Virus record (IMG/VR): IMGVR_UViG_3300033816_001097
Coordinates: 1 to 34,648 of that record
DNA: 34,648 nt
From: a virus
Strand: one strand, 5' to 3'
This document shows positions 1 through 34,648 of this stretch, one piece after another. How positions within the stretch are numbered: position 1 is the first letter of the stretch; each line of letters begins with the position of its first letter. The notes under the pieces were generated by a model, which worked only from the letters and a program-made list of their open reading frames with translations, was not told where the DNA came from and searched no databases. Both the position numbers and the translations under genes were made by a program.

Positions 1-988
1 ATACATCTGCCATGTTAAAATAGATATCATCTTTATTTGGCTCTTTAAAAATTCTCAGACCTTCTTTATCTTCCGACAAAAACTGTTCCGAAGCTAAAAC
101 ATTTAACTTTGTAGAAGATATTAAAGTATTTGACGAACCTAAAAAGCTACAACCATATTCTTGTTGAAACTGCTCTTCGCTAGTGTTTGCTATTTGTTCT
201 GCTGCCCACTTATCATCTCTTCGTGGTCCGCCTGGGGTTATTGGAACGTCCCGCCAAGAAACTTCTATTGGTACGAATTTATTTTTAAGTTTATGCCCCT
301 CAGGTCTATTTGCATCTATCCAAAGTTTGTGAAAGTGATTCATTCCATTTGGGGTTGATACAATAATAAGTTTAGTGGTAGTTCCCGCTGAAATAGTCGG
401 ATAAGTAGACGAATAAAATTCTTCTGCTACGTGAGAAGGCAAGAATGCGTATTCGTCAAGAAGAAGTAAATTAAAAGAACCACCACGGATTGCACTTGAA
501 GAAGTTGCATCACATATTACTCTAGAACCATTTTCTAGTTTAAATGATGTTTTGTTCCATTCCACAACACCTTGTTGTAAAAACTGTGGTAAATTTTCAT
601 AAGCCAATTGAAGTTTTGCAAACAACTCGTCTTTGGCTGTTTTAAGTTTGTTTGCAAGAATTGCCACGCTAACGCTTTGATTAAACGTAACATAATGACA
701 AATATAACCAATTACAGAAGTAGACTTACCGGATTGGCGCGGCCACTTTGAAATTGTAAATCTGTTGGCGTGTATTGTATTGACGAATCTTTGTTGATAA
801 TCGTATAATTCGAAGGGCATTACACCTTTATCAAGAGTTTTAACTTTTACATATTTTTTGCAAAAATATACAGGGTCATTGGCACAGCGAACATATTCTT
901 TTAACTGTTCTTCTGTATAATTTAATTGAATCCCCGGTGGTTTTAATTTTGGATTATTTCGGTAACCCTGGTTATTGTTTTGGGACAT
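1..988 (-). CDS. terL: Terminase large subunit (T4 gp17-like), C-terminus cut off by window edge
   Basis: ATPase/nuclease motor that packages DNA into proheads. I translated the minus strand from ATG 988, which overlaps the end of terS by 17 nt; the frame stays open to base 1, giving 329 codons of about 550-600 expected. Visible are the Walker A motif WPRQSGKST (about residues 82-90), a Walker B with catalytic Glu in LLLLDEYAFL (about 174-183), and the coupling motif STPNGMNHFHKLW (about 211-223), all typical of gp17. The RNase H-fold nuclease half is largely outside the window. It is the last visible gene of the minus-strand neck/packaging run, as in T4 (13-14-15-16-17). Family assignment is secure. 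Confidence 0.95.
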   Translation of the reverse strand, partial: MSQNNNQGYRNNPKLKPPGIQLNYTEEQLKEYVRCANDPVYFCKKYVKVKTLDKGVMPFELYDYQQRFVNTIHANRFTISKWPRQSGKSTSVIGYICHYVTFNQSVSVAILANKLKTAKDELFAKLQLAYENLPQFLQQGVVEWNKTSFKLENGSRVICDATSSSAIRGGSFNLLLLDEYAFLPSHVAEEFYSSTYPTISAGTTTKLIIVSTPNGMNHFHKLWIDANRPEGHKLKNKFVPIEVSWRDVPITPGGPRRDDKWAAEQIANTSEEQFQQEYGCSFLGSSNTLISSTKLNVLASEQFLSEDKEGLRIFKEPNKDDIYFNMADV

Positions 989-1412
989 CTTTAACAACCT
1001 CAGCTTCAATCACTTCTTTTTCAGTGCTTCTATCTTTATTTAACAAGTTTTGAAGATCTTTGGTTGAACCAACAAATACAGCATTGTTTGTTTGTTTTAC
1101 GGTTGTTTTATCTGTTCCAGTTGTTGCTTTTGCTTTTTTATGCACATCTAAAACGTTATTATTCAAATCTGCCATAGTTTTTAATAAGATTGCAACAACT
1201 TCAAAGGCTCTTGGAGAATCTGATTCAGTTGCAACCTTTAAAGCGCTTTCCAGAGCAACATTACCATTTTGAATAAGATCTTTTAAATTTGATTGAACTA
1301 GTTCATAATCTTTTTGAAAATTACCAAGATCAAATGTACCACCAGAAATTTCTTTTGATGGTTTTTCATTTTCGTTTGGTAAATTAAAAAACTGTGTTAA
1401 ATTTTTATTCAT
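972..1412 (-). CDS. terS: Terminase small subunit (T4 gp16-like)
   Basis: The DNA-recognition partner of TerL, 146 aa. I place the start at ATG 1412 (MNKNLTQFF), which overlaps the end of the gp15 gene, rather than the non-ATG start 42 nt upstream that lies inside that gene. The FDLGNFQKDYELVQSNL segment followed by helical EVVAILLKTMADLNNNVLDVH resembles the central oligomerisation coiled coil of T4 gp16. The C-terminus is charged and probably disordered. Position between gp15 and TerL matches the T4 order. Identification rests on synteny plus this helical pattern, since small terminases diverge fast. Confidence 0.85.
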   Translation of the reverse strand: MNKNLTQFFNLPNENEKPSKEISGGTFDLGNFQKDYELVQSNLKDLIQNGNVALESALKVATESDSPRAFEVVAILLKTMADLNNNVLDVHKKAKATTGTDKTTVKQTNNAVFVGSTKDLQNLLNKDRSTEKEVIEAEVVKDVPKQ

Positions 1413-2079
1413 CGTATTCCACACCAAAAGAAAATCCAGCAGTTGTAATGGCACTTATGCCTGTATTGACTTTTCCGTAAATATAGCTCTTCGCAACAAA
1501 CGATAAAGATGATATGTTTATTCTTCTATTACCAAAGTCACCATCAAATCTTTCACTTATATTGCTTGAAGTCATTATAATTGGAATTTTTACATTGTCT
1601 TGAACATCATTTAAATCTAATTCAATAACGTGATCAGGGTTAAAATAAGGTATTATTTGTTCAACAATTTGCAAAGTATCATCTATGTGTCTCGTATACA
1701 CGTATAAACTAAAACCTATATTTACTGGAACTTGTTCGTTTATTGAATCGCCCGTTGACAAACATTGACCGCCCGATTGTGAAGAAGAAAAAATGGGCAT
1801 GGTTTTAACTCTTCTTCTTGAGGCATCAGGAGTTATAGTTGTCATGATATAACTCATCTTAGGAAGTTGTGTTTCTATCCTAGTGTTATCATTAATTGAA
1901 GATGGTTCTAACAATCTTCTAATAAATTTTTCTTGTGGGGCATAAGTAATCGGAACACGAATATTTAATGGATTGTTTATATTATCTGGATTTTCATGAC
2001 TAACATAAACATTATTAAATAATGCGCCAAATCCCACAACCATTTTTCTTAAACTTTTATTGTAAAATTGCGTAAACAT
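1405..2079 (-). CDS. gp15: Tail sheath stabiliser / tail completion protein (T4 gp15-like)
   Basis: 224 aa. gp15 caps the head-proximal end of the contracted-tail tube and joins tail to neck. The N-terminus (MFTQFYNKSLRKMVVGFGALFNNVYV) and the central block IRVPITYAPQEKFIRRLLEPS are hallmark-like for the family. NIGFSLYVYTRHIDDTLQIVEQIIPYFNP also matches the gp15 pattern. It lies directly after gp14, 6 nt downstream, and its last codons overlap the terS start (GATGAATAA). No convincing Shine-Dalgarno is visible, so translation is probably coupled. Confidence 0.93.
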   Translation of the reverse strand: MFTQFYNKSLRKMVVGFGALFNNVYVSHENPDNINNPLNIRVPITYAPQEKFIRRLLEPSSINDNTRIETQLPKMSYIMTTITPDASRRRVKTMPIFSSSQSGGQCLSTGDSINEQVPVNIGFSLYVYTRHIDDTLQIVEQIIPYFNPDHVIELDLNDVQDNVKIPIIMTSSNISERFDGDFGNRRINISSLSFVAKSYIYGKVNTGISAITTAGFSFGVEYDE

Positions 2080-2085
2080 AATTTT

Positions 2086-2736
2086 TTAATCGCATTCAGC
2101 AAAAGGGTTATTGGGATCGAAAGTATATCCTGCGGCTTCTGTTTGAAGTATATCGTTAGACCCAGCTGTTGTGCCTAGGCCATTGTTTAGTGGGATGATG
2201 TTGGAACCAGAAAGCCCTCTTGTATTTGATACAAGAGCATCAACCGCATCAATAGATGTAGACATTTTTTCGTAACTGTAAGTAAAGAGTTCTGCTGTTA
2301 TAAAGTAAGAATACAATCTTCCAAGTGGATAAAAAGGATTTTCGTGTTCTACAAAGTTTATTTCAAATAATGATTTTGAAGGTGGAAAATAAATTAAATC
2401 GCCTTCGCGGGGTCTTGTGATTGAACTGTTTTTATCTGTTACTTCTTGCTTAAATCTTTTTCTAGCAAAAACTAAATTTACTTTGTCTTTTATTTCCAAA
2501 CCAAACTGAGTAATTACATCATTTCCTTCAAAGCCTTTAAATGATTGAAGATACATTTCTAAAACATATGCATTGTCAAAATAAGAACCAGGGTCTTCAC
2601 CAAAAATTTTATCAATCGAAAGATAGTCTCTTGGAATGTAGTAACAATCCACACCAGTAGCTTGAATAATTTCAATAGTTATTCCTTCTACTAAATCTTG
2701 TTCACCTTGATAATTTTGAAAGTATGGGTTTTTCAA
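2086..2736 (-). CDS. gp14: Neck protein (T4 gp14-like)
   Basis: 216 aa; forms the neck ring with gp13 that seals packaged heads and accepts the tail. The start is a TTG at 2736 (encoding MKNPYFQNYQGEQ); an AGGATAAAC Shine-Dalgarno is provided by the last codons of gp13, which argues for coupled translation. The GVDCYYIPRDYLSIDKIFGED and GLEIKDKVNLVFARKRF segments are typical of gp14, as is PREGDLIYFPPSKSLFEI. Length is slightly below T4 gp14 (256 aa). Confidence 0.93.
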   Translation of the reverse strand: MKNPYFQNYQGEQDLVEGITIEIIQATGVDCYYIPRDYLSIDKIFGEDPGSYFDNAYVLEMYLQSFKGFEGNDVITQFGLEIKDKVNLVFARKRFKQEVTDKNSSITRPREGDLIYFPPSKSLFEINFVEHENPFYPLGRLYSYFITAELFTYSYEKMSTSIDAVDALVSNTRGLSGSNIIPLNNGLGTTAGSNDILQTEAAGYTFDPNNPFAECD

Positions 2737-2739
2737 AGT

Positions 2740-3570
2740 TTATCCTATAAGTGGATCAGGTGGCAATTCTTGAGTCTTAGTCAGCATTACTTCAATCGTA
2801 TTGAGTTCATTTACCGCTTCAGCCATGATTGCCGCAGCATTAAGCTGCGCCCCACCGGGTAGTGGAACTCCAGCAAATTTCATTAAATTTTGAGCCCATT
2901 GCTTCTTTAAAAGAGCTGTATAGTATTTTTTAAATACTCTGTCTTGCCAAACTTTTTGATATTGGTTTGGATCTATTTGCACATAAGCTTCGACCAATAA
3001 ATATGAACCAGGAATTAAAGTAGAGTTGTCCATATCCAAAGTTAATCTATCTGTTGTTCTTGTATAAGTGTATGAAACTGGATAATTAAAAACATCATTT
3101 ACAAGTTTCAAATAACTCATTGATTCCATATAATTGGCCATTGGACCAATGTTTAATCCACCTTGATTAAAATAAAGACCAAAGAAATCAAAAAGGGTCA
3201 ATTGGTAACGCAGATCAAACATATAATCACCAGAAACATCAGATGGTCTATAGACTTTAGTGATTGTTCTTATGTCGGTTGCAAGGGGCCAATCACCAGT
3301 AACACCTGTTGTTGGATCATATTTTGGCTGGGCGCCCACAGCACTTCCAAATGTTGTAGTATCAAAATATTTGTTAGCAACATCGCTTTGAGATATTTGA
3401 TACAAAAATAAAGCTCTTTGATTAAAATCAAAATGCCTTTCATACATATACTCCAGCGCTTCATCTAAACGGTCTTGAGCCTGTTGGGGATCTATATTTA
3501 CTTGAATAACCGGAGCACCAAGTGATCTAAAACAGTAATCGATGAATTCTTGACGGGTTGTTGCTGCCAT
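2740..3570 (-). CDS. gp13: Neck protein (T4 gp13-like)
   Basis: 276 aa. The N-terminus TRQEFIDYCFRSLGAPVIQ closely follows the T4 gp13 signature (EYCLRSLGAPVI), followed by DRLDEALEYMYERHFDFNQ, also family-typical. gp13 joins the portal to the gp14/gp15 neck. The gene is preceded by a late promoter octamer CATAAATA placed 5 nt before the ATG, so it may head its own neck/packaging transcript with no leader. The C-terminal part (after about residue 235) is Ala/Leu-rich and helical, unlike the beta-rich middle. Confidence 0.95.
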   Translation of the reverse strand: MAATTRQEFIDYCFRSLGAPVIQVNIDPQQAQDRLDEALEYMYERHFDFNQRALFLYQISQSDVANKYFDTTTFGSAVGAQPKYDPTTGVTGDWPLATDIRTITKVYRPSDVSGDYMFDLRYQLTLFDFFGLYFNQGGLNIGPMANYMESMSYLKLVNDVFNYPVSYTYTRTTDRLTLDMDNSTLIPGSYLLVEAYVQIDPNQYQKVWQDRVFKKYYTALLKKQWAQNLMKFAGVPLPGGAQLNAAAIMAEAVNELNTIEVMLTKTQELPPDPLIG

Positions 3571-3575
3571 AAAAT

Positions 3576-3583
3576 TATTTATG
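3576..3583 (-). promoter_or_regulatory. Late promoter octamer CATAAATA for gp13
   Basis: CATAAATA read on the minus strand, then ATTTT, then the gp13 ATG at 3570. The octamer lies within the last codons of the upstream Cys-rich gene. If the octamer covers -13 to -6 as in T4, the first base of the ATG is +1. Confidence 0.75.
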
Positions 3584-4022
3584 AATTTTCAATTATTTTA
3601 TTAATTTTATCAAACATCTCTTCTTTTTGTTTGTTAACAGAAACTGTAAGTTGTACTTTTTGAATATTTTGAGGATCCATGTTTTCTACTTTTCGTTTTC
3701 TGCTAATGCTTTCTTCGGGGGAGTGGGGATCATAATTTGTAAACCCGGGCATTTTGAGGGGACAAGTTAAATATGGATAATCAAGTTTTGAATATACGCC
3801 TGGTTCTCTCAAAAGCCATGTGTGTTTATGGTCACCGCAACCACAACCACCACAATAATAAAAATTTGATTTACTGCTTTGTTTCAGCATATGGCATGGT
3901 GAAAGATTGTCTAAACCAAAGCAGGAAACATATCTTAATTTTTTAACATCATCACCAATTTTATTATTGTCTTTGCCCCGAGAGGCTATAGACATAGCAA
4001 ACATCATAATTTTTGTTATCAT
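3579..4022 (-). CDS. Cys-cluster (probable metal-binding) protein in the neck/baseplate operon
   Basis: 147 aa, function unknown. A central YYCGGCGCGDHKHTWLL segment (about residues 55-71), with other Cys at CFGLDNLSPC and YLTCPLKMPG, looks like a small Zn- or metal-binding fold. The tail is charged and helical (KVENMDPQNIQ..., EEMFDKINKII). The annotated start overlaps the previous stop (ATGA at 4022), favouring coupled translation; an internal Met at MSIASRG is an alternative start. A Cys-rich protein inside an otherwise structural operon is odd, and the 26857-27585 gene carries a similar GCGC motif. Confidence 0.75.
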   Translation of the reverse strand: MITKIMMFAMSIASRGKDNNKIGDDVKKLRYVSCFGLDNLSPCHMLKQSSKSNFYYCGGCGCGDHKHTWLLREPGVYSKLDYPYLTCPLKMPGFTNYDPHSPEESISRKRKVENMDPQNIQKVQLTVSVNKQKEEMFDKINKIIENS

Positions 4023-4642
4023 GGAGTTTCGTATATAATATAAGTTCCAGCTGGATAAACTGATCTATTTAAAAATGGTTTATATTTTTCTGGAACATTT
4101 GCCCTAACAATCATAAAACCAGGACTTCCTGTTTGAACTTTGCATTGTGAAATTGGAAGATTTAAAAGTGTAGTTAAAACATATTTTACAGAATCACAAC
4201 TACCTTTTATATTAAAATAATTTTCATCAACATTTAATGCAAATTTTTTAATATTTGGAAGCAAATCATTTAAGTCTGAGGTTGAAGAAAAATCTTCATA
4301 AGGAAAATATTTATCAGCTAAAGCTTCTAAAAATTTATTTTTAATAGAAAAAGGGCATTGTATATTTTCCCAATCAACTTTACCACCATATCCATAATCT
4401 TCACTAAAAAGCCATCTTAGATAAGATTTTACTATTTGGACAATCAATACGTTTGAAGAATCTTGTTCTGCTTTTTTATAAATCCAATTTGGAAATAAAG
4501 ATTTAACTGTTAGTTTATCGCCAAACCAAGGATTTCCTGAAAGATTATAAAAATTAGAACCAAGAATAGCCTGAACAGATTCGACCATCTGTTTTATTTT
4601 TATCTCTAAAGAAACTTGAATTTTGTTAAATAATAAAATCAT
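4019..4642 (-). CDS. Probable baseplate/tail protein, downstream of gp6
   Basis: 207 aa. Not confidently matched. The segment NYFNIKGSCDSVKYVLTTLLNLP resembles the 'KGT-x-x-S-(I/V)-x-x-L' block seen near the ends of baseplate wedge or tail-linking proteins (gp7- or P2 gpI-type). The position immediately after gp6 (3-nt gap) also fits a wedge component. No signal peptide, membrane segment or coiled coil. The stop overlaps the start of the Cys-cluster gene. Confidence 0.6.
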   Translation of the reverse strand: MILLFNKIQVSLEIKIKQMVESVQAILGSNFYNLSGNPWFGDKLTVKSLFPNWIYKKAEQDSSNVLIVQIVKSYLRWLFSEDYGYGGKVDWENIQCPFSIKNKFLEALADKYFPYEDFSSTSDLNDLLPNIKKFALNVDENYFNIKGSCDSVKYVLTTLLNLPISQCKVQTGSPGFMIVRANVPEKYKPFLNRSVYPAGTYIIYETP

Positions 4643-4645
4643 TTT

Positions 4646-5722
4646 TTATTGAGAATAAATTACGTTAATTCCCGCAACGGCTCTTTCTGCAATATAAGTC
4701 ATAAGTTGGGATATTATTGTTGTGTCAGTAACACCATCAACATATACTTTTATTGTTGATGGTTCATCTGCGTTTGCTACAGTAACATTAGACTCACTTG
4801 CTATAACTATTCCAGAAGCAAGAATTGCAGTTTTAAAGTCATTTAATGTGACACACCTGTGTTGTGCAGTAGCAGCAAAATTAACTTTTGATCTAGCCAA
4901 TCCAACAGAAAGGTTATCGTAACCTCCAGTCGGAGTGTTTATTGTTAAAAACCCTAGATAAGAATTGCTAGTTTGTATTGTACTTTCATTGCCAGCTGAT
5001 CCATCTGATATTACTGCCGTACAAGAAACTGTATAATCTGTAGTTAGATTAAAAGATTCTGGCAAATTTGATGTAACCAAATATCCGTTAACTGTGTTTA
5101 ATACTGTAAAATAATAACCTGTGGTGGTTAATGCTATATTAGATTTATCAACCTTTTCCCACTGTATCAAATTTCCAGAAGAGTCTACGGTTTTCATTGT
5201 AATTGTAGAAGGATCTACAGTTAGCGGCAGTGCCATTGATTGCGTTGTAAAATCCCAGTTTGTATATTCAACTGCCTCCGTACCACAGTAAAAAGTTATT
5301 GTGTCAATTGCATTTGCAGGAAGTTCTTCGGTGTTAAAAAACAATAAAGACGATCCGCTTGTGCTAGTTGCTTGAAATGGAGTATATGCTGATAAAGTTG
5401 CGCCATATACAATTACATTTCTTGTAGTTGATGCTGATTTTTTAACTTCTAGTAAAACAGACGAGTTCGAAGCTAAACCAACAATAGAGGGCAAAAGTGT
5501 AGCGGTACTTAAAAAAGATTCTTTATAACCCATTTGGGCATAAATTCCATTGTATGCAGTAGCTGTAGCCAAAATATTTACAAGCATATTTACCGCACTG
5601 GCTTTATTTTCATAATCTAAATCTGCTAAAGTCGGTTCTGATTTTAAAAATGTAGTTAAAGATTGAACAATATCATTGTAATCTAAAGAAGCTACATCTA
5701 AATTTTTAAAATTTAAAGTCAT
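4646..5722 (-). CDS. gp6: Baseplate wedge protein (T4 gp6 / baseplate J family)
   Basis: 358 aa. gp6 forms the wedge ring that controls baseplate opening. The N-terminal helical block (DLDYENKASAVNMLVNILA, then AYNGIYAQMGYKESFLSTA) is the family signature, followed by a beta-rich middle and a C-terminal TAQHRCVTLNDFKTAILAS that matches the usual J/gp6 ending 'R.vT..Dy...i'. It is much shorter than T4 gp6 (660 aa) and closer in size to minimal baseplate J proteins. The start ATGA overlaps the gp25 stop (5719-5722). Confidence 0.88.
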   Translation of the reverse strand: MTLNFKNLDVASLDYNDIVQSLTTFLKSEPTLADLDYENKASAVNMLVNILATATAYNGIYAQMGYKESFLSTATLLPSIVGLASNSSVLLEVKKSASTTRNVIVYGATLSAYTPFQATSTSGSSLLFFNTEELPANAIDTITFYCGTEAVEYTNWDFTTQSMALPLTVDPSTITMKTVDSSGNLIQWEKVDKSNIALTTTGYYFTVLNTVNGYLVTSNLPESFNLTTDYTVSCTAVISDGSAGNESTIQTSNSYLGFLTINTPTGGYDNLSVGLARSKVNFAATAQHRCVTLNDFKTAILASGIVIASESNVTVANADEPSTIKVYVDGVTDTTIISQLMTYIAERAVAGINVIYSQ

Positions 5723-6102
5723 TGTAATGGGACCTCAATTGTGCATTTCATTTTTTGTTGTTTTAAATACTCTGATTTTTCAAATGCAATGTCTACTATT
5801 ATTTTTGTATCATCAATATACGAAATAAAAGTTTTAACATTGTTTATTTCTTTTATAGCGTCTTCTATATAATTTTCTAAATCTGTTTCAGTAAAACTTT
5901 TATTGCTAACTGGATCAAAAATAAGATTATAATAGTTAGACCCCAAATAAGGACTTGACGGCAATTCTCCCTTTTGTGTTTTACAAACATTTTCAATTTT
6001 TTGAACAATAGAGTTATACCCACTAACAACTCCTATATCTTTTTTAGAAGCTACAGTGCTAACTTTATATCCCAAAATATTAAAATCTCTGTACGTTGCC
6101 AT
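5719..6102 (-). CDS. gp25: Baseplate wedge protein (GPW/gp25 family)
   Basis: 127 aa from ATG 6102. gp25 links the wedge to the sheath and nucleates sheath polymerisation. The pattern GELPSSPYLGSNYYNLIFDP is the classical gp25 'GE.p..P.yGs....l' region, followed by ETDLENYIEDAIKEIN. A longer open frame extends upstream to 6168, but I prefer 6102: it has an exact late promoter (ACTAAATA-N5-ATG) and the length suits the family. The promoter lies inside the last codons of the preceding gene. Confidence 0.88.
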   Translation of the reverse strand: MATYRDFNILGYKVSTVASKKDIGVVSGYNSIVQKIENVCKTQKGELPSSPYLGSNYYNLIFDPVSNKSFTETDLENYIEDAIKEINNVKTFISYIDDTKIIVDIAFEKSEYLKQQKMKCTIEVPLQ

Positions 6103-6107
6103 CCTAA

Positions 6108-6115
6108 TATTTAGT
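6108..6115 (-). promoter_or_regulatory. Late promoter octamer ACTAAATA for gp25
   Basis: ACTAAATA, then TTAGG, then ATG 6102 on the minus strand. It overlaps the 3' end of the 240-aa gene, giving an internal promoter within the baseplate run. Confidence 0.7.
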
Positions 6116-6833
6116 AAAGCAATTCGACGGCAGTAACGGAAGTTTCTCCAACTCCACTGTTTGTACATGTATGTTTTGTAGATAAAACATAATACTTTTT
6201 GCTTAAACTAGATGTTGATGTAGATGTGCTATATCCGCTTATTGCATTTACAGCAATATCAATAACATTTCCCGGTCTAAGTTTTAAATCTGCAGCTACA
6301 ACTAAAGTTACTTTTGGACCATATGTAATTGCATCCAAAAACCTTTTTCTTTTTATTGGAGTTTCTTTTGGTGTATTCCAAAACGTAGCAACATTTAATC
6401 TTAATTTTAAATAATCAAGATATTTACTTCCAATTTCAGGACATTCGCAGCTTATTATTGAGTCAGGAGCAGCCCAAAAACAACCTTTCCAACTTGCTCC
6501 AAGATCGCTTTCTATTTTTTCACATTCTGGAGACTTTTCACCAATTAAAGGACTGTCAATTTGGTTTGGCTGTGGGTCTATTAAAGATGGCGGACCAGAC
6601 CAATTTGGATTAAATCCTGTAATGTTATCCACAATGTCTTGGACTTTAGAACCATATAACTCATTTGCTAAACAATCTTCGTAACTTAAAGCACCGGTTG
6701 TCAAACCTCTAGTAATAAAAGGATTAGCACATTCATAAGTTGAACGCGATCCGGGTGGGTATATTAAAGTTTGCACCTCGGTGGCATTTACTGTTTTTAT
6801 TTGTTGTGCAAAGCCGTCAAATCTTTCTGCCAT
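6111..6833 (-). CDS. Probable baseplate hub-associated protein
   Basis: 240 aa with a good Shine-Dalgarno (AAGGAGA, 5 nt before ATG 6833). The C-terminal third contains LKLRPGNVIDIAV, a pattern typical of the last beta-barrel of tail hub/gpD-like proteins, and ends with TSVTAVELLY. The N-terminal two thirds are Pro/Asn/Ser-rich with several Cys (CEKIESD, GCFWAAPDSIISCECP). It sits between the 651-aa hub-like gene and gp25, so a split or auxiliary hub function is plausible but inferred. Confidence 0.6.
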   Translation of the reverse strand: MAERFDGFAQQIKTVNATEVQTLIYPPGSRSTYECANPFITRGLTTGALSYEDCLANELYGSKVQDIVDNITGFNPNWSGPPSLIDPQPNQIDSPLIGEKSPECEKIESDLGASWKGCFWAAPDSIISCECPEIGSKYLDYLKLRLNVATFWNTPKETPIKRKRFLDAITYGPKVTLVVAADLKLRPGNVIDIAVNAISGYSTSTSTSSLSKKYYVLSTKHTCTNSGVGETSVTAVELLY

Positions 6834-6845
6834 AAATCTCCTTAA

Positions 6846-8801
6846 TTATGTAACCTCATTGCATTTACCGTCTGTAATATTAGATAGTTCAAAGCAATAC
6901 AAATATTTTCCCTCAGAAGCTTTTATATATTCCAATAAACGGTCTCTGTCTGCACCAATTGCACTTTCATAATTTTTAGAATTTAAAATAATTTGTATAT
7001 ATGGTATTTTTCTCATTAATACAATATGCAAACAGCTAGATTGATTTTGAAAAGTTTCAAGTTCGCCTGTATCGTTGCCAACAGGTCTATAAGTTATCGA
7101 ACCATCAAAAACAGGCTCATTTAAATTTTCAGCATACCACCCCGGACCATAATATTCTAAACTATTTTTTCTTTCATTTAAATTAATTGCCAAAGTGTTA
7201 AGATAATTATTAGAACCCTCATCCATCTGACTCCAGGGACTATATTCTGGATAATTAAAATTATCAAAATTAGTTATTTCACTTGGAAGGTTTACACCTA
7301 TCCGTTTCCACCTATATCTATAGACTAAAGGTTCATTATTGACACCAGTTACATCATTATTTACATCTTGTTCCCATCCTGTAATACAAGCAAAAAAAGT
7401 TTCCTCTTCTTCAATTACAGGTTTACGCAAACAACAAAGAACATAATATACAAAGTTTTGAATTTCAATATCTCTTATTTGATCCAGTTTTGCTGTATCT
7501 GTTTTTGTATCATTTCTCAGTTTATAAATTTTTTGTAAATTTGTATTTGGACCATTTATTGTTCCAGATGTAGACGACCCCTGGTTTGGGTGGACTGGAG
7601 TCATATCCCACATATTTTTCCACATTTCCGGATTGTCAATGAATGGATATGGATCAGCAACTCCCATTAAATTTTTATTTTCATATGCATTTTTGTTTCC
7701 ATATTCCATTCCTAATAGTGTTGAATTGGAATAAGGGGTAAAAGAATCATTTTGTTGATAGTAGCCGAAGTGTTTTCTTTCATACTCCAGATCACTTAAA
7801 CCAATAGTACCAGAAAGATTGGACACCACACCAGATTCAGTAACAATTTCGATATCGTATTTTTTACCATCATCTAAAAATTGATGATTTATTAGTAAAA
7901 CTTCTTGAGTTTCTGTTGATGCTGCTTCGGGTTTATTTAAAATTTTTGGTGTTTTTCTAATGTAGTAATATTGTCTATTTAAATATTGTGCTGCTGGTGC
8001 TGTTGTAAAAACATAAATCTTTTTTCTTCCAGCACTGTTTGTTGGGGTATCTTGTGGAAAAATTGCATAAGACCCATACGTAGATTCGCCAGATGCATTT
8101 TCAGTAAAATATTTAAAATTTATTTGATTATTGAATCCAGTCCAAAATAAAAATCTTGGTTTCTTGCTTGTATTTTCACAAGCCAAGCTAGTAATATAAT
8201 TCATATATTGAATTGGGTTTTCGCTTAATTCTTCAATTTTTTCTTTAAGTGGATTTATTGGTCTATATGTAATAACATTAGAACACTTTTTATTTCCCCA
8301 ATTTATTAATTTCACAGCATCCACACCACTATTCAAACCCGTGCTAATTTTTATTTTATCTGTTAGTGTTTCTAAAAATGTTTCTATATTTAATACTTGA
8401 GGAAAAGTATAAGATGACACTAAATTGGTTGTAGAAATATTTTGATTTACAAAAAACAATTTATTTGTAAAATTAATTCCAACAAAATTTTCTTCTGTTT
8501 GAGAAGCTGCATTATTTAAATAAGAAACACCACTGATATAAAATGTTTCTGCTGGATCTCCATTCAAATATTCAATGACAATTTTTTTGTCAATTGGATT
8601 TGTTGATAATCTATTGACAAATGTTACCACATCATCTAAATCCCTAACAGTTAGACACCCACTAGGAAACAAATCAAAAACACTTTCACTAAATTCAATT
8701 TTTTCAAATTGACAAATCGTATTTGGGCGTGTTATAACCAAAGAACCGAGGCTGATACTTTTAATTGGTGAAGATAAAGGATTTGTAGGAGAAAATGTCA
8801 T
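6846..8801 (-). CDS. Probable baseplate hub protein (gp27/gp5-like position)
   Basis: 651 aa. The N-terminal 130 residues (SISLGSLVITRPNTICQFEKIEFSES..., GCLTVRDLDDVVTFVNR) have the layout of the first beta-barrel of tail hub proteins. The middle and C-terminal parts are Asn/Tyr/Trp-rich with no lysozyme motif that I can see. Encoded between gp53 and gp25, the slot held by gp5 and hub genes in T4-like phages. Identification is by position and the N-terminal pattern only. It runs straight on from gp53 with a 2-nt gap. Confidence 0.65.
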   Translation of the reverse strand: MTFSPTNPLSSPIKSISLGSLVITRPNTICQFEKIEFSESVFDLFPSGCLTVRDLDDVVTFVNRLSTNPIDKKIVIEYLNGDPAETFYISGVSYLNNAASQTEENFVGINFTNKLFFVNQNISTTNLVSSYTFPQVLNIETFLETLTDKIKISTGLNSGVDAVKLINWGNKKCSNVITYRPINPLKEKIEELSENPIQYMNYITSLACENTSKKPRFLFWTGFNNQINFKYFTENASGESTYGSYAIFPQDTPTNSAGRKKIYVFTTAPAAQYLNRQYYYIRKTPKILNKPEAASTETQEVLLINHQFLDDGKKYDIEIVTESGVVSNLSGTIGLSDLEYERKHFGYYQQNDSFTPYSNSTLLGMEYGNKNAYENKNLMGVADPYPFIDNPEMWKNMWDMTPVHPNQGSSTSGTINGPNTNLQKIYKLRNDTKTDTAKLDQIRDIEIQNFVYYVLCCLRKPVIEEEETFFACITGWEQDVNNDVTGVNNEPLVYRYRWKRIGVNLPSEITNFDNFNYPEYSPWSQMDEGSNNYLNTLAINLNERKNSLEYYGPGWYAENLNEPVFDGSITYRPVGNDTGELETFQNQSSCLHIVLMRKIPYIQIILNSKNYESAIGADRDRLLEYIKASEGKYLYCFELSNITDGKCNEVT

Positions 8802-8803
8802 AA

Positions 8804-9625
8804 TTAAACGATATAGTTTTGTTCAACTTTTGTAAAATTTAAAGAATTAAATGTATAAGGTAAAAAGTATTTTATATTTGTATCTGTAGTTTGAGCCGCT
8901 TCTTTATAAGTTATTGCCTGACTTACACCAGGGAGGCCAAAGTTTTCTCCGGATGTAATAGGCAAATCATCTTCCAATGCACCAAATACTTGTAAATTGC
9001 CAAATGTTTTGTATTTAACTTCTTTTGTTGCATCTGTCTGTGTTTGAATATAATTGATTTTATTTGTAGCACCTCCATACGTACCTTTGTACGAATAGGT
9101 GCTACCATTTACTATAAAATTTACATCTTGATTGAGACCAAATGAAATGCCACCATAAGTTTCTACAATTGTATTTTTGGTAAATGGGTTATAACTTTTT
9201 ACAAAACCAAATCCACCTGTTAAGCTAAAATTTCCGGTTGACCCATATTGCCAAGTTGGACCAGAGTTTGCAATATATGGTAATACCAAAGAACCTTCAG
9301 TTACGATTACATCTTGATTTGTTAAAGTATTTATTGTACTAATTTCTGAATTAATGCTGTATTCATCTAATAAATCAACTGTGTCTGGACTCAACAAAGT
9401 AAATGGATTAAAAGTATCATTGGCATATAAGAAAAGCCAATAACTTTCGATATCGGAATAAACAGTATTAGCAAGTTCTAAAAGAGTTGTATTTGACGAT
9501 ACATCAATTAAAGCAGTTTCTCTATTTTTTGAATCTAAAACATAATAAGAAGATATGTCTGTAACCTTTATATCTCCCAGTTCGGTTGTATATTCTATTT
9601 TCGGTAAATTTTTTGAATAATTCAT
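8804..9625 (-). CDS. gp53: Baseplate wedge protein (T4 gp53-like)
   Basis: 273 aa. gp53 clamps neighbouring wedges. The segment TTLLELANTVYSDIESYWLFLYANDTFNPF (residues about 46-75) matches the LysM-like block of gp53 ('ti..ia...YgD...wwlil..Nni.dPf'). The rest, after about residue 95, is Gly/Tyr/Thr-rich beta structure and larger than in T4 gp53 (196 aa). No late octamer or Shine-Dalgarno is evident at the start; 13 nt separate it from the upstream gene, so it is probably co-transcribed. Confidence 0.85.
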   Translation of the reverse strand: MNYSKNLPKIEYTTELGDIKVTDISSYYVLDSKNRETALIDVSSNTTLLELANTVYSDIESYWLFLYANDTFNPFTLLSPDTVDLLDEYSINSEISTINTLTNQDVIVTEGSLVLPYIANSGPTWQYGSTGNFSLTGGFGFVKSYNPFTKNTIVETYGGISFGLNQDVNFIVNGSTYSYKGTYGGATNKINYIQTQTDATKEVKYKTFGNLQVFGALEDDLPITSGENFGLPGVSQAITYKEAAQTTDTNIKYFLPYTFNSLNFTKVEQNYIV

Positions 9626-9638
9626 CTAATACTCACTA

Positions 9639-10460
9639 TTACAATATTATTTCAGACTTCGATTGCAATCCACCCTGACCACCATCACCAGAAATATTTG
9701 GATTATATGTACCAGTTTCAAATTCTCTAAATGTTAATCCTAGTAAAGTAAGATTTGATCTACCATTTGGCAAAGTTCTTACAACAGAATCGGCAGCATC
9801 ACTATATTTAACAGTCATTGAAGTTAATACTAGTGGCATTGGTTCTCCAAGCCAATCTGCAGTATAATTAAGATCATTTTCCAAACCACTTTGTCCTAAA
9901 GGTCTTCCTCTAGAAACTCTTAAAGTCCAAATTGGCTGTGGATAACTTCTTTCAGGTAAACCTGGAACAATTTGTGGATAGGATGCTTTTCTAAAACTGC
10001 CAACAATTCCCCTGACAGCTTCACTTTCTGCTTCAGATTTAGGAACAAAAATATATTCAAAATTATATTCTTTTCTTGCTTCGGAAACCATAGTCGCTTC
10101 TGTTACGTTAGAAAATCTCCTATAAGTTGTGGTAGCATACATATATTCATTTTGAAATTTTGCTGGATCTATGATTCTATTCCACAAAAGTTCAAAATCA
10201 CCACCAGAGTTATTAAGTGCAGCCATAGATAAAACTGGGCCCACTGGATTTGTACCTTCACCAAATTCGTGACGAACTGTATAACCAGGTTCTTTGGGCA
10301 AAGGCAAAACAATTTGCACTTGTGCTCTATTGTAAATGCCTGATCTGGTTCTGTCTGCAGCTTGCAAACTATAAGGAGCTGCAAAAAATCTTAACCAATG
10401 TGGTATTTCCTGTGCAGGATCACTACCAGAAATTGGATATTGGTATATTGTTGCTGCCAT
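9639..10460 (-). CDS. Baseplate tail-tube cap/initiator protein (gp48/gp54 family)
   Basis: 273 aa. The tube-like core is visible: QVQIVLPLPKEPGY, then ATMVSEARKEYNFEYIFVPKSEAESEAVRGIVGSFRKASYPQ, the 'F.F.Pks..Es..v..ii..FR..syP' pattern of gp48/gp54, which bridge hub and tail tube. The C-terminus (LTLLGLTFREFETGTY) matches the usual 'l.LtFkE.e' ending. First gene of the minus-strand structural run, with a late promoter octamer 8 nt upstream. I cannot separate gp48 from gp54 by eye; gp48 is likelier from its place before gp53. Confidence 0.8.
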   Translation of the reverse strand: MAATIYQYPISGSDPAQEIPHWLRFFAAPYSLQAADRTRSGIYNRAQVQIVLPLPKEPGYTVRHEFGEGTNPVGPVLSMAALNNSGGDFELLWNRIIDPAKFQNEYMYATTTYRRFSNVTEATMVSEARKEYNFEYIFVPKSEAESEAVRGIVGSFRKASYPQIVPGLPERSYPQPIWTLRVSRGRPLGQSGLENDLNYTADWLGEPMPLVLTSMTVKYSDAADSVVRTLPNGRSNLTLLGLTFREFETGTYNPNISGDGGQGGLQSKSEIIL

Positions 10461-10468
10461 TATATTAC

Positions 10469-10476
10469 TATTTAGT
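10469..10476 (-). promoter_or_regulatory. Late promoter octamer ACTAAATA (minus strand)
   Basis: ACTAAATA followed by 8 nt and then ATG 10460; predicted leader about 3 nt. It faces away from the plus-strand octamer at 10485, only 8 bases apart, so the two form one divergent late-promoter pair. Confidence 0.65.
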
Positions 10477-10484
10477 GAAAATTA

Positions 10485-10492
10485 CCTAAATA
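10485..10492 (+). promoter_or_regulatory. Late promoter octamer CCTAAATA for gp4
   Basis: CCTAAATA, then ATTTT, then ATG 10498. No Shine-Dalgarno can fit, so the transcript is expected to begin at the start codon. Confidence 0.75.
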
Positions 10493-10497
10493 ATTTT

Positions 10498-10926
10498 ATG
10501 GCATATAAAACATTATTTAAACCCAAAAATGTAAAAAAATATATTGGTGATTCCAATAATATTGTATGCCGATCTTTGTGGGAACGACGTGTTTGCAAAT
10601 TTTTAGATGAAAACAAAAACATATTAAAATGGTCTTCTGAAGAAATAGTTATTCCATATTTAAGCCCAATAGACCAAAAGATACACAATTATTATCCCGA
10701 TTTTTTAGTTCAATTTAATGATGGAAGTAAAGTAAAAACTTGGTTACTTGAAGTAAAACCATCAAAACAATTGGTATTAAAAGAAAATAGCAGCAAAAAA
10801 GAAAAAATTACATGGATTGTAAATACCGCAAAATGGGAAGCTGCAAAAAATTATTCTTTAAAAAACAATATGGAATTTAAAATTTTAACAGAAAAAGAAA
10901 TATTTACTAATGCCAACGCCAACTAA
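10498..10926 (+). CDS. gp4: Head completion nuclease (T4 gp4-like)
   Basis: 142 aa. gp4 trims DNA/completes filled heads before tail joining. CRSLWERRVCKFLDENKNILKWSSEEIVIPYLSPID carries the family's conserved Glu residues; HNYYPDFLVQF supplies the PDF Asp; TWLLEVKPSK gives the E-x-K of a restriction-endonuclease-type PD-(D/E)XK active site. Length matches T4 gp4 (150 aa). It heads the plus-strand run opposite the baseplate operon and overlaps the next gene by 17 nt. Confidence 0.92.
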   Translation: MAYKTLFKPKNVKKYIGDSNNIVCRSLWERRVCKFLDENKNILKWSSEEIVIPYLSPIDQKIHNYYPDFLVQFNDGSKVKTWLLEVKPSKQLVLKENSSKKEKITWIVNTAKWEAAKNYSLKNNMEFKILTEKEIFTNANAN

Positions 10927-11527
10927 TCCAATAACTTCAATTAAAACATATTTTGAAAACCATAATGGTTTACAATTGGCAAATAGATTTTCCGTCTCCT
11001 TTGCTGGATTACCCGGAGGTATTTCTATTGGTGATAATTCTGATGGGTTTGTACAGGCCGAATATATGGCTTTAGGACCAAGAGCACTAAACACTGTACA
11101 AGACAATTTAAATGGTTTTGGTTTTGGTAGGTTTGTGCCAAGAAGCCAAGATTTACTTAGCGGTGGATTTGGTGTTCAATTAATATTTCCCGTAACAAAT
11201 GACCATCATCTTATTAAATTTTTTAATGATTGGTTTTCTTACTTTTATAAAAGCCCCCGCCAAGCTGGTGGTAATCCTTTAAATGTATATAAAATTCCAT
11301 ATTACAATGATGCAGTAAGGCCAGTCACAATGACTGTAAATATGTTAAATCCAAATGGTGGTGTTAATAATTCAATAACATTTTATGAAGTTTTTCCTGT
11401 AGAGACACAACCAATAGAAATGAGTATGGCCTTTACCGATAAATATTTAAAATATGCTGTTACATTTGCATACAGAGATTTTGTTCAAACTATAGGAATA
11501 CAAACACCCAGTAGCCCTGAAGGTTAA
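10910..11527 (+). CDS. Tail tube-like protein (gp19/gp54 family)
   Basis: 205 aa. GLQLANRFSVSFAGLPGG near the N-terminus and the closing FYEVFPVETQPIEMSMAFTDKYLKYAVTFAYRDFV match the tail-tube fold, whose last strands read 'l.naFP..i..i.l.....~.~~~Vtf.Yr'. Slightly longer than T4 gp19 (163 aa). It may be a tube paralogue acting in the baseplate rather than the major tube protein, since no sheath gene is adjacent. Starts inside the end of gp4. Confidence 0.75.
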   Translation: MPTPTNPITSIKTYFENHNGLQLANRFSVSFAGLPGGISIGDNSDGFVQAEYMALGPRALNTVQDNLNGFGFGRFVPRSQDLLSGGFGVQLIFPVTNDHHLIKFFNDWFSYFYKSPRQAGGNPLNVYKIPYYNDAVRPVTMTVNMLNPNGGVNNSITFYEVFPVETQPIEMSMAFTDKYLKYAVTFAYRDFVQTIGIQTPSSPEG

Positions 11528-11535
11528 TAGTAATT

Positions 11536-12216
11536 ATGGATAAAGATGATATTAAAACATTGATAGATTCATTAAGTCCCACTTATGAAACTATTTTGCC
11601 TGTTTCAGGAAAAACAGTTTTATTTATTCCATTTAAAGTTAAAGATGCAAAAAACATCTCAATTATTTTAAATGAACAAAATAAAAAACTTTCATTAATT
11701 GCAATGGTAAATTTGCTAAAGGCAAATACAAAGGGAATTAATATTGAAGAACTTTGTCTTGCAGATGCAGAATACTTGTATTTAAAAATAAGATCTAAAA
11801 GTGTTGGCGAACTAATAAATATTAAAATTGGTGAAGAAAAATACAATATAAACATTGATGATATCAAATGCCGCAATACCCCAACAGAACAAAATTTGTT
11901 AATAAAAGATGGTGTTTATGCTGTAATAAAAACACCACAAATAAAAACAATACTAAATTCTGATTTTAATGACGAACACTCAGTACTTAAAAAATACATA
12001 CACACAATAATAATAAAAAATGAAATATTTAATTTAAGTACTTTTGTTCCTGACACTCTAAAAGAACTTATAGAAAATTTACCATATTCCTTAATCAAGG
12101 ATATTCAAGAAATATCAAAAAAACAACCTGAACTATATTTTTCTATTCCAGCAAAAGATGGAGAAAGAGAGGTGTCAGGTACACTAAATTTTTTTACTTG
12201 GCTTCAAACTTCATAG
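11536..12216 (+). CDS. gp26: T4 gp26-like baseplate/tail assembly chaperone
   Basis: 226 aa. LPVSGKTVLFIPFKVKDAKNISIIL and ELCLADAEYLYLKIRSKSVGELINI are the two conserved blocks of the T4 baseplate-protein family that includes gp26 ('fkvk..K.L', 'l...D.EylfL.iR.kSvGe'). The protein is needed for hub/tail assembly rather than clearly present in virions. The last codons contain a zero-frame T_TTT_TTT heptamer, after which a -1 shift enters the overlapping downstream frame (see 12189-12195). 8 nt after the tube gene; no evident Shine-Dalgarno. Confidence 0.85.
   Translation: MDKDDIKTLIDSLSPTYETILPVSGKTVLFIPFKVKDAKNISIILNEQNKKLSLIAMVNLLKANTKGINIEELCLADAEYLYLKIRSKSVGELINIKIGEEKYNINIDDIKCRNTPTEQNLLIKDGVYAVIKTPQIKTILNSDFNDEHSVLKKYIHTIIIKNEIFNLSTFVPDTLKELIENLPYSLIKDIQEISKKQPELYFSIPAKDGEREVSGTLNFFTWLQTS
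12189..12195 (+). other. Candidate -1 ribosomal frameshift site T_TTT_TTT
   Basis: In the gp26 frame the codons read AAT TTT TTT ACT. A one-base backward slip continues as TAC TTG GCT TCA and stays open to the stop at 12386, giving a product about 65 residues longer. Tail assembly chaperones of many phages use this arrangement. Homopolymeric T runs are common in AT-rich DNA, so this is a candidate only. Confidence 0.4.
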
Positions 12217-12386
12217 ACCTATTTGACTACTACAAAACTAATTTTTCATTGATAAATTATTACAAATGGTCAATCGAAGATATTGAAAATATGATGTTTT
12301 GGGAAAGAGAAATTTATATAAATCTTTTGGCTGAAGAAAAACAAAAAGAAAGTCAATTAAAAATGTCACAGCAATTTGGTAGGTAA
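12198..12386 (+). CDS. Small helical 'WERE' protein, or frameshifted extension of gp26
   Basis: 62 codons from the TTG at 12198, overlapping gp26 by 19 nt in the -1 frame. Notable: WSIEDIENMMFWEREIYINLLAEEKQKE, a helical segment with a FWERE core resembling those near the C-terminus of tail assembly chaperones and of small T4-type hub-assembly proteins (gp51 position). No ATG or Shine-Dalgarno at the 5' end supports independent initiation; the first ATG is within the helix. Either a coupled TTG start or the frameshift product is possible. Confidence 0.6.
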   Translation: MASNFIDLFDYYKTNFSLINYYKWSIEDIENMMFWEREIYINLLAEEKQKESQLKMSQQFGR

Positions 12387-12389
12387 AAT

Positions 12390-12893
12390 ATGGAAGCAAA
12401 CAATACGGGATTACCGGAACCAACAAAAGAAACTATAAATGTTGAGCAAGTAGTTCAAAATTATTTAATTGAGCCAGATATGCTTTTTTCAAATACAGAA
12501 AAAGCAACAACAACATTAGGCGAAGTTAAATTTTCAGAAGAAGATTTAAAGCAGTCAAATGTAAACAATAACTTTCAAAACTTGTCTGCCAGTGGCCAAT
12601 ATATACCACCATTCAACAATTCTGCCAGTTTAAAATTAACAGCACCATCAGTTGTTTTAGAAAAGCCAATTGAACCTCAAAATGTTTCAAAAAAAGAATT
12701 TCAAAATGTTTTAAATCAGTTGACTGGAACTATAAATCCTGCACTTCAAAATCTCTATAGTTCAGTATCTGCTGTAATGGAAAAGGGTAAAGATCCAAAA
12801 GGATTTACAGAAATTAGACCAACATATAATGGTGATGCATTTTTCTTTGCTGACGAAGTAAAAAGAACAAGTCAAAAATTTTTATGGTCATAA
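12390..12893 (+). CDS. Unknown protein closing the gp4-gp26 run
   Basis: 167 aa, not recognised. N-terminal half is Asn/Thr/Glu-rich and looks disordered. The C-terminal half has a helical LNQLTGTINPALQNLYSSVSAVMEKG and ends FTEIRPTYNGDAFFFADEVKRTSQKFLWS. Start ATG lies 3 nt after the previous stop, preceded by TAGGTAAAAT as a weak ribosome site. Position after gp26 suggests a tail or baseplate assembly role (inference). A bidirectional terminator follows immediately. Confidence 0.7.
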   Translation: MEANNTGLPEPTKETINVEQVVQNYLIEPDMLFSNTEKATTTLGEVKFSEEDLKQSNVNNNFQNLSASGQYIPPFNNSASLKLTAPSVVLEKPIEPQNVSKKEFQNVLNQLTGTINPALQNLYSSVSAVMEKGKDPKGFTEIRPTYNGDAFFFADEVKRTSQKFLWS

Positions 12894-12894
12894 A

Positions 12895-12916
12895 AAAAGC
12901 CCCTTTCGGGGCTTTT
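12895..12916. terminator. Bidirectional intrinsic terminator
   Basis: Perfect 9-bp hairpin AAAAGCCCC-TTTC-GGGGCTTTT flanked by A and T runs, separating the convergent 12390 gene (plus) and gp32 (minus, stop at 12918). Confidence 0.92.
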
Positions 12917-12917
12917 C

Positions 12918-13772
12918 TCACTCATTCTCCATTTCGGAGAAGTATTGCAGTGGATCTTTTTCCTCTGCTTCTGTAATTGATGGTTCCTCTACATCATCCT
13001 CAACACTCTTAGATTCATTGTATTGAGAACGAATATCATCACCAACAGCTTTCTTGAATCTCTCTTTAAGTTCATCAAAGCTCTTAAATTGAGACTTATC
13101 AATAAATGGCTTGAGAGGATATTGCTTTTTCCAAAGCTCCTCAAGTTTCTTATCGTCACCACCAAAAAGAGGTGCAGGTGATGCAAATTCACTTCTATCG
13201 TAATTTACATATCCACCAACGTTTCGGATCTTTAGCTTAAAATCAGCTCCAGTCCAAAAGTTAAATGGGTCTACAGCAACTTCATCTTGAAATTCCGGGT
13301 GAGCTAGACTTTGGATTTTTTGAAAAATCTTCGTGCCATATTGGTATAGGAACACCTTACCCTTGTTTTCTGGATTTGCAGGATCTTCAATTACCAAAAT
13401 ATTAGAAATGTAAGTTAGCTTACGCTTACGGTTCCGAGCGATGTTTTTATCATCTTCGATACCGCTATTCCAAAGTTCGGTGTTTGCTGCACAAACTGGG
13501 CACTTTTCACCAATAGTCGTGGGGCAGTTTTCATAAAGCCATCCACCCTTGCCCTTGAATGTGTGACTATAAAGAGAAACAAAGGGGGTATCTTCGCCAG
13601 CAATTTCTGGAAGAAAACGGATAACCGCATAGCCGTTACCTGCTTTATCGATACCGGGCTTCCAAACCCTTTCGTCTTTATAGCTTTCCTTGGAGGTCAT
13701 CTTTTCAAGACGCTCTGTTAAATTTGCGACTGAGTTCTTACTTTTCTTTTTAAAATCTGAAAAACTTGCCAT
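12918..13772 (-). CDS. gp32: Single-stranded DNA-binding protein (T4 gp32-like)
   Basis: 284 aa. Cooperative ssDNA-binding protein for replication, recombination and repair. N-terminal LAST-like basic region (FKKKSKNSVANLTERLEKM), the core AVIRFLPEIAGEDTPFVSLYSHTF, then the zinc ligands His (YSH), Cys (YENC) and CPVC at about residues 69, 82, 91 and 94, as in T4 gp32. The C-terminus is strongly acidic (VEDDVEEPSITEAEEKD), the usual protein-interaction tail. It has its own sigma70-type promoter and a leader hairpin, consistent with early or middle expression unlike its late neighbours. Confidence 0.95.
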   Translation of the reverse strand: MASFSDFKKKSKNSVANLTERLEKMTSKESYKDERVWKPGIDKAGNGYAVIRFLPEIAGEDTPFVSLYSHTFKGKGGWLYENCPTTIGEKCPVCAANTELWNSGIEDDKNIARNRKRKLTYISNILVIEDPANPENKGKVFLYQYGTKIFQKIQSLAHPEFQDEVAVDPFNFWTGADFKLKIRNVGGYVNYDRSEFASPAPLFGGDDKKLEELWKKQYPLKPFIDKSQFKSFDELKERFKKAVGDDIRSQYNESKSVEDDVEEPSITEAEEKDPLQYFSEMENE

Positions 13773-13781
13773 ATTAATATC

Positions 13782-13798
13782 CCGAGGATCTACCTCGG
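13782..13798 (-). promoter_or_regulatory. Hairpin in the gp32 mRNA leader (possible translational operator)
   Basis: CCGAGG-N5-CCTCGG (6-bp stem, 5-nt loop) occupies the leader about 10 nt before the gp32 ATG. T4 gp32 represses its own translation through a leader structure; that this hairpin does the same is inference. No clear Shine-Dalgarno lies between the stem and ATG. Confidence 0.5.
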
Positions 13799-13811
13799 CC
13801 TTTCTACTTTA

Positions 13812-13839
13812 ATTATAAGCCAACTAATATGTTAGTCAA
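13812..13839 (-). promoter_or_regulatory. sigma70-type promoter for gp32
   Basis: Minus strand TTGACT (13839-13834), 16-bp spacer, TATAAT (13817-13812). Predicted start near 13805, leader about 33 nt including the hairpin. Confidence 0.75.
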
Positions 13840-14065
13840 TTGGTAATTTTGGCTTTTTTTTATTTTTTAAAATATTGAGCATTTTACCTTCTTGCTCAAT
13901 CTTTTCGATAATAGGTTTAGTTAAAAGTTTACCAGCAGCGGTAGGATCTATTCCCATTTCCTCGCTTAGTTCTAAAATACAATCCATAAAGGATAATTTT
14001 GTTTTTAAAACTCTTTGTAATACTTTATTTGAAAATTTTTCTTTTGCCGAATCATCTATATACAT
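13832..14065 (-). CDS. gp33: Late-transcription coactivator (T4 gp33-like)
   Basis: 77 aa. gp33 bridges RNA polymerase and the sliding clamp so that phage sigma gp55 can fire late promoters. KFSNKVLQRVLKTKLSFMDCILELSEEMGIDPTAAGKLLTKPIIEKIEQEG follows the coactivator pattern ('fS..ve..v....y.eail..cee.giepe.va.Ll..pi..kl..EA'). Good ribosome site (AAGGAT, 6 nt before the ATG). Its end overlaps the gp32 promoter by 8 bp. Presence fits the TAAATA-type late promoters across the window. Confidence 0.85.
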   Translation of the reverse strand: MYIDDSAKEKFSNKVLQRVLKTKLSFMDCILELSEEMGIDPTAAGKLLTKPIIEKIEQEGKMLNILKNKKKPKLPID

Positions 14066-14121
14066 GTGTAATCCTTATATTAATATACGGGCTAAACTAA
14101 AAAGAGCAATCATTATTCACT

Positions 14122-14129
14122 GCTAAATA
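14122..14129 (+). promoter_or_regulatory. Late promoter octamer GCTAAATA
   Basis: 26 nt upstream of ATG 14156. Unlike the leaderless sites, the predicted leader of about 21 nt carries an AGGATAAC ribosome site. Confidence 0.65.
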
Positions 14130-14155
14130 TTCTAGAACTATTTATAGGATAACAA

Positions 14156-15103
14156 ATGGCTTCTGACAACAACGAAAACATTATTATTGAAACTTCTGGT
14201 CTTACTGCTGCAATTGCTACAGACGTAGCACAATTTGCTGGTGTAACAGCCCACTATCAAATTTTTAAACTAGCATATGGAATAACTGGTGTAGCTACTT
14301 TAGCTTCATCAACCAACCCACTTCCAGTTAGTTTCGGAAGCGGACTTACAGCCACAATTTCTGGATTTAGTGGTCTTGTAACAGTACAGGGAACCGGTGG
14401 TGGTTATCCTCTTCCTGTTAGCGGAACAATCATAGCAACAGGCTCTACTGCATCCCCTGTATTTGTTAAAACATATACAGGTAGCCAAATAGAAATTACT
14501 GGTGGTAAATTATACACAACTGCAGACTCTATTTCTTGCTACGGACCCTCTGGAGCCACATCTATCTTTGTAAAGTTAGTTGGTTCTACCGGATGGTCAA
14601 TAGGAACAAATGGTGATGCACTAAAAGTTTCAATCACAGGAGCCACATTTGAAGCTACCATTCCAGCTACTGTAACTGTAGCGGGTATTTCTGGTGCTAC
14701 TGCCGTTGCTGTTACCGTAGGAAATACAGTTGGTATTTCTAATACTCAAATTACAGATGGCATAACTGCTATTTATGGCCAAGTGGTCGGCTTAAGAACA
14801 GATTTTAGTGCTCTTGGAGTTGGAAGAGCAACCACATTTAAAACAGGTAGAATTTCTCCAACATCAGCTGCAGTTCTTCAAATGGACAGTTCTGGGTTTA
14901 CTTGCTTGGCTGGTATCAATGTAAAAGCTCTTTCAACAAATACAGATTTTATATATCTCGGAAATACATCTGGCTTGATTGGATCCTCTTATGGGTATGC
15001 TTTAGATCCTGGTGAGGATGTATTCTTAAATATTCAAAATACAAATAAAATATTTGCAGTATCAAACACAGGCACACAAGTAATCACATACATGGCCTCA
15101 TAA
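14156..15103 (+). CDS. Virion structural protein, Gly/Thr/Ser-rich beta protein
   Basis: 315 aa, not recognised as a named family. Composition is almost entirely Gly, Ala, Thr, Ser, Ile and Val with repeating short beta-strand patterns (ISGFSGLVTVQGTGGGYPLPVSGTI; TIPATVTVAGISGATAVAVTVG), as in phage fibre, head-decoration or spike proteins. No signal peptide. A late promoter and AGGAT ribosome site precede it, and the 15105 gene follows after 1 nt, so the two are probably co-expressed virion components. Confidence 0.75.
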   Translation: MASDNNENIIIETSGLTAAIATDVAQFAGVTAHYQIFKLAYGITGVATLASSTNPLPVSFGSGLTATISGFSGLVTVQGTGGGYPLPVSGTIIATGSTASPVFVKTYTGSQIEITGGKLYTTADSISCYGPSGATSIFVKLVGSTGWSIGTNGDALKVSITGATFEATIPATVTVAGISGATAVAVTVGNTVGISNTQITDGITAIYGQVVGLRTDFSALGVGRATTFKTGRISPTSAAVLQMDSSGFTCLAGINVKALSTNTDFIYLGNTSGLIGSSYGYALDPGEDVFLNIQNTNKIFAVSNTGTQVITYMAS

Positions 15104-15104
15104 T

Positions 15105-16409
15105 ATGTTGTCTTATGCATTAAATGCTTGTAAAACACTTATCAATTACGGAACCAATATACGAGGTTCTACATTTGATCCAAGCTTTTCACAGGGATTT
15201 ATTTCTTCAAAACCAAATGTATCCTTAATAGGGTCTAGTTGTTTTATAGACTATACTGGCTCTTTTAATATTTCTGATTTAACTTATCTTAAAAAATTAT
15301 TTAAAAACACTCCGGTTGGAACGACTTTTGCATTTTCAGATGCTTCTTATTATGATCCCAATTATGAATATACTGTAGATCCAAGTGGTGTGTTTCGTTT
15401 TGAATCTTTGACAGGCAATGATAAATTAATAGTCGGGGGTGTACAATCTGGATTTACAAGTTTAACAAACTATAAATTTTATAATGCAAATAACTTTGTA
15501 AACGCCCCTCAATATAGTTCTGGATATAGTGGTGGTGCAACAGCGCACAATTACATAGAAAATAATTTAACAATTAATGCTGGTAAATCTTTTATAAGTC
15601 TTGGTATAATTGGAAATCAATTTGGCAAAGAAGAATACGTAGAAGTTGGTGGCTCTTCCACCAATACAGGAAAGCTAAAAATTGATTCAGTAATAAAATT
15701 AAAAGATAACCGCGAACTTGTTTATCTGACTTCTACAGCTCAAAATGAAAATTTAGCAATATCGGGGATTACTTATAACCATTATTTGCGCGGAAACGCC
15801 AACCCAGAGATTTTATCAAAAAGCCGAAGACAAATAGGTTGCTACGTTGTTTATGATTCATTGGGCAATCAAATTAGTTGTTTTGAAAATCAAAACCAAC
15901 TTCAAGCATTTTTGAGATCTCAATATGAAACTTCAACTTATACGGCTGAATGGGTTCCATCCCTATCATGTTCAAGACTTTATGATATAGGATTTAGTGC
16001 CTCTACTGCCGATAAAGCATTGCCTTACGATGCTTCGGTATTCGTTTACATAGATCAATTTACGGCTGGAAATTACGATCCAAGTGGAAATTATAATGAA
16101 TCTTATGTTTATTTGTTAAAAACAAACAATGGCGAAAATGGAGCCTTGCAAGTTACTAGTGAATTAAACTTTACAATAGATACCGGATTTAAAATCGATC
16201 TTAGTCACCCTTCATTGAAAGGATTTGCTGTAAATTATTACATAGACCCAGCAAAATCTGTTCCAATGACAGAAAACATTTACTTGCTCGGTGTACCCGG
16301 TTTTGATCAGTCGGGCATTTTGTATACTAAAACAGAAACAAGTTCACGTTCAATTTATATTGAACTTGTTGGTCCAACTTTATTAGGACTGCAAGTTACA
16401 ATACAATAA
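15105..16409 (+). CDS. Probable virion structural/tail-fibre-associated protein
   Basis: 434 aa, unknown. Rich in Ser, Tyr, Asn, Gly with beta-type segments; few helices. N-terminus MLSYALNACKTLINYGTNIRG, C-terminus LVGPTLLGLQVTIQ. Translation is probably coupled to the 315-aa gene because the stop and ATG are separated by one base (TAATATG) and no Shine-Dalgarno is present. Followed by a strong hairpin terminator. Function inferred only from company and composition. Confidence 0.7.
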   Translation: MLSYALNACKTLINYGTNIRGSTFDPSFSQGFISSKPNVSLIGSSCFIDYTGSFNISDLTYLKKLFKNTPVGTTFAFSDASYYDPNYEYTVDPSGVFRFESLTGNDKLIVGGVQSGFTSLTNYKFYNANNFVNAPQYSSGYSGGATAHNYIENNLTINAGKSFISLGIIGNQFGKEEYVEVGGSSTNTGKLKIDSVIKLKDNRELVYLTSTAQNENLAISGITYNHYLRGNANPEILSKSRRQIGCYVVYDSLGNQISCFENQNQLQAFLRSQYETSTYTAEWVPSLSCSRLYDIGFSASTADKALPYDASVFVYIDQFTAGNYDPSGNYNESYVYLLKTNNGENGALQVTSELNFTIDTGFKIDLSHPSLKGFAVNYYIDPAKSVPMTENIYLLGVPGFDQSGILYTKTETSSRSIYIELVGPTLLGLQVTIQ

Positions 16410-16414
16410 AAAAA

Positions 16415-16438
16415 ACCCCCGCCGAAGCGAGGGTCTTT
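16415..16438. terminator. Bidirectional intrinsic terminator
   Basis: ACCCCCGC-CGAA-GCGAGGGT (7 of 8 pairs) with A-run upstream and T-rich downstream, between the convergent 15105 gene (plus) and the HTH gene (minus, stop 16456). Confidence 0.85.
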
Positions 16439-16455
16439 CACAAACCGTCTTTTTA

Positions 16456-16692
16456 TTATCGTGAGCGATTTCGCGCTACACGATAATAAGTACGACCATT
16501 ACGAAGCTCGCGAACTACAGTGTAGTTCATATCAAAACGATCAAATGCCTCACGAAGGTCATGCATCGTTGCACGCATATTTCCAACTCGGAAACGCTTG
16601 CGAGCTTCGCATGCACTCAGAGGCGTCCCTCTGCGCATATAATCAAAAACTCTTTGAATCTTGGTCGGACGGTCAACATTAGTAATCTCCAT
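16456..16692 (-). CDS. Small helix-turn-helix DNA-binding protein
   Basis: 78 aa, basic. KIQRVFDYMRRGTPLSACEARKRFRVGNMRATMHDLREAFDRF reads as a winged-helix/HTH of the phage 'HTH_39' style (left helix, LSACEARKRF, recognition helix with MRATMHDLR), followed by a hairpin wing (TVVRELRNGRTYYRVAR). Probably a transcription regulator. Its codon use is less AT-rich than its neighbours. It has its own sigma70-type promoter and an AAAGGA ribosome site, so it may be expressed before the late genes. Confidence 0.75.
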   Translation of the reverse strand: MEITNVDRPTKIQRVFDYMRRGTPLSACEARKRFRVGNMRATMHDLREAFDRFDMNYTVVRELRNGRTYYRVARNRSR

Positions 16693-16719
16693 ATGGTTCC
16701 TTTCTAAAAGAGATAGACC

Positions 16720-16747
16720 ATTATGGCTTAATATTTTTGTATGTCAA
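16720..16747 (-). promoter_or_regulatory. sigma70-type promoter for the HTH gene
   Basis: Minus strand TTGACA (16747-16742), 16-bp spacer, CATAAT (16725-16720); leader about 20 nt with AAAGGA before ATG 16692. Confidence 0.65.
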
Positions 16748-17430
16748 ATATTATTTGGTATTTTTATCAAATTGTGTGTAAATAATGTATCTGCCAAAAA
16801 TTTAGATATTTCGTTATCAGATGGATAATGCAGACCTGCAACGTATCTACTATAAGCCATATCGTTACAAAATTTGTTTATTTCTAAACTTTTTTCTGGT
16901 TTAAAATTTGTTAAAACCTTATTAACTATAAATGAATCAAGTGCGTGTCCAGAAGGATATGCGGGGTGCATAGCTTCCGATGGCACATTGAATTTAAGTT
17001 GTATTCCATAATAGGGAGCAATTTGGTATGGTCTCGCTCTATTAAAATGGTTTTTCAGTAACATTAAAATTGGATCGCTTTGATTAAAAAGTTTATGAAA
17101 AAATTGTGTTTTTAAATTTAATCCTAAAAATGTTTTGCAAAAATTGACATAACATTTTTTTTCATCAATTTCTGCATTTATTGCAAATTCAATTTCTTCT
17201 TTTGTTGCATTTGCAGTAACTCTCTCTAAAAATAAAAGTTCATTTATAGTCTGTTCACTGGAATTTTTTGGAGGCTTCATTGCAAAAAATTGATTAATTA
17301 TTCCCGTAGCAAAAAAATAACCAATAATTGGATCTGCGCAAGTTATTTTAGATTTATCATCGTACAATAAATCGCCATAAACTATTGTGTCAATGGCATT
17401 ATTTGGTGTATTATATCTATTGTCCAACAT
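16744..17430 (-). CDS. PAP2-superfamily acid phosphatase
   Basis: 228 aa. All three active-site blocks of the PAP2/haloperoxidase fold are present: LKNHFNRARPYQ (K-x6-RP type), AYPSGHA (PSGH) and YSRYVAGLHYPSDNE (SR-x5-H-x3-D). No membrane spans or signal peptide are visible, so it is a soluble-type enzyme more like class A acid phosphatases than lipid phosphatases. Substrate unknown. Similar genes occur in T4-like phages of aquatic bacteria. Start ATG 17430; no late octamer is convincing upstream. Confidence 0.88.
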   Translation of the reverse strand: MLDNRYNTPNNAIDTIVYGDLLYDDKSKITCADPIIGYFFATGIINQFFAMKPPKNSSEQTINELLFLERVTANATKEEIEFAINAEIDEKKCYVNFCKTFLGLNLKTQFFHKLFNQSDPILMLLKNHFNRARPYQIAPYYGIQLKFNVPSEAMHPAYPSGHALDSFIVNKVLTNFKPEKSLEINKFCNDMAYSRYVAGLHYPSDNEISKFLADTLFTHNLIKIPNNI

Positions 17431-17444
17431 ATTAATATCTATAT

Positions 17445-17452
17445 ACTAAATA
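17445..17452 (+). promoter_or_regulatory. Late promoter octamer ACTAAATA
   Basis: Upstream of GTG 17474. Predicted leader about 16 nt carries the strong Shine-Dalgarno GAGGAGGT, which decides the GTG start. Confidence 0.6.
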
Positions 17453-17473
17453 TTGTTGACTGAGGAGGTTTAC

Positions 17474-18073
17474 GTGGCAAAGACCCACCATCAGTTTGTA
17501 AGATTTGTGAAACAACATCTTGCAGAATACGGCATGAAACTAATCATTGGCCGTGGAAAGCTCGTCAATACCGGACACGGTCGATGTGAAGGCTATTTCA
17601 ATGAAATTGAAAAAGTAATAAAAATTGCCGGTAACAACCAATATTTTTTGCAAACTTTAGTCCACGAATACGCCCACTTTTTGCAATACATAAACCAAGT
17701 TCAGGTTTATACAAAGTCTGACAAAGCGGGATTAATTGTAGAAAATTGGTTTAACGGCAGAGAATATAACAAAAAAACCTTAAAAAGAGCCTTTTTGCTT
17801 GTTAGAGCAATGGAAAGAGACTGCGAAAAGCGTGCTTTAAAGTTGATTGATGAGTTTAATCTTAAAATTGACAAAAAACTTTATGCAAAGCGCGCAAACT
17901 GTTATATCTACACCCATTTTTTGATGGAAAAAACCAGAAAATATGGAACTTATAAGAAAAGCCCATACTTTAGCAAGTATGTTCTCAAAATTATGCCATC
18001 AAATATGGCAGTTTTGAGTCACAGATCTATTCCACCCAAAATTTACTCAATATTAGAGTCGTTTACTCTTTGA
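17474..18073 (+). CDS. HEYAH-motif putative zinc metallopeptidase (SprT-like)
   Basis: 199 aa from GTG 17474 (reads MAKTHHQF); I prefer this over the TTG at 17453 because GAGGAGGT lies 5 nt before it. LQTLVHEYAHFLQYI supplies an H-E-x-x-H zinc site about residue 65, preceded by a GYFNEIEKVIKIAG strand pair, as in SprT/WSS1-type or gluzincin-like minimal proteases. A third ligand is not obvious by eye. The C-terminal half is basic and helical (KTLKRAFLLVRAMERDCEKRALKLID). Its last 31 nt overlap the end of the convergent 18043 gene. Confidence 0.72.
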   Translation: MAKTHHQFVRFVKQHLAEYGMKLIIGRGKLVNTGHGRCEGYFNEIEKVIKIAGNNQYFLQTLVHEYAHFLQYINQVQVYTKSDKAGLIVENWFNGREYNKKTLKRAFLLVRAMERDCEKRALKLIDEFNLKIDKKLYAKRANCYIYTHFLMEKTRKYGTYKKSPYFSKYVLKIMPSNMAVLSHRSIPPKIYSILESFTL

Positions 18074-18408
18074 GATTTTAAGTATTGTGGTATAAATTTG
18101 GTAAATTTTTCATTACCATAAGGCCAACGGTCATCTTTTTCCATAAAATTGTAATGAACTAATGAGTCTATGTGCTCTTCTAGCATTTTAAGAGTCACAT
18201 CATCCACATTCCATTTTATTTCTGTGTCTGTCTCTATGGAAGGTTTTTCTGCTGACCTATGTTCAGCAACAGCGAGATCGGAAATTTTTGCAATATTTCC
18301 AAGAATTTCCATGGATTTGGCGCATTGATAAAAAAGATCCTTTTTGACTGGATCTTCTTCTTTGCGAGCCAAGTTGCGAATTTCATAAACTAGCTCTGGG
18401 ATTTTCAT
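18043..18408 (-). CDS. Unknown 121-aa protein
   Basis: Not recognised. Helical N-terminus (IPELVYEIRNLARKEEDPVKKDLFYQCAKSMEILGNIAKI), acidic middle, and a C-terminal HYNFMEKDDRWPYGNEKFTKFIPQYLKSQ. Clear ribosome site AAGGAG 6 nt before ATG 18408. Third gene of a minus-strand trio (18986 to 18043). Its 3' end overlaps the convergent metallopeptidase-like gene by 31 nt. Confidence 0.72.
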   Translation of the reverse strand: MKIPELVYEIRNLARKEEDPVKKDLFYQCAKSMEILGNIAKISDLAVAEHRSAEKPSIETDTEIKWNVDDVTLKMLEEHIDSLVHYNFMEKDDRWPYGNEKFTKFIPQYLKSQRVNDSNIE

Positions 18409-18417
18409 AACAACTCC

Positions 18418-18627
18418 TTATTTTTTATGAGCTTGATTAAATACAATGAAGTCTATCGGAACATCCTCTTGATTTTTATTTGCTCTTTTTTTTGCTGAAA
18501 CAAATTCTCTGTCGGTCAACAGTAGCGGGGTAACTTCCCCAGTGGAATCCACGTGCGCTGCAAAATAATAACTGTAGTTTTCTGTAGGTTTTCTTTTTTT
18601 GTTTATTATTTTCTTTTTGTTTTTCAT
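18418..18627 (-). CDS. Unknown 69-aa basic protein
   Basis: Strongly basic N-terminus (MKNKKKIINKKRKPTENYSYYFAAHVDSTGEV) followed by a short mixed segment. Start ATGA overlaps the stop of the DUF5856-like gene, indicating coupled translation. No domain recognised; the basic head could bind nucleic acid, but that is speculation. Confidence 0.65.
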   Translation of the reverse strand: MKNKKKIINKKRKPTENYSYYFAAHVDSTGEVTPLLLTDREFVSAKKRANKNQEDVPIDFIVFNQAHKK

Positions 18628-18986
18628 TTCAAAGTCAATAGATACTTTGTTTTTTGGACTGTTGCCAGTATCTCATCTCTTATATTCAAAAGAGCTGTTT
18701 GATGTTCATCAATTTCTTTTGGTAAACCATTTATCAAATAATCTTCAAAAGAATCTAAAATTGTTTTAGGATCAATGTCTTCCGGTCCATTAAATTCTAA
18801 TTGTTTTATATTATAAATCTCACCTCTCCCATAAACACCAATATAGGTTTCAGTAAAGGTATCTAAAAGATCATCTATGGCTTCATATGCTTTACCCAAT
18901 GCTTGGTGTGCTGGATAAGATTGTGTACCCCAGTGATGGAGTCTTAATTCATTTTGAAAGTTTAATATTATTTTTATGCATGACAT
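18624..18986 (-). CDS. Ferritin/Dps-like phage protein (DUF5856-type)
   Basis: 120 aa, four-helix pattern. LRLHHWGTQSYPAHQALGKAYEAIDDLLDTFTETYIGVYG has the spaced H..W....Y..H.aL...Y...dd..D.f.E...G motif seen in phage DUF5856 proteins and reminiscent of Dps/ferritin-like metal sites (His at about 17, 18 and 27; Asp/Glu at about 40-44). Function in phage is not established. Its promoter lies back to back with that of the plus-strand 19015 gene. Confidence 0.72.
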   Translation of the reverse strand: MSCIKIILNFQNELRLHHWGTQSYPAHQALGKAYEAIDDLLDTFTETYIGVYGRGEIYNIKQLEFNGPEDIDPKTILDSFEDYLINGLPKEIDEHQTALLNIRDEILATVQKTKYLLTLK

Positions 18987-18994
18987 AACAATAC

Positions 18995-19002
18995 TATTTA
19001 TG
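18995..19002 (-). promoter_or_regulatory. Late promoter octamer CATAAATA (minus strand)
   Basis: CATAAATA then 8 nt then ATG 18986. Shares base 19002 with the plus-strand octamer that follows. Confidence 0.65.
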
Positions 19003-19009
19003 ATAAATA
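19002..19009 (+). promoter_or_regulatory. Late promoter octamer GATAAATA (plus strand)
   Basis: GATAAATA, then ATTAC, then ATG 19015. The exact 5-nt spacing decides the start of the 19015 gene against an upstream in-frame start at 18976. Confidence 0.75.
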
Positions 19010-19014
19010 ATTAC

Positions 19015-19389
19015 ATGCGATTAAACAATAAACAATTTAAGAACGTGTTGCAAACCATAACTTTAGTTGAAGGCAATTTTGGTCACGGTTTTGCTGATTC
19101 AAAAATTACACCAATTAGTACCAAAGCTTCGATGGACAATATTATTGGTAGGGTTTTATCAGATCAATCAATACCGATTAAATCAGAAATTGTAAAAGCA
19201 TTAGAAAATTTAATTGATTCTGTCACATCAATTCAATATCCCCCAGACACAAAAGAATACGCAATTGAATTGGGCAGATTAATAAAAACTAATGTACCAT
19301 CTCATTTACAAGGTGATGTTGTAGGATTGCTTTCAAGAAAGCTCAATAGTGATATTAGAGATGCAATTTTTAAAGGATACAGTGCATAA
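19015..19389 (+). CDS. Unknown 124-aa protein
   Basis: Begins MRLNNKQFKNVLQTITLVEG; an upstream in-frame ATG at 18976 lies on the other side of the late promoter and would read through it, so I reject it. The remainder is helical (MDNIIGRVLSDQSIPIKSEIVKALENLIDSV). The N-terminus with LVE followed by Gly faintly resembles the capsid-targeting leaders of the 27.6-33.5 kb genes, but this is weak. Overlaps the next gene at TAATG. Confidence 0.72.
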   Translation: MRLNNKQFKNVLQTITLVEGNFGHGFADSKITPISTKASMDNIIGRVLSDQSIPIKSEIVKALENLIDSVTSIQYPPDTKEYAIELGRLIKTNVPSHLQGDVVGLLSRKLNSDIRDAIFKGYSA

Positions 19390-19568
19390 TGAAAAAATTA
19401 GAAGATACAATTCGCGAATTGCAAAAAAAATATAAAAACAAACCATCACCTTTAAGTGAAAATTATCAAAAGTTTGCTCCAAATGTAGTTCCACAGCAAA
19501 ATGCAAAACCTGAAGATGCAAGGTCTTTTTTGTTGGGCGACTTTAAACCAACTTCAAAATCATGGTGA
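19389..19568 (+). CDS. Unknown 59-aa protein
   Basis: Short frame starting at the TAATG overlap with the 19015 gene stop. MKKLEDTIRELQKKYKNKPSPLSENYQ begins with a charged helix, then a Pro/Gln stretch, ending DFKPTSKSW. The start and stop are each overlapped by neighbours (19389 and 19562-19568), giving a tightly coupled unit. No domain recognised. Confidence 0.6.
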   Translation: MKKLEDTIRELQKKYKNKPSPLSENYQKFAPNVVPQQNAKPEDARSFLLGDFKPTSKSW

Positions 19569-19804
19569 TTAAAACAAATAATTTAAAAGAAACTGAAATA
19601 CTTTTAAAGCCTGAAAATAAAAATTTAGAAAACGAAATAAAAACTTTATTTAAAGAAATAGAAGAAATTAAAAAAACTCCATTTCATGATGTTTTTGTTT
19701 ATATACCAAAAGAATTTCCAAAAAACTATTTTTATAAATTTTTAAAAGAAATAAAAATAAAAGAAATAAAAACAAATAAAGATAATTTTTTGATTAAAAT
19801 TTAA
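19562..19804 (+). CDS. Unknown Lys/Glu-rich 80-aa protein
   Basis: MVIKTNNLKETEILLKPENKNLENEIKTLFKEIEE: charged helices with a central HDVFVYIPKEFPKNYFYKFLKEI. ATG overlaps the previous stop by 7 nt, and its own stop overlaps the next ATG (TTAATGAG). Extreme A-rich codon use. No domain recognised. Confidence 0.6.
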   Translation: MVIKTNNLKETEILLKPENKNLENEIKTLFKEIEEIKKTPFHDVFVYIPKEFPKNYFYKFLKEIKIKEIKTNKDNFLIKI

Positions 19805-20490
19805 TGAGTGTATTCCAAAAAAATCCAAATGATGACGATGGGTTTTTAGATCCAATCAACATGGAGGAAAAATATCCTCCACTAGATCCACTATTAAATA
19901 AACCATTAAATCAACAATTAGAAACAAATTTAGTAGAAGAACTAGAAACTTCTTTTTTACAAAGCAATTTATTTGATGTTAATAAAAAAGAAGGAAAAAA
20001 AGAAGAAGATTATTTAAGTTCAGAATATAGAAAAAACAAATATAAAAATATAACCCAAAAAGATGTTGAGTTTAACAAATATCTCAGAGGAATTTATGGA
20101 TCTGCCGAAAATTATTTGGAAATGAATAATTTTTTAATTGAAAATAAAATTTACGATCCTACTAGCGACTACTTAGCAGAAGTAGAAATTATAACAAAAG
20201 ACTCATTTTACAAATCTTCATTTATTTCACAGACTGAAACTGTTTTAGAATTAATAGATGGAGTTTGCACAATAGATTATTTCCAAAAAAATGGAAGTAT
20301 TGATAGATTAGTTGTGTCACTTTCTGGTGCACATGTACCACAAAATGAATTAAGAACTCGTTTATCTGCTTTTGCTGGATTACAGGGAGAAAGAGTTTTA
20401 GTTTGGAATATTGTAAAAAAAGGTTGGTCTTCATTTTATATGTCTAACATGACAAGATTTATTAGAGATGATACTAGTGACGTTAGATAA
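19804..20490 (+). CDS. Protein with C-terminal SH3-like barrel (DUF2693-style)
   Basis: 228 aa. The N-terminal 120 residues are acidic, Pro/Asn-rich and probably disordered. The C-terminal 80 (VCTIDYFQKNGSIDRLVVSLSGAHVPQ..., RVLVWNIVKKGWSSFYMSNMTRF) resemble small phage SH3-barrel proteins whose pattern is 'v.F.KkdG..R...~TL....iP......vwD..k.gWRsF...~i'. Role unknown. Its 3' end carries the late promoter for the following small gene. Confidence 0.65.
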   Translation: MSVFQKNPNDDDGFLDPINMEEKYPPLDPLLNKPLNQQLETNLVEELETSFLQSNLFDVNKKEGKKEEDYLSSEYRKNKYKNITQKDVEFNKYLRGIYGSAENYLEMNNFLIENKIYDPTSDYLAEVEIITKDSFYKSSFISQTETVLELIDGVCTIDYFQKNGSIDRLVVSLSGAHVPQNELRTRLSAFAGLQGERVLVWNIVKKGWSSFYMSNMTRFIRDDTSDVR

Positions 20491-20493
20491 ATA
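20486..20493 (+). promoter_or_regulatory. Late promoter octamer GATAAATA before a GTG start
   Basis: GATAAATA, then TTAAT, then GTG 20499. An ATG at 20497 is also present but out of frame with the following open frame; the 5-nt rule selects the GTG. Confidence 0.65.
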
Positions 20494-20498
20494 TTAAT

Positions 20499-20681
20499 GT
20501 GGAAACTCCTTCATCAAAAAAAGACCATCTTTACGCAATACTTTTTCGTGAATCTAAATTAATAATTTCTAATTATGAAAATTATTTAAGAGATAGACTA
20601 TCTTCAAAAGAATTAGCAGAAAAAATGTTGTCTTTGAGAGATGCTATTAAAAAAATAGAAGAGTTCAATAAAAATAATTGA
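20499..20681 (+). CDS. Unknown 60-aa helical protein
   Basis: GTG start (METPSSKKDHLYAILFRESKL). Two charged helices: KLIISNYENYLRDRLSSKELAEKMLSLRDAIKKIEEFNKNN, coiled-coil-like. Preceded by a late promoter with the 5-nt spacing and no ribosome site. Stop overlaps the -35 of the guaC promoter. No domain recognised. Confidence 0.65.
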   Translation: METPSSKKDHLYAILFRESKLIISNYENYLRDRLSSKELAEKMLSLRDAIKKIEEFNKNN

Positions 20682-20707
20682 CTAATTCTTTTTGTGTGAC
20701 ATAGTTT
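20678..20707 (+). promoter_or_regulatory. Candidate sigma70-type promoter for guaC
   Basis: TTGACT (20678-20683), 18-bp spacer, TAGTTT (20702-20707), then 5 nt to ATG 20713. The -10 is weak, so confidence is limited; if used, the mRNA is leaderless. Confidence 0.45.
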
Positions 20708-20712
20708 GTACG

Positions 20713-21747
20713 ATGATTGTAAACTACGAACCAAAACTAGATTATTCTGATGTTTTGATTGTTCCAAAAACATCAAAAGTAAAATCCAGAAAAGAAGTTA
20801 GTTTAGAAGCGACTACCACTTTTAAATGTGGCTCTTCTTGGAGCGGTGTACCCATAATGGCTGCTAACATGTCTACTGTTGGTACGCATAATATGGCATT
20901 GGCTTTATCTGAATACAAAATGATTACTTGCCTTAAAAAAGGTGGTGATTACTATTCTAGTTTTGCAACCAGCTATCCAGAAAAAGAAAAATATGTTTCA
21001 CTTACGCTGGGTTTGGACGCTGATAGTAAATTGTTTGTAGATACCGCAAATATAAAAGATCCAACATTTGTTTGTCTAGATGTAGCCAATGGTTACATGG
21101 TTGAGTTTCACAATTTTACAAAGAAAGTAAGAGAAAAATGGCCAACTTCAATTTTGATTGTAGGGAATGTAGTAACCCCAGAGGGGGTAGAGGCATTGTC
21201 ACTAGCTGGAGCAGACCTCGTAAAAGTGGGAATTGGTTCGGGGTCGATGTGTCTGACACGCAGAGTCGCAGGGGTGGGGTATCCACAGCTCTCTGCGGTA
21301 CTAGAGTGTGCACCAATAGCCGAAGCATTAGGTATTGGGATCGTTGCTGACGGTGGTATTATATACCCTGGTGATTTTGCTAAATCTTACATCGCTGGAT
21401 CTGCATTTGTAATGGCCGGAGGAGTTTTTGCAGGTCATGATGAATGTGGTGGAGAAATCCGCCACGGAGATCACGGTGAACTAAAAATGATTCATTATGG
21501 AATGAGCAGCAAAACAGCAAATGAAAAATATAATGGAGGTCTATCAGATTATAGAGCTTCTGAGGGCAGAACTGTTGAAGTTCCTTATAGAGGTCCTGTA
21601 AAAAATACAATCCAAGATATTTTTGGTGGTATTAGATCTGCCTGTTCTTATGTTGGATCATTTAATTTAACTGAACTATATTCTAATGGAACTTTGGTTA
21701 AAGTAAATCGAACAATTAATACGGTATTTGAACACAACGAAATATAA
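20713..21747 (+). CDS. guaC: GMP reductase
   Basis: 344 aa. Converts GMP + NADPH to IMP + NH3. IMPDH/GMPR TIM barrel without CBS domains: DYSDVLIVPKTS at the N-terminus, phosphate/active-site loop VGIGSGSMCLTRRVAGVGYPQLSAV with catalytic Cys about residue 180, ADGGI, then GMSSKTANEKYNGGLSDYRASEGRTVEVPYRGPVKNTIQDIFGGIRSACSYVG. The last block matches GMP reductase rather than IMP dehydrogenase. I start at ATG 20713; the GTG at 20692 lies in the putative promoter. The stretch about 21165-21330 is distinctly richer in G+C than the rest. Isolated by its own promoter and terminator. Confidence 0.93.
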   Translation: MIVNYEPKLDYSDVLIVPKTSKVKSRKEVSLEATTTFKCGSSWSGVPIMAANMSTVGTHNMALALSEYKMITCLKKGGDYYSSFATSYPEKEKYVSLTLGLDADSKLFVDTANIKDPTFVCLDVANGYMVEFHNFTKKVREKWPTSILIVGNVVTPEGVEALSLAGADLVKVGIGSGSMCLTRRVAGVGYPQLSAVLECAPIAEALGIGIVADGGIIYPGDFAKSYIAGSAFVMAGGVFAGHDECGGEIRHGDHGELKMIHYGMSSKTANEKYNGGLSDYRASEGRTVEVPYRGPVKNTIQDIFGGIRSACSYVGSFNLTELYSNGTLVKVNRTINTVFEHNEI

Positions 21748-21784
21748 ATATATTAACCCCACAGGAGATAGCATCTCTTGTCCG

Positions 21785-21814
21785 ACAACTCCCGAAAGGG
21801 AGTTGTTTCTTTTT
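21785..21814 (+). terminator. Intrinsic terminator after guaC
   Basis: Perfect 9-bp stem ACAACTCCC-GAAA-GGGAGTTGT followed by TTCTTTTT. The last Ts of the tract are the first bases of the next gene's TTGACA box. Confidence 0.93.
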
Positions 21815-21840
21815 GACAAATGCAGAACTGGGTATATAGT
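21813..21840 (+). promoter_or_regulatory. sigma70-type promoter, near-leaderless
   Basis: TTGACA (21813-21818), 16-bp spacer, TATAGT (21835-21840), then 8 nt to ATG 21849. No Shine-Dalgarno fits. Confidence 0.7.
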
Positions 21841-21848
21841 AGAAATCT

Positions 21849-22409
21849 ATGAACATCTTTGTACTTGACAATGACGCCGCTACGTCCGCTCGCATGATGT
21901 GTGATAAGCATGTAGTTAAAATGATTCTTGAATCCTGTCAGTTGCTTTCAACCGCACATCATGTGCTTGACGGGGATTCCTTGTACGTAAATACAGGTAA
22001 GCGCAAGTACAAAACTTATATTTGTACTAAGAAAAATATTTGCAAAGCAACTATGGTAAATCATCCATGTACTATATGGACGCGTGAAACAAGATCAAAT
22101 TATATTTGGCTTTGGAGACATGCATATGCTTTGTGCAAAGAATATACCCGCCGATATAATAAAGTTCATGCAATGGAACAAATGCTTATGGATGAACTTT
22201 ATGATCCGCCATTGAATATTGCTAAAGGTAAAATTACACCATTTGCACAGGCGATGCCAGATCAGTATAAAGATGAAAATGCTGTGGTTGCTTATCGCAA
22301 ATACTATATCAACGAGAAGGTGCGTTTTGCGAAGTGGAACTACTCTGAGGAACCTGAGTGGTTTTCAAAAAAAGTTTTTTCTCTGTCCGAAGAGTACCTT
22401 CCCTTTTAA
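21849..22409 (+). CDS. Conserved phage hypothetical protein (MNIFVLD...CDKHVVKM family)
   Basis: 186 aa. The N-terminus MNIFVLDNDAATSARMMCDKHVVKMILESCQLLSTAHHVLDG and the block NHPCTIWTRETRSNYIWLWRHAYALCKEYTRRY are recognisable from a protein family widespread in large tailed phages. The conserved D..H..K and HP.{4}R residues look enzymatic. I recall no established function; nucleic-acid glycosylase-type labels have been attached but I cannot verify them. Expressed from its own near-leaderless sigma70 promoter and ended by a terminator, so probably an early gene. Confidence 0.82.
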   Translation: MNIFVLDNDAATSARMMCDKHVVKMILESCQLLSTAHHVLDGDSLYVNTGKRKYKTYICTKKNICKATMVNHPCTIWTRETRSNYIWLWRHAYALCKEYTRRYNKVHAMEQMLMDELYDPPLNIAKGKITPFAQAMPDQYKDENAVVAYRKYYINEKVRFAKWNYSEEPEWFSKKVFSLSEEYLPF

Positions 22410-22418
22410 AAATTTTAT

Positions 22419-22443
22419 AAATGTCATATAAATGACATTTTTT
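22419..22443 (+). terminator. Intrinsic terminator
   Basis: Perfect 9-bp stem AAATGTCAT-ATAA-ATGACATTT followed by TTTT, just after the 186-aa gene. Confidence 0.8.
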
Positions 22444-22455
22444 ATGTGTTTATAT

Positions 22456-22490
22456 TTGTTATTTTGATTTGTTGGAGTATATTGTATATA
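22456..22490 (+). promoter_or_regulatory. Candidate sigma70-type promoter region for the Sm-like gene
   Basis: TTGTTA (22456) with TATATT (22478), or TTGATT (22464) with TATATA (22485) at a short 15-bp spacing. The choice is uncertain. An AAAGGA ribosome site precedes ATG 22505. Confidence 0.35.
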
Positions 22491-22504
22491 ACAAAAGGAT
22501 TACA

Positions 22505-22828
22505 ATGAACGTAAAAGTATTTAGACTCAATTCAAATGAAGAAATTTTAGCTCGCTTTGAAGAAACTGAAACCTCTTATATTCTCAAAGATCCTGCTATT
22601 CTTGTACCAATGCAACGTGGACAAATTGGACTTATGCCTTGGTTGATGTATACTAAAGCATCCAAGGGCGTGACAATTCCAAAAACTTATGTTGCATTTA
22701 TTCTAGATCCTCTAGATGAACTAAAAGAACAATATGATGCAAGTTTGAATCAAGGTATCGTGACCCCAAGTAATAAGCTTGATCCTTCTCCTACGAACAA
22801 CCCGCCTAAACTGAAGCTGACGTATTAA
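22505..22828 (+). CDS. Sm-like (LSm/Hfq-fold) small phage protein
   Basis: 107 aa from ATG 22505, chosen because AAAGGATTACA immediately precedes it; the TTG at 22469 lies within the promoter region. MNVKVFRLNSNEEILARFEETETSYILKDPAILVPMQRGQIGLMPWL is the five-strand barrel pattern of Sm-like phage proteins ('lssGeeIiA.v.e.~~~y.lk~P..l'). The C-terminus is Pro/Asn-rich. RNA binding is a possibility, not shown. Its stop overlaps the deaminase start. Confidence 0.72.
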   Translation: MNVKVFRLNSNEEILARFEETETSYILKDPAILVPMQRGQIGLMPWLMYTKASKGVTIPKTYVAFILDPLDELKEQYDASLNQGIVTPSNKLDPSPTNNPPKLKLTY

Positions 22829-23202
22829 TGAACATTGAGACCGTAATGCAAAATTACATACCCATAGCCAAGCCTCTTTCTATGGCCATGGAAAGACAAA
22901 AGAAGCACATTTCTCTTGTCATCTACAAGCGTAAAATTATTGCAATCGGTCAAAATATATTTAAAACTCATCCAGAGAGTGTTCGTCTGGGATATCGTTG
23001 TGCTGAAATGCATTCCGAACTTGATGCATTTCGCAAGATACCAAAAAGTCTTTTGGATAAAAAACTTATTCTTTTGAATTTTAGATTTAATAGATTTGGC
23101 AATTTTAGAAATTCAAAACCTTGTCCGGTCTGTGAAAAGTGGTGCAGTGAAACTTTTCATAAAATTTATTATACTACCGACGAGGGTCTAATTCGTCTAT
23201 AA
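22828..23202 (+). CDS. CDA-fold deaminase-like protein
   Basis: 124 aa. Zinc-site motifs of the cytidine/dCMP deaminase superfamily: H62-S-E64 (AEMHSELDA) and P98-C99-P-V-C102 (KPCPVCEKWC), with a preceding strand HISLVIYKRKIIAIGQN. Glu64 would be the proton shuttle. Substrate (free nucleotide, nucleic acid base or other) cannot be told from sequence; it is shorter than T4 dCMP deaminase (193 aa). Starts on the TAATG of the Sm-like gene. Confidence 0.8.
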   Translation: MNIETVMQNYIPIAKPLSMAMERQKKHISLVIYKRKIIAIGQNIFKTHPESVRLGYRCAEMHSELDAFRKIPKSLLDKKLILLNFRFNRFGNFRNSKPCPVCEKWCSETFHKIYYTTDEGLIRL

Positions 23203-23205
23203 ATA
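23198..23205 (+). promoter_or_regulatory. Late promoter octamer TATAAATA for the adhesin-like gene
   Basis: Exact T4 consensus. It overlaps the deaminase stop codon; the predicted leader of about 13 nt contains the ribosome site GAGG before ATG 23224. Confidence 0.75.
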
Positions 23206-23223
23206 AAGAGTGCCGAGGTTTTA

Positions 23224-26200
23224 ATGACTAAAAAAGGTTGCTGCTGTAAAGAAGAAAATTCAAATGTAAAACATTATATTGCTGTAAGATGTTTCGAATA
23301 TGAAACAGAGTTTTACGAGCAACCAAAAATACATAATGTTTATGATTCTTTTCCAAGTAATTCTAGAATTTTTGGTCTTGGCGATGAACCTGATTTTCCT
23401 TATAGAGTAACCGGATTAGATTCTGGAAACAGTTTACTTGTAATAGAAAAAGATCCATCAAGAAAAATTAAATTTATGTTAAAAGGTGGTGGCGGTGGCG
23501 CACCATTTGATTCATTTGGCGGCAATGCTGCTTATATTGATTTTAATGTAATTCCATTTAGTGAAAGTAAATTAAATTCAATGTCACTATTTGTTGGTGC
23601 TGGTGGCACCGGTGGTCCGCATTTTGATTTTAGAAATACCACACCATTATATGGTGGTGGCCCTGGGTTTGGATTTGCTGGATGGGGAGGAGGTGCGGCT
23701 GCTTATGGTGATAGCGTTCAATCTTTACAAGCAGGTGGCCAATATGTTGTTGGTTCTGGTGGCGGTGCGGGAGCAGATATAGATACAAATACCAGATATG
23801 GTGGACATGGTGGCGTTTCGGATGGAGAGGCTGGTGATGGTCTGTTTGGCGGAGGTTCAGCATCAAGCACTGCGCCTGGATTGGGCGGCGGTGCTGGAGG
23901 ATTTGGGGGCGGATTTAGAATTGGTGGCCTTGGATTTAGATTCAGTCCTCCACCATCGTTTCCAGTTAGTGTAGTTGGTGGAGGTGGAGGCTCAGGGGTT
24001 TTTGGTGGCGGTGGTGGAGGTTCAAATAGTTCTGGGGGCGGAGGAGCTTCTACCGTAGCTGATATATTTTCTAATAAACCAATTGACAACGGATTCGATG
24101 GGACATTCAGAGGTCCCGGTAGTCGCTGTAGTCCGTTTTTTAGTAAAACAATGGATGCTGGTTTGGGTGCTAATAGACCTGGAAGATTTATAGAAAATTT
24201 AGATACTGTATATACTTCATTGTATAACGGAGGAAACGCCCAAGCAGCAGAATATCACAGAACAAGGTGGTGTCCTTGTTTTGAAAGCCAAGTATCAAAT
24301 ATTGATAATTCTACTGGTTATTTTTCAAATGGGTTAAACTATATTTGTTTAACAGAAGGACAATATAATCTTATAATTGCCCAGACACTTTCTTTACCAG
24401 ACTATAATAATATCTTTGCTGCGGGAGCAGGTTATGTAAAAACTTCTTTTGTTTTAAACGGAGCAAGGTATATTTTATTGCCATGGGAAGAGGATATTTA
24501 TGGTGATCCAACTGCAAATCATTATTATTGCAGCGTAGGATGTGAAAATGATTATATTGCTAATGGAATACCAACAGATGTAAAATGGTACGTTTCAACA
24601 CAATATAATTTTGCAAATTATTCAGATTCAAGAAATTTTTTCAAAAATCTATACTTATCATATGGTATGGATCTATCCTCAGTAACAAGTTGCTGTGATA
24701 TTTTTATCGGTGAAAGAATTTGTTTTCCAGAAAATTCATCAAACTGTTCAAATTCTGTAGATCAAGATGGAAATGTATATGGATGTTATTGTCAAAATGT
24801 AGAAACACCACCAAAGTATAAATCTATATGCCGTTCACAAGTTTCTACAGATAGTCCATTTATAGCGGTAGATCCCGATTCCCAATTTTATTATCTCTGC
24901 ATTCCAGCATTTGGTTGGAGCAGATTTGGATCAGAAACCGTAAATGGGCTTTTCAATTATTCTGATGGCATTAATGATGAAAATAAAATAAATTTGGGAA
25001 GCGATTTACAATATTTTAGTGATCCACCATCATTAGAAATTGAAGAGTTGAGACAATTGCTTTGTGAGCAGACGCAAACTGGACCTGGTGGCGAATGCAA
25101 TAAAAATCCAGATCAAGATTGTGTATGCAGAGTAATTGTAAGCCGACCATATGAAGAACAGGATCCCGAAGGAATAAACGCTCCTATTACATTTACTCAC
25201 ACAGGTGGTATAGTTTGTTCAAGAGATCTATATGGATCAGGTCCAAATTCTTGTGAAACATGTCCAGAAGAAACAGCCCAACCACTTCCTCTTGATGATA
25301 ATACTTTTAGTTTTCAAAAATGCACACAACCTTCTATATGTGAAATAACTGGTTGCTATACAATAGATCCAAGTATACCAAATTGTGGACCAACAAATCC
25401 ACAACAATGTGGTGAGTGTACAGATCCTTGTTCTGGCGATCCCATTCTTTTGACAAAAAAAGCCTTCGCCACATTTAAAAAATTGTTTTCATTCTTTGAA
25501 ACAAATTTATATAGAGCAGGCAATCTACTTTTAAATCCAAATACATCAACAGTAAGCAAAATACAAGTACCGCCATTAAATCCTTGCGATGTAATTCCCG
25601 GTGAATGTCAATTTGCAGGTACTTTTATTGGTTATAAATCAAAAATTGAAAGAAATAGTTGCCCACCTGATAATTGGATTCAGTCACAAACTTGTAAAGA
25701 TTGTGGATGTATAAAAGAACAAACACAAACTGTATTGCGCTGCAGTGCAACCGATTTAATAAAAGAAGAAAAATCTTGGGAAACCTGGATGTGTGTTTTG
25801 ATACAAGAATCTACAGCCAATAATGGTGAAGATTATTATGAAGGCACAGCAATGGAAATTACTTTAAATCCTTGCTTGTTTGCCGGTTTGACACCTGTAG
25901 AAGCTTTAGCAAAAGCAACACAACTTATAAAATTAGAAGAAAAATCTATACAAACTTCTTTATGTGGTGAAGAACAAATAACAATAAATGGGTATCGTTT
26001 AACTGCATGTCTTCTCTGCTTGGACTTAGCTAGTTCTTCAGCCTCTGATGCAGCTGCATATATAAATGCCTGTGTGGGTGGATTTGCTTATGCAACTGTT
26101 TTAGATGATTTGGCCTGGTTTGGTGAAAGAAGAATGAATTGTAATGTATGCGAAGAATTTAAAAAGAGACCCGGTGATATTTTTGAAATAGAATATTCTC

Positions 26201-26838
26201 TTTACAATGGTGGTGTAAAAGCTACAATTAAATTTAAATCAAAAAAATACGAAGCATGCGTTCTTGTAAAAAGCAACCCAGTCTGCGATACCCAATTGGG
26301 AGGCAGTGCTGATGACTGCTATAATTTTGTATTGTCTGAAACAAAAGGCAATATATTTGTTCAATATAAAAGTAACGAAGCTGTGAGTTATCCTGAGTGG
26401 GCAAATGGGACTCGTTGGGAATTTACAACAATTTCTGGTGATGGAGAAAACCCAAATTTTCAAGCTTGCGCACCCTTTAATGAACAAATAGGTCCGCAAG
26501 ACTGTATATTATACAAAAGATCTGATTGTGTTTATAGAAAACCAGATCTTGAAGGGTATACAGGAAAATGTTGTACAATTAACACAAATTGTTCGGACAA
26601 TGAAATAGAGTGCACAAGCATTAATAGCATTGGAGATTATTGTACTTTTTGTGAAAATCAACAATGCACAAGTTCTGGTAGTTGTTCTACAAATGGAGAC
26701 GATGCTTGCTGCAATTTAGATCAACCACCAGATTGCCAATATCCTCCATGCACTCCTTTTCAAGGTTGCACTATAATTTCTTCACCAATTCCAAGTGATG
26801 TTTGCACTACACAAATAGGATCATTGTTTATTTTTTAA
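23224..26838 (+). CDS. Large Gly-rich / Cys-rich virion protein, probable adhesin
   Basis: 1204 aa. After a CCC-bearing N-terminus (MTKKGCCCKEE) comes a strand-rich domain and, at about residues 85-290, a polyglycine region (MLKGGGGGAPFDSFGG; VGGGGGSGVFGGGGGGS) resembling Gly-rich sandwich domains in phage adhesins and in ALK-type receptors. The remaining 900 residues contain several dozen Cys, many in CxxC or CC pairs, with a dense Cys tail (CCTINTNCSDNEIEC, CTFCENQQC). That is unusual for cytosol-assembled virion proteins. No signal peptide. Late promoter and position suggest a tail tip or head-surface component; receptor binding is inferred. Confidence 0.75.
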   Translation: MTKKGCCCKEENSNVKHYIAVRCFEYETEFYEQPKIHNVYDSFPSNSRIFGLGDEPDFPYRVTGLDSGNSLLVIEKDPSRKIKFMLKGGGGGAPFDSFGGNAAYIDFNVIPFSESKLNSMSLFVGAGGTGGPHFDFRNTTPLYGGGPGFGFAGWGGGAAAYGDSVQSLQAGGQYVVGSGGGAGADIDTNTRYGGHGGVSDGEAGDGLFGGGSASSTAPGLGGGAGGFGGGFRIGGLGFRFSPPPSFPVSVVGGGGGSGVFGGGGGGSNSSGGGGASTVADIFSNKPIDNGFDGTFRGPGSRCSPFFSKTMDAGLGANRPGRFIENLDTVYTSLYNGGNAQAAEYHRTRWCPCFESQVSNIDNSTGYFSNGLNYICLTEGQYNLIIAQTLSLPDYNNIFAAGAGYVKTSFVLNGARYILLPWEEDIYGDPTANHYYCSVGCENDYIANGIPTDVKWYVSTQYNFANYSDSRNFFKNLYLSYGMDLSSVTSCCDIFIGERICFPENSSNCSNSVDQDGNVYGCYCQNVETPPKYKSICRSQVSTDSPFIAVDPDSQFYYLCIPAFGWSRFGSETVNGLFNYSDGINDENKINLGSDLQYFSDPPSLEIEELRQLLCEQTQTGPGGECNKNPDQDCVCRVIVSRPYEEQDPEGINAPITFTHTGGIVCSRDLYGSGPNSCETCPEETAQPLPLDDNTFSFQKCTQPSICEITGCYTIDPSIPNCGPTNPQQCGECTDPCSGDPILLTKKAFATFKKLFSFFETNLYRAGNLLLNPNTSTVSKIQVPPLNPCDVIPGECQFAGTFIGYKSKIERNSCPPDNWIQSQTCKDCGCIKEQTQTVLRCSATDLIKEEKSWETWMCVLIQESTANNGEDYYEGTAMEITLNPCLFAGLTPVEALAKATQLIKLEEKSIQTSLCGEEQITINGYRLTACLLCLDLASSSASDAAAYINACVGGFAYATVLDDLAWFGERRMNCNVCEEFKKRPGDIFEIEYSLYNGGVKATIKFKSKKYEACVLVKSNPVCDTQLGGSADDCYNFVLSETKGNIFVQYKSNEAVSYPEWANGTRWEFTTISGDGENPNFQACAPFNEQIGPQDCILYKRSDCVYRKPDLEGYTGKCCTINTNCSDNEIECTSINSIGDYCTFCENQQCTSSGSCSTNGDDACCNLDQPPDCQYPPCTPFQGCTIISSPIPSDVCTTQIGSLFIF

Positions 26839-26856
26839 AAACTTTATTTAAATTTT

Positions 26857-27585
26857 ATGAGCTATCAAAATAATACAACTTTAGTTTTACCAAAAGTAGT
26901 TACTTGCAAAGAAAAGGGAATCAATCTTCCAGTTATAAATTGTGAACATTGGGAAGCAAAAGATAATTGCAATCCTGTTTGCAAATTAAATCTTGTAGAC
27001 TCTCCAGATTATAAAAAATGCAAAGATTGCAAAGAAAGAAAACCAATTAAAAGTGAAACTATGGAAAATTATAAAAGAAAAGAGTTTGTTAATATTAATG
27101 AAAATGTAAGACAAACTTTAGAAGCACAATCAAAAAAATTGCAAGAAATACAAGAGAAGTTTGCAAAGCAAAAAAAAGAACAAGAAGAAAAAATATTAAA
27201 TGAAAAATCATTTTTAGATAAAGCAGTTTCATATCTAAAAGCAGAATCATCACAAGCCACACAGGGCAAAATATCAAATAGCAACTTTGAAAAGAGAAAA
27301 GAAATATGTATGAGTTGCCCCTTTAAAGTAAACGATGTTCTATTAAAAAATGGAACAACGGCTCACGATTCTGTTGGATGGTGTAAGGGTGGATGCGGCT
27401 GTAGTGTTGGTTCCGAAAGAGCCGCCTTGTCAACCAAACTTTACATGCCAACGTTATCTTGTCCAAAAGGAAAATTTGGTGTCGAAAAGGGAGCTGGTTT
27501 TGAAATTTCTGATGCCGTAGATTCCGCAAAAGGAATTTTAACTTCAGCAATTAGTATTTTTAAGAAACCTCAGACAGATAAATAA
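26857..27585 (+). CDS. Cys-cluster protein with central coiled coil
   Basis: 242 aa. N-terminal Cys set (CKEKGINLPVINCEHWE, CNPVCKLNLVD, KKCKDCKERKP), a Lys/Gln/Glu coiled coil at about 70-115, then a second metal-type cluster ICMSCPFKVN and WCKGGCGCSVG, CPKGKFG. The C-terminal cluster matches a small phage family with C-P...C..CGC...CP.g.(W/F). Zn or Fe-S binding is likely; the role is unknown. 18 nt after the adhesin-like gene. It may work with the Cys-rich protein before it. Confidence 0.72.
   Translation: MSYQNNTTLVLPKVVTCKEKGINLPVINCEHWEAKDNCNPVCKLNLVDSPDYKKCKDCKERKPIKSETMENYKRKEFVNINENVRQTLEAQSKKLQEIQEKFAKQKKEQEEKILNEKSFLDKAVSYLKAESSQATQGKISNSNFEKRKEICMSCPFKVNDVLLKNGTTAHDSVGWCKGGCGCSVGSERAALSTKLYMPTLSCPKGKFGVEKGAGFEISDAVDSAKGILTSAISIFKKPQTDK
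27577..27584 (+). promoter_or_regulatory. Late promoter octamer GATAAATA
   Basis: Overlaps the stop of the 26857 gene; ATTAC then ATG 27590. Confidence 0.72.
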
Positions 27586-27589
27586 TTAC

Positions 27590-28117
27590 ATGCTCAAATT
27601 TAAAGACTTTTTGTTAAATGAAGATCTTGGTATCGGCCCAGAAGGAACAGCAAACAATCCTTCTATTAAAAATTATTTGGATTCGCTAAGAAAAGAAAAA
27701 AAAGATCTAGTTCAACAAAAAAAATTAACTGTAAATAACCCAGAAGAAAAAGAAAGATTGTCTGATTTACTTAATCAAAAACAACAAGAAATTTATCAAA
27801 CTCAAATTTTAAGTAATCCACAAACTTCTACTACTACTCCAAGTTTGCCAACACCACAGCTCAGTACTTCTTTAGGGTCACCAGCTGGAAAGGAAAGTGC
27901 TTTTGATAAACTTATAAAAGGCAAAACAGTTTCAACTATTGGATCATCGTCACCAACACCATCTCTTGCTTCTCCAGCTTTGAGTACAGCCACACCATCT
28001 CCTGAAAGCTCAATTTATTCAGGATATAAAGTTTTTAACAATTTAATAAGCAGCATAACAAACCCTCAATTAGATATTGAAGTTTTAGGCAAAACTTCTA
28101 AAAACATAAGATTATAA
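27590..28117 (+). CDS. Putative capsid-targeted internal protein with T4-like short leader
   Basis: 175 aa. MLKFKDFLLNE|D has the form of the T4 internal-protein capsid-targeting sequence (MKTYQEFIAE|A): about ten amphipathic residues ending in (L/I)-x-E, here L9-N10-E11. The rest has a charged helix (about 27-80) and a Ser/Thr/Pro-rich linker (TSTTTPSLPTPQLSTS; SSSPTPSLASPALSTATPSP). No catalytic motif. First gene of the leader-bearing array; leaderless late promoter. Packaging in the capsid is inferred from the leader. Alternative: a scaffold-type protein. Confidence 0.72.
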   Translation: MLKFKDFLLNEDLGIGPEGTANNPSIKNYLDSLRKEKKDLVQQKKLTVNNPEEKERLSDLLNQKQQEIYQTQILSNPQTSTTTPSLPTPQLSTSLGSPAGKESAFDKLIKGKTVSTIGSSSPTPSLASPALSTATPSPESSIYSGYKVFNNLISSITNPQLDIEVLGKTSKNIRL

Positions 28118-28120
28118 ATA
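28113..28120 (+). promoter_or_regulatory. Late promoter octamer TATAAATA
   Basis: Starts within the stop codon of the 27590 gene; TTTTT then ATG 28126. Confidence 0.78.
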
Positions 28121-28125
28121 TTTTT

Positions 28126-28587
28126 ATGAATTACCTTCTAAATTATTATAAAAATATTTGTGAAAAATACCAACAAAAAATTATTATTTTACAAAATTAT
28201 TTAAACGAGGTTGCTGAAAGTGGTATAAATGTTGCTGGCGGTGGTTTGGCCCAAGAACCAATTCCTCAAGAAGGGGCACCAATCGGTATACCGGATATGC
28301 AAGGACCACGTGATCCATCCATTCCACCAAGTCCAATTGATTATTTTTATTGGTGTGAGGACGCTGGTTGTGATATCAATACTCCACCAGGTATAGGATT
28401 TTACGATAAAGATGGTGATGGTAAAATAAGTCCTGAAGAACGCCAAGAGTGGAATATTGATACAGAGAGATGGCATCAACAAAAAAATTTATATACAAGA
28501 CATTTTAAAGAGCATTCAAAATGGAAATCTAGCCAAAAAAGAAGAAGAGTTTCTTCTATGGCAACAGATAGTCAATACTACTCATAA
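28126..28587 (+). CDS. Putative capsid-internal protein with EF-hand loop
   Basis: 153 aa. Leader MNYLLNYYKNICEKYQQ... ends in L26-N27-E28|V, the predicted processing site. The cargo carries DKDGDGKISPEE, a textbook 12-residue EF-hand calcium loop (Asp at 1, 3, 5; Gly 6; Ile 8; Glu 12), preceded by a Cys pair (WCEDAGCDIN). The C-terminus is basic (KWKSSQKRRRVSS). A single loop could bind Ca2+ or pair with another copy; dockerin-like modules look similar. Leaderless late promoter. Confidence 0.75.
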   Translation: MNYLLNYYKNICEKYQQKIIILQNYLNEVAESGINVAGGGLAQEPIPQEGAPIGIPDMQGPRDPSIPPSPIDYFYWCEDAGCDINTPPGIGFYDKDGDGKISPEERQEWNIDTERWHQQKNLYTRHFKEHSKWKSSQKRRRVSSMATDSQYYS

Positions 28588-28605
28588 CAAATAAAATAAA
28601 ATCAA

Positions 28606-29415
28606 ATGATAAATCCATTCAACGATCAATCAAATATTTTTATAAACCCATATGACAATGCAATAAAAAAATTGCAAGAACAAAATCTTTTTAAATTCGA
28701 AGAAATATATAAAAAAAGATGTGATTTTTTAAATAAAAAAAATATAAAACTTAAAAAATATTTAGAAGAAGCAACTTCGTCATTAAACGATAGAGAATTT
28801 GGGATTAATTATGATTCCGCAGTTAACAATACTAGCTCTTCTGCTAATTTAATGATGCCTAGCCCACCACCACCAAGTTGGTGGGGTGGAAAAAATAGAA
28901 TTTCATGGAATTTCGAAAATATGCCAGATTGGTATAGAAAAATGTTTGGTAATACTAATGATTTCTCCCCAGCACCTGCAGATCGCCCCAAAGTAGGCCC
29001 AAATGAACGTGGAGTAGAGATAGAGAGAGCACCCCGTGGCCCGGGATCAAATTTTAATCATTATCCTGGAGCAGGACAGAAAAGCAGTGGATTTTATAAC
29101 GGCTGGTACAAGCCACCAAAAGAATTTCCTGTATATAGCCATCAATCATCAGTGCACACTATATTTAACTTAGACCGTTCAAGATATGTAACTACTTTGG
29201 ATGGACAAGACTTACCACAGGGTGTATTTGCAGATACTCAACCACCATATTGGCTTTGGACTTTAGGCGCACCAACACCACAATATCCACAAGGTGTACC
29301 ATATTGGTTGGATATGAATGGAGGCGCTGAGAATATGGGAGTTTGGCAGATGGCAAGTCAAGGTAGTCCGGGATATTTGAATCCTTGGGGAATATTTTTA
29401 CAAAATCCGAACTAA
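28606..29415 (+). CDS. Putative capsid-internal protein, Pro/Trp-rich, paralogue A
   Basis: 269 aa. Long (about 55-residue) charged helical leader ending KKYL53-E-E55|ATSS. The cargo is homologous along its whole length to the next gene: DREFGINYDSAVN, SANLMMP, PPPPSWWGGKNR, RAPRGPGSNF, PPKEFPVYSHQ, LGAPTP, GVPYW. Rich in Trp, Pro, Gly, Tyr, with no enzyme motif seen. No late octamer is convincing upstream (19-nt gap, AT-rich), so it is probably read through from the 28126 gene. Confidence 0.72.
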   Translation: MINPFNDQSNIFINPYDNAIKKLQEQNLFKFEEIYKKRCDFLNKKNIKLKKYLEEATSSLNDREFGINYDSAVNNTSSSANLMMPSPPPPSWWGGKNRISWNFENMPDWYRKMFGNTNDFSPAPADRPKVGPNERGVEIERAPRGPGSNFNHYPGAGQKSSGFYNGWYKPPKEFPVYSHQSSVHTIFNLDRSRYVTTLDGQDLPQGVFADTQPPYWLWTLGAPTPQYPQGVPYWLDMNGGAENMGVWQMASQGSPGYLNPWGIFLQNPN

Positions 29416-30135
29416 AATACTAAAATGCTTTTTTATCAATCCGACATTAATAATACTATTTCAAAAATTTTTATTAAAAAATATTTAAAAGAAGCATATT
29501 CGTCAATAAATGATAGAGAATTTGGAATTAATTATGATTCCGCAGTCAACAGTACTAGCTCTTCTGCTAATTTAATGATGCCTAACCCACCACCACCAAG
29601 TTGGTGGGGTGGAAAAAATAGACTTTCACAGTGGTTCGCTGGTGAACGAATGCCAGATTGGTATAGAAGAATGTTTGGTTATGGTGATCCCCCAGCAGAT
29701 CGCCCTAGATTAGGCTCAAGTGAACGTGGAGTAGAGAGAGCACCCCGTGGCCCGGGATCAAATTTTAGTCATAACCCTCTTATATTTCGTAAACCGGGTG
29801 GACAATATAATGGCTACTGGTTGCCACCAAAAGAATTTCCTGTGTATAGCCACCAAGCAGAAGCACACACTTTATTGGGCTTAGACCGATCAAGATTTTT
29901 AACTACTTGGGAAGGACAAGCATTACCACAAGGTGTATTTGTAGATAGTCATGGACCACCACATTTATTCTGGACTTTAGGGGCACCAACACCAGATTAC
30001 CCAGAAGGTGTACCATATTGGATAGATTATGCTGGAGAATTTACTCCTGATAATCCAGGAGTATGGCGCATGATAAATCCGGAGCTACCGGGAAATCCTT
30101 GGGGAATTCAACCACCAGATTATAACCCCAACTAA
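28745..30135 (+). repeat. Tandem duplication of a cargo domain
   Basis: Two direct copies, about 28755-29415 and 29481-30135, encode paralogues A and B; first shared residues are KKYL.EA.SS just before the predicted processing site. Indels are confined to short linkers. Confidence 0.85.
29425..30135 (+). CDS. Putative capsid-internal protein, Pro/Trp-rich, paralogue B
   Basis: 236 aa. Cargo matches paralogue A from KKYL21-K-E23|AYSS onward (for example PPPPSWWGGKNR, RAPRGPGSNFSH, PPKEFPVYSHQ), but the first 15 residues MLFYQSDINNTISKI are replaced and are instead identical to those of the following, unrelated 30150 gene. It is therefore a cargo duplicate wearing a different leader. Upstream CTAAAATA-N5-ATG is a one-mismatch late octamer at the standard spacing. 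Confidence 0.72.
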   Translation: MLFYQSDINNTISKIFIKKYLKEAYSSINDREFGINYDSAVNSTSSSANLMMPNPPPPSWWGGKNRLSQWFAGERMPDWYRRMFGYGDPPADRPRLGSSERGVERAPRGPGSNFSHNPLIFRKPGGQYNGYWLPPKEFPVYSHQAEAHTLLGLDRSRFLTTWEGQALPQGVFVDSHGPPHLFWTLGAPTPDYPEGVPYWIDYAGEFTPDNPGVWRMINPELPGNPWGIQPPDYNPN

Positions 30136-30194
30136 ATATACTAACTAAAATGCTTTTTTATCAATCCGACATTAATAATACTATTTCAAAAATT
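29425..30194 (+). repeat. Identical 45-bp leader in two unrelated genes
   Basis: The first 45 coding bases of the 29425 and 30150 genes are identical, as is the preceding CTAAA, after which the sequences diverge into unrelated cargo. Confidence 0.88.
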
Positions 30195-30809
30195 CTTCTT
30201 GAAAAATTATTAGATGATACACCAGATCCAAGACCTCTAAAACCAAAAACCCCTTGGATGGTGGAAGGGGATTTTGTGTTTTATGGTGATCCGCCACCAC
30301 CTCCTCCTTCTGGTGTCGGACAAGCACTTGAACTTATAAATGATTATGGTATAGGTTTTCATCCATACGACTGGTTTAATAATACAAATAATCAAAATAC
30401 GACACAGGGCGAAATGCATCCAGCCATACAGTGGTTACTTGGTACAGTGGGTACTGCTGAAGGACCACTTTTATTGAGAGTATTGCAAGGATTGGCACCA
30501 ATTCCTCTTGAATGGATTCCATATTTAGCGGCTTTGGGAGTATTGGTTGTTGGTGTCGGAGGTGCTATGTATATAACTGCTGAATCTGGACAAATAATTT
30601 TAAATAATTTACCAGGTTTGCAAGAAGTAGGCTCAGGTAATGCAACTGCTTTTCAAAGAATTGATGCACCTGTATACAATGATTCCATCTACCAAAACAG
30701 CGGTATCGATCCTTTGACGGGATTGCCTTGGAATGTGATTCCACCACCTCCCCCATCTTCTTCCGGTAATGATTCTTCTTCAGGAGATGGTATAGCAGTA
30801 ATACCTTAA
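30150..30809 (+). CDS. Putative capsid-internal protein with membrane-spanning segment
   Basis: 219 aa. The leader MLFYQSDINNTISKI is shared exactly with paralogue B. L-L-E18 or L-D-D23 could be the processing site, the second being non-canonical. The cargo has PPPPPPSGVG, then a hydrophobic stretch IPYLAALGVLVVGVGGAMYI at about residues 130-149 that should span a membrane, preceded by an amphipathic LLLRVLQGLAPIP. The Pro/Ser-rich tail has PPPPPSSSGNDSSSG. If ejected with DNA it could insert in the host membrane; this is inference. ACTAAATA lies 11 nt before the ATG. Confidence 0.68.
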   Translation: MLFYQSDINNTISKILLEKLLDDTPDPRPLKPKTPWMVEGDFVFYGDPPPPPPSGVGQALELINDYGIGFHPYDWFNNTNNQNTTQGEMHPAIQWLLGTVGTAEGPLLLRVLQGLAPIPLEWIPYLAALGVLVVGVGGAMYITAESGQIILNNLPGLQEVGSGNATAFQRIDAPVYNDSIYQNSGIDPLTGLPWNVIPPPPPSSSGNDSSSGDGIAVIP

Positions 30810-30829
30810 AGTTTTTATATATTTTGTTT

Positions 30830-30837
30830 TATAAATA
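30830..30837 (+). promoter_or_regulatory. Late promoter octamer TATAAATA
   Basis: CTTTC then ATG 30843. Consensus octamer with standard 5-nt spacing. Confidence 0.78.
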
Positions 30838-30842
30838 CTTTC

Positions 30843-31547
30843 ATGGATTATTTGACAAAATATTATAAAAATTTAGCTGAAGAGCTTCAACAAAAATGTA
30901 ACAAACTTTATTTAACTTTAAATGAAGTTGCTTCACCAGTTCAATTAATGCCAGGGCAGGGTCCTGGTACTCTTGAAGGCGATCCAAATTATAGATTTGT
31001 TGGTGGTGTGGAATCCGCAGGTGATAGCGTAAGACCACAATTAATGCAATGGAACAACAATGCACAAGTTTGGAAAACTAATTTTTATAATAGTGGTTAC
31101 GCAAATGCTCCTTGGAATAATTGGGCAAGTTGGATAAATGCACTATACCAATATTGGAATAATAATGCATTTTGGAATGCAGGAATGCAAGATTTTATGG
31201 TTGGGTTGTTTGGTGATGGCTACAATTATCAATTTTTGCCAAATGGCGATATTCTTTTTACAGAAGAAATGAAACAAATTGCATATAATTGCATACAATC
31301 AATGGTTCAAGCAGGCAGTCAATCGCCAAACCAAAATGCTTCTAACGCTGCAGCACAATCTGTATTTAATTATTTCCAAGAACAATATGGAATAAAAACA
31401 TACCCGTGGTACAACGGAGAGTTTGCTCCATTCTTTACAAACTATTATCTACCAGGAGCAACTTCATTCCCACCCACACCACCGTGGCAATGGAATCCCG
31501 GTATGGGACTTCCTTTTGCAAATGCACCAACCGTTCCTGCGCCATAA
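30843..31547 (+). CDS. Putative capsid-internal protein, Trp/Asn-rich
   Basis: 234 aa. Leader MDYLTKYYKNLAEELQQ... ends L26-N27-E28|VASP. The cargo is unusually rich in Trp, Asn, Tyr and Gln (WNNNAQVWKTNFYNSGY; WNNWASWINALYQYWNNN) with a Pro/Trp tail (PPTPPWQWNPGMG). Its layout resembles the 32026 gene, though sequence similarity beyond the leader is loose. No known domain; many spaced Trp suggest an aromatic surface or carbohydrate contacts, unproven. Confidence 0.72.
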   Translation: MDYLTKYYKNLAEELQQKCNKLYLTLNEVASPVQLMPGQGPGTLEGDPNYRFVGGVESAGDSVRPQLMQWNNNAQVWKTNFYNSGYANAPWNNWASWINALYQYWNNNAFWNAGMQDFMVGLFGDGYNYQFLPNGDILFTEEMKQIAYNCIQSMVQAGSQSPNQNASNAAAQSVFNYFQEQYGIKTYPWYNGEFAPFFTNYYLPGATSFPPTPPWQWNPGMGLPFANAPTVPAP

Positions 31548-31558
31548 TATATAACAAC

Positions 31559-32017
31559 ATGAAATACGAAGAATATTATTACAAAAATCTTTGTGAAAAG
31601 TATCAAAAAAGAATTGATATTCTTGAAAGATATCTTTCTGAGGCTGGACTAAAGAAAGCTTTAAAGACCGGAAAGCCAGAACTTCTTGCAAAAGAAGGTA
31701 TAAAGCAAGGCGAAAGAAGAGAACGGCTTCTTTCAACTGCCACGGAAATGGGTCAAAGAGCTTCAGATAGTGCTCGCAAATATGGTCCAATGAGCAAACA
31801 AGTAGGTGCTGCTGGTCTACAGCAACAAGCTGCTCTTTCAAGCGCACAACAAATTGGACAAAATATCGAAGATATTGATATACAACTGGCTTCAGAAGAT
31901 CCAGAGCTAAGAAAGCGTTCAAGCGGAATGTATATGAGACAATCAATGCTGGGACCAGATGTATTCCCAGAAAGACCAATGCAAGATTATCCTCATGTTG
32001 GTTCGGCACAATATTAA
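31559..32017 (+). CDS. Putative capsid-internal protein, charged helical cargo
   Basis: 152 aa from ATG 31559; the longer frame from 31406 lies inside the preceding gene and is rejected. Leader MKYEEYYYKNLCEKYQKR... ends L26-S27-E28|AG. The cargo is Lys/Arg/Gln/Ala-rich and helical (KALKTGKPELLAKEGIKQGERRERLL, GLQQQAALSSAQQIGQNIEDID), unlike the aromatic neighbours, and could bind DNA. Upstream AATATATA-N5-ATG is a one-mismatch late octamer. Confidence 0.72.
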   Translation: MKYEEYYYKNLCEKYQKRIDILERYLSEAGLKKALKTGKPELLAKEGIKQGERRERLLSTATEMGQRASDSARKYGPMSKQVGAAGLQQQAALSSAQQIGQNIEDIDIQLASEDPELRKRSSGMYMRQSMLGPDVFPERPMQDYPHVGSAQY

Positions 32018-32020
32018 ATA
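32013..32020 (+). promoter_or_regulatory. Late promoter octamer ATTAAATA
   Basis: Overlaps the previous stop codon; AATTT then ATG 32026. Confidence 0.7.
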
Positions 32021-32025
32021 AATTT

Positions 32026-32571
32026 ATGGACTACCTAACAAATCATTACAAAAATTTATCGGAACAACTGCAAAACAAAATAAACATTTTGCAAAAAGTT
32101 TTATTAGAATCTGATATGCCACCAGTTGGTCCAGACATAGAGGGTATTGGTGATACTGCACCAATAACATCCAGAAAAGAATTTCAAGATAATGGTTTGT
32201 GGATCACACCAACTAACTGGCAAGGTCTTTATAATCAATGGCAAAAATTAAGAAACGGACCAGTTCCAAACTGGTTCCTTGCCGAATATTGGGGAGGGCT
32301 TCAATCAAATGGTGGGACTTGGGGATCAGTAGCAGATGCTTGGGACAATTTCTGCGCACAATTGTTGGGAGCAATAAGCAGAGCTGGTCAATACAATAAT
32401 CCAGAAATATACTGGGACATTCAAAGCCAGTGGCAGTATTATACAGCCCAAGCAAATAATGGTCAACCACTACCATTCCCCGTACGACACGGTGGACGCT
32501 ACACTCCACAAATTGGCATGCACCAAGTAGGCGGAAGAATAAATTATATTGAACCACATCCAAATATGTGA
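32026..32571 (+). CDS. Putative capsid-internal protein, Trp/Gln-rich
   Basis: 181 aa. Leader MDYLTNHYKNLSEQLQN... ends L26-L27-E28|SDMP. The cargo has spaced Trp residues (LWITPTNWQGLYNQWQKLRNG, NWFLAEYWGG, IYWDIQSQWQYY) and a Pro/His/Gly tail. Composition similar to the 30843 cargo; no catalytic motif. Followed by a strong terminator. Confidence 0.72.
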   Translation: MDYLTNHYKNLSEQLQNKINILQKVLLESDMPPVGPDIEGIGDTAPITSRKEFQDNGLWITPTNWQGLYNQWQKLRNGPVPNWFLAEYWGGLQSNGGTWGSVADAWDNFCAQLLGAISRAGQYNNPEIYWDIQSQWQYYTAQANNGQPLPFPVRHGGRYTPQIGMHQVGGRINYIEPHPNM

Positions 32572-32603
32572 TTATTATTCAATAATTCAAAAACAAAAAA
32601 TAA

Positions 32604-32631
32604 GGGTCCCCAAAAGGGACCCAAATTTTTT
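32604..32631 (+). terminator. Intrinsic terminator inside the leader-gene array
   Basis: Perfect 7-bp stem GGGTCCC-CAAAA-GGGACCC followed by AAATTTTTTT; splits the array before its last two genes. Confidence 0.9.
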
Positions 32632-32658
32632 GTTAAAATTTTTATACCAATACATTTA

Positions 32659-32666
32659 TCTAAATA
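32659..32666 (+). promoter_or_regulatory. Late promoter octamer TCTAAATA
   Basis: TTCTT then ATG 32672; this site rejects the in-frame start at 32549, which lies upstream of the preceding terminator. Confidence 0.75.
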
Positions 32667-32671
32667 TTCTT

Positions 32672-33127
32672 ATGGATTATTTGACAAACTATTACAAAAA
32701 TCTCTGCGAGCAACTTCAAAATAAACTAAATTATCTGGAACAAATGATCGCAGAGGCCAGACGGGGAACCGTCATGGTAGATGTAGATGACATCGAACGC
32801 GACGAGGGAGGTGACAGTATCATCGTCGGCAGACTCGCATCAGGCAAGGGTGCCAAAACCGAAAGAACGATCACCTTCTACCCACAAAAAGAGCATGACA
32901 TGGATGACTACCGCAATGCAGCCAAAATCGGCGCAGAGCCAATGGAAATTCGTTCAAACGAGATCATGCACGAACCAAGGGAAAGAGGACACAATGTACG
33001 TGGCGCAGGCGCAAAGAGAGTAAAGAAAGAAATCGCACAGCACGGCGCAGAACTCAAGAAGCCAATGAGCGAACGCGGCGAAATCAGCTTCGACGCAAGA
33101 AACGCCCGTCGCCAAGCAAACAGATAA
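32672..33127 (+). CDS. Putative capsid-internal protein with GC-rich charged cargo
   Basis: 151 aa. Leader MDYLTNYYKNLCEQLQNK... ends I26-A27-E28|ARRG. The leader is AT-rich like its neighbours, but from the processing site on the DNA switches to GC-rich codons (GAC, GGC, CGC, ATC). The cargo is highly charged: VDVDDIERDEGGDSIIVGRL, HEPRERGHNVRGAGAKRVKKEI, DARNARRQANR, with a basic end. No domain recognised; nucleic-acid binding is possible. It looks like a foreign cargo placed behind a resident leader. Confidence 0.75.
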   Translation: MDYLTNYYKNLCEQLQNKLNYLEQMIAEARRGTVMVDVDDIERDEGGDSIIVGRLASGKGAKTERTITFYPQKEHDMDDYRNAAKIGAEPMEIRSNEIMHEPRERGHNVRGAGAKRVKKEIAQHGAELKKPMSERGEISFDARNARRQANR

Positions 33128-33147
33128 TTTTTATACGAATAAATCTA

Positions 33148-33155
33148 TCTAAATA
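33148..33155 (+). promoter_or_regulatory. Late promoter octamer TCTAAATA
   Basis: TTCTC then ATG 33161; the promoter and the first 30 coding bases nearly duplicate the cassette at 32657. Confidence 0.75.
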
Positions 33156-33160
33156 TTCTC

Positions 33161-33562
33161 ATGGATTATTTGACAAACTATTACAAAAATTTATGTGAAC
33201 AATTACAACATAAAGTGAATAAGCTTTCTTTTACAAGAAAATTGTTAAATGAAAGTGATACCCCCACCCAATTTCCAGTTCAAGATAAACCAGGCGGTCC
33301 TTTGTATGTGCCCGGGAATCCTTATTGGGAACCAGCTCGGCCACCAATTCGGCCATCAGTTTGGCCACAAGATTGGCGACATCCTGGCGGAATAATTGAT
33401 CATGAATACCCGACTCTGCCTACTCTGCCTCCTTACCCTGTCTGGGAACATGATAGTGACCCCCCTCCAGGTTGGGATGGATGGTGGCCCGATGCCCCAC
33501 CCGGTGATCCAAGAAGTATTCCACCTGATACTTGGCCTCGTAAACCCCCCGCTGTAGGATAA
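33161..33562 (+). CDS. Putative capsid-internal protein, Pro/Trp-rich
   Basis: 133 aa. Leader MDYLTNYYKNLCEQLQHK... has a 3-residue insertion and ends L29-N30-E31|SDTP. The cargo is about one quarter Pro with regularly spaced Trp (YWEPARPPIRPSVWPQDWRHPGG; GWDGWWPDAPPGDPRS), probably extended or polyproline-like. Last gene of the array, followed by a terminator. Confidence 0.72.
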   Translation: MDYLTNYYKNLCEQLQHKVNKLSFTRKLLNESDTPTQFPVQDKPGGPLYVPGNPYWEPARPPIRPSVWPQDWRHPGGIIDHEYPTLPTLPPYPVWEHDSDPPPGWDGWWPDAPPGDPRSIPPDTWPRKPPAVG

Positions 33563-33591
33563 CATAATACTTTAAAATTTTTCGAATAAAC

Positions 33592-33625
33592 TTTTGGGCT
33601 CCTTCCGGGGGCCCAAAATTTTTTT
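33592..33625 (+). terminator. Intrinsic terminator closing the array
   Basis: TTTTGGGC-T-CC...GG-G-GCCCAAAA stem with one T-G pair, followed by seven Ts. Confidence 0.9.
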
Positions 33626-33695
33626 AGGGCATACCATGTATTTTAAGGTTTGGGGTGGAGGGGGGTGGCCAAAAAATTTTTAGACCATCAAGGAT

Positions 33696-33725
33696 ATTTG
33701 AAAAAATTTGAGAAAATTTGAGAGG
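33696..33725. repeat. Three tandem 10-bp units, helically phased
   Basis: ATTTGAAAAA, ATTTGAGAAA, ATTTGAGAGG in direct succession. Phasing of short A-tracts at 10 bp suggests a bend or protein-binding iterons. Confidence 0.65.
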
Positions 33726-33826
33726 GACGGGGAGCTAGCCGTTTTTATCGGACGCCGCCAGATGGGACCCAAATTACTACTCGGACACCGCTAAAATAAC
33801 TAAAATAATTTTTTCAAATAACTTTG

Positions 33827-33861
33827 AAAACAAAGATGCCCCCGCCTTCGGCGGGGGCATC
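33827..33861 (-). terminator. Intrinsic terminator for the 50-aa minus-strand gene
   Basis: 11-bp perfect stem GATGCCCCCGC/GCGGGGGCATC with a 5-nt loop; read on the minus strand it is followed by TTTGTTTT. Confidence 0.88.
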
Positions 33862-33874
33862 TGGTGGGCTGGGG

Positions 33875-34027
33875 TTACTGGCCCCAGTACCAGTCCCAGT
33901 AGGTGTCCTCCTCTGGGGCCTCGGCGTATTCCCTTTCTTCGTCCGGATTCGCGTTGCGCTGGGCGAGACGAATCTCAACGGGGCGAATAGTTTCGAAGAG
34001 CGATTCGATGTAGGTGATGCTGTCCAT
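33875..34027 (-). CDS. Unknown acidic 50-aa protein (leaderless)
   Basis: Starts at ATG 34027 (MDSITYIESLFETIRP); the longer frame from 34069 runs back through the promoter and is rejected. Very acidic, with an aromatic end EEDTYWDWYWGQ. Encoded by GC-rich DNA unlike the late genes. Own promoter, own terminator, no ribosome site. Acidic small phage proteins sometimes act as inhibitors or DNA mimics; nothing here proves that. Confidence 0.68.
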   Translation of the reverse strand: MDSITYIESLFETIRPVEIRLAQRNANPDEEREYAEAPEEDTYWDWYWGQ

Positions 34028-34033
34028 ACGCGT

Positions 34034-34062
34034 ATGATACCAGATACCTGCGTGTATGTCAA
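34034..34062 (-). promoter_or_regulatory. sigma70 promoter, leaderless arrangement (minus)
   Basis: TTGACA (34062-34057), 17-bp spacer, TATCAT (34039-34034), then 6 nt to ATG 34027. Confidence 0.88.
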
Positions 34063-34072
34063 CCCTCAAAGT

Positions 34073-34101
34073 AAAACACCACCCAAATTTTTGGGTGGTG
34101 T
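34073..34101 (-). terminator. Intrinsic terminator for the 108-aa minus-strand gene
   Basis: 11-bp stem CACCACCCAAA/TTTGGGTGGTG; on the minus strand followed by TTTTACTTT. It lies just upstream of the next gene's promoter. Confidence 0.85.
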
Positions 34102-34124
34102 GGCTAAGGGGTAGGCGGTGGGCT

Positions 34125-34451
34125 TTACATCTCGCCCCATCCCGCGCTCGCTAGCCAGTCGTTGTCTGCGTCCCAGTCCTCGCGGCTCATCCGGCTAGCC
34201 GCATCGCTGAACGCTTGGTTGTCGGCATCGCGCTCCGCGTCATCCTGAGCCTTGCGCTCCTCGCCGTACCCGGCGATCTCCCATCGGTTCTCACGGGATC
34301 CCGTGGGCTTGGCCTCGCGCTTCGCCTCGCGCTCCCGCTCCTCCTGCTCCTCGCAGGAGGGGCAGGGTCGATCATCGTAGGCGTACTCCGGGCGGTGGCA
34401 CTGGCAGGGGAAGTGTTCGTGTTCGTGGTTGTGGGTGGTGCTGTTGTGCAT
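34125..34451 (-). CDS. Unknown His/Cys-headed acidic protein (leaderless)
   Basis: 108 aa from ATG 34451 (MHNSTTHNHEHEHFPCQCHRPEY). The N-terminal 40 residues pack His and Cys (HNHEHEH, CQCH, CPSC) and could bind a metal. The rest is a highly charged helix (EEQEEREREAKREAKP; ERKAQDDAERDADNQ) ending SREDWDADNDWLASAGWGEM. The longer frame from 34556 would read through the promoter and is rejected. GC-rich codons. No family recognised. Confidence 0.68.
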   Translation of the reverse strand: MHNSTTHNHEHEHFPCQCHRPEYAYDDRPCPSCEEQEEREREAKREAKPTGSRENRWEIAGYGEERKAQDDAERDADNQAFSDAASRMSREDWDADNDWLASAGWGEM

Positions 34452-34457
34452 GGCGGT

Positions 34458-34486
34458 ATGATACCATGCCTCGCCTTCCTTGTCAA
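34458..34486 (-). promoter_or_regulatory. sigma70 promoter, leaderless arrangement (minus)
   Basis: TTGACA (34486-34481), 17-bp spacer, TATCAT (34463-34458), then 6 nt to ATG 34451. The spacer also ends in ATGG, as in the 34034 promoter's CTGG. Confidence 0.88.
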
Positions 34487-34523
34487 GCCCTTCGTAGAAT
34501 ATTTTTTTCTTTGTTCCTACCCC

Positions 34524-34552
34524 TTGACAGCGTAGGCGGAGTCTGGTACAAT
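34524..34552 (+). promoter_or_regulatory. sigma70 promoter, leaderless arrangement (plus)
   Basis: TTGACA (34524-34529), 17-bp spacer, TACAAT (34547-34552), then 6 nt to ATG 34559. Divergent from the 34458 promoter. Confidence 0.88.
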
Positions 34553-34558
34553 CCACCC

Positions 34559-34648
34559 ATGAGCACCACTCTCCGCATCGCTTCCATCGTCTCCGTTCTC
34601 TGCGTCATCCTCTCCGCGTTCCTTGCCTTCGGGCTTGCCTACAACGGC
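34559..34648 (+). CDS. Small membrane-anchored protein, cut by window edge
   Basis: Only 30 codons are visible: MSTTLRIASIVSVLCVILS then AFLAFGLAYNG, an N-terminal hydrophobic helix that could be a membrane anchor or signal peptide. Start fixed by the promoter 6 nt upstream. No identity can be given from so little. Confidence 0.6.
   Translation, partial: MSTTLRIASIVSVLCVILSAFLAFGLAYNG

What the first reader, a model, noticed from the sequence alone, without database searches (positions are those of the whole stretch)
27590..33562. A bank of ten modular genes with interchangeable capsid-targeting leaders: an expanded 'internal protein' system
Seen: six genes (28126, 30843, 31559, 32026, 32672, 33161) start with the same amphipathic helix (hydrophobics at about 4, 8, 11, 15, 19, 22, 26) ending in L/I-x-E, with the Glu exactly at residue 28 in five and 31 in the sixth. 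Next residues are V/A/S, and beyond this the proteins are unrelated. Three more (28606, 29425, 30150) use other leaders with L-E-E, L-K-E and L-D-D (or L-L-E), and 27590 has a short MLKFKDFLLNE. Known: T4 prohead protease gp21 cuts after (L/I)-x-E, and T4 internal proteins IPI-III carry a short capsid-targeting leader removed by it; T-even phages swap such genes, and one (IPI*) counters a host restriction enzyme. Inference: these are packaged, processed and ejected cargo proteins, possibly anti-defence or takeover effectors, with a longer, different targeting helix.
Basis: partly seen in the sequence, partly recalled or inferred. Interest (0 to 1): 0.95.

Follow-up and report, generated by a model that had tools for sequence, protein, structure and literature searches.

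The report
Phage capsid-cargo genes with swappable leaders
A group of uncultivated T4-like phages carries banks of small, unrelated proteins that share interchangeable N-terminal address tags ending in the head protease's cutting site, which strongly suggests that the proteins are loaded into the phage head, trimmed there and injected into the host, as in T4 but with a new and longer tag and a much larger cargo repertoire.

Summary
Six genes share a 28-31 aa amphipathic leader ending in (L/I)-x-E; four neighbours carry other leaders. The leader HMM finds about 150 distinct proteins in 73 further uncultivated T4-like contigs, none in 50,697 phage records. (1) 134/137 leader proteins keep (L/I)-x-E at residues 21-36 (shuffle null 60%, maximum 69%), and the Glu stays at the domain boundary when leader length changes. 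(2) The same cargo bodies occur behind unrelated leaders joined at that site, including short ones matching T4's capsid-targeting sequence (MKSFKQHLHE|S versus T4 MKTYQEFIAE|A). Within the window, 29425 is a chimera of 30150's leader and 28606's body. (3) Mature cargo is depleted of (L/I)-x-E (observed/expected 0.42-0.51) versus other phage ORFs (1.22), while the mirror motif is not; scaffold gp22 is enriched (2.5). (4) The same species, 99.9% identical over the whole window, encodes gp21, gp22 and a gp23 with QYLTE|T. Function: packaged, gp21-trimmed and probably ejected cargo; anti-defence roles are inferred only. This is a new variant of the T4 internal-protein system. Virion presence, cleavage and ejection are untested.

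The parts
27590..28117 (+). Cargo gene with short T4-CTS-like leader MLKFKDFLLNE|DLGIGP; first gene of the bank
   Evidence: homologs in L101 (MLKFKDFLLKE|D) and L072 (MLKFKQFLLFE|D) keep L-x-E with x varying; TAAATA 5 nt before ATG
28126..28587 (+). Cargo gene, class A leader (residues 1-28, 28126-28209) ending YLNE|V; body with a short EF-hand-like Ca loop (weak)
   Evidence: (EF-hand_5 E 9e-4, below the curated cut-off)
28606..29415 (+). Cargo gene, long distinct leader (about residues 1-55) ending YLEE|A; body homologous to 29425
   Evidence: 85.6% DNA identity from 28751 onward, no similarity before
29425..30135 (+). Chimeric cargo gene: leader of 30150 (MLFYQSDINNTISKI) joined to body of 28606 at YLKE|A
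   Evidence: identity switches donors within about 29474-29490, at the L-K-E codons (29485-29493)
30150..30809 (+). Cargo gene, leader MLFYQSDINNTISKILLE; shares leader with 29425, unrelated body
   Evidence: 93.9% DNA identity over 82 bp spanning upstream DNA and leader
30843..31547 (+). Cargo gene, class A leader ending TLNE|V (residue 28)
31559..32017 (+). Cargo gene, class A leader ending YLSE|AGLKKA; body family also found behind E23 class A leaders, CTS-like leaders and an FSNNxxD leader
   Evidence: E28 is one of five invariant columns over 17 sequences
32026..32571 (+). Cargo gene, class A leader ending VLLE|S (residue 28)
32672..33127 (+). Cargo gene, class A leader ending MIAE|A; AF2: one helix 2-31 followed by a beta-rich body
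   Evidence: promoter plus leader DNA duplicated at 33126-33214 (87.6%)
33161..33562 (+). Cargo gene, class A leader with a 3-residue insertion ending LLNE|S (residue 31)
   Evidence: relative L027:8738 LLNE|T
27579..27584 (+). T4-late-promoter-like TAAATA exactly 5 nt before ATG; the same at 28115, 30832, 32015, 32661 and 33150
   Evidence: this spacing in 89 of 151 leader genes
20692..23202 (+). Left anchor of the hotspot: IMPDH/GMP-reductase-like gene, Pyr_excise-like gene (21849-22409) and conserved gene 22828-23202
   Evidence: found beside leader genes in about 40 loci
34125..34556 (-). Right anchor: conserved G+C-rich gene of unknown function next to the bank
   Evidence: homologs downstream of leader genes in about 20 contigs

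Best explanation
The bank encodes capsid cargo. Late in infection each gene is transcribed, in many cases from a T4-type late promoter placed 5 nt before the start codon. The N-terminal leader (class A amphipathic helix, short T4-CTS-like peptide, or other classes) brings the protein into the assembling prohead core. Prohead protease gp21 then cuts after (L/I)-x-E at the leader-body boundary, and the mature 11-24 kDa body stays in the head and is ejected with the DNA. Leaders are exchangeable address modules, so new bodies can be added by recombination at the leader/cleavage site. Sequence-supported: shared leaders, junction at L/I-x-E, leader swaps, selection against internal sites, gp21/gp22/gp23 in the same genome. 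Inferred: packaging, cleavage, ejection, host-takeover or anti-defence function of the bodies.
For: Leader in 151 distinct proteins from 73 other contigs plus the window; reversed control 0. [LI]xE at residues 21-36 in 134/137, null 59.8%, max 69.3%; 96% with one protein per body cluster, null max 76%. E23 and E27-31 are alternatives (p=7.5e-14). 33 homologous body pairs keep the site in register despite different leader lengths. Leader swaps on orthologous bodies, e.g. LLE|AGLKKALDSGNPELMKKELAKR versus MKSFKQHLHE|SGLKKALDTGNPDLMKKELAKR (26/30 identical after, 0/7 before the site). T4 ipII/ipIII leader MKTYQEFIAE|A read from NC_000866; the CTS DNA pattern hits only ipII, ipIII and gp61.1 in T4. 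Cargo bodies depleted of [LI]xE: 0.42; 0.51 one per cluster (0.36-0.67); background 1.22 (1.15-1.30); mirror motif 1.24; 0 of 20,000 random sets of 63 phage ORFs as low. gp22 enriched 2.48; gp23 LxE|D/T in 7 of 7 read. gp21 PF03420 and gp23 PF07068 in 9 of 9 contigs covering the head genes.
Against: No virion proteomics. Class A has no sequence similarity to T4's CTS. Several mature bodies are acidic (pI 4.1-5.9), unlike T4's basic internal proteins. 30150 has LLDD instead of LxE. Individual non-cargo families can also be low in [LI]xE (UvsW 0.47). Class B motifs also start proteins that may not be cargo. No body matches a known anti-defence protein.
Confidence: 0.85

Rival explanations
1. The proteins are packaged into the prohead and cut by gp21, but act in the head (core or scaffold helpers, DNA condensation, filling) and are not ejected effectors.
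For: T4 IPIII affects head assembly (PMC9026906); bodies include helical, coiled-coil-like and proline-rich disordered proteins.
Against: More than 60 unrelated body families, variable between relatives at a conserved hotspot, which looks like accessory effectors; T4 IPI-III all act after injection against GmrSD nucleases (PMC12373910).
Confidence: 0.2
2. The helix is a dimerisation or docking domain of cytosolic proteins, and L-x-E merely reflects heptad spacing in a coiled coil.
For: The helix is amphipathic, and LxE also occurs at residues 13 and 17 inside it.
Against: Conservation stops at the site; P1' is Ala or another small residue there but Gln or Lys/Arg at 13/17; the Glu stays in register when the leader length changes; non-helical short leaders substitute on the same bodies; bodies avoid LxE.
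Confidence: 0.05
3. The genes are tail-fibre or adhesin accessory proteins, because the bank follows the glycine-rich 1204-aa gene 23224.
For: Position next to 23224 and 26857.
Against: In most relatives the bank is next to the IMPDH/Pyr_excise block without a 23224 homolog; no fibre domains in Pfam or PHROGs; LxE avoidance implies exposure to the head protease.
Confidence: 0.03

Closest known systems
T4 internal proteins IPI, IPII, IPIII with the 10-19 aa capsid-targeting sequence (Straboviridae)
   Same: Several small unrelated proteins sharing an N-terminal leader that ends in L/I-x-E, in a phage with gp21/gp22/gp23; variable accessory loci. In this clade the same bodies also carry CTS-like leaders matching T4 at the positions shown by mutagenesis (4 and 7 for targeting, 8 and 10 for processing; PMC9026906).
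   Different: The main leader is a 23-31 aa amphipathic helix unrelated in sequence to the T4 CTS; at least four leader classes are interchangeable; more than 60 body clusters; bodies are not uniformly basic and are not homologous to IPI-III.
Ejection or inner-body proteins of giant phages (phiKZ, SPN3US) with propeptides cut by a gp21-like protease
   Same: Many head-packaged proteins with removable N-terminal propeptides in one phage (PMC5694885, PMC9026906).
   Different: Those phages are distant from T4; here the phage is T4-like and leaders are short modular tags shared between unrelated bodies.
T4 Alt (ADP-ribosyltransferase)
   Same: Packaged, gp21-trimmed, ejected enzyme.
   Different: No ADP-ribosyltransferase domain among the leader proteins.
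Phage P1 DarA/Hdf defence-against-restriction head proteins
   Same: Head-borne, head-morphogenesis-linked anti-restriction proteins (PMC12810830, title and abstract only).
   Different: Different phage lineage; not compared by sequence here.

Membership tests
T4-type internal protein / CTS system | gp21 family (Peptidase_S77) prohead protease in the same genome | tested here: met
   PF03420 in G001, which matches the window 99.9% over its full length; 9 of 9 contigs with head genes
T4-type internal protein / CTS system | Protease specificity (L/I)-x-E in this clade | tested here: met
   gp23 L-x-E|D/T in 7 of 7 read; gp22 LxE enriched 2.48-fold, mirror motif 0.82 (sequence evidence only)
T4-type internal protein / CTS system | N-terminal leader ending in (L/I)-x-E shared by otherwise unrelated proteins | tested here: met
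T4-type internal protein / CTS system | Leader homologous to the T4 10-residue CTS | tested here: not met
   Class A (28 aa) has no T4 counterpart. Only class B leaders (27590; L082:3737) match the CTS; so class A works like a CTS but is not a member of that leader family
T4-type internal protein / CTS system | Small basic cargo | tested here: not met
   mature bodies 11-24 kDa but pI 4.1-9.3, only three basic
T4-type internal protein / CTS system | Cargo homologous to IPI, IPII or IPIII | tested here: not met
   no match in PHROGs families of known function or in phage records
T4-type internal protein / CTS system | Protein found in virions with leader removed, and ejected | not testable with these tools
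   Needs proteomics or infection experiments
Cytosolic coiled-coil dimerisation domain | Helix retained and structurally integrated with the body; no unrelated substitutes | tested here: not met
   short CTS-like and FSNNLQD-type leaders replace it on orthologous bodies

The most novel reading that the evidence does not exclude
A T4-like phage clade runs a modular capsid-delivery platform: several unrelated leader classes act as interchangeable address tags and the leader plus protease site serves as a recombination joint, so that promoter-leader cassettes capture ever-new bodies into a conserved hotspot. The result is a large library (more than 60 families) of injected effectors against uncharacterised hosts, in part expressed from late promoters placed so that the mRNAs are leaderless.
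Probability: 0.5. Interest if true: 0.87.

Novelty: new variant of a known kind. Interest (0 to 1): 0.76.

Why it matters
It extends the T4 internal-protein principle from a handful of genes in T-even phages to dozens of unrelated cargo families in uncultivated phages, with a new leader that can be used as a search handle. Any gene carrying it can be nominated as injected cargo without homology, which opens a route to new anti-defence or takeover proteins. It also offers new capsid-loading tags, and a way (avoidance of the protease motif) to predict head-packaged proteins from sequence alone.

Tried and rejected
Pfam, PHROGs and NCBIfam on the ten window proteins and on 135 leader proteins: mostly no match; dockerin/EF-hand, FG-GAP and DUF7178, and PHROGs labels peptidase, endolysin and cytidyltransferase each in few members. 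The cytidyltransferase hit I could trace (L109:6001) covers only a 45-residue stretch near the N-terminus and was not taken as function. Foldseek on AF2 models of 32672 and 31559: no match at E<=0.001. Cultivated relatives of leader or bodies: none. Bacterial genomes: no confirmed leader, so no host link; psbA is absent from 11 related contigs, so no sign of typical cyanophages. I considered that the last kilobase of the window is chimeric because of its high G+C; rejected, since G001 contains it and homologs lie downstream of leader genes in many contigs. Clustering of CTS-like genes with class A genes is only weakly significant (p 0.03-0.04). A CTS hit upstream in L099/L126 was a false junction.

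Full report
WHAT IS THERE. The ten genes at 27590-33562 are open at the stated starts. Six (28126, 30843, 31559, 32026, 32672, 33161) begin with the same amphipathic helix and have Glu at residue 28, or 31 in 33161 because of a three-residue insertion. The hydrophobic moment is about 0.46 and 0.04% of shuffles reach it. AlphaFold2 models show one uninterrupted helix 2-31 in 32672 (pLDDT about 85-94), followed by a separate beta-rich body, and 2-37 in 31559. Identical residues between the six leaders often use different codons, so the conservation is at protein level and not a recent DNA copy, except 32672/33161, where promoter plus leader DNA is 87.6% identical.

HOW WIDESPREAD. A leader HMM gives 250 hits at E<0.01 and none in reversed sequences; 151 distinct proteins, 137 at <70% identity. 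It is absent from 50,697 phage records and not confirmed in 84,980 bacterial and archaeal species genomes. Related contigs each carry 2-8 such genes. The window is 99.9% identical over its full length to G001:25454-60092, a 64-kb contig of the same species that adds the head genes. Its gp23 is closest (about 55%) to Synechococcus T4-like phages, but psbA is absent from 11 related contigs, so the host is unknown.

IS THE L/I-x-E REAL. Of 137 nonredundant proteins, 134 have [LI]xE ending at residues 21-36. Column-permuted controls give 59.8% (maximum 69.3% in 2000). The site is at 23 or at 27-31 but rarely both (p=7.5e-14). With one protein per body cluster (63 clusters) it is 96% against a null maximum of 76%, and the residue after the Glu is A/G/S/T/V in 64% against 35% in bodies. 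Column information falls from 2-4 bits within the leader to about 0.5 bits beyond residue 32. In 33 pairs of homologous bodies with different leader lengths the Glu stays in register, for example LSE|ANIRSASEI at E28 versus ILE|ANIRSASEI at E23.

LEADER SWAPPING. Searching the bodies against all ORFs that lack the leader found the same bodies behind other leaders, joined at the same site. MKSFKQHLHE|SGLKKALDTGNPDLMKKELAKR and MKSFIQYLQE|SGLKKA (CTS-like) pair with LLE|AGLKKALDSGNPELMKKELAKR (class A) and with MNNFSDHLLFSNNIWDNANFLKQKELHE|AGLKKA (class C). MQSFKQFLLNE|APLS..., LIE|AELSKK... and LHE|ALSQK... share one body. MSYSFFPNDFNNVPNLQDQ...RLLE|KARETED is 29/30 identical after the site to class A L117. 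L117:3885 even reads a class C leader fused in frame to a class A leader. In the window, 28606 and 29425 share a body and 29425 and 30150 share a leader; 29425 switches donor within about 29474-29490, on the L-K-E codons.

LINK TO T4. T4 ipII and ipIII, translated from NC_000866, begin MKTYQEFIAE|A and ipI begins MKTFKEFTST...ITE|A. Mutagenesis showed that residues 4 and 7 drive targeting and 8 and 10 processing, and that gp21 cuts after L/I-X-E (PMC9026906). The CTS-like leaders here match at 4, 7, 8 and 10. A DNA pattern for that motif hits T4 only in ipII, ipIII and gp61.1, two cyanophages once each, and members of this clade up to eight times, with 0-1 control hits per strand. The motif occurs at 43 of 2236 ORF starts against 20 of 7546 internal Met.

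PROTEASE AND ITS FOOTPRINT. gp21 (PF03420) and gp23 (PF07068) are present in all nine contigs that cover the head genes, and gp22 in G001. gp23 has QYLTE|T or QHL(T/I/A/V)E|D in all seven read, and gp22 is enriched in [LI]xE (91 against 36.8 expected) while the mirrored motif is not. If the cargo is exposed to gp21 its bodies should avoid the motif. They do: 74 against 175 expected (0.42) in 137 bodies and 0.51 (0.36-0.67) with one per cluster, against 1.22 (1.15-1.30) in 446 other phage ORFs; the mirror motif is 1.24 in cargo and 1.21 in background. None of 20,000 random sets of 63 phage ORFs is as low. Caveat: single families vary (UvsW 0.47), so only the across-family comparison is informative.

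EXPRESSION AND LOCATION. TAAATA lies exactly 5 nt before the ATG in 89 of 151 leader genes and six of the ten here; some other late-type genes (for example gp14-like 3570-, gp20) also have it. By analogy with T4 late promoters this would start transcription at about the A of ATG (inference). The bank sits in a hotspot between an IMPDH/GMP-reductase-like, Pyr_excise block (20692-23202) and a conserved G+C-rich gene (34125-34556) in many contigs.

MECHANISM. Best explanation: late-expressed cargo targeted to the prohead core by exchangeable leaders, trimmed by gp21 at L/I-x-E, retained in the head and ejected. Shown by sequence: modularity, junction, site avoidance, protease and substrates in the same genome. 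Inferred: packaging, cleavage, ejection, effector role. All three T4 internal proteins inhibit different GmrSD restriction enzymes and share only the leader (PMC12373910), and cytoplasmic IPIII lacking its CTS still rescues infection (PMC9391042). The same role is plausible here but untested; no body has a recognised anti-defence domain.

COMPARISON AND NOVELTY. It works like the T4 internal-protein system but the main leader is not a homolog of T4's CTS, the cargos are not homologs of IPI-III and are not uniformly basic. The principle is known; the leader, its interchangeability with CTS-type leaders, the scale, and the site-avoidance signature are, as far as the held literature and databases show, new. 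Hence a new variant of a known kind.

Noticed in passing
window 28115, 30832, 32015, 32661, 33150, 27579; also before genes at 3570 (-) and 10498 (+), and G001 gp20: TAAATA placed exactly 5 nt before the ATG suggests leaderless late mRNAs as a habit of this phage clade.
   Followed up: partly
window 34125-34556 (-): A G+C-rich gene in an AT-rich phage, 94-96% identical in some contigs and conserved as right anchor of the cargo hotspot; no Pfam match.
   Followed up: partly
L117:3885: One ORF reads a class C leader (MAYSFFPNDFHNLPNLQDNAT) fused in frame to a class A leader, a possible recombination intermediate.
   Followed up: partly
L048:18387-19130 (-) and equivalents in six other contigs: An unannotated gene always lies between gp21 and gp22 and in several begins with a short segment ending LLE|A (for example MPLFDPHTNKILLE|A); perhaps another processed head protein.
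   Followed up: no
L048:15212-15754 (-) and L056:12475-13008: A CTS-like gene directly beside gp23 (MNGFKKYLIE|S; MPFLKSFKTYLIE|E) with a Trp/Tyr-rich body.
   Followed up: partly
window 20692-21747 (+): An IMP dehydrogenase/GMP reductase gene (PF00478, E 1.6e-63) conserved beside the cargo hotspot in about 40 contigs.
   Followed up: partly
L019:8001, L021:8001, L028:8001, L109:6001: Several cargo bodies carry a DYDGDGxxES dockerin/EF-hand-like calcium-binding motif.
   Followed up: no
T4 NC_000866:18966-19130 (-): T4 gp61.1 (54 aa) starts with a CTS-like MKTFKEFIKE, so it might be an unrecognised head-packaged peptide.
   Followed up: no

Follow-up and report, generated by a model that had tools for sequence, protein, structure and literature searches.

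Leaderless translation has mostly been studied in single genes or in a few bacterial groups. In the known bacterial leaderless mRNAs (lambda cI and those of Mycobacterium, Streptomyces, Deinococcus, and Caulobacter crescentus), the −10 box lies one helical turn before the ATG, there is no Shine-Dalgarno sequence, and the 5′-terminal AUG is recognized (PMC9031893). Caulobacter has 375 leaderless mRNAs, which are translated as well as leadered ones and for which no specific motif was reported (PMC4117421); it prefers AUG for leaderless starts, and leaderless GUG is accepted by mycobacteria and streptomycetes (PMC9031893). CA repeats 3′ of the AUG boost leaderless translation in E. coli, as relayed by PMC9031893 from Martin-Farmer and Janssen (1999). 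In phage T4, the late (TATA) box begins at −13 (PMC2988020); across the 50 kb of its genome that we examined, the box tends to stand ~24 to 28 nt ahead of the ATG, so that a leader remains. Early and late phage genes are known to differ in synonymous codons (Mioduser et al. 2017, PMC5683454), and the tRNAs of phage Sf14 serve its late genes (PMC12482277). Within the library of papers searched, we found no report of leaderless transcripts of T4-like phages or pelagiphages.

The window, i.e., the whole stretch of 34,648 nucleotides analyzed here, is an entire 34.6-kb virus record (IMGVR_UViG_3300033816_001097) and a linear fragment. It encodes gp6-like and gp13-like T4 structural proteins, an IMPDH/GMP reductase, and a DenV-like glycosylase; the best named match by coverage for its gp6 is Pelagibacter phage HTVC008M (Kyanoviridae, NC_020484), at just 26% identity. 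A 64-kb record, G001, includes the window at 99.9% identity and adds about 4 kb at its right end. Searches with two small proteins from that end (108 and 50 amino acids [aa]) gave relatives' records of up to 126 kb, and the promoter pattern gave others of 137 to 146 kb. These relatives are mostly 35 to 40% GC and have one island of 50 to 64% GC with an array of TTGACA-TAnnnT-N6-ATG units (N6, 6 nt between the −10 box and the ATG), about 19 of which lie within 11 kb in G020; the reversed-pattern control gave zero or nearly zero matches in all 36 records. Pfam searches of the relative G014 identified T4-type portal gp20, capsid gp23, terminase gp17, tail sheath stabilizer, scaffold, UvsW, DNA polymerase, clamp gp45, and clamp loader gp44, together with ThyX and a B12-dependent ribonucleotide reductase, and a gp55-type late sigma factor was also found (phrog_234, E value of 1e-49). 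The terminase and portal of G014 reach no more than about 51% identity to those of named phages, with Synechococcus phages the best matches, indicating a lineage without isolates in the collection searched; island DNA had no match among named phages. By its gene content, the phage of the window is a member of an uncultured T4-like lineage with a T4/Kyanoviridae-like core.

The features of the window that bear on gene expression are collected in the table. All three promoter/start units at the right end have a consensus −35 box, an exact 17-bp spacer, a TG before the −10 box, and exactly 6 nt from the −10 box to the ATG, just as the earlier note had described, and the hairpin terminators that it assigned to two of the three genes are likewise present, each followed by a T run. 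A looser pattern (TTGACA, spacer of 16 to 18, and 4 to 9 nt between the −10 box and the ATG) matched the window four times, compared with a mean of 0.33 in dinucleotide shuffles, and none of 100 shuffles reached four. The fourth match is the unit at 21813 to 21851 (+), TTGACA-N16-TATAGT-N8-ATG, which precedes the DenV-like glycosylase gene and is identical in G001. The similar layout that had been suggested for this gene (at 21849), and tentatively for “guaC,” does not place either of them in the tight class: the former is N16/N8, and the latter has no consensus promoter. The units are not confined to the window, however: the pattern scan proposed in the earlier note finds up to about 20 per relative. 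TAnnnT-N6-ATG is kept in 18 of the 18 relatives of the 108-aa gene that were checked, with protein identity down to 41% and different spacers, and in 6 of the 7 relatives of the 50-aa gene. The 108-aa protein had no match in a Pfam search, and the third early gene, which runs off the window, encodes 64 aa in G001. In several relatives, the spacer between the divergent promoters contains a palindrome like AAAGAAATATTTCTTT, a possible shared UP element or operator. No known RNA family was found within the window.

Table. Positions of expression-related features in the window (1 to 34,648)
Feature	Position	Strand	Details
Late promoter, leaderless geometry	30830–30845	+	TATAAATA-CTTTC-ATG; gene 30843–31547
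Late promoter, leaderless geometry	33149–33163	+	CTAAATA-TTCTC-ATG; gene 33161–33562
Terminator ending the AT-rich late arm ahead of the island	33592–33618	+	
Start of the GC-rich early island	33619–34648	.	Coding GC 0.57–0.66, versus about 0.33 elsewhere
Intrinsic terminator of the 50-aa gene	33834–33862	−	13-bp stem
Small early gene, 50 aa	33875–34027	−	MDSITYIESLFETIRP...; GC3 0.75; relatives in 7 records
Promoter/start unit of the 50-aa gene	34025–34062	−	TTGACA TACACGCAGGTATCTGG TATCAT ACGCGT ATG
Intrinsic terminator of the 108-aa gene	34076–34101	−	11-bp stem
Small early gene, 108 aa	34125–34451	−	MHNSTTHNHEHEHFPC...; GC3 0.83; relatives in 22 loci
Promoter/start unit of the 108-aa gene	34449–34486	−	TTGACA AGGAAGGCGAGGCATGG TATCAT ACCGCC ATG
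Spacer between divergent −35 boxes	34487–34523	.	37 bp; middle part AT-rich
Promoter/start unit of the third gene	34524–34561	+	TTGACA GCGTAGGCGGAGTCTGG TACAAT CCACCC ATG; divergent to the 108-aa gene
Third early gene, N-terminal part	34559–34648	+	MSTTLRIASIVSVLCVILSAFLAFGLAYNG...; runs off the window

The distance to the start codon was scored for TTGACA-N16..18-TAnnnT at offsets of 0 to 15 in eight large relatives (main set). ATG occurs 78 times at exactly 6 nt and 1 to 8 times at each other offset; GTG (3 times at offset 6), TTG (once), and the control triplet GTA have no peak, and the runner-up triplet at offset 6 occurs 11 times. The peak was reproduced in a second set of ten further stretches (72 ATGs at N6 versus at most 7 elsewhere), of which two belong to the same protein-defined group and one, L272, is from a 66% GC phage and may be unrelated. 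The base before the N6 ATG is C or T in 76 of 78 cases in the main set and in 70 of 70 in the second, versus 43% of island ATGs overall, and this corresponds to a pyrimidine/purine initiator with A at +1. The N6 genes of the eight large records (at most one mismatch in the −35 box) fall into 58 protein families, although the contigs are related and the counts are thus partly nonindependent. With a relaxed −35 box, the unit precedes 41 of 125 island ORF calls, a set that includes false calls, and a minority of island promoters are predicted to start leadered transcripts (e.g., G019 69224, G006 52008).

An N6 distance leaves no space for a Shine-Dalgarno site between the −10 element and the start codon, and the region before the ATG has no clear AGGAG/GGAGG peak, only a weak rise of AAGGA at 4 to 6 nt. 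Downstream of the start, codons 2 to 6 of N6 genes are 80% A+C and 10% G, compared with 26% G in the gene body; the bias was replicated in the second set, and AGC, AAC, and ACC predominate at codons 2 to 5. The mean A+C content of codons 2 to 6 is 12.0 of 15 bases in N6 genes and 8.3 in other island ORFs, whose starts are less certain. Low G content and low structure right after start codons are widespread among bacteria; the A+C context therefore supports a leaderless reading but is not proof of it. A second leaderless start, GTG, was considered for G020, G023, and G034 and rejected, as their excess of GTG at N7 comes mostly from intergenic tandem promoters and not from genes. In G020, L268 (G023), and L270 (G034), many leaderless promoters are preceded, a few tens of nucleotides to the 5′ side, by another consensus promoter whose conserved transcribed start is CTACTTGGTG or TGCCTCGGTGGAATAATTTATTT.

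The best reading of these data, and in our judgment a very probable one, is leaderless early transcription from a small-gene island of a T4-like phage. This was also the interpretation of the earlier note, and it is borne out by the exact N6 distance, the pyrimidine/A initiator, the A+C-rich first codons, and the conservation of the layout. It is unlikely that transcription instead starts at −1 to −3 and gives very short leaders, so that the ATG falls within the first few nucleotides of a near-leaderless mRNA. Start-site choice by RNA polymerase does shift by 1 to 2 nt at known promoters, and the second set includes seven N7 ATGs, several with long ORFs behind them, that would agree with such leaders, but the peak lies at one exact offset, and 146 of 148 starts combine a pyrimidine at −1 with A at +1, the preferred initiator.

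A motif at a fixed distance may also be a binding site, and the palindrome between the divergent promoters of relatives would fit the idea that the ATG at +1 is a DNA element (an operator or extended promoter signature) with translation beginning downstream. We regard this as very improbable: 96% of N6 ATGs open ORFs of at least 40 codons, versus 43% of all island ATGs, similarity among the relatives' proteins sets in at this Met or close to it, and ATG is far above other triplets at this position. Even less credence is due to the idea that the GC-rich end comes from a chimeric assembly or from foreign DNA inserted recently, with no relation to the T4-like phage. The GC content rises abruptly, from about 35% to about 60%, which might suggest such an origin, but G001 carries the same junction, which makes a one-off assembly error unlikely, and diverged relatives of 79 to 146 kb have one such island beside or flanked by AT-rich DNA, with an equivalent GC step.

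The geometry is repeated at the late promoters. An ATG stands exactly 5 nt after the sequence [CA]TAAATA (N5) in 82 cases; 95% of these ATGs open ORFs of 60 codons or more, and the base at −1 is T or C in 77 of the 82. Since the T4 late box begins at −13, an N5 distance would put the A of the ATG at +1, so that the remark in the earlier note that the late promoters share the leaderless layout stands. In HTVC008M, late boxes peak at N5 too (13 whole-genome matches versus 2 in the control), but there is no array of sigma70-N6-ATG units (3 loose-pattern matches in the genome); the leaderless late geometry may therefore be common to the HTVC008M group, whereas the sigma70 array is not. This suggests that leaderless late mRNAs may occur in a cultured phage. 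The late boxes of cyanophage DSL-LC02 have no offset peak. At 28126 to 33562 (+), the window contains a run of late genes whose proteins share an N terminus like MDYLTNYYKNLCEQLQ and, after it, an L-x-E-type site (LNE, IAE) but differ in their C-terminal parts. These N termini resemble the capsid-targeting sequences of T4 internal proteins, which are cut by the prohead protease, making the products candidate injected phage proteins.

Early and late genes are also partitioned by codon usage. The mean GC content is 0.59 in early N6 genes and 0.37 in late N5 genes, and AGA, ATA, AAA, CCA, and ACA are about 16- to 28-fold more common in late than in early genes. The phage tRNAs include Arg-UCU, Ile-UAU, Lys-UUU, Pro-UGG, Thr-UGU, Gln-UUG, and Gly-UCC; AGA, ATA, AAA, and CCA, avoided by early genes and favored by late ones, are among the codons decoded by phage tRNAs. 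Several island tRNA genes lie directly 3′ of the same type of promoter as the N6 genes. Just 5′ of tRNA-Lys, a stretch of ~165 nt with its own TTGACA/TACAAT promoter is 95 to 99% identical in otherwise diverged phages (L069 7278 to 7442 [G020], L055 from 3891 [G001], and L031 near 2472 to 2663); it matched no Rfam family and is a candidate conserved phage RNA.

From these sequence features we infer the following scheme, in which start sites, timing, and leaderless translation are predicted. The end of the window would belong to the immediate-early region of an uncultured T4-like phage, as its first kilobase. This region is an array of small genes, and many of these have a host-sigma70 promoter of their own, at which RNA polymerase would start at the A of the ATG. 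The early mRNAs would be leaderless and would be read via recognition of the 5′-terminal AUG by 70S ribosomes or initiator tRNA, aided by the A+C-rich, G-poor stretch directly after the start codon. Early genes are written in GC-rich codons, presumably suited to a GC-rich host, and the tRNAs of the island, whose genes lie behind the same promoters, decode the AT-rich codons needed by late genes. The gp55-like sigma factor would then activate T4-type late promoters, many of them with +1 on the ATG. Chances are about even that this T4-like lineage largely dispenses with Shine-Dalgarno initiation and has leaderless mRNAs both early and late, together with two codon languages, in which the early island, matched to a GC-rich host, supplies tRNAs, and the genome a tmRNA, for AT-rich late translation.

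The part of the earlier interpretation that lacks support, apart from the two genes excluded above, is the suggestion of an Actinobacteria- or Deinococcus-type host. We rejected such a host in view of the near-exclusive use of AUG starts, the permuted tmRNA, and the T4/Kyanoviridae core; the glycosyltransferase and FkbM genes found also lend it no support. GTG at N6 is at background, unlike GUG use of the mycobacterial or streptomycete type. Four relatives (L058, L067, L070, and L073) have a permuted two-piece tmRNA and not the one-piece form expected for Actinobacteria or Deinococcus, an argument that assumes that the phage copy mirrors that of the host. Tags predicted by ARAGORN in relatives include ANELAMAA and AEELAIAA. 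Efficient translation of leaderless mRNAs is also seen in alphaproteobacteria such as Caulobacter (PMC4117421). Alphaproteobacteria have a two-piece tmRNA, and a GC-rich proteobacterium is a possible host; the host may also be a picocyanobacterium, and no direct link to any host emerged. Kyanoviridae cyanophages of picocyanobacteria often carry psbA/psbD, and no photosystem gene (PF00124) was found in 14 relatives, several of which exceed 100 kb. A cyanophage with photosystem genes was rejected on these grounds, although a lack of psbA alone does not exclude a cyanobacterial host. A strict promoter scan of bacterial genomes gave 85 scattered matches, many in Clostridia, with at most two N6 units per locus and no similarity of these loci to the phage N6 proteins.

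The conserved leaderless-type early island of this T4-like lineage is, as far as its sequence tells, a new variant of known leaderless expression. With bacterial leaderless mRNAs it has in common the placement of the −10 box and the lack of a Shine-Dalgarno sequence, the A of AUG as the predicted +1, and a strong preference for AUG like that of E. coli and Caulobacter (PMC9031893, PMC4117421). What sets it apart is that this layout organizes a viral early region as well as many late promoters and comes with a shared A+C-rich start context. With T4, the lineage shares the portal, capsid, terminase, clamp, clamp loader, DNA polymerase, gp55-type sigma factor, and TATAAATA-like late promoters, but T4 has no sigma70-N6-ATG array (two matches in its genome), and its late box tends to be farther from the ATG than the 5 nt found here. 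The early/late codon contrast is very large compared with the milder differences known from other phages, and the early genes are physically set apart in one island.

This virus group appears to use leaderless translation for much of its early gene set and for many late genes, and the repeated start-codon context offers dozens of natural test cases. Since the early and late genes of these genomes have opposite codon compositions, with tRNAs to match, a timed switch of the translation machinery by phages can be tested directly. The promoter geometry also provides an annotation rule that sets the start codon of very small early genes, many of which are candidates for host takeover or counterdefense. 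At the island edge of G014 (116206 to 120176), G012 (32145 to 36070), and relatives lie two larger N6-start genes, one for a candidate AAA_5 (MoxR-like) ATPase and the other for a 725-aa phage peptidase-family protein (phrog_459) with an HEISH motif.
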